36,802 nt of DNA, taken from Spirochaetia bacterium (GTDB taxonomy: Bacteria; Spirochaetota; Spirochaetia; CADAEX01). Shown one piece after another: positions 1 through 36,802 of this stretch. The stretch covers positions 69,211 to 106,012 of the forward strand of contig JAFXTY010000050.1 in the NCBI GenBank assembly GCA_017535435.1. The letters run 5' to 3'. How positions within the stretch are numbered: the stretch's first letter is position 1; each line of letters begins with the position of its first letter. Below the pieces are notes generated by a model. That model searched no databases and was not told the DNA's origin. It saw only the letters and a list, made by a program, of their open reading frames with translations. The translations under genes were made by a program, and so were the position numbers.

Positions 1-1142
1 CTCCTCATATTTTTATCGGCCTGCTCGAGGGCAGCCATAGATTTAACAAAATTGAACCGCATCAGGCGGCATCCTTCATCAATAGCACTCAAGTAGAAGG
101 GTGATGCTGGAATCAGGGCAACCTGCTTTTTCTTTATAAGCTCTTCCATGAAATCCATATCGCTTTTCTTGGAAAGGCGGTCAAAGGTGGCCATGAAGAA
201 GTAGGAGCCCTCTGGCTTTATCGGATCAAAGCCCCATTCCGCAGCTCTTGCCAATAGGTAATCCCGCCGCTTTTCCATCTCGGTGCAGAACTCCCTGGAG
301 TAGTCTGCCGAGATAGGGAGAATCTTGGAGAAGGCCAGCTGAATAGGATGATTCACCGCGAAGGTGACCCACTGATGCACTGCCTGAACCGCAGCAGTTA
401 ACGCCGGTGTGGTGCAGATGTAGCCTATCTTCCAGCCTGTGGCAGAGAAGGTCTTGGCTGTGGAGTTTATAGTTATAGTCCTGTCTGCCAGACCAGGGAT
501 AGATGCAGTCGGTATATGCCTGAGCCCGTCGAAGACCAGATTCTCGTACACCTCGTCGCTGATGATGACCAGATTGTATTTGTTAGCAACTTCGGAAAGA
601 ATTGTCAGCTCTTCCAGTGTGAACACTTTTCCAGATGGATTGTTGGGATTATTGATTATGATGGCTTTGGTTCTTGGTGTGATGGCTGCTTCCAGCTCCT
701 TCCTGTCAAATGAAAAATCGGGCAGATGCAATGTCACTGCCTTCATGGTGCAGCCTGCCATCTTGCAGCTCCCGGCATAGGAGTCAAAGAAAGGCTCAAA
801 GGCAATAAGCTCATCTCCAGGGTCGCAGAGAGCCATCACGCTGTCGAATATAGCCTCGGTGGCACCGCTGGTCACAGTGACCTGTGTATTCGGGTCAAAA
901 GAAAGGCCATACTTGGTCCGGTAAATATCGCTGATAGCCTGCCTGAACTCCGGTACTCCCGAGAGGGGGGCATACTGGTTCCGCCCTGCATCAAAAGATC
1001 CTTTTATAATATCCAGAACCCACCTGGGAGTGTCGAAATCGGGCGCCCCCTGGCTCAGGCCCACTGCATTGTACTGGGCCGCAAGGGTGTTCACAACAGT
1101 AAATATAGTAGTCTCAGAATTTGCCACCCGTGTTGCACTCAT
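1..1142 (-). CDS. Class I/II PLP-dependent aminotransferase (partial, C-terminus outside window)
   Basis: The minus-strand frame is open from the ATG at 1142 to the window edge, so the C-terminus is missing. It shows the fold-type I aminotransferase pattern: a GATEAIF segment that would bind the cofactor phosphate, NNPNNPSGK near the substrate site, SDEVYE (Asp for the pyridine nitrogen) and the STAKTFSATGWKIGY stretch whose Lys would form the Schiff base. This resembles the methionine/kynurenine-type aminotransferases (YbdL/KAT-like) more than aspartate aminotransferase. It would move an amino group between an amino acid and a 2-oxoacid in the cytoplasm; the substrate cannot be fixed from sequence. 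It starts 2 bp after the stop of the hydroxyacid dehydrogenase, so the pair is probably one operon. An AGGA about 11 nt upstream lies inside that gene's end. Confidence 0.9.
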   Translation of the reverse strand, partial: MSATRVANSETTIFTVVNTLAAQYNAVGLSQGAPDFDTPRWVLDIIKGSFDAGRNQYAPLSGVPEFRQAISDIYRTKYGLSFDPNTQVTVTSGATEAIFDSVMALCDPGDELIAFEPFFDSYAGSCKMAGCTMKAVTLHLPDFSFDRKELEAAITPRTKAIIINNPNNPSGKVFTLEELTILSEVANKYNLVIISDEVYENLVFDGLRHIPTASIPGLADRTITINSTAKTFSATGWKIGYICTTPALTAAVQAVHQWVTFAVNHPIQLAFSKILPISADYSREFCTEMEKRRDYLLARAAEWGFDPIKPEGSYFFMATFDRLSKKSDMDFMEELIKKKQVALIPASPFYLSAIDEGCRLMRFNFVKSMAALEQADKNMR

Positions 1143-1144
1143 TT

Positions 1145-2119
1145 TCAGTTTTTCCTCGCATCAAAAGATCTGTATCCTGCCTTGAAATCCACCAGGCTCT
1201 TCAAAGGTTGTCCGGTGGTATATGCCTTTAGGTTCTCTGCGGCAAGACGTACTATCCGCTCAAAGGTCTCGGGCAGATGGTACTGTCCTGAGGTATGGGG
1301 AGTGATAATCATATTGGGGGCATCCCAAAGGGGGGTCTCCGGTGGCAGCGGCTCCGGGTCTGTCACGTCTACGGCAGCACCTGCGATAATCCCTTCATTC
1401 AGGGCTTTGCACAGATCATCAGTCACAATCGCATTTCCACGTCCCACATTTACAAGGATTGCACTTTTCTTCATCTTCCTGAGCCGGTTCATGTCGATAA
1501 GATGGGCAGTTGCTTTTGTGTTAGGGATCGAGAGGGCCACAATATCGAAGTCACCGATTATATCGTCCAGCTTCTCAAGCGGATAGATTGCCTCAAGCCA
1601 GGCGGGCTTGTTTGCAGTATGGCGGCGGATTCCTGTAACCTTGCTTCCCAAAAGGTGCATCTTATGGCCGAACTCGGATCCGATATCTCCCAGACCGATG
1701 ACCAGAGTCTTGCTTCCGTAGATGGATGTGACATGACCTGCATCTTTCCATTGGTGGTCCAGCTGGTTGATACGGTATACATTCAGGTGCTTGATGAGGG
1801 AGAGGACACAGCCCAACATATACTCGGAGATGGCAAGGCCGTAGCAGCCTGATGCACAGCAGAACTTCACGTTCTCGGGGATGACGCCAGGGACAGTGTA
1901 CTGCTCCACTCCTGCGTTGTTGGTCTGGATGAACTCGAGTTTCTCCCCCAGCTTGATCTCTTCCGGAGGAATATTCCCGATTAGGATCTGAGCCTCCTTC
2001 AGGTATTCCTGATAATTTTTCTGACAATAGATGAAGTTTCCCTCAGGATATGATGATTCCAAAAGCTTTTTGTGCCGCTCTTCCACAGGAAGGACGACAA
2101 GAACAGTTTTACCAGCCAT
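1145..2119 (-). CDS. D-isomer-specific 2-hydroxyacid dehydrogenase
   Basis: Predicted 324-aa NAD(P)-dependent dehydrogenase that interconverts a 2-oxoacid and a D-2-hydroxyacid. The Rossmann motif GLGDIG is at about residues 142-147. The family catalytic residues are visible: Arg227 in NVGRG, Glu256 in DVTDPEP and His275 in TPHTSG. The frame stays open further upstream, but the ATG at 2119 is chosen because AAGGAGAG lies just before it and the upstream residues look like untranslated AT-rich DNA. The exact substrate (glycerate, phosphoglycerate, lactate-like acids) is not determinable. The downstream aminotransferase follows after 2 bp. Together they could interconvert an amino acid, its 2-oxoacid and a hydroxyacid; that link is inference. 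Confidence 0.92.
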   Translation of the reverse strand: MAGKTVLVVLPVEERHKKLLESSYPEGNFIYCQKNYQEYLKEAQILIGNIPPEEIKLGEKLEFIQTNNAGVEQYTVPGVIPENVKFCCASGCYGLAISEYMLGCVLSLIKHLNVYRINQLDHQWKDAGHVTSIYGSKTLVIGLGDIGSEFGHKMHLLGSKVTGIRRHTANKPAWLEAIYPLEKLDDIIGDFDIVALSIPNTKATAHLIDMNRLRKMKKSAILVNVGRGNAIVTDDLCKALNEGIIAGAAVDVTDPEPLPPETPLWDAPNMIITPHTSGQYHLPETFERIVRLAAENLKAYTTGQPLKSLVDFKAGYRSFDARKN

Positions 2120-2129
2120 GATTCTCTCC

Positions 2130-2158
2130 TTGCAAATATTATACTTTAAACTTATAGT
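2130..2158 (+). promoter_or_regulatory. Predicted pyrC promoter (TTGCAA / 17 bp / TATAGT)
   Basis: A -35-like TTGCAA at 2130-2135 and a -10-like TATAGT at 2153-2158 are 17 bp apart. They predict a start near 2165 and a leader of about 12 nt containing AAGGGA before the pyrC ATG. The promoter lies inside the 57-bp divergent region shared with the dehydrogenase gene. Confidence 0.5.
2138..2143 (-). promoter_or_regulatory. Predicted -10 box for the dehydrogenase-aminotransferase operon
   Basis: Read on the minus strand this is a perfect TATAAT, about 19 bp upstream of the dehydrogenase ATG at 2119. No convincing -35 box is found 16-18 bp further upstream. It overlaps the spacer of the divergent pyrC promoter, so the two promoters could compete. 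Confidence 0.4.
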
Positions 2159-2176
2159 AAAGAAAAGGGAAAGAAA

Positions 2177-3181
2177 ATGGAAAAAGAGATTACCATCCGT
2201 AAGCCATCTGATATGCACCTGCATCTGAGACAGGGCGATATGCTGAAGACCACAGTGCAGGATGCGGCCACCTGGTTTGCTCAGGGAGTGGTGATGCCGA
2301 ACACTGTTCCAGCCATAAACACTCCAGAACGGCTGATTGCTTATCGTGATGAGATTCTTTCCCTTGCTCCCGATTTCAAACCCATAATGAGCTTCAAATT
2401 ATACCCGGGGATGAGTGCTGATGCAGTCAAAGCCATGGCCTCCTCAGGAACTGTCTTAGGCAAGCTTTATCCTGCAGGCGTCACCACCAATTCAGAGGAT
2501 GGAGTGAAGTCCTGGCACGAGATAAAGGAGGCGCTGGGGGCTATGAGCGACCTGGGCCTGGTACTCTCCATACACTGCGAGAAGCCCGACTCCTTCTGCC
2601 TGGAGCGGGAGTATGAGTACCACCAGGAGTTTGCCGCCATCGCCAAAGCATATCCTGATTTACGCATGGTGTTCGAGCATATATCGGACCGCCGCTCCAT
2701 TGACTTTTTAGCCGGCCTCCCGGACAGGGTGGCAGGAACCATAACAGCACACCATCTGCTGCTGACTTTAGATGATGTGCTTGGAGCAAATATGAATCCC
2801 CACGTCTTCTGCAAGCCTGTGGTGAAAGGGCCCAAGGACCGGGAGGCCCTGCGGCGGGCTGCTTTCTCCGGCGACAAGAAGTTCTTTTTCGGATCTGACA
2901 GCGCGCCGCATCTCAAGACAAAGAAGGAGTCGGGCACCGCTGCCGGCGGCATCTACTCTTCGCCTTTCGCAGTGCCCCTTATGGCACAGCTTTTCGAAGA
3001 GCATGGACAGCTGGATAAGCTTGAGAACTTCATGTCGATATATGGTCCTGCCTTCTACGGTATTGCGCCGGCAGCGGGCTGCATCACGCTGGTGCAAAAA
3101 AAGAGCACCATCCCGTCGGTCATCGACGGAATAGTGCCCCTTTATGCAGGAAAAACAGTATCCTGGAGCCTTAAGAATTAG
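2177..3181 (+). CDS. pyrC: Dihydroorotase (PyrC, class II)
   Basis: A 334-aa amidohydrolase of the E. coli PyrC type, close to the usual 340-350 aa. It catalyses the reversible cyclisation of N-carbamoyl-aspartate to dihydroorotate in de novo pyrimidine synthesis. Metal and substrate residues are visible: His14 and His16 in MHLHLR with Arg18, Lys96 in GKLYPAG (the carboxylated lysine), His133 in SIHCE, His168 in FEHISD, and the catalytic Asp241 in FGSDSAPH. No other pyrimidine gene lies nearby, so it is probably a single-gene unit with its own promoter. Its stop overlaps the convergent lemA stop by 4 bp. Confidence 0.96.
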   Translation: MEKEITIRKPSDMHLHLRQGDMLKTTVQDAATWFAQGVVMPNTVPAINTPERLIAYRDEILSLAPDFKPIMSFKLYPGMSADAVKAMASSGTVLGKLYPAGVTTNSEDGVKSWHEIKEALGAMSDLGLVLSIHCEKPDSFCLEREYEYHQEFAAIAKAYPDLRMVFEHISDRRSIDFLAGLPDRVAGTITAHHLLLTLDDVLGANMNPHVFCKPVVKGPKDREALRRAAFSGDKKFFFGSDSAPHLKTKKESGTAAGGIYSSPFAVPLMAQLFEEHGQLDKLENFMSIYGPAFYGIAPAAGCITLVQKKSTIPSVIDGIVPLYAGKTVSWSLKN

Positions 3182-3744
3182 AACTGAACCTGAGGTACAG
3201 CCCGGGCTGAATCTGCAATCTCGAAATAGGACTTTTTCTCAAATCCCATATTGCCGGCCACAATGGAGGAAGGGAATACCTTTATCTTGGTGTTGAATGT
3301 CCGTACAGAATCATTGTACCGCTTCCGGGCTACAGAGATGCGGTTCTCGGTGCCGGCCAGCTCATCCTGCAGAGCTTGGAAATTAGTGTTGCTCTTCAGT
3401 TCTGGATAGTTCTCTGCAATAGCCAGAAGCCGCCCCAGCGCGCTCTGCATCTGGTTGTAGCCATCAGCCTTCTCTTCTACAGTAGCAGCTCCAGCCAGCT
3501 TGGACCGTGCCTCTGCCACATTGTTGAAGACATCGCTCTCGTGCTTTGCATAACCCTTCACTGTGTTCACCAGGTTAGGGATCAGGTCAGAACGCCGCTG
3601 GAGCTGGTTGTCGATCTCTGACCATGCGGCGCTGGTCTGCTCGTCCAGTGTCACCAAGCTGTTCCGGGTACTTATATACCATCCGAAGATGACAGCAAGA
3701 ACTGCCACTATAATTAAAACTGTCATTAAGCCTTTGTTTTTCAT
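3178..3744 (-). CDS. lemA: LemA family membrane-anchored protein
   Basis: A 188-aa protein with one N-terminal membrane segment at about residues 7-23, followed by the helical LemA domain. The characteristic stretch is NSLVTLDEQTSAAWSEIDN, then LQRRSDLIPNLVNTVKGYA. The domain would lie outside the cytoplasmic membrane as a long coiled bundle. The molecular function of LemA is not established. An AAGGAG lies 6 bp before the ATG. It is 13 bp downstream of the TPM-domain gene, a pairing common in bacteria, and is the last gene of a three-gene minus-strand operon. It overlaps pyrC tail to tail by 4 bp. Confidence 0.93.
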   Translation of the reverse strand: MKNKGLMTVLIIVAVLAVIFGWYISTRNSLVTLDEQTSAAWSEIDNQLQRRSDLIPNLVNTVKGYAKHESDVFNNVAEARSKLAGAATVEEKADGYNQMQSALGRLLAIAENYPELKSNTNFQALQDELAGTENRISVARKRYNDSVRTFNTKIKVFPSSIVAGNMGFEKKSYFEIADSARAVPQVQF

Positions 3745-3757
3745 ACAATCTCCTTAC

Positions 3758-4534
3758 TTAAAAACCTCTGGAAGCACCGCCGCCTCCGAATCCGCCTCCG
3801 CCGAAGCCACCAAAGCCACCGCCGAAACCGCCGCATCCCCTGGAAGAAAATCCTCCGAAGCTGCCCCTGCCATGTCCATAGCCCGGGTACATTGCTCCGA
3901 AAGAGCTTCCGTAGTATCTGCGGCCTGTGCGTTTTGCGTTTTTCATCCGGCGTATCATCATTAAAAAAATTGAAACAAAAATTATAAAGAAAATGAGCAT
4001 GCAGAGCCGTTCAGTGAAGGTGTTGTCCTGCATCTTTGCCCGCTCATCCAGTTCCACATTCATCTCTGTGCCTATTGTGTCTGCAATCTTGAACACGCCC
4101 CGGCGCAGTCCTGCGCTGAAGTCTCCACCCCGGAAGTATGGGATTATGGTATTGTCCAGAATCCGTCCCGCCTTGGCGTCATTGAATATTCCCTCAAGGC
4201 CGTAGCCCACCTCGATACGCACCTTTCTTTCTTCCATGGCCAGAACTATGATGATACCAGTATCCTTGCCTTTCTCTCCCACCTTCCATTTCTCGGCCAC
4301 TGCCATAGAAAAGTCATCAATAGAGGTGTAGGGAGCCATAGATTTTACTGTGAGCACTGCAATCTGGGCACCGGTTTTTTCCTCAACTTCCTTTGCGACA
4401 CTTTCCATGGAGGCCTTGTCCTTTTCTGTTATCACAACGGCATAGTCATTCACATAGCTGGAATAGCCTGGAACATCATCGGCAAAAAGGCTTAAGGTGA
4501 GGAAGATTAAAAGAAGGAAGAAGAGTTTTCTCAT
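3758..4534 (-). CDS. TPM-domain (YgcG-type) exported protein with Gly-rich tail
   Basis: A 258-aa protein. A signal peptide of about 18 residues (ending LFADD) is followed by a TPM domain at about 25-150, shown by GAQIAVLTVKS, DTGIIIVLAM and VRIEVGYGLEG. A membrane helix lies at about 178-196. The tail is rich in Gly, Phe and Ser with repeated GGFGG units. TPM domains are found in YgcG-like proteins and in photosystem repair; here the domain would face the periplasm. Its ATG overlaps the stop of the upstream nucleotidyltransferase-like gene (ATGA). The lemA gene follows, so the two products may act together at the inner membrane (inference from conserved pairing). Confidence 0.9.
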   Translation of the reverse strand: MRKLFFLLLIFLTLSLFADDVPGYSSYVNDYAVVITEKDKASMESVAKEVEEKTGAQIAVLTVKSMAPYTSIDDFSMAVAEKWKVGEKGKDTGIIIVLAMEERKVRIEVGYGLEGIFNDAKAGRILDNTIIPYFRGGDFSAGLRRGVFKIADTIGTEMNVELDERAKMQDNTFTERLCMLIFFIIFVSIFLMMIRRMKNAKRTGRRYYGSSFGAMYPGYGHGRGSFGGFSSRGCGGFGGGFGGFGGGGFGGGGASRGF

Positions 4535-5250
4535 TTTATGTTCAGCTTATCCACAAAGTCCACAATATTCACAAGGGCCAGAATCAGATCCACCACCACA
4601 CTCTCTATAGGGGTGTCCTTTTCAATCCTGCAGATATCCTTGAAAGGCTGAGGATTGAAGTCGATGTATTCTGATGCAGCCTTAAGGTTCTCCACATAGG
4701 TGTATGCAATTTTTTCCTCTCCCACAAGGCGCAGGATGGAACGGAAGATAGCATTGTAAAGCCCCTGGGTATGACGCACACCATTGGCGATGTACTTCGG
4801 GTTGCTCTCGGAAAGAAGCAGTACCTGGCGAAGTGAATTGATGCATCCCCGGAGCCGGTCCTCGGTCTGGAGCCTCAGGTTGGCCCGTGATATGGCAAGA
4901 TTCTGGAATACGTCATCACCGTAGATAACCTTGTGCAGATCCTTGATGTCAAAGTATTCCATAGGGAAGATGTCGGCTGATGATATGAACTCGTTGTAGC
5001 TCAATATTGTTGGGGTGATGTTGTTGTTCTGCAGTGTCTTTGCAGCATATTTGCCCAGCACCACAATCCGCTCCGGGTCTGCCTGGTTAAGGATGATGAG
5101 CAGGTTGGTGTCTGATGAAAGAGGGTTATAGTTCTCTGTAAGGATGCTGCCATAAAGGATGATTGACTTCAGGTTGTCACCGAAGGCAGTCTTGGCCTGC
5201 ATCACAAAGTCTTTTTCTACAGAATTGATTCTATCTTCTTTAATACTCAT
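4531..5250 (-). CDS. Nucleotidyltransferase-like protein with altered active site
   Basis: A 239-aa protein whose first 80 residues resemble the DNA polymerase beta-type nucleotidyltransferase fold: an IILYGSIL segment followed about 11 residues later by SSDTNLLIIL. In active members the second position carries a second acidic residue (D-x-D/E); here it is Asn, so metal binding and catalysis may be changed. The remainder is helical, with no domain I recognise. It is the first gene of the operon with the TPM and LemA genes (4-bp overlap), and GGAGA lies 6 bp before the ATG. Substrate and function are unknown. This is not the MNT antitoxin found elsewhere in the window. Confidence 0.75.
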   Translation of the reverse strand: MSIKEDRINSVEKDFVMQAKTAFGDNLKSIILYGSILTENYNPLSSDTNLLIILNQADPERIVVLGKYAAKTLQNNNITPTILSYNEFISSADIFPMEYFDIKDLHKVIYGDDVFQNLAISRANLRLQTEDRLRGCINSLRQVLLLSESNPKYIANGVRHTQGLYNAIFRSILRLVGEEKIAYTYVENLKAASEYIDFNPQPFKDICRIEKDTPIESVVVDLILALVNIVDFVDKLNIK

Positions 5251-5303
5251 ATTGTCTCCATAATAAACTTATCAAAAAAATGGCAGAAAAACAATAATGA
5301 TTA

Positions 5304-5312
5304 TGTTATAAT
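5304..5312 (+). promoter_or_regulatory. Extended -10 promoter for the MmcQ/YjbR gene
   Basis: A perfect TATAAT at 5307-5312 is preceded by TG and one base, which is the extended -10 form. No good -35 box is visible at the usual distance. The predicted start near 5319 leaves a leader of about 13 nt with no clear Shine-Dalgarno sequence before the ATG at 5332. Confidence 0.55.
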
Positions 5313-5331
5313 GAATGAATAGTATTGAGCT

Positions 5332-5997
5332 ATGTTTGAAGAAAAACTGTATCACAAGAAAATGAATCCTCAGAAACTTAAAGATTATGGCTTTACAAAA
5401 AATGGTGCGGCGTACGAGTACAGAACATCGATTTTAGAAGGTAGTTTTGCCCTGTTGATTACCATTTCACAGGATGGGGCGATAGGCACCAGGCTCGTGG
5501 AGCAGCCGTCTGGAGAGGAATATGTCCTGTACAAGACAGATGCTGCGGGCTCTTTTGTAGGCAAGGTAAGATGTGCCATCAGTGATGTGATAGAAGATAT
5601 TGCCCGGAAATGCTTTGATATCGCTGTTTTCAAGAATCCTCAGACCGAGGCGGTCATAGAATATATACGCAAGAAATATGGTGATGAGCTGGAATTTCTA
5701 TGGGATAAGCTTCCCGATGCAGCTATATGGCGGCGAAAAGAGACTAATAAATGGTATGGCATTATTATGACGATATCGGCCAGGCGTCTGGGGCTTGATT
5801 ATGACACCAAGGTTGAGGTCATGGATTTGCATATCAATCCTGAAAAAATGGATGACCTGCTTAAAAATCCAAACTATCTTCCCGGTTACCATATGAACAA
5901 AAAGCATTGGTTCACTGTAATCCTTGATGGCTCAGTGAACAACGATGAGCTTTTCAGCCGTATCGATGAAAGCTACGTATTGGCAAAAAAGAAATAG
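5332..5997 (+). CDS. MmcQ/YjbR family DNA-binding-like protein
   Basis: A 221-aa protein. The C-terminal half (about 105-215) matches the MmcQ/YjbR (CyaY-like) fold: KKYGDELEFLWDKLP, RRKETNKWYGIIM, a DLHINPEKMDDLL segment and GYHMNKKHWFTVIL. The N-terminal 100 residues are an extension often seen in longer members. YjbR-type proteins are annotated as DNA-binding from structure, but no firm role is known. The ATG at 5332 follows an extended -10 promoter but has no clear ribosome site; a later Met at residue 11 is an alternative. It has no operon partner: the upstream gene is divergent, and the AT-rich McrBC genes downstream have a different composition. Confidence 0.85.
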   Translation: MFEEKLYHKKMNPQKLKDYGFTKNGAAYEYRTSILEGSFALLITISQDGAIGTRLVEQPSGEEYVLYKTDAAGSFVGKVRCAISDVIEDIARKCFDIAVFKNPQTEAVIEYIRKKYGDELEFLWDKLPDAAIWRRKETNKWYGIIMTISARRLGLDYDTKVEVMDLHINPEKMDDLLKNPNYLPGYHMNKKHWFTVILDGSVNNDELFSRIDESYVLAKKK

Positions 5998-6033
5998 AAA
6001 AAATTTTACTGTAGCGTTATTTGAGACAGGTGT

Positions 6034-6042
6034 GGTAATATA
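6034..6042 (+). promoter_or_regulatory. Possible extended -10 promoter for mcrBC
   Basis: TG plus one base followed by TAATAT (6037-6042) fits an extended -10 box. It lies just before the AGGAGAG ribosome site at about 6053-6059 that serves the mcrB ATG at 6065. No -35 box is evident. The call is weak. Confidence 0.3.
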
Positions 6043-6064
6043 AGAAAGGTTAGGAGAGAAAAAA

Positions 6065-8446
6065 ATGAGTGATTTTACTTGGATTCCAATTTATGAGGAA
6101 TTGGCTAAAAAGTTACTTGAATATAAAGATAGACGAAAAGAACTGATAGAGTTCATATTCTCAGATGCTGGGTTGAAAGAATTTTCAGGATACCTTCATT
6201 TAGAAAATAAAACTCAGATTATTGATGATATTGATCCCTTCTCTTTTATGGGGATGTTCAATCGAGGCAGCCTAGCTATCGGCAAAAGAAAAGCAATTTT
6301 AGGGAAAATAAAAGAAAAATTAAATCTTGATGCTGACATTCCATCAGATTTTGATGGTATCCCTGTTTTGAGTTATAGCAGAATGTTTTTCTATGATTGG
6401 AATGACTTTCTTGAAAGTTGCAACATTCTTTGGGATTCGTATGAAAAAATGATGAATGGTTCTTTAGAATCATGGTTTAACTATTATAAGTTTAAAACAA
6501 GAAAGGCAGAATGTACAATGCCATTGTTTTGGTGTAAACCAGAGGATTATATTGCATTGGATAGCCGAAATACTGAATATTTAAAGCAAAAGGGTATAGA
6601 TGTGGATATCAACGATGCCGATTCATATCTTAACTTGTTGCAAACGATAAAAGGTAAAATGGCTTCTAACGAACTGACAGAAAACTCGTTTGCAGAGATT
6701 TCTTATAATGCTTGGGATTACTCAAATCAGAAAAAAACCCAGTATTGGATATTCGCTCCTGGAGAAAAAGCTGATAGATGGAATGAATTTTATAAAACAG
6801 GAGTTATGGCTCTTGGTTGGGATGAAGTTCAGGATCTTAAAAAGTATGCAACGAAAGAAGATGTTAGGTCTGTAATAAAAAATATTTATAATAGAGAGAC
6901 ATCTGCAACAAATGATGCCCTTGCTAATTGGCAGTTTGCAAATGAAATAAAAACAGGTGATATAGTTTTTGCCAAAGAAGGGCTGTATAAAATAATTGGC
7001 CGGGGAGTTGTTGCTGGAGAATATGAATATAAACCAGAAAAAGATGAATATCGTCATATTAGAAAAGTACATTGGAGCAATAAAGGCGAATGGGAGGCCC
7101 CTTTTAAATTACCCCAAAAAACATTGACAAATATCACCAATTTAAAAGAAAAGGTTAAGCAACTTGAAAGCTTATTTGATCCTGAGGATGCTAAAATAAA
7201 CGAAGGGAAAATAACATATAATAAATATGGTGAATATGTAAATCTACTTAAAAATGCCAAAAATATTATCCTACAAGGTGCCCCAGGAACAGGAAAGACT
7301 TATTCAACAGCAGAAATTGCACTTTCTGTTTTAGGCTATGATACCACACAATATCAAAGTCACGAAGAGTTGATGAAAGTTTTCAATGATTTGCGTTTAA
7401 AAATTGATAGTAGTTCAGGAAATGTTTTAAGCGGGCAAATTGGATTTGTTACATTTCACCAGTCGATGGATTATGAGGATTTTGTTGAAGGAATCAAGCC
7501 TAAAACAGATGGGATGGGAAATGTTATTTATAATGTAGAAGATGGAATCTTTAAGACGATTGCAAATAAGGCAAAATATAAAAAATCGAGTAACTTTGAA
7601 AATGCATATACAAATTTTATTACAGATATTAGCGACTATGAAGATGAAAAGCCTTTTAAATTAAAAACTCGATCTAATAAAGAGTTTGCGGTTACCGTAA
7701 ATGGCAACAACAACTTGTCTCTTTATACCGGCAAGTCGTTTCGTAAAAATGGGGTTTTGACTAAAACAAATATTATTAAACAGATTCAAGGTGAAGAAAA
7801 ATTTAAAGGTTGGGAGGGATATTTCTTCGGAGTAATTGATTATCTGGCTGCAAAATATGGTTATAAAGAACAAACAGAAAAACAAAAAAACTATGTTCTT
7901 ATCATCGATGAAATCAACAGGGGAAATGTATCAAAAATATTTGGTGAACTTATCACACTGTTGGAGGCGGATAAACGCTCTGGTGGTGAACACTCTTTGC
8001 ACGTGATTCTCCCTTACTCAACAGATGAATTTGAAGTTCCGTCAAATCTATATATCATTGGCACGATGAATACAACTGATCGTAGCGTGGGAAATATAGA
8101 TTATGCTGTGCGCCGTCGTTTTTCTTTTATTACTCTGCCATCTAGTCGTGAAGTTGTCGCAGAAAAATGTGGTGAAGATAGCAAGAGTGTCCTGTTGTTT
8201 GACGCAGTAAAGAACTTTCTTGAAAAGAACAAAATCGAAATGGATATTGATGACCTTATGGTCGGGCACAGCTATTTCTTTGCCGAAACAGAAAATGAGC
8301 TTAAGCTAAAATGGAAATACAATATTCTTCCTTTACTTCGAGAGTATTTCAAGGATGGTATTATTCGAAAAAATGTCGCAAAAGATTGTGTGATTGACAC
8401 TTTCATAAATGACAATAAGAAAGAACAGAAATCAGATAATGAATAG
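6065..8446 (+). CDS. mcrB: McrB-type AAA+ GTPase with EVE-like modified-base sensor domain
   Basis: A 793-aa predicted motor and sensor subunit of a modification-dependent restriction system. Residues 1-220 are a helical region I do not recognise. Residues about 225-350 look like an EVE/YTH-type reader: QYWIFAPGEK, GVMALGWDEV, a DLKKY segment, then GDIVFAKEG and IIGRGVV. The AAA+ module follows, with Walker A GAPGTGKT at about 405, FHQSMDYEDFVEG near 475, Walker B IIDEINRG near 610 and the McrB signature GTMNTTDRS near 664. EVE domains in other McrB proteins are proposed to bind modified cytosines. GTP rather than ATP use is family knowledge. Strong AGGAGAG upstream. The gene is clearly more AT-rich than its neighbours, suggesting transfer. 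It overlaps mcrC by 8 bp. Confidence 0.92.
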   Translation: MSDFTWIPIYEELAKKLLEYKDRRKELIEFIFSDAGLKEFSGYLHLENKTQIIDDIDPFSFMGMFNRGSLAIGKRKAILGKIKEKLNLDADIPSDFDGIPVLSYSRMFFYDWNDFLESCNILWDSYEKMMNGSLESWFNYYKFKTRKAECTMPLFWCKPEDYIALDSRNTEYLKQKGIDVDINDADSYLNLLQTIKGKMASNELTENSFAEISYNAWDYSNQKKTQYWIFAPGEKADRWNEFYKTGVMALGWDEVQDLKKYATKEDVRSVIKNIYNRETSATNDALANWQFANEIKTGDIVFAKEGLYKIIGRGVVAGEYEYKPEKDEYRHIRKVHWSNKGEWEAPFKLPQKTLTNITNLKEKVKQLESLFDPEDAKINEGKITYNKYGEYVNLLKNAKNIILQGAPGTGKTYSTAEIALSVLGYDTTQYQSHEELMKVFNDLRLKIDSSSGNVLSGQIGFVTFHQSMDYEDFVEGIKPKTDGMGNVIYNVEDGIFKTIANKAKYKKSSNFENAYTNFITDISDYEDEKPFKLKTRSNKEFAVTVNGNNNLSLYTGKSFRKNGVLTKTNIIKQIQGEEKFKGWEGYFFGVIDYLAAKYGYKEQTEKQKNYVLIIDEINRGNVSKIFGELITLLEADKRSGGEHSLHVILPYSTDEFEVPSNLYIIGTMNTTDRSVGNIDYAVRRRFSFITLPSSREVVAEKCGEDSKSVLLFDAVKNFLEKNKIEMDIDDLMVGHSYFFAETENELKLKWKYNILPLLREYFKDGIIRKNVAKDCVIDTFINDNKKEQKSDNE

Positions 8447-9788
8447 AATTATTAATTTTCAGGAACATCAGTCCCGAAAAATTACTGATATCACTGAATT
8501 GAACGGAATAGATAGTATTGCTACTTCTTTAAAGCTGAAAGGCTTACCCGATGATTTTATGGGTGCACCTAAATATTTAGGGCTTTTTGCTGATTCTGAA
8601 ACTATTGTATCATCATTTTACATCGGTGCAACTTGGCTTAAGGAGAATGAACTTGCAACTGTGGTAAACCCGAAAATAAATGTTGATTATTTAAAGATGT
8701 TTTCCGATGCTCTTGAAGTCGATTCAGAAAAAGAAAACAATTATTTTTCAAAGTGCTACGGAATTGAATTTGACAAAAGTGAAATTGAATTACACAGTGA
8801 ATTCAACATCATCACGCCGCTCATCTTGATTCATTATATTTCGGTTCTAAAAAATCTTACAAAGCACGAACTCAAAAAAGGCTATATCTATTACGAAGAA
8901 AATCTAAAGTCAAAAGTAAAGGGTCATTTGCTTTTTCAAAAACACCTGCGTAAAAATATAATCAGAAAATGTGAGAACAGGGCATATTGTGGCTTCCAAG
9001 AATACACGGAAGACATCGCGGAAAACCGACTATTGAAAAAAGCTTTGATTTTTGCAAGCAGGGCAATTGACAATTATAAAAGTCTTACGAGGCAAAAAAC
9101 TTTTGATGAATTAAAAATTGCAATCAATCAGCTTTTTTCCGCTTTTACAAATGTTTCAAACGAGATTGAAACCCATGAAATAAAATCATTACGCTTCAAC
9201 AAGCTATTTGCTAATTACCCCGAGGCGATAAAACTTGCCAAAATGATTTTGAGAAAATACGACTATTCGCTTCAAAAAACGGAACAGGCGGAAACCAAAA
9301 CGCTTCCATTTTGGATTGATATGCCCCGTCTTTATGAAATGTATGTTTATAAATGGCTTAAAGAGAATACTGATGATGAAGTTTTATTTCAGGTGGAAGG
9401 TTATCGAGGGACAGCTGCAGATTTTGTTTTGGCCAAGCAAGGAATCGTTTTGGATGCAAAATATAAGCCCCATTACAAGGATTCAAAAAGAGGAATTATT
9501 GATGATATTCGCGAGATGAGTGGTTATGCCCGCGATGAAAAAATTTTGCGTCATTTTGAAAACCCCAAAACAGCAATCGTACCGTGTGTGATTTTATATC
9601 CTGAATCTTTTGAAGAAATGAAAGAGTTTGGGGCTGATGAAGGATTTGAAACAAAAACAATTAACCAAATCCACTCTGGTGATGAAAGTTTTGATAAGTC
9701 AAAAGGTTTATTAGCACAGTGCCAAAGCATAAAAGCCTATAGAGATTTTTATAAACGAAAAGTTAATGTTCCAATAATCAAAGAATAA
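8439..9788 (+). CDS. mcrC: McrC-type PD-(D/E)XK nuclease subunit
   Basis: A 449-aa partner of McrB. The N-terminal part (about 1-270) resembles the McrC region that docks on the McrB ring. The C-terminal part is a PD-(D/E)XK nuclease: WIDMPRLYEMYVYKWL at about 288-303, then GTAADFVLAKQG and VLDAKYKPHY at about 325-345, giving the Asp...Asp-x-Lys site. The ATG at 8439 is chosen over one at 8409 because it gives the short 8-bp overlap typical of coupled subunits. The gene shares the AT-rich composition of mcrB. Both subunits look intact, so the system is probably functional, cutting foreign DNA after McrB recognises modified bases. Confidence 0.92.
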   Translation: MNRIINFQEHQSRKITDITELNGIDSIATSLKLKGLPDDFMGAPKYLGLFADSETIVSSFYIGATWLKENELATVVNPKINVDYLKMFSDALEVDSEKENNYFSKCYGIEFDKSEIELHSEFNIITPLILIHYISVLKNLTKHELKKGYIYYEENLKSKVKGHLLFQKHLRKNIIRKCENRAYCGFQEYTEDIAENRLLKKALIFASRAIDNYKSLTRQKTFDELKIAINQLFSAFTNVSNEIETHEIKSLRFNKLFANYPEAIKLAKMILRKYDYSLQKTEQAETKTLPFWIDMPRLYEMYVYKWLKENTDDEVLFQVEGYRGTAADFVLAKQGIVLDAKYKPHYKDSKRGIIDDIREMSGYARDEKILRHFENPKTAIVPCVILYPESFEEMKEFGADEGFETKTINQIHSGDESFDKSKGLLAQCQSIKAYRDFYKRKVNVPIIKE

Positions 9789-9798
9789 TTTTTTGCAA

Positions 9799-9831
9799 CT
9801 ATTCCAGAATTGACAGGATTATCTGGAATAG
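9799..9831. repeat. 10-bp perfect inverted repeat downstream of mcrC
   Basis: CTATTCCAGA (9799-9808) and TCTGGAATAG (9822-9831) are perfect reverse complements separated by 13 nt, 10 bp after the mcrC stop. No T-run follows on either strand, so it is not a standard intrinsic terminator. It could be a transcript-end stabiliser, a protein-binding site or an insertion scar. Confidence 0.6.
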
Positions 9832-9950
9832 AAAATAAGCAAAATGTATCAAAATCTTTTCTAGAATCTCATCTACACGAGAGGAGTGGGTTAACCTGCC
9901 TCTACTAGGGGTGGAGGGGGCTGCCTGAACCAGCACCCCAAAATAGGAAG

Positions 9951-10030
9951 GCACAGCAAAAGGCACTCCTGGCGGTATCTCCGGCCCGTAGGGAGCGGAA
10001 CCACCGAGCAGGGGTGTCTTATTGCTGTGC
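9951..10030. repeat. 80-nt structured repeat, copy 1
   Basis: The sequence folds into one long hairpin. P1 is 9951-9959 with 10022-10030 (9 bp). Two A-T pairs beside a bulged A at 10021 follow. P2 is 9962-9971 with 10009-10018 (10 bp, two G-U pairs). An apical stem pairs 9980-9983 with 9996-9999. Copy 2 at 28932-29011 has the same length and the same core, with six paired positions changed on both sides. It could be transcribed after mcrC (plus) or as the 3' end of the ligase transcript (minus, 4 nt after its stop). An outer 13-bp inverted repeat (9924-9936 with 10040-10052) extends it into the ligase coding end. Confidence 0.8.
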
Positions 10031-10033
10031 TTG

Positions 10034-11656
10034 TTACTTGTGCTGGTTCAGGTAGTTCACTAACTGGCGCGGAGTATGCAGGTTGAATACATCCTCGAAG
10101 GAGATACCAGTTATATTGCACTCCGCAATTGCCTCGGCCACCGCGATGGAGTCGGCACCCAACTGTACAAAGTCATCATCCATACCGTAAGGCTCTATAT
10201 TCAGCACACGGCCGAAGCTGCGGCACAGTGCTTTTTCCAGAGCGGTGGCCGGTGCGGCGTAAGGGGCCCGGTACTGGGCAAAATCTGGCTCCGGCAGGGC
10301 TGTGAAGTCCAGCTTTCCGCTGGCTGCCAGCGGTACCTTTTCCAGGTGGATGAAGAATGCAGGTATCATATATTCAGGCAGCTTGGTCTCCAGTTCCTGC
10401 CGGAGCTGGTTGGCGTCGAAGCCGGCCGGGCCGGTGTAGTAGGCGCATATGAATGTTGTATGCTCCTTCTCGAAGCCCTTTACGGCGCACCAGGCTGAGT
10501 TATCTGTCTTTTTGAGCACTGCCAGGATTTCTGACGGCTCTACTCTGTTGCCGTTGATCTTTATCATGAAATCCATCCGGCCAAGGTGCATTATGTTGCC
10601 GTCCGGCAGCTTTTTACCCAGGTCGCCGGTGTGGAAAAGACCGTCCCGGAACTTCTCCCTATTCATCTCGGGCAGGTTGATATAGCCCTTGACGCATGGA
10701 TTTTTTATGCAGATCTCCCCCTCTTCGCCGTCCGGCACTTCCTTGCCATTTTCATCCAGGATATAGAGCATGTCAGGAAGTGTGGGCAGTCCGATTGGGG
10801 CAGCTCCCCGTCTTCCGTCGATCGGGAAAATTGTCACCAGGTATCCCATCTCTCCCATTGTGAAGAGGTTGTAGATCGGGACAGGAAGGGCATCCACATC
10901 AGTAGCAACTTCGCCACCTATGTAGATCTGCTTGAGATATGAGTTGACCTTCCGGTATGCCTTCAGCAGGGACGGGGTCATGAAGATGCCTTCTATCTTG
11001 TTATCCTCTAAATAATTATAGAGCAGATGAGGGGTTTTTACAGTGTTGTAGTCCAGCACAAATATAGTGCCGCCATAATATGTGATGATGGTGGAAATCT
11101 CGAAAGCCACGAAGTTGAGAGGGAATATGACGCCGAAGTTGGGGCCGTGGGAAAGGAGGTATTCTCCTTTGTAGTTGAAGGCCTCAAGGTTTCTCTCTAG
11201 GAAGCTTCTCAGATGAACAGCCCCTTTGGGTTTCCCGGTGGTGCCTGATGTATAGATGGCGCACAGGGGATCATCCTGCTCTGTCTCGGCCCAGCCGTCA
11301 AAGCTCTTCTGCCGGATAACCTCGTCCCAGTTCTGCTGGTTCAGCGTGAGCTTGCAGCTGCAGTCATTCTCGATGAACTGCGCCCGGGCTGCCGGAGCAC
11401 TGGCTTCAAGAACCACGAATGCGGCTCCAGCCTTGATAATTCCCAAAGCTGCCACATAGACCATGGCGCCCCTGGGCAGGTTTATGAACACAAAATCGCC
11501 TCTTCCCACACCCTTGGAGCGCAGATATGTGACAACCTGGCCGGTAAGCCTGTCCACATCGGCATAGGTAAGCTGGTTTCCCAGCTGATCCACGAGGCAT
11601 AGCTTGTCGGGAATTGTCATCATCTGTTTTGCTATCTGCTGGCAGAATGGGGTCAT
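10034..11656 (-). CDS. Stand-alone adenylation domain fused to a peptidyl carrier domain (NRPS-like A-PCP)
   Basis: A 540-aa protein. An acyl/aminoacyl adenylate-forming domain covers about 1-455, with core A3 YTSGTTGKPKG (135-145), A7 FHTGDLG, A8 RMDFMIKINGNRVEP and A10 PLAASGKLD. A carrier domain at about 465-540 carries LGADSI, in which Ser503 would hold phosphopantetheine. The A5 position reads NLFTMGEMG instead of the common N-x-YGPTE, so substrate choice is hard to predict. It would activate an acid as the AMP ester and load it on its own carrier. No condensation, thioesterase, Dlt or transferase gene is nearby, so the acceptor is unknown. GAAGGAG precedes the ATG. Confidence 0.88.
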   Translation of the reverse strand: MTPFCQQIAKQMMTIPDKLCLVDQLGNQLTYADVDRLTGQVVTYLRSKGVGRGDFVFINLPRGAMVYVAALGIIKAGAAFVVLEASAPAARAQFIENDCSCKLTLNQQNWDEVIRQKSFDGWAETEQDDPLCAIYTSGTTGKPKGAVHLRSFLERNLEAFNYKGEYLLSHGPNFGVIFPLNFVAFEISTIITYYGGTIFVLDYNTVKTPHLLYNYLEDNKIEGIFMTPSLLKAYRKVNSYLKQIYIGGEVATDVDALPVPIYNLFTMGEMGYLVTIFPIDGRRGAAPIGLPTLPDMLYILDENGKEVPDGEEGEICIKNPCVKGYINLPEMNREKFRDGLFHTGDLGKKLPDGNIMHLGRMDFMIKINGNRVEPSEILAVLKKTDNSAWCAVKGFEKEHTTFICAYYTGPAGFDANQLRQELETKLPEYMIPAFFIHLEKVPLAASGKLDFTALPEPDFAQYRAPYAAPATALEKALCRSFGRVLNIEPYGMDDDFVQLGADSIAVAEAIAECNITGISFEDVFNLHTPRQLVNYLNQHK

Positions 11657-11789
11657 CTTGAGTTCTCCTTCTTAATTTGACTATAACAGATTTATTTTTA
11701 AAGGAAAATAGGGAAAAATATCATACAAAATATTTATGATTGTCATTTATTTTACGTCGGAAAACTTAACAAAAACGAGCTTGCGACTA

Positions 11790-11818
11790 TTGTAAAAACT
11801 GTCTTGTAATAGTATAAT
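11790..11818 (+). promoter_or_regulatory. Predicted pyruvate carboxylase promoter (TTGTAA / 17 bp / TATAAT)
   Basis: TTGTAA at 11790-11795 and a perfect TATAAT at 11813-11818 are 17 bp apart, predicting a start near 11825. A leader of about 31 nt contains AGAGGAG before the ATG at 11856. The 199-bp divergent gap with the A-PCP gene is otherwise AT-rich with no clear operator. Confidence 0.7.
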
Positions 11819-11855
11819 TTTTAAAATAACTAATAAATGGTCAAAGAGGAGCGTT

Positions 11856-14800
11856 ATGGCTATTAGACAATTTAAAAAGGTAATGTCTGCCAACAGAGGC
11901 GAGATTGCCATCAGAACTTTCAGAGCTTGTGGCGAACTTGGACTCAAGACAGTGGCTATTTATTCCAACGAGGACCGGTTGTCTCTTTACAGAACTAAAG
12001 CAGATGAATCCTACCTTGTAGGAAAGGGAAAGAGCCCGATCGATGCTTATCTGGGAATTGATGAGATCATTGAGCTTGCACTTAAGAAGAATGTAGATGC
12101 CATCCATCCTGGATACGGATTCCTTTCCGAGAACCCGGAATTCTCCCAGAGATGTGAAGAGGCAGGAATTGTATTTATCGGACCTACCGCACAGCAGCAG
12201 AGAACTCTTGGTGACAAGATTGCAGCAAGACAGGCAGCTATCAAGGCCGGTGTTCCAGTTGTACCAGGAACAGACTTCCCTATCGAGAAGACCGAGGATG
12301 CCCTTAAGTTTGCAAAGGGCTGCGGATATCCAATCATCGTAAAAGCTGCCGCAGGTGGCGGTGGTAGAGGAATGAGAGTTGCCAACAACCAGCAGGAGCT
12401 GCTTGAAGGTATTGCAGCAGCAAAGAGCGAGGCTCAGGCTGCATTCGGCGACGGTACAGTATTCCTTGAGAAATATCTTGAGCGGCCGAAGCACATCGAG
12501 ATCCAGATCATGGGCGATAACTATGGAAACATAGTTCACTTCTTCGAGCGGGACTGCTCCATCCAGAGAAGACACCAGAAGGTTATCGAGTTTGCTCCAT
12601 CCCTGGCTATCTCCGACGAGCTCCGGGACAAGCTGTGCAAGAATGCTATCAAGATTGCAAGCCAGGTTAAGTACCGCAATGCAGGTACAGTTGAGTTCCT
12701 GGTAGATAAGAACGAGAACTTCTACTTCATCGAGATGAACCCAAGACTCCAGGTAGAGCATACTGTTACAGAGCTCATCACCGGCTGGGACTTGGTTCGG
12801 ACTCAGATTCTGGTTGCAGAGGGCTATGCCCTTACCGATCCAGAGGTGGGCCTGTTCAGCCAGGACTGCGTGACAAAGCGCGGTTATGCAATCCAGTGCC
12901 GTGTCACCACAGAGGATCCGGAGAACAACTTCGCTCCAGACATGGGAACTATCAAATCCTATAAGTCTCCTGCCGGATATGGTGTCAGACTGGATGCTGG
13001 AAACGTATTCACCGGTGCAAAGATCACAGGAGAATATGACTCCCTGCTGGTAAAGGTATCAACTCATGCCCTCACTTTCAAGAACGCAGCTACAGTAATG
13101 AAGAGAGCTCTGGGCGAGTTCAAGATCAGAGGTGTGAAGACCAACATACCATTCCTGGAGAACGTAGTTTCCAACGATATATTCCTGGAAGGAAAATGTG
13201 ACACATCCTTCATCCAGGATCATCCGGAGCTTAAGATTGTCAAGAAGTACCGGGACAGAGCTACCCGTCTTATGAACTTCCTGGCAACCACAATTGTAAA
13301 CGGAAACGAGATTGTCAAGACTCCACGGAAGGCAACAGAGTTCAGAGAGCCTCCGATTCCTGAGCTCAACAAGATCAATCCTCCACAGAGCGGAACCAAG
13401 CAGCTCTTGGATGAGATGGGACCAGAGAAATTCTCCAAGTGGATCTTAGACCAGAAAAAGCTCCTCATTACAGATACAACTATGCGGGATGCACATCAGT
13501 CACTGCTGGCAACCCGGTTCAGAACCTATGACCTTACACGGATTGCAGATGCAACTGCATATCTGGCACCGAACCTCTTCTCTATGGAGATGTGGGGTGG
13601 AGCTACCTTCGACGTTGCTCTCCGGTTCCTTAAGGAATGTCCATGGGCACGGCTTGAGAAGCTCAGAGCTCAGGTTCCGAACATCCTGTTCCAGATGCTC
13701 CTCAGATCCTCCAATGCAGTAGGATATACAAACTATCCTGACAACGTTATCTACAAATTCGTAGAAGAGTCTGCAAAGGGTGGAATCGACCTCTTCAGAG
13801 TATTCGACTGTCTCAATAATACAAAGGGACTTGCAGTTCCTGTAGATGCAGTTCTCAAGACTGGAAAGCTGTGCGAGGCAGCAATGTGCTACACCGGCGA
13901 TATCGATGATCCAAAGCGTGACAAATATAGCCTTAAGTACTATGTAAATATTGCAAAAGAGCTTGAGAAGATGGGAACCCACATCCTGGGAATCAAGGAT
14001 ATGGCAGGCCTTATCAAACCATACGCTGCTACAAAGCTTATCAAGACACTTAAGGAAGAGATCGGCATCCCAGTTCATCTGCATACACACGACACATCTG
14101 GAAACGGAGTTGCAACACTGCTCCGGGCTGCAGATGCAGGTGTAGATATTGTTGATACAGCAATCTCCGCAGTTTCCGGTGTGACAGCACAGCCAAGCCT
14201 TAACGCAGTTGTTGCTGCCCTTGCTGGACAGGAAAGAGATACCGGTATTGATATCAACGGACTCAACCCATTGGCTAACTACTGGGAAGTTGTCCGCACC
14301 TACTACTCCGGATTCGAGAGCGACCTTAAAACAGGTACTGCCGAGGTTTACTACAACGAAATTCCTGGTGGACAGTACTCCAACTTCAAACCGCAGGTTG
14401 CAGGCCTTGGCCTGATCGACAAGTGGGAAGAGTGCAAGAAGATGTACCACGATGTGAACGATCTGTTCGGCGATGTAATCAAGGTTACACCATCCTCCAA
14501 GATTGTTGCAGATATGGCAATGTTCCTGGTTCAGAACAACCTGACCACAAAGGACGTGATTGCAAAGGCCGACGAGCTTACATTCCCGCAGTCAGTAATC
14601 GACTTCATGAAGGGAATGGTTGGTCAGCCATATCAGGGCTTCCCGAAGGATGTACAGAAAGCTATCCTGAAGGGCGAGGAGCCTATCGACTGCCGCCCAG
14701 GCGAGCTGCTTGAGCCTATCGACCTGGATGCCACAAAGAAGACAGTTGAGGATGCTATCGAGCGGGAGATCGACGATCAGCAGCTTATGTCCTATGTAAT

Positions 14801-15302
14801 GTATCCACATGTATTCATGGATTACATCAAACATAGAAAGGCCTGCTTCGATGTCTCCCTCCTTCCTACACCAGTATTCCTGTACGGCCTTGAGCCAGGT
14901 CAGGAGATCACTGTATGTCTGGATGAAGGAAAGACACTTATCATCAAGCTGATCTCTGTAGGCAGTCTCCGCTCCGATGGAACAAGAACTGTATACTTCG
15001 AGCTCAACGGACTCCAGAGAACTGTATCTGTAAGAGATAACTCAGCACAGACCACAGTCAAGGAAAGAGTTAAGGCCGACAAGTTCAACAAGCATCAGAT
15101 CGGCGCTCCAATGCCAGGCAAGATCTTCAAGATCATTGCAAAGCCAGGTGAGGACGTTAAGGCTGGCGATGTAATCATCGTAACCGAGGCTATGAAGATG
15201 GAGACCAACATCAAGGCTCCTATCGACGGCAAGGTTAAAGAGATATTCTTTGAGGTCGGCGAGGCTATCGAGAAGGACGATCTGCTGGCTGTTCTCGAGT
15301 GA
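11856..15302 (+). CDS. pyc: Pyruvate carboxylase (single-chain)
   Basis: An 1148-aa biotin enzyme of full family length. It carboxylates pyruvate to oxaloacetate using ATP and bicarbonate. Domains in order: biotin carboxylase (about 5-455) with the glycine-rich ATP-grasp loop KAAAGGGGRGMRVA near 163 and EMNPRLQVEHTVTE; carboxyltransferase (about 530-1000) with DTTMRDAHQS near 540, EMWGGATFDVALRFL and the metal-site HLHTHDTSGNG; and the C-terminal biotin carrier with EAMKMET near 1113, where the Lys carries biotin. No separate subunit is needed. The gene has its own promoter and ends at a strong terminator. It uses AGA, CCA and GGA codons more freely than nearby genes, which suggests high expression. 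Likely role: refilling oxaloacetate, for example toward succinate or aspartate. Confidence 0.97.
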   Translation: MAIRQFKKVMSANRGEIAIRTFRACGELGLKTVAIYSNEDRLSLYRTKADESYLVGKGKSPIDAYLGIDEIIELALKKNVDAIHPGYGFLSENPEFSQRCEEAGIVFIGPTAQQQRTLGDKIAARQAAIKAGVPVVPGTDFPIEKTEDALKFAKGCGYPIIVKAAAGGGGRGMRVANNQQELLEGIAAAKSEAQAAFGDGTVFLEKYLERPKHIEIQIMGDNYGNIVHFFERDCSIQRRHQKVIEFAPSLAISDELRDKLCKNAIKIASQVKYRNAGTVEFLVDKNENFYFIEMNPRLQVEHTVTELITGWDLVRTQILVAEGYALTDPEVGLFSQDCVTKRGYAIQCRVTTEDPENNFAPDMGTIKSYKSPAGYGVRLDAGNVFTGAKITGEYDSLLVKVSTHALTFKNAATVMKRALGEFKIRGVKTNIPFLENVVSNDIFLEGKCDTSFIQDHPELKIVKKYRDRATRLMNFLATTIVNGNEIVKTPRKATEFREPPIPELNKINPPQSGTKQLLDEMGPEKFSKWILDQKKLLITDTTMRDAHQSLLATRFRTYDLTRIADATAYLAPNLFSMEMWGGATFDVALRFLKECPWARLEKLRAQVPNILFQMLLRSSNAVGYTNYPDNVIYKFVEESAKGGIDLFRVFDCLNNTKGLAVPVDAVLKTGKLCEAAMCYTGDIDDPKRDKYSLKYYVNIAKELEKMGTHILGIKDMAGLIKPYAATKLIKTLKEEIGIPVHLHTHDTSGNGVATLLRAADAGVDIVDTAISAVSGVTAQPSLNAVVAALAGQERDTGIDINGLNPLANYWEVVRTYYSGFESDLKTGTAEVYYNEIPGGQYSNFKPQVAGLGLIDKWEECKKMYHDVNDLFGDVIKVTPSSKIVADMAMFLVQNNLTTKDVIAKADELTFPQSVIDFMKGMVGQPYQGFPKDVQKAILKGEEPIDCRPGELLEPIDLDATKKTVEDAIEREIDDQQLMSYVMYPHVFMDYIKHRKACFDVSLLPTPVFLYGLEPGQEITVCLDEGKTLIIKLISVGSLRSDGTRTVYFELNGLQRTVSVRDNSAQTTVKERVKADKFNKHQIGAPMPGKIFKIIAKPGEDVKAGDVIIVTEAMKMETNIKAPIDGKVKEIFFEVGEAIEKDDLLAVLE

Positions 15303-15324
15303 TTGATCACTCCTGCTGACAACC

Positions 15325-15360
15325 AAAAAAGGCGGTGCTTCCGGGCACCGCCTTTTTTTT
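15325..15360. terminator. Bidirectional intrinsic terminator between pyc and the wzi-like genes
   Basis: GGCGGTGC (15331-15338) pairs with GCACCGCC (15345-15352) around a 6-nt loop. An A-run at 15325-15330 and a T-run at 15353-15360 flank it, so it can terminate both pyc (plus) and the six-gene operon (minus), whose last stop is at 15363. Confidence 0.93.
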
Positions 15361-15362
15361 GT

Positions 15363-17015
15363 TCAGAATTTGTAGCTGAAATGAAGGGCGAACTCGAAGT
15401 CGTTGATTGTATCTCCTGATACATTGCAGAAGTTGTCGATGTTGACGTAGTACATGTCGCCGCCCACGCTGAAATGCTTGCTCAGGACTTTGTCTGCGTG
15501 CAGACCTATGTCCAGCTCCCGCTCCACAGTTCCTGTGGGGGTTGTCTTCTTATCAGTATGGTAGGAGGTGATTTCCGACAGGGATGTATTCTTCTCTCCC
15601 AGGTATTTCAAGGTCACATCAGCTTTCAATGTCAGATCGGAAGGAATGCGGTATTCTCCTGCAAGGTAACCCACTATAGCATCCGGTCCGTAGCGGTAAC
15701 CTGTGGCTTTGTCCAGATACAGATATTCACCGCTTAAGTAGGACCAGTAGCGCCGCCGCACAGTGAAGCGGGTCAGCGGATGCCATCTGTTATACAGATA
15801 TGGATCGGTATAAGCACCTTCAAGTGTCAGCTTTACAAAGCCGTCACCGGCACCAAAAATATATCTGGCACCAGCCAGGTAGCCCAGGGCTGTGGGGCGG
15901 GCAGAGGAATCATTCTCTATGGAGAGCTTCATCTCGTCCATGGCAACCTGGGCATAGAGGTCGAATCCCCGGAATATGGCATAATCTGCCTCAAGGGAGA
16001 AGATTACGTTGCTGTATTCCGGTGCGAATACACTGTGGAAAATAGATACAGGGTTCATGTTGCCGAACTCGGGGTATTTGTTTCCGAATATGATAGCCTC
16101 GGTGGCAGCCATGGTGAATTTATCGGTGATCCGTGCTTCAAGTCTATGGGCAAAGAGAGCCTTGTACCGTTCCCGGAAGTTCTCATAGTTGCCTTGGACA
16201 AGGCCATCCCCCTGTTCCCTTTTGTCAAATTCCTTCTCCTCCGGTGTCAGGTAAGATTCGAATCCTGCATAGATTGTGGTGAATTTAAGCACTTTCCAGT
16301 AGGTGGTGAATTTTATGAAGTTATACCAGTCGGCCCAGTCAGAGAGCACCAGGTTTCCGGTCTCGCCGTTTCCCCAGCTCAGCTTGTCCCGTCCCAACTG
16401 CACATTCCAGTTGCGGCCTCCCACAGACATGAAGGCACGGTAAGGGATGCTTGGATCTATATACTTTATGTTCTCCGGGATATTGGAATAGTCGTAATCG
16501 CTGTCGTAAAGGACATCATGGGCCTCCCTTACAGAAAGATCCACATCTATGTACATGTGGTCCCAGAGCCAGAATTCAAAGGGAATATTGAAGAGAGGCA
16601 GCCTTTCTTCGTAGCCGTGAACCCATTCCTTACGGTCATCGTTGGTCTTGAAAAAACCCTCAAGGTTGACAGTGCCGCTTAAGGAGACAAAAGCTTTCTC
16701 CTCCTTGCCGAAAAGCAGCCTTTTGGAAAGCTTCTTCTGTATGTTCTCGTAGGCCAGCTTTGCAGGACCGGTAAGCTTTTCCGGCTGAATCTTCTTAAGA
16801 ATGTGATCTATCTCATCCTCGCTCCATGGGCGGGCATAGGAAGGAGGAGCAAAGCCGTTCATCATATAGAGGGCATCGATATCTTTGTAGATATCATTGT
16901 CCAGAGCTATGATCCGCTGCCTGTTGCTGGTCTCTGCCCCGCAGGGAAGAATGCAGAGTACTAAAAAAATCAGTAGGCCTGCCATTTTGCGCCAAGCGCT
17001 AAGATTCCTCTCCAT
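15363..17015 (-). CDS. Wzi-like outer-membrane beta-barrel (second copy)
   Basis: A 550-aa exported protein. The signal peptide (about 1-28) ends near CGAETS. An alpha-helical N-terminal region (about 30-100) precedes a predicted beta-barrel ending in the aromatic motif FSYKF. The Wzi-type signature VQLGRDKLSWGNGETGNLVLS is at about 203-223. In E. coli Wzi is an outer-membrane lectin that anchors capsule to the surface; a similar glycan-holding role is inferred. The ATG at 17015 has AAAGGAGA 6 bp upstream, which supports this start even though it overlaps the preceding wzi-like gene by 46 bp. It is the last gene of the prfA operon. Confidence 0.78.
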   Translation of the reverse strand: MERNLSAWRKMAGLLIFLVLCILPCGAETSNRQRIIALDNDIYKDIDALYMMNGFAPPSYARPWSEDEIDHILKKIQPEKLTGPAKLAYENIQKKLSKRLLFGKEEKAFVSLSGTVNLEGFFKTNDDRKEWVHGYEERLPLFNIPFEFWLWDHMYIDVDLSVREAHDVLYDSDYDYSNIPENIKYIDPSIPYRAFMSVGGRNWNVQLGRDKLSWGNGETGNLVLSDWADWYNFIKFTTYWKVLKFTTIYAGFESYLTPEEKEFDKREQGDGLVQGNYENFRERYKALFAHRLEARITDKFTMAATEAIIFGNKYPEFGNMNPVSIFHSVFAPEYSNVIFSLEADYAIFRGFDLYAQVAMDEMKLSIENDSSARPTALGYLAGARYIFGAGDGFVKLTLEGAYTDPYLYNRWHPLTRFTVRRRYWSYLSGEYLYLDKATGYRYGPDAIVGYLAGEYRIPSDLTLKADVTLKYLGEKNTSLSEITSYHTDKKTTPTGTVERELDIGLHADKVLSKHFSVGGDMYYVNIDNFCNVSGDTINDFEFALHFSYKF

Positions 17016-18640
17016 TTGTCTTCTCCTTTTATGCTGTCCTTGTTCATGGTGTAATCAATTGTCAATGAACCGAAGAATTTTATGCCGTAATATGGGATTC
17101 TGTATTCTCCATGCAATGTCCAGTCCAGATTCCGCTCTTTCACGATGCCGCTGATGCCGTGGTCCATGAAATTATAGTTGCCGTCCCAGTCTTTGTATGC
17201 ACCGCCTATATCCCAGCCAATTCCATCGTCATGGGCATGGGTGTTGATGTTGCCATAGCCGTGCTCGATGAACCAGAAGGAAAGGCCGTAGGCCAGATCA
17301 GGAGTCTGGTTGTAAGTCACATCCAGATATGCCATCTGGGAGTTAGGAGGCAGGAAGTGCCCGATGTTTGAACCATAGTGGGCATAGCTGTTCCGCTTGT
17401 CCCCGGAGAAAAGCTTGTGGGTGTACATCCAGTGGGACAGATAGGTATATTCCATGGTCAAATCGAATTTAGGCAGCACATCATAGATTTTATATCCTAT
17501 GGTTGCAGCCCCGATATTGTGGTAATAATTTATGTTGGCAGCCTCGTCAAAGTCCCAGTCATCTAGGAAAAGGGATAAGTAGAGCTTAAGGCGCCAGAAC
17601 CGGAAGGTAAAGTCCATTCCGCCGAACTTGTTATCCTTGTCTCCTCCGGAAACCTCGCTTATGTAGTAAAGGGAGAATGGGTTGATATATGCCAGGGCAA
17701 ACCGCTGGGAGTATACTACAGCTTCGTAGACTGAGAACTTGAACCAGCTCCAGGGCTGAAACTCAAAACGGTGGGCTGATATAAGCTTGTCCTGGTCCTC
17801 GGTTGCACCCCAGGCCTCGTTGTCCCGGATGAAGCCTGTCATCCAGCTGTAGTACATCTTTTTGCCGATAGGTATGTCGTAGAAAACGTATTCATAGGGT
17901 TTGGATGTTCTGGAAAGGGATAATGAAGCCAGCTCCCCAGGCCCCCAGTTCAGGGAGTTACGTCCTACGGAGATATGAGCTGGTCCCACATTCACAGAGA
18001 CCTGGTTCACCTGATCCATCCGGATGGAGAATTCTGTTTCTCCCGGTTCGTGGAGAGCATCATGATTGAATCCCTTGTCCCCTGTATCCAGGTTGTAAGT
18101 GTACATGTTGAAGTCAGGGTAGTGAGGATAGCAGTACTGTCTGCAGGGGAAATCCTCCCAGGTGTCCAGAACACCGTAGATATCGGAACGGAGGCCCAGG
18201 AATACATTTTCGCCAAGGTAGAAATCAAACATGAACTCGCTGCCTAGATTTACGGAGGTATCTTTCATTTTTGCCACATTTGTATTGACTCCGATATGAG
18301 GCGCCAGGTTTGCATCGATTCCGAACTTCCCGGCCTGATGATGGAACAGGTTGAACTTGTTTCCCTCAAGCCGGCTCATATAGTGCTCCAGCTCCTGGAT
18401 CTCACGATCTAAGAACTTTTCGGGATGCTCCATGTAAAGAGCCCTGACCTCTTTAAGGTATTCCATAGCCCGCTTCTCGGTGTAAGGCTTCACATCTGGA
18501 ACATAGTAGATCCAGCCTTTGGAATAGCATTTATCAATGAAAGTGTAGATAGGGTCGTCGTAGGTCAGATTCTTTGTGGTCTGTGCCGGGAGAGGCAGCA
18601 CAACCAGAACAGCCAGCAAGATGAAAATCAGCTTTCTCAT
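16970..18640 (-). CDS. Wzi-like outer-membrane beta-barrel (first copy)
   Basis: A 556-aa protein with a signal peptide (about 1-19, ending LPAQ). A short helical region is followed by a beta-rich domain carrying the Wzi-type signature SVGRNSLNWGPGELASLSLS. It is distantly similar to the next gene, sharing overall plan and signature, so the two look like an old tandem duplication. It probably sits in the outer membrane and binds or helps assemble surface polysaccharide. Its ATG overlaps the glf stop by 4 bp (ATGA), and AAGGAA lies upstream. Placement directly after glf supports a galactofuranose-containing glycan as a possible ligand, which is inference. Confidence 0.8.
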   Translation of the reverse strand: MRKLIFILLAVLVVLPLPAQTTKNLTYDDPIYTFIDKCYSKGWIYYVPDVKPYTEKRAMEYLKEVRALYMEHPEKFLDREIQELEHYMSRLEGNKFNLFHHQAGKFGIDANLAPHIGVNTNVAKMKDTSVNLGSEFMFDFYLGENVFLGLRSDIYGVLDTWEDFPCRQYCYPHYPDFNMYTYNLDTGDKGFNHDALHEPGETEFSIRMDQVNQVSVNVGPAHISVGRNSLNWGPGELASLSLSRTSKPYEYVFYDIPIGKKMYYSWMTGFIRDNEAWGATEDQDKLISAHRFEFQPWSWFKFSVYEAVVYSQRFALAYINPFSLYYISEVSGGDKDNKFGGMDFTFRFWRLKLYLSLFLDDWDFDEAANINYYHNIGAATIGYKIYDVLPKFDLTMEYTYLSHWMYTHKLFSGDKRNSYAHYGSNIGHFLPPNSQMAYLDVTYNQTPDLAYGLSFWFIEHGYGNINTHAHDDGIGWDIGGAYKDWDGNYNFMDHGISGIVKERNLDWTLHGEYRIPYYGIKFFGSLTIDYTMNKDSIKGEDKWRGILALGAKWQAY

Positions 18641-19758
18641 AATATTCCTTTTATTTTGTCCATGGCAGATTTTACAGCCTGGTCCATATTATAATATTTA
18701 TACTCTGCAAGGCGTCCTGTAAAGATGAAACGTCCTGTTTTCTCAAGGGCCTTCACCTCTTCCATGTATTTAGCCCGCTTCTCCATGTTCTCCTTGGTCA
18801 TGACCACATAGTATGGATGACCTTTCTGCTTAGGATATTCCATGCATATCACAGTCTTGTCCGATTTCTCACCAGTCATGTGCTTGAATTCAGTTATCCT
18901 GGTGAAATCGTAGTCGTTGGGGTAGTTGACCACAGGAGCCTCCTGATAGAACTCCTTGTCTATGGTCTTGAACCGTATATCCAGGGAACGGTACTCCAGG
19001 TTGCCGTACTTGTATTCGAAGAACTGGTCCAGAGCACCGGTGTATATGGTGATTCCTTTCTCGGAATCGAAGAGGGAAGTCAGATTATCCTTCAGCTGGA
19101 AATAGTCGCATCCTGTCATCAGCGTGATATCCGGGTGATCCAGCATCTTCTCTGCCATCTTGGTGTAGCCGCCGGTCGGTATGCCCTGATATTTGTCAGA
19201 GAAGTAGCGGTTGTCCCGATTTGAGCGTACAGGAATCCGGGCTGCCACATCGGCTGAAAGTTCCTTCGGATCCCGGCCCCACTGTTTTATGGTATAGTTC
19301 TTGAAGAAAAGCTCATAGAGCCGCTCTCCCACCTGGCAGACCACTGCATCCTGGAAGTTTTCTGAAGGCACATTGAAGCTTGAGTTCTTGACCTCCTGCT
19401 TGAGGAAGTCCAGCACCTCCTGAGTGGAGATGTCTTCGCCGAACACCGCGTTCAATGTGTCCCTGTTGATAGGGAAGGGCACGGTCATGCCGTGGACATA
19501 GCTGAGCACACGGTGCTGGAACATCCTGAAGTCGGTGAACCTGGAGAGAAAGTCCCACACCTCCTTGTAAACTGTGTGGAAGATATGGGGGCCGTGAGTG
19601 TGGACTGTGATTCCTGCTTCCGAAAGGTAGTCGTGGCAGTTTCCTGCGATGGCCCGTCCTTTCTCTATAACCAGCACCTTCTTGCCAGCTTCTGCCAGAA
19701 GCCGTGCTGCGGTGCAGCCTGAAAGCCCTGCACCTATAACCAGACAATCATATTTCAT
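18637..19758 (-). CDS. glf: UDP-galactopyranose mutase
   Basis: A 373-aa flavoenzyme that interconverts UDP-galactopyranose and UDP-galactofuranose, the donor for galactofuranose in surface glycans. The N-terminal FAD motif VIGAGLSGCTAARLLAEAG is clear, followed by THGPHIFHT and, near the middle, the NYTIKQWGRDPKEL and RIPVRSNRDNRYF stretches typical of Glf. The substrate region contains PVVNYPNDYDFTRITEFKH. Two ATGs lie in tandem (19761 and 19758). The second is chosen because AGGAGG sits 5 nt before it and only 2 nt before the first. It overlaps the rel end by 11 bp and the wzi-like gene by 4 bp. No galactofuranosyltransferase is in the window. Confidence 0.95.
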   Translation of the reverse strand: MKYDCLVIGAGLSGCTAARLLAEAGKKVLVIEKGRAIAGNCHDYLSEAGITVHTHGPHIFHTVYKEVWDFLSRFTDFRMFQHRVLSYVHGMTVPFPINRDTLNAVFGEDISTQEVLDFLKQEVKNSSFNVPSENFQDAVVCQVGERLYELFFKNYTIKQWGRDPKELSADVAARIPVRSNRDNRYFSDKYQGIPTGGYTKMAEKMLDHPDITLMTGCDYFQLKDNLTSLFDSEKGITIYTGALDQFFEYKYGNLEYRSLDIRFKTIDKEFYQEAPVVNYPNDYDFTRITEFKHMTGEKSDKTVICMEYPKQKGHPYYVVMTKENMEKRAKYMEEVKALEKTGRFIFTGRLAEYKYYNMDQAVKSAMDKIKGIL

Positions 19759-21778
19759 CATATCCTCCTATGCTCAAGATGGAAGGAATGGTCCGTATGC
19801 TCTTGAGAGCTTTCTTAAGATCCTCCTTCCGGTCAATTTCTATTGTGACAAAACCCTCTATCCTGTCAGGTCCTGTCTCCTGGATCTGTCCATCTATAAT
19901 GTGACCATGGTACTTCTTTATAGCATTCTCCACCTCGGCAAACAAGTCCTGGGTGGGGTGTGCGGTCAGCTTATACCGCTTCACATACTTGGACGATACA
20001 GTGGCCCATTCCACCTTCACCATCCGTAAGTTTATCTCTTTTATGTTCTTTAAGTTGGGGCAGTCCTTCCGATGCACAATAACACCCCGGCCCACAGAGA
20101 CATAGCCTACTATGTCGTCGCCCACTGCCGGATTGCAGCACTTGGCCATGGTTATCATCATGTTCTTCTCGCCCCCCACCTTCAGGGTGACACGGTCCTT
20201 GTCTATCACTTCCCGGACCATGTTCTTTATGTCATCCGGCAGTGTGACGGAAGGAAGCTTTTTCTGCGGGCCGGGTCCCGGGCCCGGTACCGCATGGTCC
20301 ATAACTATTACATTTCTGCCGATATGGAGATGGTTGTTTTTGTTCAGCCATGCCCTTATACGGGACCGGGCCCGGGCTGTTTTGACCTCCCGCAGCCAAT
20401 GCAGATGGGGATGGGCGCTGGCACTGGTTATTATCTCCACCACCTGGGAATTATGCAGCTCCTTGTCCAATGGAATGATATTTCCATCTGCCTTGGCTGC
20501 CATGCAGTGGTTTCCCACCTCGGAGTGGATATGGTAGGCGAAATCCAGGGCTGTGGAGCCGGTAGGCAGCTCTATAACCTCTCCTGCAGGGGTGAATACA
20601 AAGATTATATCCCTGAGTATGTCCTCCTTAAGGTCATCTAGGAACTGGGAATTATCCACATTGAAACGGTTCCAGTTCTTGAGTCTGTTGATGAGGGCTA
20701 TCTCCCTTGGCTTGAAGTTCCCTGCCACCTTCCCCGATTTGTAGAGCCAGTGGGCGGCGATACCGTATTCTGCCGCAATATGCATGGCGTAGGTGCGGAT
20801 CTGTATCTCCACAATACGTCCTTCTTCGGCATAGACTGCTGTGTGCAGGCTCTGGTAGCCGTTGGGCTTGGGCACAGAGATGTAGTCCTTGAGCCGGTTC
20901 TCTATAGGCTTCCACATGCCGTGGATCACGCTGAGCATGGCATAGCATTCGTTGACGCTCCTGCAGTAGACCCGAATGCCGAAAATGTCGAAAAGGCCGC
21001 TGGGCTCCACATCATACTTGAGCATCTTTTTGTAGATTGAGTATATGTGCTTTGCCCGTGCCTCGGTCTTGATCTCGATTCCTTCTTTCTGGGCAGCTTC
21101 CCTTATAAGCTCCTGCTGCCGCTCCAGGTAACGGGTCACCTTGGATTTGCGGTAGACCACATAATGCTTTATCTTCTCGTAGATGTCGGGTTTAAGGTAC
21201 TTGAGGGAAAGGTCTTCCAGCTCTCCCCTTATCTCGGAGATACCCAGCTGTGCCGCTATAGGGGCATAGATATTCAGAGTCTCCTGGGCCATGAGAATCT
21301 GCTTCTCCGGCTTGAGGTATCTGAGGGTCCGCATGTTGTGGAGCCGGTCTGCCAGCTTGATGAAGATGACCCTGATATCGTTGGCCATGGCAATTATGAT
21401 CTTGCGGATAGTCTCCACAGTCTGGATGGATTTGGACTGAGCCTTGATGATGTCTATCTTGGTGACACCGTCCACCAGTGTGGCCACCACCGGCCCGAAC
21501 TGCTGGGATATGAAATCCAGGGTGATCTCGGTGTCCTCCACTGTGTCGTGGAGCAGGGCTGCTATGATAGTCTCGCAGTCCAGGTTAAGGTCTATGAGGA
21601 TGGATGCCACCTGGATGGGGTGGATGAAGTAAGGCTCGCCGCTGGCCCGCTTCTGGTCTGCATGCCAGATCTTGCCGAAGCCTGCTGCCCGCATTATCCG
21701 CTCTATGTCGGCTTCGCAGTAGTTGCCGTTGAGGAGTTTGGTCTTAAGAATGTCCAGATCTTTCTCAATCCTTGCCAA
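19748..21778 (-). CDS. rel: Bifunctional (p)ppGpp synthetase/hydrolase (Rel/SpoT)
   Basis: A 676-aa long RelA-SpoT homologue. The HD hydrolase site is intact (FIHPIQ with His53, and HDTVED at 77-82). The synthetase domain has FDIFGIRVY and an RLKDY motif of the R-x-K-D type found in bifunctional Rel. TGS (FVFTPAGEVIELPTGSTALD), a CC-containing region (AKCCNPAVGDDIVGY) and a C-terminal ACT domain follow. It would both make and degrade the stringent alarmone. The start codon is TTG at 21778: the only upstream in-frame codons before a TAG are CGG, GAT, GCT and ACA. The start overlaps prmC by 14 bp. A PGPGPGP run sits before the CC region. Confidence 0.95.
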   Translation of the reverse strand: MARIEKDLDILKTKLLNGNYCEADIERIMRAAGFGKIWHADQKRASGEPYFIHPIQVASILIDLNLDCETIIAALLHDTVEDTEITLDFISQQFGPVVATLVDGVTKIDIIKAQSKSIQTVETIRKIIIAMANDIRVIFIKLADRLHNMRTLRYLKPEKQILMAQETLNIYAPIAAQLGISEIRGELEDLSLKYLKPDIYEKIKHYVVYRKSKVTRYLERQQELIREAAQKEGIEIKTEARAKHIYSIYKKMLKYDVEPSGLFDIFGIRVYCRSVNECYAMLSVIHGMWKPIENRLKDYISVPKPNGYQSLHTAVYAEEGRIVEIQIRTYAMHIAAEYGIAAHWLYKSGKVAGNFKPREIALINRLKNWNRFNVDNSQFLDDLKEDILRDIIFVFTPAGEVIELPTGSTALDFAYHIHSEVGNHCMAAKADGNIIPLDKELHNSQVVEIITSASAHPHLHWLREVKTARARSRIRAWLNKNNHLHIGRNVIVMDHAVPGPGPGPQKKLPSVTLPDDIKNMVREVIDKDRVTLKVGGEKNMMITMAKCCNPAVGDDIVGYVSVGRGVIVHRKDCPNLKNIKEINLRMVKVEWATVSSKYVKRYKLTAHPTQDLFAEVENAIKKYHGHIIDGQIQETGPDRIEGFVTIEIDRKEDLKKALKSIRTIPSILSIGGYDEI

Positions 21779-22604
21779 TGTAGCATCCCGCTATGACCCG
21801 GTCCCTTCCGGCCAGGTCTTTTCTGATTATTATATCATTATATTTATATTTTTCAAATTTTAATTTTATAGCCTCCATCTGGGCCGGGTCTGCCTCGAAC
21901 AGGAGGTAGCCGCCGGAATTCAGGTGGTCTGGTGCGGCGGCGATTATGCATTGGATGAAGTCCAGGCCGTCGGCACCTCCATCCAGGGCCAGAGGTGGCT
22001 CGGGCCAGTTGTCGTTTTTCATTTTGGAAGTCTCGGAGTGGGTCAGATAGGGCGGGTTTGATACTATTATGTCGAACTTTCCCGGGACTGAATTTAAAAG
22101 GTCACTTTTATGGGTCACAATCTGACCCGATAAAATCTCATCCGCGTTGCGGCGGAACACTGCCAGTGCATCCTCCGAGATGTCAGAGGCCTCCACCCAG
22201 GCCTCCGGCTCGGTGTGCTTTATGGCAATGGCGATGCAGCCCGAGCCGGTGCACAGGTCCAGCACCCGGCTCCCCGGCTTGATGAAGCCAAGGGCTGTCT
22301 CCACTAAAATCTCAGTGTCGGCCCGGGGCACCAGGACCCTTTTATCCACATAGAAGTCCAGGGCATAGAACTCCTGGTGATGTGTTATATATGCCACCGG
22401 GGAGCCGGCTCTCCTCTCCGACACCCCTTGCATGAAGGCTTCGCAGGCGCTCTGGGACAGCGGGTCGGAGAGGCTGGCCAGCAGCTTGGCCCGGGTGGAG
22501 CCCAGAACCGAGGCCAGTATCACGCATGCATCCAGGTAGGGGGTCTCCGGCCACCGGGGAGCTATCTGTGATGTTCCAATATTAATTGCCTCTCTTATTG
22601 TCAT
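21765..22604 (-). CDS. prmC: Peptide chain release factor N5-glutamine methyltransferase
   Basis: A 279-aa SAM-dependent methyltransferase that modifies the Gln of the release-factor GGQ motif. The helical N-terminal domain covers about 1-85. The SAM motif VLDLCTGSGCIAIAIKH and the catalytic NPPY (IIVSNPPYLTHSE) follow; NPPY binds the target glutamine amide. Length matches the family. It starts 20 bp after prfA, its substrate gene, which is a classic arrangement. It overlaps rel by 14 bp, so the two are probably translationally coupled. Confidence 0.96.
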   Translation of the reverse strand: MTIREAINIGTSQIAPRWPETPYLDACVILASVLGSTRAKLLASLSDPLSQSACEAFMQGVSERRAGSPVAYITHHQEFYALDFYVDKRVLVPRADTEILVETALGFIKPGSRVLDLCTGSGCIAIAIKHTEPEAWVEASDISEDALAVFRRNADEILSGQIVTHKSDLLNSVPGKFDIIVSNPPYLTHSETSKMKNDNWPEPPLALDGGADGLDFIQCIIAAAPDHLNSGGYLLFEADPAQMEAIKLKFEKYKYNDIIIRKDLAGRDRVIAGCYIGKD

Positions 22605-22624
22605 AGGCCTGCAGTGTCCTGTGC

Positions 22625-23695
22625 TTACAGGGCGCTTTCCTTGAGGAGCTGCTCCCGGAATTCGATCTTAAGGGCATCCAGAAGCTCGTCCAGCTCGCCG
22701 TTTATAATCAGGTCCAGCTTGTACAGAGTAAGGTTGATCCGGTGGTCGGTGAGCCGGTTCTGGGGGAAGTTATAGGTGCGTATGCGCTCGCTCCGGTCGC
22801 CGGAGCCTACCTGGTTCTTCCTTGCCTCGGACCTCTCCTTCTGCTTCTTGGCCTCCTCCATCTCGTAGAGCCGGGACCGGAGGACACGCAGGGCCTTGGC
22901 CCTGTTCTTTATCTGGGATTTCTCGTCCTGGCATATTACAACCAGCCCTGTGGGGATATGGGTCATCCGCACGGCGGAATCGGTGGTGTTTACACACTGT
23001 CCTCCCGGTCCCGAGGAGCGGTACACATCTATCTTAAGGTCTTCAGGGTTTATCTGGATATCGGTCTCCTCAGCCTCGGGCAGAACTGCCACAGTCACGG
23101 CCGATGTATGGATACGGCCCCCCGACTCGGTCTCGGGTATGCGCTGCACCCGGTGGACACCGCTCTCAAACTTCATATTCTCGTAGACATTTTTGCCGGA
23201 GACGGAGAAGACAATCTCCTTGAAGCCGCCAAGGCCGCTCTCGTGGGAGGACATGATCTCTATCTTCCATTTCTTGAGTTCGGCATATTTTGAGTACATG
23301 CGGAAAAGGTCTGCGGCGAAGAGGGCGGCCTCGTCACCGCCGGTGCCTGCCCTTATCTCCATGATTATGTTCTTTAGATCGAGAGGATCCTTGGGGATAA
23401 GCAGGGTACGGAGCTCTTTTATCTGATTCTCCTTCTGCTCCTCCAGCTCCTTGATCTCCTCTTTGGCCATCTCCTTGAGCTCGGGGTCGCTTTCGCTTCC
23501 CGCCATCTCCCTGGCCTCTTCCAGCTGAGAAACTGTCTTCTTATAAAGGTTGTAGCTGTCCACAATCTCCTTGGTGGAGGCATGCTCCTTCATCAGCTCG
23601 CTGTATTTCTTCATATCCTGCATCACTGCGCTGTCGGAAAGCTGGGCCTCGAGTTCCTTGAAACGTTTCTCTATGCTGTCAAGTTTGTCAAACAT
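22625..23695 (-). CDS. prfA: Peptide chain release factor 1
   Basis: A 356-aa class I release factor reading UAA and UAG. The GGQ loop [21 protein letters not shown] is intact. The codon-recognition region reads [18 protein letters not shown], the RF1 P-x-T form rather than the SPF of RF2. Length matches RF1. It is the first gene of the operon prfA-prmC-rel-glf-wzi-wzi. There is no Shine-Dalgarno sequence before the ATG; the upstream DNA is AT-rich. A -10-like box exactly 7 bp before the A of the ATG suggests a leaderless message (see the promoter entry at 23702-23753). Confidence 0.96.
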
Positions 23696-23701
23696 ATAAT
23701 A

Positions 23702-23753
23702 ATATTATCAATAAATATAGCTTCTTGCAATATTGCCCCTCTATTGGTATCTT
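23702..23753. promoter_or_regulatory. Mirror-symmetric divergent promoter of prfA and the M29 peptidase, with shared palindromic -35
   Basis: TTGCAA at 23725-23730 is its own reverse complement and can serve as -35 in both directions. On the plus strand a 17-bp spacer leads to TATCTT (23748-23753); on the minus strand a 17-bp spacer leads to TAATAT (23707-23702). In both cases six bases follow and position +1 falls on the A of the ATG (23760 and 23695). Neither gene has a Shine-Dalgarno sequence. Each box matches consensus at 4 of 6 positions, so the strength lies in the geometry, not in the individual boxes. Confidence 0.5.
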
Positions 23754-23759
23754 TTAAGT

Positions 23760-24827
23760 ATGGAAACATCAGAAAAACTCAAAAGAAGTGCAGAAATTGC
23801 AGTGAAGGATATACTCAAGGCAAAGAAGGGGGAGAAGGCCCTCATCATCACCAACCCGGAGCCGGATGTGATGAACATTTCCCAGGCTCTCTACAACGCA
23901 TTGGCCGCAGCCGGAGCAATCCCGGTGATTGTGGTGCAGCCGGTGAAGACCCAGTTCGATTACTCCGAGCCTGCTGTGGTGGCAGCTATCAAGACAGAAC
24001 CGGAGATCATACTCTCCATAAGCAGGAACAAGCTGGGAAAGGACAAGGAGGCTATGGAGCATCCATATATCCTGGACGGCAAGGAGGTGAACAACACCTA
24101 CCACTATCTGATGGAGACTAAAAAGATCCGCTCCTTCTGGTCCCCAAGCATAACTGAGGATATGTTCATCCGCACCGTTCCCATTGATTATGCAGAGCTC
24201 AAGGCCAACTGCCGGCGTCTGAAGGGCTATATGGACAAGGCGGTGCGGATGCAGATCACAGCCCCCGGCGGCACCGACTTAAGCGTGGGTCTGTCTGGCC
24301 GGGAGACAATCCAGGACGACGGCGACTTCTCGGCCCCCGGTGCCGGTGGTAACGTGCCTGCCGGCGAGGTGTTCATCTCACCTGAGCTGGGTACTTCCCA
24401 GGGTACTATAGTGTTCGACGGCAGCATCTCGGTTAAGTCCGGGGATATTGTGATAAATCACCCCATCAAGGCCACAGTGGAGAAAGGCTTTGTCACTTCC
24501 CTCAACACCAATGAATCCCCGGAGGCGGTCATCCTTGCAGAGACCATAGAGGAAGGGGCAAAAGCTCCCAACCCTGAGTATGCAAAGAATGCCCGGAACC
24601 TGGGGGAGATCGGCATCGGCTTAAACCCGGCGGCCCAGATCACCGGCAACATGCTGGAGGACGAGAAGGCCTTCCACACCTGCCACATTGCAATCGGTCA
24701 CAACTACGACGAGGATGCCCCTGCCATAATCCATCTGGACGGGCTGGTGAGAAATCCTACAATAGAACTCTTCTTCGAGGATGGAAGCTCAAAAGTTATC
24801 TTGAGAAAAGGTATTCTGGAAGCCTGA
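23760..24827 (+). CDS. M29 family metallo-aminopeptidase
   Basis: A 355-aa protein of the thermophilic aminopeptidase (AmpS/PepS, M29) family, which removes N-terminal residues from peptides using two metal ions in the cytoplasm. Family residues are visible: GNVPAGEVFISPE with the first metal Glu, NLGEIGIGLNP with the second Glu, TCHIAIGHNY with a His, and IHLDGLVRNPTIEL near the C-terminus with His/Asp. The ATG at 23760 (METSEK) is chosen. A TTG further upstream would add ten residues that do not look conserved and would overlap the promoter. No ribosome site precedes the ATG. The gene ends immediately beside the convergent CNNM gene, with no spacer. Confidence 0.9.
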   Translation: METSEKLKRSAEIAVKDILKAKKGEKALIITNPEPDVMNISQALYNALAAAGAIPVIVVQPVKTQFDYSEPAVVAAIKTEPEIILSISRNKLGKDKEAMEHPYILDGKEVNNTYHYLMETKKIRSFWSPSITEDMFIRTVPIDYAELKANCRRLKGYMDKAVRMQITAPGGTDLSVGLSGRETIQDDGDFSAPGAGGNVPAGEVFISPELGTSQGTIVFDGSISVKSGDIVINHPIKATVEKGFVTSLNTNESPEAVILAETIEEGAKAPNPEYAKNARNLGEIGIGLNPAAQITGNMLEDEKAFHTCHIAIGHNYDEDAPAIIHLDGLVRNPTIELFFEDGSSKVILRKGILEA

Positions 24828-26054
24828 TTATTTCTTGAACCGCACCTTGAGAACCTGGCGGTCAGATGCCTCTTCTACGATGAATTTATATTTGTTCAGC
24901 AGCACTTCCTCTCCAGAGGCAGGAATCCGTTCCAGCTTCTTCACGATAAGACCACCTATGGTTTTGACTCCTGCATTCCATGGCAGGGCAATTCCCAATT
25001 TATCTGTGACAGATGTTATAGGGGCCTCGCCGTAAATCAGATATTCCTTGTCCGAAATCTTCTCGATCCGCTCCTCCTCGGAGAAGGTGGCGTTATCAAT
25101 ATCACCCAGGACACTGTTCACAATATCATCCAGAGTGACAATACCATCAAGTCCGCCATACTCATCAAGCACAATGGCAAAATGGACATTCTCCTTCTTC
25201 ATCTGGCGGAACACATCGCTTATCTTCCGGCTCTCCTGGACAAACAGAGGAATCTCCTTTATCTCCTTGATCTTCCTGTCCAGATGCCCCTTGCGGATCT
25301 CGCTGACAATCTTTGAAGATCTGACAAAACCAGTGATATTCTCCTTGTTCTGGGAATATATCGGATAGCGGGAAAACTCATGCTTGTCCACTTCGGAAAT
25401 CACATCCTGCATAGATGAGTTCTGATCCATGCTGGCCACATCGGTGCGGTGGGTCATTATATTCTTTACAGTGGTCTGTCCCATATTGAAGACACCCCGG
25501 GTCATGCGGCGCTCGTAGTCCTTCACCAGTCCCTGGTTCGCTGCAGTGCTGATAAGGCTGTAGATCATCTCGGTGGACATCTGCTTTTTCTCTTTGTTTC
25601 CCACCAGCCGGGTGATGAGTGAGCTGCACCAGTTTATTATTATGATGACGGGATAAAGAATGATGGAGAGCACCCTGATGATAGGTGCGATAAAGAGGGC
25701 TATGGGCTCGTTCCATGCAATGGCAATGTTCTTAGGGGTGACCTCGCCGAATATAAGTACAACAAGGGTCAGTATACCGGTCATCATTCCCAGGAAATCA
25801 TCGTCCCAGATCTGTATGGTGATGTTTGTGACAAAGGCAGAGAGGCCGATGTTTACCAGGTTGTTGCAGATAAGGACTGTGGCGATGAAAATATTGGATC
25901 TTTCGTAAAGCTGCTTGAGTATTCTTCCCCTTTTTCCTTTGGTCTCGGCTAAGGATTCCACCTGATATGCAGAGAGGGATGTGAATGCTGTCTCGCTTCC
26001 CGAGAAGAATGCAGACAAAAAAAGCAAAACAACAATTATTAAGATAGCTATCAT
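24828..26054 (-). CDS. CNNM/CorC-type membrane protein with CBS pair (HlyC/CorC family)
   Basis: A 408-aa inner-membrane protein. The N-terminal DUF21/CNNM domain (about 1-185) has three to four hydrophobic segments and the motif FSGSETAFTSLS. A CBS pair at about 205-320 includes IMTHRTDVASM and FAIVLDEYGGLDGIVTLDDI. The C-terminal CorC_HlyC domain covers about 335-408. CNNM relatives are linked to magnesium or divalent-cation efflux; older annotation calls them hemolysins, which is probably wrong here. There is no Shine-Dalgarno sequence before the ATG, and the predicted leader is only about 3 nt. It is divergent from lysA. Confidence 0.9.
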   Translation of the reverse strand: MIAILIIVVLLFLSAFFSGSETAFTSLSAYQVESLAETKGKRGRILKQLYERSNIFIATVLICNNLVNIGLSAFVTNITIQIWDDDFLGMMTGILTLVVLIFGEVTPKNIAIAWNEPIALFIAPIIRVLSIILYPVIIIINWCSSLITRLVGNKEKKQMSTEMIYSLISTAANQGLVKDYERRMTRGVFNMGQTTVKNIMTHRTDVASMDQNSSMQDVISEVDKHEFSRYPIYSQNKENITGFVRSSKIVSEIRKGHLDRKIKEIKEIPLFVQESRKISDVFRQMKKENVHFAIVLDEYGGLDGIVTLDDIVNSVLGDIDNATFSEEERIEKISDKEYLIYGEAPITSVTDKLGIALPWNAGVKTIGGLIVKKLERIPASGEEVLLNKYKFIVEEASDRQVLKVRFKK

Positions 26055-26063
26055 GTTGAAAAT

Positions 26064-26092
26064 AATTTATCAGAGATATAAACTGTATGCAA
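26064..26092 (-). promoter_or_regulatory. Possible promoter of the CNNM gene (TTGCAT / 17 bp / TAAATT)
   Basis: On the minus strand TTGCAT (26092-26087) and TAAATT (26069-26064) are 17 bp apart and predict a start near 26057, giving a leader of about 3 nt before the ATG. The boxes are only moderately close to consensus. Confidence 0.3.
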
Positions 26093-26102
26093 GGAGAAAA
26101 TA

Positions 26103-27356
26103 ATGACAGAGAAGAAAGTTCCTTTCACAACTGAACAGATCAAGGCGATCATCAAGAAATACCCAACCCCGTTCCATATCTACGACGAGAAGGCGATTCG
26201 GGAAAATGCCCGCCGTTTCTACAAAGCTTTCTCATGGGTGCCGGGAGGCTTCAAGGATTACTTTGCAGTGAAAGCTCTGCCTAATCCATATATCATGAAA
26301 ATTCTGAAGGAAGAGGGCCTGGGGGCTGACTGTTCTTCTCTGCCGGAGCTTATCCTTTCCGAGAAGGTAGGACTCAAGGGAGAGGATATCATGTTCACCT
26401 CCAACGACACTCCTGCCGCAGAATATAAGAAAGCATACGAGCTGGGAGCAGTCATCAACCTGGACGACATCTCCCACATCCCGTTCCTGGAGAAGAGCGC
26501 CGGAATTCCCGAGCTTATCTGTTTCCGCTACAACCCGGGCCCCCTCAAGGAGGGCAACGCCATCATCGGCAAGCCGGAGGAGGCCAAGTATGGTCTTACA
26601 CGGCAGCAGCTTTTCGACGGTTACCGCATTATGAAGGAGAAGGGGGCAAAGCGGTTCGGACTCCATACCATGGTGGCCTCCAACGAGCTGAATCCCGACT
26701 ACTTCGTGGAGACTGCAAAGCTTCTCTTCGACCTGGTGGTGGAGATTTCCAAAGAGGTGGGCATCACCTTTGAGTTTGTGAACTTAGGCGGCGGAATCGG
26801 TATTCCGTACAAGCCAGAGCAGACTGCCGTGGATCTGGAATATGTGGGCGAGCACATCCATCAGGCATATAAGGATACAATCGAGAAGGCAGGGCTTCCG
26901 CCACTTAAGGTGGTTATGGAGTGCGGCCGCATGATCACAGGTCCTTACGGCTACCTGGTTACAACTGCTATTCATACAAAGGACACCTACAAGCACTACA
27001 TCGGGCTTGACGCCTGCATGGCCAACCTGATGCGGCCGGCGCTGTATGGGGCTTATCATCATATCACAGACATGGACAACCTGGAGGGCAAGCGTACTTT
27101 CACCTATGACGTGACCGGTTCCCTGTGCGAGAACAATGACAAGTTCGCAATCGACAGGCAGCTGCCGGAGATCAAGGTGGGGGATATCATCGTTATCCAC
27201 GACAGCGGTGCCCACGGCTATGCGATGGGGTTCAATTACAACGGCAAGCTGCGGTCTGCAGAGCTCCTCCTTAAGCAAGACGGAAGTGTGGAGCAGATCC
27301 GCCGGGCCGAGACTGTGGATGACTACTTTGCAACCTTGGATTTCAGCAGGCTTTGA
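26103..27356 (+). CDS. lysA: Diaminopimelate decarboxylase
   Basis: A 417-aa fold-type III PLP enzyme that converts meso-diaminopimelate to lysine. The Schiff-base Lys is in YFAVKALPNP at about residue 57. GGGIGIPY and MECGRMITGPYG bind phosphate and substrate, and the partner-subunit Cys lies in TGSLCENNDKFA. HDSGAHGYAMGFNYNG closes the active site. The closest alternatives are other fold-III decarboxylases (ornithine, carboxynorspermidine); the CEN motif and overall plan favour LysA. AAGGAG precedes the ATG. A small lipoprotein gene follows after 60 bp. No other lysine genes are in the window. Confidence 0.9.
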   Translation: MTEKKVPFTTEQIKAIIKKYPTPFHIYDEKAIRENARRFYKAFSWVPGGFKDYFAVKALPNPYIMKILKEEGLGADCSSLPELILSEKVGLKGEDIMFTSNDTPAAEYKKAYELGAVINLDDISHIPFLEKSAGIPELICFRYNPGPLKEGNAIIGKPEEAKYGLTRQQLFDGYRIMKEKGAKRFGLHTMVASNELNPDYFVETAKLLFDLVVEISKEVGITFEFVNLGGGIGIPYKPEQTAVDLEYVGEHIHQAYKDTIEKAGLPPLKVVMECGRMITGPYGYLVTTAIHTKDTYKHYIGLDACMANLMRPALYGAYHHITDMDNLEGKRTFTYDVTGSLCENNDKFAIDRQLPEIKVGDIIVIHDSGAHGYAMGFNYNGKLRSAELLLKQDGSVEQIRRAETVDDYFATLDFSRL

Positions 27357-27416
27357 TTCTGTATTAATAAAAGATATTTTGATCAATAAGATCATTATAT
27401 AAAGGAGTTAAAAAAA

Positions 27417-27974
27417 ATGATGGAGAAAATGAAAAAGTTCAACTGCTTTTTCCTGGCACTTTGCATGGTGTTCCTCTTGGCAGCTTGTGATTCAGGTGGC
27501 GGCGGCAGTGATGATGACAACGTTCCAGTTGATCCATTTCCAGCCATAGCTGTTGACCCGTTCCTGCCGGATGAATTTGCCGGCTTGACTATAGCTGCAC
27601 TCTATAAGTCGGATCTGGATATAGAGGAAGAGGAAGTTTCTGGTGTCACATATGTCACAAAGGAATTGAACTCTGTCTATATGTTTGACGATTCAACCTT
27701 TGTTTCCACATCAACAAAAATTTATGTCAACAAGAGTACAGGAGCAGTCAACGAAGCACTGACCGAAAAAGAAAAAGAAGCAAAAGGTACATTCACAAAG
27801 ACAGGATCCTATTCCGATGGTACTTTGAATATATCAAGAACTCATGAGTGGGAAGACGACCCGGCTCCTGGCCATTGGGAATCAGATCCAGAGGCAAAAA
27901 GCTTTACTGTGAAGGGTGGAGTCTTTACAATATCCGAATCTGGAATAACTATTAAATATACTTTATCCAGCTAG
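27417..27974 (+). CDS. Small lipoprotein of unknown function
   Basis: A 185-aa predicted lipoprotein. A basic start (MMEKMKKF), a hydrophobic core and a lipobox LAAC give Cys26 as the lipidation site. A Gly/Ser/Asp-rich linker follows, and the mature domain is rich in Thr, Ser, Asp and Glu with probable beta structure. I do not recognise the domain. AAAGGAG lies 9 bp before the first ATG; a second ATG is adjacent. A strong terminator follows. It may be co-transcribed with lysA (60-bp gap), but nothing links the functions. Confidence 0.8.
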   Translation: MMEKMKKFNCFFLALCMVFLLAACDSGGGGSDDDNVPVDPFPAIAVDPFLPDEFAGLTIAALYKSDLDIEEEEVSGVTYVTKELNSVYMFDDSTFVSTSTKIYVNKSTGAVNEALTEKEKEAKGTFTKTGSYSDGTLNISRTHEWEDDPAPGHWESDPEAKSFTVKGGVFTISESGITIKYTLSS

Positions 27975-27991
27975 GAATTGCTTAATGCTTT

Positions 27992-28021
27992 AAAAGGCAA
28001 GGTTCACCCCTTGCCTTTTTT
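27992..28021 (+). terminator. Intrinsic terminator of the lipoprotein gene
   Basis: AAAAGGCAAGG (27992-28002) pairs with CCTTGCCTTTT (28009-28019) around a 6-nt loop and is followed by more T. The left 19-bp direct repeat of the toxin-antitoxin cassette begins on the next base. Confidence 0.92.
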
Positions 28022-28040
28022 ATTGCTCTTGCCCGGGGTA
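28022..28040 (+). repeat. 19-bp direct repeat, left copy, bounding the HTH-MNT/HepT cassette
   Basis: ATTGCTCTTGCCCGGGGTA is identical to 29018-29036. The two copies flank 977 bp containing the operator, the antitoxin and toxin genes and the 80-nt repeat. This looks like an insertion boundary or target duplication; 19 bp is long for most transposases, so homologous or site-specific routes are also possible. Confidence 0.85.
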
Positions 28041-28049
28041 GTTGTAAAG

Positions 28050-28112
28050 TTTGCATATTAATGTTGACAAGATATGCAAAATTTGCATATTATTATATTG
28101 GTGATATGCAAA
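28050..28112 (+). promoter_or_regulatory. Promoter and four-half-site operator of the toxin-antitoxin operon
   Basis: TTGACA at 28064-28069 and TATTAT at 28088-28093 (18-bp spacer) form the promoter. A perfect palindrome of ATATGCAAA (28072-28080) and TTTGCATAT (28082-28090) around one A covers the spacer and -10. Additional half-sites are TTTGCATAT at 28050-28058 and ATATGCAAA at 28104-28112, next to the ATG. This is what an autoregulating HTH antitoxin would bind. Confidence 0.78.
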
Positions 28113-28113
28113 A

Positions 28114-28584
28114 ATGAATTTGAAGGAAGAAAGAATCCATAAAGAGCTGACTCAAAAAAAGGCGGCGAAACTGCTGGGCGTATCGCTACGCTCTTATGTC
28201 TCATACGAGAATAATCCAGCCTTGGAAGACACTCTGAAATATAAATTTTTTGTGCACGAGCTGGCCAAGTACAATGTGATTGATGAAACCCATGGCATCC
28301 TAAGCCAAAAGAAGATAATAGAGGCCTGCGAAAAGGTTTTCAAAGATTATGATATCAATTATTGCTATCTTTTCGGTTCATATTCGAAGTGGACAGCTAA
28401 AGAGACAAGCGATGTCGATCTTCTTATCTCAACAAAGACCAAAGGAATCAAGTTTTTTGAGATGGCCGAGCGTCTAAGAGAATTATTGAATAAAAAGGTT
28501 GATTTGCTGGATACTCGGCAGCTGCTTAACAACCCGTCTCTGCTGGATGAAGTTCTGAAGTTTGGGATAAGAATTTATGGATAA
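28114..28584 (+). CDS. mntA: HTH-MNT antitoxin (MntA-type nucleotidyltransferase fused to an XRE-like HTH)
   Basis: A 156-aa protein. Residues about 1-45 form a helix-turn-helix (ELTQKKAAKLLGVSLRSYVSYE). Residues about 65-156 are a minimal nucleotidyltransferase with GSYSKWTAKETSDVDLLIS, the complete GS...D-x-D site. MntA proteins silence the HepT partner, in known cases by adding AMP to a Tyr in the HepT R-x4-H-x-Y motif. The fused HTH implies that the antitoxin also represses its own promoter. It overlaps hepT by 8 bp. The Shine-Dalgarno sequence is poor (GGTGAT). The cassette is bounded by 19-bp direct repeats, which points to recent gain. Confidence 0.9.
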   Translation: MNLKEERIHKELTQKKAAKLLGVSLRSYVSYENNPALEDTLKYKFFVHELAKYNVIDETHGILSQKKIIEACEKVFKDYDINYCYLFGSYSKWTAKETSDVDLLISTKTKGIKFFEMAERLRELLNKKVDLLDTRQLLNNPSLLDEVLKFGIRIYG

Positions 28585-28900
28585 TATCAAGGATGATTCA
28601 TACTTCATTACCAAGATAAAAGAAGATCTCGCTTTTATTTTTAAACATATGGAGAATGTGGATTCTGAGGGATTGCGGCAGAATGAGGTTCTGCAGGATT
28701 CCATGCTGTTCCGGCTGATTCAGATATCAGAAAATGCAAAAAGGATAAGCTATGAGTTCAAAGGCAAACGGCAAGATATTCCCTGGACTGCCTTGTATGG
28801 TCTACGGAACAGAATTGTCCACGACTATGGGAATGTTGACCTGGAGATAGTGTATACAACGCTGAAAGAGGATTTGCCAGAGTTGCTGGAGAGGATGTAA
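28577..28900 (+). CDS. hepT: HepT-type HEPN ribonuclease toxin (DUF86)
   Basis: A 107-aa all-helical HEPN protein. The R-x4-H-x-Y motif reads RNRIVHDYG at about residues 79-87, with Arg and His for RNase activity and Tyr as the probable AMPylation target of MntA. Length is typical of DUF86. The start overlaps mntA by 8 bp, so translation is coupled. It would cut RNA (tRNA in a studied example) when freed from the antitoxin. The 80-nt structured repeat begins 31 bp after its stop. Confidence 0.92.
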   Translation: MDNIKDDSYFITKIKEDLAFIFKHMENVDSEGLRQNEVLQDSMLFRLIQISENAKRISYEFKGKRQDIPWTALYGLRNRIVHDYGNVDLEIVYTTLKEDLPELLERM

Positions 28901-28931
28901 ATAATTAGTGAATTTCCAACCCAAATTGTAA

Positions 28932-29011
28932 CCCAGGCAAAAGGCACCCCTGGCGGTATCCCTGGCCCGCAGAGAGCAGGACCACCGAGCAGGGGTGTCT
29001 TATTGCCTGGG
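28932..29011. repeat. 80-nt structured repeat, copy 2
   Basis: It has the same fold as copy 1. P1 is 28932-28940 with 29003-29011, P2 is 28943-28952 with 28990-28999, there is a bulged A at 29002, and the apical stem pairs 28961-28964 with 28977-28980. The conserved loop core GCGGTATC, GCCCGYAGRGAG and ACCACCGAG is shared. P1 differs from copy 1 at four pairs and the apical stem at two pairs, each still complementary. It lies between hepT and the right 19-bp direct repeat, in the same orientation relative to the defence genes as copy 1. Confidence 0.8.
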
Positions 29012-29017
29012 CTTGTC

Positions 29018-29036
29018 ATTGCTCTTGCCCGGGGTA
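29018..29036 (+). repeat. 19-bp direct repeat, right copy
   Basis: Identical to 28022-28040. It contains TTGCCC (29025-29030), which has the correct spacing to act as the htpG -35 box, so insertion of the cassette with this duplication leaves the htpG promoter whole. Confidence 0.85.
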
Positions 29037-29053
29037 CTATATTTTTGTATATT
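29025..29053 (+). promoter_or_regulatory. Predicted htpG promoter (TTGCCC / 17 bp / TATATT)
   Basis: TTGCCC at 29025-29030 and TATATT at 29048-29053 are 17 bp apart. The predicted start near 29060 leaves a short leader with AGGAGC before the ATG at 29074. No CIRCE (HrcA) inverted repeat is present. Confidence 0.5.
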
Positions 29054-29073
29054 TTTAGTATAGGAGCAAAAAC

Positions 29074-30942
29074 ATGGCTACACATCAGTTTCAGACAGAA
29101 GTGTCACAGCTTCTTCATTTAATTATTCATTCCCTGTACTCAAACAAGGAGATCTTCCTGAGGGAGCTTATCTCCAACGCATCCGATGCACTGGACAAAC
29201 TTAAGTATCTTTCCCTCACCGATGACAAGTATAAAAACCTGGACCAGGAGTTCCGCATCGACGTTAAGTTTGATGAGGATGCCCATACACTGACCATTGC
29301 CGACACCGGTATCGGTATGAACAACAAGGATCTGGCTCAGAACCTGGGAACCATCGCAAAATCTGGTACAAAGAACTTTTTGGCCGGCCTCTCCGGCGAT
29401 GCAAAGAAGGATTCAAACCTTATCGGCCAGTTCGGTGTAGGTTTCTATTCTGCCTTCATGGTTGCAGACAAAATCGAGGTGCTCTCTAAAAAACCTGGAG
29501 AACAGAAGGCTTGGATCTGGTCCAGCGACGGCAAGGGGGAGTTCGATATTTCCGAGGGAAAGAAGGAAAAGTATGGTACTGAGGTCAAGCTTTACCTGAA
29601 CGACGAGGGGAAGGAGTATGCCAGCCGCTGGCAGATTGAGCTCCTGATCAAGAAGTATTCAGACCACATCTCATTCCCGATCTACCTGGAATATGACTCT
29701 GTCAAATTTGAGGGAGAAGGCGACAATAGAAAGGAAGTGAAGGAGCACAAGATTGACAAGATCAACTCCGGCTCTGCCCTTTGGAAACGGCCTAAATCCG
29801 AGCTTACCGACAAGGACTACAACGAGTTCTACAAGACTATATCCCATGATACAGAGGATCCTCTCTACTACATCCATACAAAGGCAGAGGGAACCCTTGA
29901 GTACACCACACTGTTCTACATTCCTCAGCATGCTCCATTCGACATGCTCCATGCCGACTACAAGCCGGGCGTGAAGTTGTATGTCTCACGGGTGTTCATC
30001 ACAGATGACGACAAGGATCTGATGCCGGATTACCTCAGGTTCCTCCGGGGTATCATCGATTCCGAGGACCTGCCGCTTAACGTTAGCCGTGAGATCCTGC
30101 AGCAGAACAAGATAATGTCCTCCATCCGGAGTGCATCTGTAAAGAAGGTGCTTTCCGAGCTGAAGGCGTTGTCCGAGAGCAACAAGGAGAAGTACACACA
30201 GTTCATCGAGCAGTATAACAAGCTGCTTAAGGAAGGACTCTATTCCGACTGGGCAAACAGGGAGACACTGACCGACCTTATCAGGTTCAAGTCCACTGCT
30301 GTTGATGGCTACACCAGCTTCAAGGAGTATACCGAGCGGATGAAGCCGGATCAGAAGGCTATATACTTCATCACCGGAGGCAAGGAGTCTGCACTCAAGA
30401 GCTCACCGCTTATCGAAGCATACAAGGCCAAAGGCTTCGAGGTCCTGATCATGGACGACAACATCGACGAGATCGTAATCCCGAGCCTGGGCAAATACAA
30501 GGACTTTGAGCTTAAGTCTGTGAACCGCAAGGGTGCCGCAGATGAGCTTAAGGATAAGGAAGATGAGAAGAAGGCCGAGGAGATCAAGCCTCTTCTTGAG
30601 AAGATCAAGGGAGTGCTGGGCGACAAGGTCAAGAGCGTAATTGCCTCAAGCCGCTTAAGCGATTCTCCCTCCTGCATTGTGGCTGACGAGAACGACCCGA
30701 CAATGCAGATGCAGGCTCTTCTTAAGTCTATAGGACAGGGTGACACTGAGTATGCACCGGTGCTTGAGATCAACCCGAAGCATCCGATTGTGCAGAAGCT
30801 TGCAACAATTGAGGATAAGGAAGTGATCGAGGATATCAGCTTTGTTCTTCTGGAGCAGGCGCGGCTTGCCGAGGGTGCACCTCTGGCAGACACTGCAGGC
30901 TTTATCAAGAGGCTCAACAGGCTTACCGAGAAAGCTCTTTAA
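29074..30942 (+). CDS. htpG: Molecular chaperone HtpG (bacterial Hsp90)
   Basis: A 622-aa ATP-dependent chaperone of full family length. The N-terminal GHKL ATPase (about 1-215) shows NKEIFLRELISNASDALDKL, DTGIGM and GQFGVGFYSAFMV. The middle domain (about 230-490) includes RGIIDSEDLPLNVSREILQQ with the ATP-contacting Arg. The C-terminal dimerisation domain lacks the eukaryotic MEEVD tail, as expected. It acts on client proteins in the cytoplasm. AGGAGC precedes the ATG. It appears to be a single-gene unit: the toxin-antitoxin cassette lies upstream and a terminator downstream lies inside the convergent Omp85-like gene. Confidence 0.97.
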   Translation: MATHQFQTEVSQLLHLIIHSLYSNKEIFLRELISNASDALDKLKYLSLTDDKYKNLDQEFRIDVKFDEDAHTLTIADTGIGMNNKDLAQNLGTIAKSGTKNFLAGLSGDAKKDSNLIGQFGVGFYSAFMVADKIEVLSKKPGEQKAWIWSSDGKGEFDISEGKKEKYGTEVKLYLNDEGKEYASRWQIELLIKKYSDHISFPIYLEYDSVKFEGEGDNRKEVKEHKIDKINSGSALWKRPKSELTDKDYNEFYKTISHDTEDPLYYIHTKAEGTLEYTTLFYIPQHAPFDMLHADYKPGVKLYVSRVFITDDDKDLMPDYLRFLRGIIDSEDLPLNVSREILQQNKIMSSIRSASVKKVLSELKALSESNKEKYTQFIEQYNKLLKEGLYSDWANRETLTDLIRFKSTAVDGYTSFKEYTERMKPDQKAIYFITGGKESALKSSPLIEAYKAKGFEVLIMDDNIDEIVIPSLGKYKDFELKSVNRKGAADELKDKEDEKKAEEIKPLLEKIKGVLGDKVKSVIASSRLSDSPSCIVADENDPTMQMQALLKSIGQGDTEYAPVLEINPKHPIVQKLATIEDKEVIEDISFVLLEQARLAEGAPLADTAGFIKRLNRLTEKAL

Positions 30943-30953
30943 TTACTGTGGAA

Positions 30954-32159
30954 TCAGTAGCTGAAACCGGCCCCCGCCGATGTGCGGAAGAGGCCGGTTT
31001 TTACATTATAGGAAGCGAAAATATCCACAGCAGGGAATGCAATCTTCTTTAAATAGAACTTAAAACCGGCCACCGGGCCATGTCCCCAGGCCTCGTCGGA
31101 AAGGAGGGTGTCGGCCCATATCACCTGATACTGGGCATAGAGGGACGGCACGCCAAGCCGGGTCTGGACAATGCCCCACTCAAAGCCGGCTCCAGCACCA
31201 GCCATGGTAGAGGCACGGCAGGCGTTGTTCAAGATGCACACCTGGACTGCACTCTGGTTCGGGGCGAACACTACCGGCACATCCGGGGAGTGGTAGACAC
31301 CTGCTTGGGCAATGAGCCGGAGCCGCTGCACCAAGTGCTGCTCCCACCCTGCCTTTGCCGCAAGGGTGCAGTAGTTGTCGTGCCAATGGGAATAATTATA
31401 GGTGGCGCTGGTGGTGAGATATATGGTGTTAAGGAAGGTGCCGTCCCAGCTGGCAGTGCTGGCAGTGAGGCTGACAGTCAGCGGTATCACCAGCTCCGAG
31501 GCCGGAGCGCTGTCCTCCACGTCGCACAGATTCACGCCGGAGCTGACCGAGGCCTTGAGCCAGGGGGCAAGCCGCTTGTTGATGCCGGCACTGACCCCGA
31601 ACACCTTGCTGTCGTAGGTAAGGAGCAGGTCTTCGTCGTCTTCCCGAACCCTGTTTCGCGACTTGCCCCCGTTGGCCGAAACGCTCCAGCCGAAAGGAGC
31701 GTGCTCCTTCTGTATATGGCTGTAGCCTGCCAGCACACGCCAGCCGCTGGAGGAAATAAAACCGCCTGCCGCAGCCTGGTCCATTATGCCGAAGGCATTG
31801 TTGTCCAGCACCACCAGGCCGCCGCCCCAGCTGTCAGAGGAGAGGTAGGCAAAAGGAATGGGCAGAAGGGAGAATTTCTCATCCACAGTAATATGCAGTG
31901 TAGATCCAGATACCGAGGCATCGGCAAGGCTGAACAGCTGGGTCTTCTCCAGCTCCGCCTCCAGCTTCTTCTTGTCAAAGGTGGAGGCATCCATCCCTTT
32001 GAATTTCTCAAGCTTTTCCAGAAGCACTTCGGGCTTTGTCCGCCTGAGCCCCTGGATCTGTATGTCAGTTATAGGCTCGCCCATGGCAGGGAATGCCAGG
32101 AGCAGGAGTAGGAGAAGAAGTGGGGTAAAGAGCCTGTGTCTCAGCTTTTCCAATGCCAT
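30954..32159 (-). CDS. Small Omp85-like outer-membrane protein with one POTRA domain
   Basis: A 401-aa protein. A signal peptide (about 1-27) is followed by one POTRA-like domain at about 28-95 (ITDIQIQGLRRTKPEVLLEKL, then KKLEAELEKTQLFSLADASV and LHITVDEK). A beta-rich region to the end carries many alternating aromatic and polar strands and finishes in GAGFSY, a typical barrel end. BamA has five POTRA domains and TamA three; this is much smaller, so it is probably a specialised insertase or transporter, not the main BamA. AGGAA precedes the ATG. It overlaps the radical SAM gene by 19 bp. Confidence 0.72.
   Translation of the reverse strand: MALEKLRHRLFTPLLLLLLLLAFPAMGEPITDIQIQGLRRTKPEVLLEKLEKFKGMDASTFDKKKLEAELEKTQLFSLADASVSGSTLHITVDEKFSLLPIPFAYLSSDSWGGGLVVLDNNAFGIMDQAAAGGFISSSGWRVLAGYSHIQKEHAPFGWSVSANGGKSRNRVREDDEDLLLTYDSKVFGVSAGINKRLAPWLKASVSSGVNLCDVEDSAPASELVIPLTVSLTASTASWDGTFLNTIYLTTSATYNYSHWHDNYCTLAAKAGWEQHLVQRLRLIAQAGVYHSPDVPVVFAPNQSAVQVCILNNACRASTMAGAGAGFEWGIVQTRLGVPSLYAQYQVIWADTLLSDEAWGHGPVAGFKFYLKKIAFPAVDIFASYNVKTGLFRTSAGAGFSY
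30964..31002 (+). terminator. htpG terminator inside the 3' end of the convergent gene
   Basis: AAACCGGCC (30964-30972) pairs with GGCCGGTTT (30992-31000), with an inner CCGC/GCGG stem (30974-30977 with 30984-30987) and a short T-run. It lies in codons for the last residues of the Omp85-like protein, so one stretch serves as coding DNA and as terminator for the opposite strand. Confidence 0.65.
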
Positions 32160-33064
32160 ACTGTTTTTCCTATACTTCCCGGGAAAGGTGAAGCTTTGTT
32201 AAAGTCGGGGTTCCACTCGTCGGTCACCTCTTCCTCCTGGATAAAGCCGTCTTCAATGCCCAGCTCATCCAGGTAGGAGTATACCATATCCATCTCTGTC
32301 TTGTCCAAAGTTCTCTCCGGGAACCCCTCCCCCTCGGCAGCCTTTGGTGAATACTGGAACATTACAGAAATCAGGGCCTTCCCCTTCAGGTTCTCGTTGA
32401 ACCACTTCAAAAAACGCTCTGTCATCTCCACATAGCCGGGGATGACCAGGTGCCGCACTATGGTTCCGCTTATAATCTTTCCATCTTTAAATGCAATTTT
32501 CTTTGATTCAGCCATCCTGGTCACCGCCGCCTTGGCTGCCTCGGGATAATGTATAGCATTAAAGAAGGTGGATGCAAAGGTATGGTTCAGTGTTTTTATA
32601 TCTGGTAAATAGACATCAATAAAGGAGTTGAGTATATCAACAGCCTCTAAACTTTCGAACCCGGAGGAGTTCCACAGGATAGGGATGTTCAGTCCTTTGG
32701 TCTTTGCCAGCTCTATTCCTTGGGCAATGGAAGGGATGAACATGGTTCCTGTGACCAAGTTGATGTTCTCGGCTCCCGCTTCCTGCAGCTTAAGGCAGAT
32801 ATCTGAAAACTCTTCTATGGAAACTTCCCTTCCGATTCCGCCCCGGCTTATCTGGTGGTTCTGGCAGAACCGGCACTGCAGTGTGCAGCCTGTGAAAAAG
32901 ATGGTGCCGCTTCCCCCCTTTCCTGTGATAGGGGGTTCTTCTCCATGGTGCAGTGTGGCGCAGGCTATCCGCATGGCGCTGGATTCCTTGCAGAACCCCA
33001 GCTTCCCGGCAGTCCGGTCAACGCCGCAGGCCCGTGGACAAAGTGTACATCTTTTATAATCCAT
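32141..33064 (-). CDS. Radical SAM protein related to pyruvate formate-lyase activating enzymes
   Basis: A 307-aa protein. The radical SAM cluster motif C-x3-C-x2-C is CTLQCRFC at about residues 60-67, preceded by FFTG. An N-terminal Cys group (CTLCPRACGVDR and GFCKESS) suggests a second metal site, as in the PflX-type subfamily. This subfamily is annotated as a putative PFL-activating enzyme, but no glycyl radical enzyme is in the window and the true target is unknown. The ATG at 33064 has no Shine-Dalgarno sequence. A good -10 (TACAAT) lies exactly 7 bp before it, suggesting a leaderless message. The Omp85-like gene follows with a 19-bp overlap. Confidence 0.85.
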   Translation of the reverse strand: MDYKRCTLCPRACGVDRTAGKLGFCKESSAMRIACATLHHGEEPPITGKGGSGTIFFTGCTLQCRFCQNHQISRGGIGREVSIEEFSDICLKLQEAGAENINLVTGTMFIPSIAQGIELAKTKGLNIPILWNSSGFESLEAVDILNSFIDVYLPDIKTLNHTFASTFFNAIHYPEAAKAAVTRMAESKKIAFKDGKIISGTIVRHLVIPGYVEMTERFLKWFNENLKGKALISVMFQYSPKAAEGEGFPERTLDKTEMDMVYSYLDELGIEDGFIQEEEVTDEWNPDFNKASPFPGSIGKTVWHWKS

Positions 33065-33070
33065 ATTTTT

Positions 33071-33098
33071 ATTGTAATTGACAAAAAAGAAAAGTCAA
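33071..33098 (-). promoter_or_regulatory. Predicted leaderless promoter of the radical SAM gene (TTGACT / 16 bp / TACAAT)
   Basis: On the minus strand TTGACT (33098-33093) and TACAAT (33076-33071) each match consensus at 5 of 6 positions with a 16-bp spacer. Position +1 falls at 33064, the A of the ATG. The element overlaps the divergent tRNA-Leu promoter. Confidence 0.6.
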
Positions 33099-33106
33099 TG
33101 TAGTTT
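33078..33106 (+). promoter_or_regulatory. Predicted tRNA-Leu promoter (TTGACA / 17 bp / TAGTTT)
   Basis: A perfect TTGACA at 33078-33083 and a weak TAGTTT at 33101-33106 with a 17-bp spacer predict a start near 33113, six bases before the mature tRNA end. It is interleaved with the radical SAM promoter on the other strand. Confidence 0.5.
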
Positions 33107-33118
33107 AAAAAAACCTAT

Positions 33119-33202
33119 GCCGGTGTGGCGAAATTGGTAGACGCAGCAGACTCAAAATCTGCCGGTAGCAATACTGTATCGGTCCGAGTCCGATCACCGG
33201 TA
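33119..33202 (+). tRNA. tRNA-Leu (anticodon CAA)
   Basis: An 84-nt class II tRNA. The acceptor stem GCCGGTG pairs with CACCGGT (a G-U at pair 1-72) and the discriminator is A. The D-arm contains TTGGTAGAC. The anticodon stem GCAGA/TCTGC encloses the loop CTCAAAA, giving anticodon CAA for codon UUG. The long variable arm CGGTAGCAATACTG is typical of Leu. The T-stem ATCGG/CCGAT encloses TCCGAGT, where position 55 is C instead of the near-universal T. The 3' CCA is not encoded. Confidence 0.95.
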
Positions 33203-33208
33203 AAACCC

Positions 33209-33967
33209 TTACATCGAGAAACCTTCTCCCAGATATGTCTTCCGGGCCAGTTCGTTGGCAAGGATCTCTGCCCTGCTTCCTGCCACCATGATCTGTCCAT
33301 GGCTTATTATATAGGCTCTGTCGGTTATCTCCAGAGTGTCCCGCACATTGTGGTCTGTGATGAGCACTCCTATGTTCTTGGAGGCAAAGCTTTTGATTAT
33401 TCCTTTGATTTCTGCCACTGCGATAGGGTCGATGCCGGAGAAAGGCTCGTCCAGAAGCAGGAATTTGGGCTTCATGGAAAGGGCCCGGGCAATCTCGGTA
33501 CGGCGCCGCTCTCCACCGGAGAGGGTGAAGGCTTTCTGCTTTCGGATATGTCCTATGCCGAACTCCTCGATAAGGCTCTCCAGAAGCTGCTTTTTCTCCT
33601 TTCGGTTCAAGTCGCTCCGTGTCTCGATGATGGCAGCTATATTCTCCTCTACAGTGAGCTTGCGGAATATAGAGGCTTCCTGAGGAAGGTATGAGATACC
33701 CATCTGGGCCCTTTTGTACATAGGAAGCTTGGAAAGCTCTTTGTCACCAAGCATTATCTTTCCATCGGTAGGCTTTATGAAACCTGCTATCATATAGAAG
33801 GCAGTGGTCTTTCCGGCGCCGTTCTGGCCCAGGAATCCCACAATCTCTCCCTTGCTCATGGAGAAATCGATGCCTGCCACTGCAGTCTTTCTGCCGAACA
33901 TCTTCTTGAGGCCGTATACTGCCAGCTTTTCTTCCTTCAGGCTCTCTTCCTTCTGCTCTTTGCTCAT
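33209..33967 (-). CDS. lptB: LPS export ABC transporter ATPase LptB
   Basis: A 252-aa cytoplasmic ABC ATPase that powers lipopolysaccharide (or related glycolipid) extraction from the inner membrane. Walker A GQNGAGKT is at 47-54, the ABC signature LSGGERRRTEIARAL is of the LptB type, and Walker B LLLDEPFSGIDPIAV and the switch His in LITDHNVRDTLEI are all intact. It has a slightly long charged N-terminus (about 13 residues). The ATG overlaps the lptA stop by 4 bp. The membrane partners LptF and LptG are not in the window. It ends close to tRNA-Leu, tail to tail. Confidence 0.95.
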   Translation of the reverse strand: MSKEQKEESLKEEKLAVYGLKKMFGRKTAVAGIDFSMSKGEIVGFLGQNGAGKTTAFYMIAGFIKPTDGKIMLGDKELSKLPMYKRAQMGISYLPQEASIFRKLTVEENIAAIIETRSDLNRKEKKQLLESLIEEFGIGHIRKQKAFTLSGGERRRTEIARALSMKPKFLLLDEPFSGIDPIAVAEIKGIIKSFASKNIGVLITDHNVRDTLEITDRAYIISHGQIMVAGSRAEILANELARKTYLGEGFSM

Positions 33968-34671
33968 TCTGTCTTTTCCTCTTCTGCAGGCTCTTCTTCG
34001 GAATCCCCTGCCGGGGTCTCTTCCTCTGGCTTTTCATCGCCTTTATCTTCCTTCTCGGAGAAGATGGAGCCGGTGACCTTTCCTTCCAGTGTTATCTCGT
34101 CCTTGTCCAGGTCCACGATAATCCGCAGAGCCCGGTATTCATCGTTCTTCCAGAACACCACAGGCATACCGGTCAGCTCAAGTATATCATCATTCCGGTT
34201 GTAGCGGGCAAACTCGGAGCGGCACACCATATCATCCTTGAGGATGCGCACTCCGATCTGGATAAGGCAGGTCTCATCGCTTCCCATGTATTCCAGGAAG
34301 TTGCCTTTTACAATGACCTCGTTCTTCATATCTTCCATGACAGCGGCCCCCTCCACCCGGATTATGTCGTCCCTCCGGTTGAAGAAAAGGCGTTCGGCCT
34401 TGAGAGAGATTCCTTTCTCGTTGTCGATGACCTCTACAGTGCCTGTGCATTCTGCAAAGTCGTTGTCGCTGCCATAAATCTCTATATTATCAGCTTTTAT
34501 TCTGGTGGATGATGATATTATTCCTGCGTTTCCCTTAAGGGATGTGTGCTCTTTTCCCTTGCCCCGGCTGGAGGAGAGGGAGTCTCCGAAGAAGGAGAAA
34601 TCATCTGCGGCGTAGAGTGTGCTGCAGAGAAGGATGAGGGCAAGAAGGTCAATCAGTTTCTTCATCTTCAT
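33964..34671 (-). CDS. lptA: LptA/OstA-like periplasmic lipid-transport protein
   Basis: A 235-aa protein. A signal peptide (about 1-22, ending TLYAADD) is followed by an OstA-type beta-jellyroll at about 45-195, with repeats such as IKADNIEIYGSDNDFAECTGTVEV and LKAERLFFNRRDDIIRVEGAAVM. A Glu/Pro-rich acidic tail of about 35 residues is unusual for LptA. It would form the periplasmic bridge that carries LPS from LptC to the outer membrane. The ATG at 34671 has GGAGG 4 bp before it; an ATG at 34665 is an alternative. The frame runs further upstream, but that part overlaps lptC. It overlaps lptC by 23 bp and lptB by 4 bp. Confidence 0.85.
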   Translation of the reverse strand: MKMKKLIDLLALILLCSTLYAADDFSFFGDSLSSSRGKGKEHTSLKGNAGIISSSTRIKADNIEIYGSDNDFAECTGTVEVIDNEKGISLKAERLFFNRRDDIIRVEGAAVMEDMKNEVIVKGNFLEYMGSDETCLIQIGVRILKDDMVCRSEFARYNRNDDILELTGMPVVFWKNDEYRALRIIVDLDKDEITLEGKVTGSIFSEKEDKGDEKPEEETPAGDSEEEPAEEEKTE

Positions 34672-35245
34672 AGTACCTCCCTGATGCCTCTTCCAGGAAT
34701 ACGAAGGATTTTCCCTGGGCATCGGCAATGAAGCCGCGTCCTTTGACCATGGAGCCGTCCCCCTGCTCAATGGAGACCTCTGTGTCATCCATGCTCTTGA
34801 GTATCTTTGCCTCGTTGTTCCATTCCAGGTAGTCAGATTTCACCACAAAGTCCTGGGCTGTGGCGTTGAGTATGATCTTTCCGTCGAATATTATGTTATC
34901 TGTCTTTGAATCGTGGATTGCCCTGACTGCAGCTCCCTCGGTGCCGGTGGAGCCATCTGCTTTGTATTCCGTGAATCCGATGTTGTCGAAGTAGGTGAGC
35001 TTGGAGCTGTCAAAAAGTTCGGCATGGTCTGCGGAGAATGTATAAGAAACTTTTCCATCCCGGACCACCACCTGGGAGAAATTATCCAGCACGCTGTTAG
35101 GCACCTGCTCGTTCATCTCCTCCACCAGGTCTGCATCCTTGTAGTCAAGTTTACACCCGGCGCACAATAAAACAACTAATGAGACAGATACTAAAAATGT
35201 CCAAGACAGCTTGAGAAATTTCACTACCTTAATTATTTTATACAT
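34649..35245 (-). CDS. lptC: LptC-like LPS transport protein, possibly a lipoprotein
   Basis: A 198-aa protein. A basic start and hydrophobic segment (about 13-30) end in LLCAGC, which could be a relaxed lipobox or simply a membrane anchor. The soluble part has LptC/OstA-like strands: VVVRDGKVSYTFSADHAELFD, then YFDNIGFTEY, NIIFDGKIILNATAQDFVVKSDYLEWNNEAKIL. It would pass lipid from the LptB2FG transporter to LptA. The ATG at 35245 is chosen over a TTG at 35260; neither has a Shine-Dalgarno sequence. It is the first gene of lptC-lptA-lptB and is divergent from the DjlA-like gene. Confidence 0.8.
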   Translation of the reverse strand: MYKIIKVVKFLKLSWTFLVSVSLVVLLCAGCKLDYKDADLVEEMNEQVPNSVLDNFSQVVVRDGKVSYTFSADHAELFDSSKLTYFDNIGFTEYKADGSTGTEGAAVRAIHDSKTDNIIFDGKIILNATAQDFVVKSDYLEWNNEAKILKSMDDTEVSIEQGDGSMVKGRGFIADAQGKSFVFLEEASGRYYEDEETD

Positions 35246-35274
35246 AAAGGATAATGTCAATTAGTTATTTGTCC

Positions 35275-35303
35275 TTGAAATAACTCTATTTTTAAAATAT
35301 ACT
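35275..35303 (+). promoter_or_regulatory. Predicted promoter of the DjlA-like gene (TTGAAA / 17 bp / TATACT)
   Basis: TTGAAA at 35275-35280 and TATACT at 35298-35303 are 17 bp apart, each one base from consensus. The predicted start near 35310 gives a 20-nt leader with GGAGA before the ATG at 35330. Confidence 0.75.
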
Positions 35304-35329
35304 GTATATATAGGGTACAATGGAGAAGT

Positions 35330-36169
35330 ATGAGCGTAAAGGGTAAAGTAATCGGCGGAATCCTGGGATCTATGCTGGGCGGACCTTTCGGGGCTGTCCT
35401 TGGAGTTGCTATCGGTCACACTTTTGACCATGACAAGAACAAGCAGGAAGACCGTGAGTACCAATACATGCAGTCCGCAGGTCAGCAGGGGCACTCCTTT
35501 GGCCTGGGGCAGGCCCAGATGACATTCTTTGTTGCCACTTTCTCCATGCTGGGCAAGATGGCTAATGCAGACGGCAATATTTCAGATACCGAGCGCAGGA
35601 CGGTCCAGTTCTTTATGTCACAGGATCTGCGTCTTTCTGTACAGGATCAGGATTTTGCCATGCGTATATTTGATACAGCAGCAGTTTCAGGCGAATCCTT
35701 CGAAAAGTTTGCCGAGCAATTCTACCAGAGTTTCTACGGCGATCCTCAGATGATAGAGATGATGATGGATATCCTGGTGAGGGTTGCTATGGCTGACGGC
35801 GTTCTTTCCGATAAGGAGAACCAGTTCATAGCAAAGGCTGCCATGTGTATGCGGTATCCTGCCGGGAATGTGGAGTACCTGAAGACTAAGTACGGTTATC
35901 AGCAGAGAAGCCAGCAGAGTGGTTACAGCTCGGGCGCATCGGCTCGGTCTGACGCTGGTTCCCTGGCTGCGGCATATTCAATACTGGGGTGCTCATCATC
36001 GGACAGCGACGAGGATATCAAGGCAAAATATAAGAAACTCATAAAGGAGTATCACCCGGATGTGATTGCATCCAAGGGGCTCCCGGAGGAATTCATGAAG
36101 TTTGCCACCGAGAAATTCGACCAGATACAGAAGGCTTATGAAGCGATAAAAAAAGCACGCGGTTTATAG
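35330..36169 (+). CDS. djlA: DjlA-like membrane-anchored J-domain co-chaperone (TerB + DnaJ)
   Basis: A 279-aa protein with the DjlA plan. An N-terminal glycine-zipper membrane segment (about 5-30, GGILGSMLGGPFGAVLGVAIG) is followed by a TerB-like helical domain at about 60-185 with acidic metal-type loops (MANADGNISDTERR and MADGVLSDKE). A Gln/Ser linker leads to a C-terminal J domain at about 210-279 with the HPD motif in KEYHPDVI. The HPD stimulates DnaK ATPase. DjlA-type proteins act at the inner membrane. It has its own good promoter, and a histidine phosphatase gene follows after 26 bp. Confidence 0.9.
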   Translation: MSVKGKVIGGILGSMLGGPFGAVLGVAIGHTFDHDKNKQEDREYQYMQSAGQQGHSFGLGQAQMTFFVATFSMLGKMANADGNISDTERRTVQFFMSQDLRLSVQDQDFAMRIFDTAAVSGESFEKFAEQFYQSFYGDPQMIEMMMDILVRVAMADGVLSDKENQFIAKAAMCMRYPAGNVEYLKTKYGYQQRSQQSGYSSGASARSDAGSLAAAYSILGCSSSDSDEDIKAKYKKLIKEYHPDVIASKGLPEEFMKFATEKFDQIQKAYEAIKKARGL

Positions 36170-36195
36170 ATTAAATCAACCTTGGGAGGGGATTG

Positions 36196-36798
36196 ATGGA
36201 CAATATCACTAGGGTTTCAATAGTGCGCCACGGCGAGACAGAGTGGAACCTGGAAGACAAGATGCAGGGCATACTGGACAGCCCTCTTACACCTAAAGGA
36301 ATAGCACTGGCCAAAGAGCTTGGGGAAAAGCTTTCTGGCATGAAGTTCTCAAGCATCTACACCAGCGACCTGGGACGGGCCTGGGACACTGCAAAATATA
36401 TCAACGAGAAACTCAATCTGGAGATTGTGCCGGACAAGCGGCTGAGGGAGCGGGACATGGGAATCTTTGCCACCCACGACTGGGCTTATGTCAAGGAGCA
36501 CTATCCCGACGATTTTAAAAAAGCAGTAAGCGATGATATGGAATACCGGATCCCTGGCGGACAGAGCAAGCAGGATTACATCCAGATGATCCAGGAGTTC
36601 ATGACTTTTGTCACAGAAAAGCATCCTGGCGAGAATATTCTGGTGGTGACCCACCGGGGCTGGGTGGACTTCTTCATGCGTCTGGTGCTGGGAATCTCTG
36701 TGAATGCCCGCCGCTGCTTCAAGGTGGGAAACACAAGCCTCAACGTCTTCTCCTTCGAGAAGGGGCGCTGGATGCTGGAACGGTTTGGAGATCTTTGA
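36196..36798 (+). CDS. Histidine phosphatase superfamily protein (phosphoglycerate-mutase-like)
   Basis: A 200-aa protein with the catalytic RHGETEWN near residues 11-18, whose His would be phosphorylated. A partner Arg (SDLGRAWDTA), the acid-base Glu region LRERDMGIFA, and the second His in VVTHRGWVDFF are also visible. This fits a cofactor-dependent mutase-like phosphatase (GpmB/CobC/PhoE group); the substrate is unknown. A TTG one codon upstream is in frame, but the ATG at 36196 is chosen because GGGAGGGG lies just before it. It is probably co-transcribed with the DjlA-like gene. The stop lies 4 bp from the window end, so the gene is complete. Confidence 0.9.
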   Translation: MDNITRVSIVRHGETEWNLEDKMQGILDSPLTPKGIALAKELGEKLSGMKFSSIYTSDLGRAWDTAKYINEKLNLEIVPDKRLRERDMGIFATHDWAYVKEHYPDDFKKAVSDDMEYRIPGGQSKQDYIQMIQEFMTFVTEKHPGENILVVTHRGWVDFFMRLVLGISVNARRCFKVGNTSLNVFSFEKGRWMLERFGDL

Positions 36799-36802
36799 CA
36801 AC

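Follow-up and report, generated by a model that had tools for sequence, protein, structure and literature searches.

Restriction enzymes of Type I are retargeted by the exchange of target-recognition domains of HsdS on a constant chassis. In the McrBC system of Escherichia coli K-12, the AAA+ GTPase McrB carries an NxxD signature, is encoded upstream of its partner McrC and bears a DUF3578/ADAM reader; the available portions of PMC11090510 describe no additional N-terminal domain of the kind reported below. In EVE-McrB/McrC systems, a reader of the EVE superfamily is carried by the McrB GTPase and McrC adjoins (Bell et al. 2020, PMC7641849); according to the part of that paper available, no other fusion of EVE domains is more frequent in defence systems. 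The McrBC of Thermococcus gammatolerans (YTH-McrB; source of structures 6ut3-6ut5 according to the accessible parts of PMC7680126 and PMC10602043) also has a YTH/EVE-like reader on the GTPase. Its 6mA specificity (PMC7641849, and PMC7897488 as far as available) is not transferable to the reader studied here. Finally, a plasmid R997-type McrB of Proteus mirabilis (L027) combines an EVE-like domain, an N-domain and a GTPase in one protein, with McrC and Type I RM genes adjoining.

The window analysed here, a stretch of 36,802 nucleotides from a gut spirochaete, contains an intact mcrB-mcrC pair at 6065-9788 (table). It shares the gene order, the GTPase with NxxD and the McrC partner with E. coli K-12, and the EVE-type reader with the other systems, but McrB has in addition a domain of about 220 residues (N-domain) before the reader. 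To our knowledge, T. gammatolerans McrB has no such domain before its reader, and no exchange of its reader is known. Neither the N-domain nor reader exchange is mentioned in the available main text of PMC7641849. L027 differs from the window in its order (EVE-like domain, N-domain, GTPase) and in the absence of the insert called slot B below.

Features of the mcrBC locus, in window positions
Feature	Position	Strand	Basis
mcrB, 793 aa: N-domain, then EVE-like reader, then McrB GTPase bearing an insert	6065..8446	+	AAA_5, McrB PDB matches
N-domain, residues 1-222, all-helical (predicted) recurring module, no Pfam match	6065..6730	+	Pfam, AF2, relatives
Slot A, block swapped for unrelated sequence in congener G004	6716..7258	+	blastn break 6715/7259; protein z
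Predicted reader of EVE/YTH-like (PUA) fold in slot A, residues 223-375	6731..7189	+	AF2, VIA-align, PADLOC PDC-S02
Walker A GAPGTGKT, McrB 405-412	7277..7300	+	motif reading
Slot B, insert in GTPase domain, ~residues 510-609, between Walker A and Walker B	7592..7891	+	comparison of relatives
Walker B / IIDEINRG, McrB 613-620	7901..7924	+	motif reading
NTTD (NxxD GTPase signature), McrB 669-672	8069..8080	+	motif; meaning of NxxD from available part of PMC11090510
mcrC, nuclease subunit, 449 aa	8439..9788	+	PF10117 8.6e-30; alternative start 8409
Putative PD-(D/E)xK of McrC: TAADFVL 325-331 and LDAKYK 338-343	9411..9467 (AADFVL...LDAKYK)	+	motif reading

Both proteins were identified through Pfam, NCBIfam and the PDB: McrB matches AAA_5 (8.4e-13) and, as best PDB sequence match, the McrB structures 6ut3-6ut5 (6ut3, 6.6e-49), while the adjoining McrC contains the McrBC region PF10117. 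We take the motifs of the two subunits to be Walker A/B, arginine fingers and PD-(D/E)xK; with RRRF at McrB 683-686, they are complete, as the preliminary description had stated. That description named frameshifts as what would speak against an McrBC system, and the ORF check revealed neither frameshifts nor internal stops in either gene. The mcrB start is the ATG at 6065, a few bases downstream of AGGAG. The earliest ATG of the mcrC frame is at 8409, but the start at 8439 is likelier because it overlaps the end of mcrB by 8 bases.

As first noticed, the two genes are more AT-rich than their flanks (GC 33.8% against 49.6% in the remainder of the window). GC3 is 0.28 for mcrB and 0.30 for mcrC, against 0.54 for a pyruvate-carboxylase-like gene and 0.46 for a YjbR gene; the deviating codon usage reported earlier is therefore upheld as far as GC3 can reveal it. 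Insertion "between housekeeping genes" proved half right. The site varies among congeners and lies between a gene with an adenylation domain and one resembling nucleotidyltransferases; mcrBC is found there in one of four compared congeners, the other three having a short gap or different small genes. A relative occurs sporadically in the genus (1/6 congeners), and the closest other relatives come from Bacteroidales, in another phylum (61-66% identity in the N-domain). Horizontal acquisition of mcrBC is thus supported by the GC contrast, the presence of a relative in a single congener out of six and the Bacteroidales affinity. An Rfam search of 5000-12000 gave no match.

The middle domain of McrB had been proposed to be EVE-like, with structure prediction as the check. 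AlphaFold2 predicts an EVE/YTH fold for it (mean pLDDT 91.7), and VIA-align of residues 225-372 retrieved PH1033 (1wmm; Z 11.9, rmsd 2.1, 109 aligned), YTHDC2 (Z 11.0, rmsd 2.8, 116 aligned) and VcaM4I (Z 10.9, rmsd 3.0, 118 aligned). The Pfam EVE model PF01878 did not match the window reader at E<=1, although it matches downstream of the N-domain in one relative (L113), while PADLOC PDC-S02 models match the window reader at 3.7e-18. A model of full-length McrB predicted as a single sequence (pLDDT 33.7) was discarded. Altogether, Pfam, GC content, AlphaFold2 and VIA-align agree with the initial view that this McrBC is intact, was acquired and bears an EVE-like reader.

The N-terminus had been left unassigned. 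Pfam gave no match to the first 222 residues, but the region is not a private extension: it is a widespread module, found in McrBs of many phyla and also fused to an FRG domain. The membrane role put forward for it is not suggested by the AlphaFold2 model, which is all-helical and soluble-looking. N-domain proteins were collected in a table of 54 rows, which omits L046, L047, L084 and L092 (match too short or split by a stop); L112 is truncated by a contig end. Five Bacteroidales proteins (L113, L114, L116-L118) were considered as N-domain proteins of another kind, and this was rejected as they are McrB-like where read further: Pfam AAA matches occur among them, MrcB_N is present in L116, just a short unknown stretch separates the L113 protein from a GTPase ORF, and L114 belongs to a frame of 1109 aa in which Walker A and EINRG occur. 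Scans of viral contigs turned up no relative for three window-like N-domain queries and 12 for the Proteus-type alignment. Searches of a phage collection and of PHROGs gave no N-domain match, and a PDB sequence-profile search gave no credible one. The best match in BFVD was a phage protein, A0A8S5NVT7 (E 4e-8).

Comparison with relatives revealed that two blocks of McrB are replaced while the rest is conserved; the preliminary description mentioned neither the exchange of the reader nor the second block, within the GTPase. Between the window and G004, identity is 76% in the N-domain, 77%/70% in the GTPase and 82% in slot B, whereas slot A has no similarity. The blastn alignment breaks sharply, protein z falls to about 0 in slot A against 125 and 50 on its two sides, and the slot A score was reached by 102 of 200 shuffles, no better than shuffled sequence. 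In the L070/L073 pair, slots A and B are both unalignable between flanks of 85-86% DNA identity. In L071/L072, slot B is the single unalignable block of mcrB, surrounded by DNA 96.7% and 96.1% identical; an EVE-like domain is present in one of the two proteins (9.6e-26), and the other gave no such match. DNA breaks are directly visible in these three pairs only. Slot B is missing from the Proteus R997 McrB and replaced in the rumen/gut Bacteroidales relatives. EVE-like domains occupy it in 4 of the 54 proteins; its putative role as a specificity element leans on this and on a remark in the accessible part of PMC11090510.

Pair counts were made on 39 proteins (54 minus 11 without a parsable GTPase motif set, leaving 43, minus 4 identical copies). 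In the one clade from which all clear exchanges come, six proteins from gut or rumen MAGs, homology at z>15 was retained by slot A in 2 and by slot B in 1 of the 15 pairs, with N-domains 60-100% identical; the parts outside the slots stay within this range among relatives with replaced slots. As controls, other N-domain McrBs (L080/L091, L088/L089, L074/L110 and the L095 group) retained their slots. Several replaced pairs keep a weak similarity (z 4-9), and some of these slots are probably distant EVE relatives, as judged by sequence. Thus, the difference could in part reflect deep divergence brought in by recombination instead of a new fold. In the available literature text, neither slot exchange in McrB nor this N-domain was found to be described; supplements may hold an earlier mention.

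The weak similarity of replaced slots, together with the recurrence of EVE-like readers from different subfamilies at slot A, would also be expected if both slots diverged by very fast point mutation under phage pressure. This is improbable, since the near-identity of L071 and L072 runs right up to the block borders and vanishes inside, an EVE-like domain is detected in only one of the two, the window and G004 are at shuffled level in slot A, and slot lengths differ between relatives. We give very little credence to a role outside DNA restriction, either as a co-opted McrB comparable to PcdA of Staphylococcus cell division or as an RNA-targeting, CoCoNuT-like system. EVE-McrB proteins do offer a precedent for co-option (PMC10602043), and CoCoNuTs do contain YTH-like domains (PMC11090510; both papers available in part). 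However, PcdA has degraded motifs and lacks McrC, whereas the window retains intact Walker A/B, NxxD and RRR motifs and its mcrC overlaps mcrB; CoCoNuTs are marked by NxD, as defined in the available portion of PMC11090510, against NTTD here, and also possess coiled coils and additional nucleases. A housekeeping role is ill-suited to the sporadic distribution in the genus.

The N-domain itself might have a divergent fold of the HhH-GPD DNA glycosylases and flip, inspect or even excise a modified base, giving McrB two base-flipping readers of different folds, with D166 (6560-6562) at the position of the catalytic Asp. We regard this as possible but rather doubtful. A Foldseek search with an N-domain-containing model returned MagIII (1pu7; E 0.04, prob 0.82), a match with a non-significant E, an rmsd of 12 A, a TM-score of 0.36 and matched residues not given; in ranks 27-50, HhH-GPD glycosylases from four proteins made up 16 of the 22 non-YTH rows. 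Residue 166 is D in 40 of 46 relatives, the other 6 having N, and the helix-loop-D-helix spacing of the model seems to agree by eye. No lysine is conserved at the hairpin. With four reference profiles, the diagonal pairing D166 with Asp ranked 2-3 of about 400-500 ungapped diagonals, and 7-15 of 1000 column shuffles did at least as well, in a test picked after the fold hint, with references sharing one alignment and an uncertain alignment to the catalytic Asp. Two McrBs (L045, L093) consist of N-domain and GTPase alone, which also speaks for this reading. Against this, HHalign against HhH-GPD glycosylases, first 18 and later 50, gave probabilities of 0.1-0.4%, in a different region and below the best column-shuffled controls, and PF00730 did not match the N-domain in Pfam. 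All 50 listed VIA-align rows span the reader and barely probe the N-domain; a fold family missing from them excludes nothing.

We consider it likely that the locus encodes an acquired McrBC-type (Type IV-like) restriction system whose McrB combines constant parts with two exchangeable specificity slots. In sequence, McrB comprises a constant N-domain, slot A, here with the predicted base reader, and a GTPase core with slot B inside, and McrC is the separate, putative nuclease subunit. The choice of modified or otherwise foreign DNA for binding would lie with the slot occupants, probably through base flipping by analogy with the EVE-HNH protein VcaM4I (pocket residues P24/W82/Y130 in the accessible part of PMC7897488), and the N-domain may serve as a second recognition element or as a general contact to DNA, compatible with any occupant. 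The McrB ring would then hydrolyse GTP, translocate and license cleavage by McrC. The preliminary description proposed modified cytosine or related bases as the target. As the host genome encodes a single C5 methyltransferase and several of N6/N4 type, a plain reader of 5mC or 6mA would endanger the host itself. By recombination of the slots, the system would gain new targets with its motor unchanged. This resembles Type I HsdS in its constant chassis and exchangeable blocks, the target of the window McrB being deduced; the proteins and the chemistry differ, and one McrB slot sits inside the motor domain.

A bolder version, plausible though we would not rely on it, is a combinatorial Type IV system. 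Its constant chassis would comprise the GTPase, McrC and the N-domain, possibly of glycosylase fold and contacting or flipping bases, with two independently exchangeable recognition cassettes, before and inside the motor. Through recombination across phyla of gut bacteria, it would be redirected at new phage DNA modifications, and the same N-domain would act as a shared sensor in an FRG (ART-superfamily) effector.

Altogether, McrBC is a known type of system; what appears new, from sequence comparison, is a fixed unnamed front domain and the exchange of target-reading parts between close relatives. If the slots set the target, L071/L072 and window/G004 would be natural domain-swap experiments. 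Since one recognition block is replaced within McrB on an otherwise shared enzyme, the modification read by each EVE-like or inserted domain would be directly testable. The N-domain is a widespread module of McrBs and an FRG fusion, and once its function is assigned, many defence loci would be annotated together.

Both genes of the McrBC system are real and intact, each forming a complete open reading frame. The system is an McrBC of the EVE-McrB branch, that is, of a known kind, with two unusual features: a widespread, unnamed N-terminal domain (N-domain, McrB residues 1-222) and exchangeable recognition slots. Slot A, between the N-domain and the GTPase, is occupied here by an EVE/YTH-like reader (residues 223-375); slot B is an insert inside the GTPase, between Walker A and Walker B. 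As the preliminary description had stated, the genes are AT-rich (33.8% GC against 49.6% in the rest of the window) and differ in codon use, as seen from GC3 (0.28 in mcrB and 0.30 in mcrC, against 0.54 and 0.46 in two neighbour genes). PF10117 occurs once in the host genome (1.7 Mb in 82 contigs, with the entire window on one contig). A gut spirochaete is the presumed host, because its congener G004 (corresponding to JAGCPA010000024.1, Spirochaetia bacterium isolate RGIG9992) comes from yak reticulum.

Genes of the McrBC system and their coordinates in the window
Gene	Position	Strand	Status
mcrB	6065-8446	+	ORF, intact
mcrC	8439-9788 (alternative start 8409)	+	ORF, intact

The proposed insertion between housekeeping genes holds only in part on comparison with congeneric genomes: G002, G003, G004 and G006 differ in content at this site. 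Homologous flanks stop at about 5294, on the side of a nucleotidyltransferase-like gene (weak Pfam match), and at 10019, on the side of an adenylation-domain gene (Pfam), when compared with G004 and G003, and at 5294 and 9923 when compared with G002. Between the flanks, G002 holds about 420 bases, G003 about 1.1 kb including a HicB-like ORF (named by eye), and G004 a HicB-like ORF and mcrBC. In G006, for which the stretch compared covers the right flank only, that flank leads into a YjbR gene and then two ORFs identified by eye as HicB-like and recombinase-like. The YjbR gene adjoining mcrB is present in 2 of the 7 genomes of the genus and is itself cargo; of 6 congeners, 1 carries an McrB relative. 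Therefore the locus is a variable site.

An imperfect palindrome of about 75 bases (9950-10031; fold z -4.1) occupies the right-hand edge of the mcrBC insert. It is a dispersed, REP- or MITE-like repeat matching 16 places in the genome (a count that includes the query and its reverse arm), with a second copy in the window at 28937-29016 and one in G002 at the corresponding edge. Positions 10034-11656 encode a single adenylation-plus-carrier protein (Pfam AMP-binding, PP-binding), possibly a small biosynthetic system; its 35% paralogue lies beyond the window, at a distance of about 13 kb.

McrB residues 1-375 were modelled with AlphaFold2 using 27 further rows, all from related loci (mean pLDDT 91.7, pTM 0.71). 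In structure comparison, residues 223-375 of the model matched PH1033 (Z 11.9, rmsd 2.1, 109 aligned), MJECL36 (Z 11.1), YTHDC2 (11.0) and VcaM4I (10.9), so the predicted structure agrees with the EVE-like character first assigned to this domain. The fold is silent on the base read, because the EVE domain of VcaM4I accommodates flipped-out 5mC/5hmC in a hydrophobic pocket (PMC7897488) whereas YTH domains take m6A, according to the titles of the matched structures. The host genome gave methyltransferase matches of one C5, one N6/N4 and three N6 types; the reader would therefore recognize a target set apart from the host's own modifications by its base or by its context, unless those genes are silent.

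The N-terminal 220 residues had been left unassigned, and indeed residues 1-222 match no family in Pfam or PHROG, but they are not private to this protein and recur in McrB of several groups. By tblastn, the N-domain was detected in 23 of 72,556 plasmid records, including McrB of D. radiodurans MP1 and of Proteus R997 (adjoining Type I RM genes), and in none of 50,697 phage records. A genome scan gave 25 loci in Spirochaetia, Bacteroidales, Verrucomicrobia, Chloroflexota, Firmicutes and others, and by profile search it turned up in 7 of 296 genomes in a phylum sample and in 12 of 393 in an order sample around the genome of locus L071. When two EVE-like profiles were run on 54 readable N-domain proteins, matches fell between N-domain and Walker A in 17, ahead of the N-domain in 7, in the GTPase in 4 and unplaced in 1, with none in 25. 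In L045 and L093 the N-domain is the sole added part, with no leading domain, large slot A or insert. In L029 (2989-4470), from Bacteroidales plasmids, it is fused without GTPase to an FRG domain (PF08867, 1.6e-20), a possible sensor-effector pair; three plasmid records, one unannotated, gave the same tblastn score. FRG is described as a candidate anti-viral effector of the ART superfamily (PMC9503650). Since the N-domain stands before the reader, after it, alone on the motor or on another effector, its likeliest role is to contact nucleic acid or to act as a sensor.

By eye, L077 (before residue 225) and L170 (ORF 1173-4499) carry in the same McrB a second region with a similar pattern (ERTAA..L...NP..Y), perhaps a distant N-domain paralogue. 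Stop codons break the N-domain McrB genes of L046/L084 and L047 (Treponema or related genomes), which are decayed copies. The N-domain/EVE model is also matched (Foldseek E 4e-8) by BFVD entry A0A8S5NVT7, a Myoviridae phage protein of unknown function that might be a phage homologue.

The N-domain model is all-helical. Below the EVE/YTH rows, 16 of the 22 non-YTH Foldseek rows (ranks 27-50, matched residues unspecified) were DNA glycosylases of the HhH-GPD superfamily, among them MagIII 1pu7 (E 0.04, prob 0.82), MutY and SsOgg. In an ungapped profile test, the diagonal placing D166 on the glycosylases' Asp ranked 2, 2, 2 and 3 among about 400-500, and was matched by 8, 15, 7 and 15 of 1000 column shuffles each; this diagonal was picked after the fold hint, and the references share one alignment. 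Against this, HHalign gave probabilities of 0.1-0.4%, in other regions, while 200 shuffled controls in one of the runs reached up to 1.9%, and Pfam returned no HhH-GPD match. The N-domain is therefore not filed in this superfamily, and a diverged HhH-GPD DNA-glycosylase fold is a possible but rather doubtful reading of the model. Stand-alone phage defence by DNA glycosylases is described for Brig1 and Brig3 (PMC13160076); this is an analogy only, because the Brig3 fold is AAG-like alpha/beta.

Between the window and G004 McrB, identity is 164/217 in the N-domain, 72/93 and 129/183 in the GTPase parts and 99/120 in slot B, whereas slot A aligns no better than shuffled sequence, its score being reached by 102 of 200 shuffles. 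At the DNA level, blastn aligned 6008-6715 (77.6%) and 7259-9623 (73.4%), the intervening DNA being unaligned. In L070/L073 (Paludibacteraceae and Bacteroidales MAGs), both slots are replaced, DNA identity running 86.0%, gap, 85.2%, gap, 86.3%. In L071/L072 (Paludibacteraceae MAGs from buffalo and yak rumen), identity is 96.7% over 5803-7395 and 96.1% over 7945-12654, with none over 7396-7944; slot B, with an EVE-like domain in one (9.6e-26) and none detected by profiles in the other, is the only block replaced within mcrB, and DNA upstream of the operon also differs. Every ORF keeps its frame on either side, an argument against assembly chimeras, but all these sequences are MAGs. Between mcrB and mcrC, L070 (8388-9065) and L073 (8295-8999) carry a REP-associated Y1 transposase-like ORF (by eye), and L071/L072 a different ORF of 287 aa.

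Across the 15 pairs of a six-protein clade (N-domain identity 60-100%), homology was clear (z>15) for slot A in 2 and for slot B in 1, and intermediate (z 6-10) in 1 and 2 pairs, respectively. In contrast, control pairs outside the clade (N-domain identity at least 50%, slot A at least 100 residues in both; L080/L091, L088/L089, L074/L110 and the L095 group) kept slot A (z 84-286). Pairs of L053 with the L095 group, of unequal slot A lengths (z 6-8), may differ too. Thus, within our sample, clear exchange is a feature of the six-protein clade alone among the N-domain McrB proteins. McrB GTPase domains often hold inserts "likely encoding specificity domains" (PMC11090510); the literature passages searched gave no description of specificity blocks exchanged on a near-identical McrB chassis.

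In the McrBC pathway, the reader binds its target, McrB hexamers assemble, and McrC stimulates GTP hydrolysis and cuts (PMC11090510). Intact motifs in the GTPase and in McrC favour this known path for the window system, which would follow it from reader binding and hexamer assembly to GTP hydrolysis and McrC cleavage; fold and exchange pattern suggest that the reader sets target choice. The simplest explanation is a Type IV-like defence system that is pressed to alter its targets and whose recognition blocks would be swapped by recombination at the ends of conserved elements, namely at the N-domain end, at the start of the Walker A strand and before Walker B.

Follow-up and report, generated by a model that had tools for sequence, protein, structure and literature searches.

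A genus-restricted hairpin repeat family bordering accessory gene islands in rumen Spirochaetia

Within a window of 36,802 nucleotides (the whole stretch of DNA that was analysed) an 80-nt hairpin occurs twice, and the question raised by this locus is what such a repeat represents; a sequence-only reading had suggested either an undescribed structured RNA or a non-autonomous hairpin element. The two copies lie exactly where that reading placed them, at 9951-10030 and 28932-29011, each 80 nt in length and with a near-identical core. When both were read position by position, the four double changes reported in the basal helix, P1, were seen again, as were the two in the apical stem (9980:9999, T-A to C-G; 9982:9997, C-G to T-A) and the P2 pair that is T-G in one copy and C-G in the other. 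The 80-nt boundary itself turned out to be arbitrary: copy 1 is surrounded by an outer inverted repeat, P0, and at another locus the inserted unit is ~127 bp long. The features are as follows (R1 is the covariance model described below).

5251..9950, no strand: AT-rich (35% GC) accessory island on the 5' side of copy 1
5332-5997: YjbR-like (YjbR-domain) protein, copy 1 island
6065-8446: McrB (McrB-like AAA protein), copy 1 island
8409-9788: McrC, copy 1 island
9896..9920, no strand: putative C/G-rich left-end motif of copy 1, proposed from the family-wide C-rich stretch on the 5' side
9921..9936, no strand: P0, left arm, copy 1 (CTGCCTGAACCAGCAC)
9951..10030, + strand: hairpin copy 1, type A tip (R1, 93.7 bits)
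9951-9957/10024-10030: copy 1, P1
9958-9961: copy 1, A-tract, opposite the bulged T-tract
9962-9971/10009-10018: copy 1, P2
G9972 / A10007-G10008: copy 1, 1x2 loop
9973-9976/10003-10006: copy 1, P3
9977-9978: copy 1, loop AT; beyond it the apical stem, with a second G/AG loop and a GTA triloop
10034..11656, - strand: AMP-binding ligase with PP-binding domain, the core gene 3' of copy 1
10040..10055, no strand: P0, right arm, copy 1, within the 3' end of the AMP-ligase gene
28022..28040, + strand: 19-bp direct repeat ATTGCTCTTGCCCGGGGTA, left copy, flanking the copy 2 cassette
28041..29017, no strand: accessory cassette of copy 2 (MntA-like, HepT-like and the hairpin)
28114-28584: MntA-like protein, copy 2 cassette
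28577-28900: HepT-like protein, copy 2 cassette
28932..29011, + strand: hairpin copy 2, type A tip (R1, 93.4 bits)
29018..29036, + strand: 19-bp direct repeat, right copy, in the htpG upstream region
29074..30942, + strand: htpG (Hsp90-like, named from its sequence), the core gene 3' of copy 2

The folding energies are -49.9 kcal/mol for copy 1 and -50.7 kcal/mol for copy 2, and none of 200 dinucleotide shuffles folded as well (z of -6.7 and -5.8, respectively). The stop codon of the AMP-binding ligase lies 3 nt from the copy 1 hairpin, and since the right arm of P0 is here coding sequence of that gene, the arm is fixed by protein coding. The left-end motif of copy 1 is weak, with five C in ten positions followed by a G-rich run. 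An ordinary, bidirectional-looking terminator (AAAAGGCAAGG...CCTTGCCTTTT) was observed in the window at 27992-28019; a related one is found upstream of htpG in the congener G004 (L186).

Family, host range and anatomy

A BLAST search of the same genome with the 80-mer returned 14 good full or near-full copies. Model R1, which describes the short forms and was built from 34 copies, matched 22 times in this genome and 20, 20, 18, 14 and 10 times in five congeners, where the counts include a few opposite-strand matches of the same copy. A second covariance model for the longer forms (R2) gave 5 matches in this genome and 13, 8, 12, 11 and 4 in the five congeners, all confined to the genus. The congener G001 had zero R1 matches, and the remaining ~190 of 198 Spirochaetia genomes had no convincing one. 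The concern that the two window copies might be the only ones was dispelled by this search, as the merged and cleaned set holds 127 scored elements in six genomes, each genome of this single genus of rumen spirochaetes carrying ~15-35 of them. The hosts, as seen in a pattern scan of GTDB contigs, are rumen Spirochaetia MAGs; these genomes are fragmented, and some copies lie at contig ends.

Rfam 15, the comparison proposed at the outset, yielded no known family, either at the gathering score or at a loose E-value. Phage, plasmid and IMG/VR collections contained no copies; eight viral pattern hits, together with the genome hits L059 and L065, failed the covariance model and were rejected. A literature survey of limited extent found no description of the hairpin family. 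Taken together, these results indicate that a genus-restricted hairpin repeat family is real and apparently undescribed, and we place high confidence in both the family and its fold.

In all of this the fold is modular. P1, at the base, varies in sequence and keeps its pairing; above it AAAA stands opposite TTATT, usually with a bulge, and is followed by P2, a 1x2 loop with an invariant AG, P3 (CGGT/ACCG or CGAT/ATCG), a conserved AT, and finally a distal module, of which there are several kinds. A second G/AG loop and a GNA triloop close types A and B, type C is a plain stem, and types D and E have two additional helices; type F, with a core of 165 nt and up to ~285 nt overall (L272, -180 kcal/mol), has a tip forked into two small hairpins. 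Member length ranges from 75 to 285 nt. P0 is present in many copies, ~15 nt outside P1 on each side, and its pairing is, family-wide, far above that of mispaired flanks (p=8e-12). At orthologous sites the stem base was kept and the distal module swapped (L111/L117, L132/L164, L144/L163, L110/L154, L103/L129), and in the nested copies L114, L140 and L156 one element lies within the apical part of another.

Several additional forms were observed. The long forms with forked tips (L268-L277 and L283, in G000, G002, G003, G004 and G006) are intergenic, and their first tip hairpin resembles CGTC-type REP palindromes. At ~2400-2470 of L132, immediately upstream of a complete copy, only the left half of a long form is present, and 2501-2583 of L128 is a mosaic with a left arm of the CCAAGC type and a right arm of the GCTGGCAG type, either a real recombinant or an assembly chimera.

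Placement at accessory islands, and filled and empty sites

The sequence-only reading was right on both 80-nt hairpins but missed the long forms, the polarity of the element and its outward-facing partner copies around accessory islands. The data show that the element is polar: its 3' side adjoins core genes with conserved synteny, and its 5' side faces AT-rich accessory genes. Gene ends lie at a median of 11 nt on the 3' side vs 81 nt on the 5' side, and gene starts at 77 nt vs 152 nt (p ~4e-4 for both). Between genomes, synteny was retained at the right flank only in 21 pairs and at the left flank only in 5 (the pairs are not independent), and a C-rich stretch occurs on the 5' side of the copies (p=4e-6). 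Among the neighbours scanned, those on the 5' side include McrBC, HepT/MntA, Phd/YefM (twice), YafQ, ORF6N and an XRE-type HTH, while those on the 3' side are mostly housekeeping (rpsF, RpiA, GlmS-like SIS, PanE, dinB, thioredoxin). Inspection of the translations by eye, without a profile, also pointed to HicAB- and PIN-like pairs; gene calling relied on a simple codon-score script instead of a standard annotator.

In the window, copy 1 forms the border between the 35%-GC McrB/McrC island (5251-9950) and the 53%-GC AMP ligase, and copy 2 that between the 39%-GC MntA/HepT region and htpG. A partner across the island was detected for neither; in G004, two long hairpins that face outward enclose McrB-like, McrC-like and HicAB-like genes at the equivalent slot. 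Among 36 pairs of neighbouring copies less than 8 kb apart the order was '-+' in 21, '++' in 10, '--' in 3 and '+-' in 2 ('-+' vs '+-', p=7e-5, an optimistic value because some orthologous islands are counted more than once). Genes within 16 outward-facing pairs are low in GC (36.5% vs 48.2%, p=7e-17) and poor in host codon usage; cargo-less pairs, with copies 72-141 bp apart, also exist. Since outward-facing units bracket accessory genes, the hairpin would mark a border, with imported DNA on its 5' side and core DNA on its 3' side. This border role is well supported, and we consider it probable. A replication-strand bias of 43/63 on 5-kb loci fell to 22/36 on 20-kb loci, which is not significant; in G002 (L216-L229) the + strand was on the G-rich strand in 13 of 14 short-type copies, a pattern absent in G000.

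Orthologous sites were found both filled and empty, as in a mobile element, the direction of gain or loss not being polarised. The htpG site is filled in G000, G002 and G003 and empty in G004, G006 and G001; G004 has a single uninterrupted stretch related to the 19-bp repeat, without the cassette. Upstream of rpiA a clean unit of ~127 bp (T-run, C-rich left end, hairpin, T-run) is present in G002 and absent from G000, a difference that either insertion or deletion would produce, and at L127 an element without an island has a T-run on both sides. A MITE or TIR transposon would leave a constant target-site duplication. A direct repeat as a general rule was rejected here: the copy 2 repeat of 19 bp has no counterpart at the other sites tested, with one paralogous pair (L150) as the exception. 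Nested copies and the closely spaced cargo-less pairs fit a mobile element; its activity may be past, since orthologous positions hold many stable copies.

The search for a cognate enzyme came up empty. Y1/RAYT proteins (PF01797) were absent from all six element-bearing genomes and present only in the element-free G001. Reverse transcriptases (RVT_1, PF00078) were also absent from the six, which does not fit a retron or other reverse-transcribed element. Nearly all genomes, G001 included, contain two tyrosine recombinases, with others sporadic; these may be of the IntI or of the Xer class. Flanks in G002 that appeared to encode a transposase C-terminus were rejected as merely stop-to-stop reading frames. 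G001 itself (L172-L176, L288) carries five Y1 (RAYT-like) genes and a reverse transcriptase, and CTCTGTCCCC/GGGGACAGAG-like repeats were seen in the flanks of the two Y1 genes read.

Covariation and competing explanations

Covariation, the check proposed along with the sequence-only reading, was strong. In the MAFFT alignment of 34 copies, 90.9% of paired cells were kept as pairs and 13 of 23 pairs had at least one double change that preserved pairing; for the same 34 copies the covariation score was 0.297 vs 0.129 in shuffles, 0 of 500 shuffles being as high, and it lay above both controls. The unpaired bases (AG, AT and the bulged A) are as fixed as the best pairs, G.T pairs on the + strand number 31 vs 9 A.C pairs, and same-type orthologues are 92-100% identical, with flanking coding DNA mostly at 82-96%. 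The conserved unpaired bases, the same-type identity and the G.T excess favour selection on the folded + strand. The fold therefore matters, as had been claimed; the proof offered for it, the double changes themselves, is not safe, as the outer arms are inverted copies and modules are swapped whole.

This caution comes in part from the empty sites. In the empty orthologues of L120, L133, L157 and htpG/L119, a right arm of P0 pre-exists in similar form and the matching left arm is absent; in the filled copies the left outer arm repeats right-flank sequence in inverted orientation. Inverted copying is a footprint of replication template switching (PMC8794818); since the left outer arms match it, the outer double changes argue only weakly for selection, and the exchange of whole distal modules between copies changes many pairs in one event. 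Part of the apparent compensation may thus be template-switch copying instead of selection. An extreme form of this explanation is that no selection acts on the fold at all, imperfect palindromes being kept paired by template switching (quasipalindrome correction) and gene conversion. It draws on a published mechanism and on the four loci just described, as well as on copy 1, whose left outer arm is inverted from coding sequence, and whole-module swaps fit copying without selection. Such correction, however, should erase bulges, whereas most copies retain the A bulge together with the G/AG and AT loops; the bases under constraint in loops are unpaired, and a single compensated pair distinguishes same-type orthologues (P3, A-T to G-C, L109 vs L146). 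We regard this explanation as very unlikely.

A structured RNA would work at the transcript level, chiefly as an intrinsic terminator in both directions or as a stabiliser of 3' ends, and would have spread by duplication. The covariation and G.U preference are consistent with RNA, and the A-tract, GC stem and T-tract are arranged as in a terminator; stop codons of convergent genes on the 3' side lie at a median of 11 nt from the hairpin, some copies stand behind tRNA genes, and at L108/L142/L168 copies with long A and T tracts occupy almost all the space that separates convergent genes, leaving 5-8 nt at either end, and look like bidirectional terminators. Yet both window copies fail a terminator scan that demands at least 5 T in 8 after a GC stem with a loop of 3-8, in line with the original remark that they have no T-run and do not fit a terminator; T-tracts of sufficient length occur in a few other copies. 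Flanking-gene orientations are about equal (17/15/15/10, divergent pairs included), the tracts are missing from the divergent copies L144/L163, ordinary T7 terminators occur frequently in the same loci and coexist beside the copies, and copy orientation tracks the core/accessory border instead of gene direction. With the failed scan, the use of all gene orientations and the ordinary terminators alongside, a simple terminator is insufficient as an explanation, and a role as structured RNA is unlikely overall. The placement and orientation of copies at core/accessory borders, and the equal use of all gene orientations, would also suit a boundary or insulator, a nucleoid or transcription barrier that belongs to the host and is kept to separate core genes from imported, AT-rich DNA. 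Mobility is the better fit to nested copies, cargo-less pairs, presence/absence between close relatives and the island-free L127 element, and a host-owned barrier seems to us highly improbable.

Known systems and a proposed mechanism

Of the two possibilities raised at the outset, the non-autonomous hairpin element is the better guess. Our preferred reading, to which we assign a probability of about 0.52, is that the hairpins are copies of a mobile element that is small, polar and non-autonomous and lies at the borders of accessory cassettes.

Several known systems share some of its traits. Integron attC sites are folded-strand hairpins with extrahelical bases and a variable tip, and their cassettes are rich in TA genes. 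The present hairpins are similar in fold, extrahelical bases and tip, but they lack AAC/GTT boxes at the stem ends, are dispersed rather than arrayed, and form inverted bordering pairs; the stem base is CCAGC/GCTGG and the R boxes RYYYAAC / GTTRRRY are absent from it. IS200/IS605-derived elements have hairpin ends, form non-autonomous remnants linked to accessory genes and need no TSD. Stem-loop elements of this origin are reported in Borrelia plasmids (PMC2775950). Our family is like IS200/IS605-derived elements in its hairpin ends, its non-autonomy and its accessory-gene link, and unlike them in having different and larger hairpins, inverted pairs and no Y1 enzyme. With dispersed intergenic stem-loop repeats (bcr1, ERIC, BIME and others; PMC2267715) it has in common many short, repeated intergenic copies of one shared fold in a narrow taxon; it differs in modular length, exchangeable tips, core/accessory polarity and outward pairs around cargo. 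REP/RAYT systems comprise GTAG and CGTC super-families (PMC3733652). Like REPs, the hairpins are dispersed palindromes folding as one strand, and, in the tips of some long forms only, carry a CGTC-type-like palindrome (GTCATNCTGAAC...GTTCAGNATGAC); unlike REPs, they are much longer, the 80-nt forms have no GTAG/CGTC tag of the kind found at an end of the 20-40 bp REP palindrome, and element-bearing genomes encode no Y1 transposase. PIT/BoxC intrastrand triplex repeats (PMC4666352) are likewise intergenic, with C-rich stretches, and linked to local genome variability, but no CCCTC...GAGGG...GAGGG triple arrangement was seen in the hairpin family.

For the preferred mobile element we infer active mobility, a single-stranded substrate and an enzyme acting on it, and the odds of the following mechanism seem to us about even. 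One unit would run from a C-rich left end to a long right-end hairpin with conserved internal loops. Single units would insert between genes, and two units in outward-facing inverted order would bracket accessory genes (toxin-antitoxin, McrBC, lipoproteins). The putative enzyme would recognise the + strand in its bulged-hairpin fold and treat this as the end of the element, with hairpins used one at a time or in pairs. The distal module would be swapped or lengthened by ectopic gene conversion or by an insertion in the tip, the base being retained; replication template switching would partly rewrite the outer arms, and at some sites the base may double as a bidirectional transcription terminator. 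A bolder and rather doubtful proposal is a new class of cassette system. Its sites would be outward-facing pairs of folded-strand hairpins whose modular tips can be exchanged; served by a putative recombinase, they would flank toxin-antitoxin and defence genes and swap them at fixed slots in the chromosome.

The analysis suggests that hairpins at the edges of imported clusters help to move genes in or out. If this is right, they would be a visible border mark for the entry of accessory and defence genes into these genomes, and their natural size-graded series could reveal which bases a folded-strand recombinase reads. The family also offers a test case for a general problem, namely what share of covariation comes from selection and what share from template switching and module exchange.
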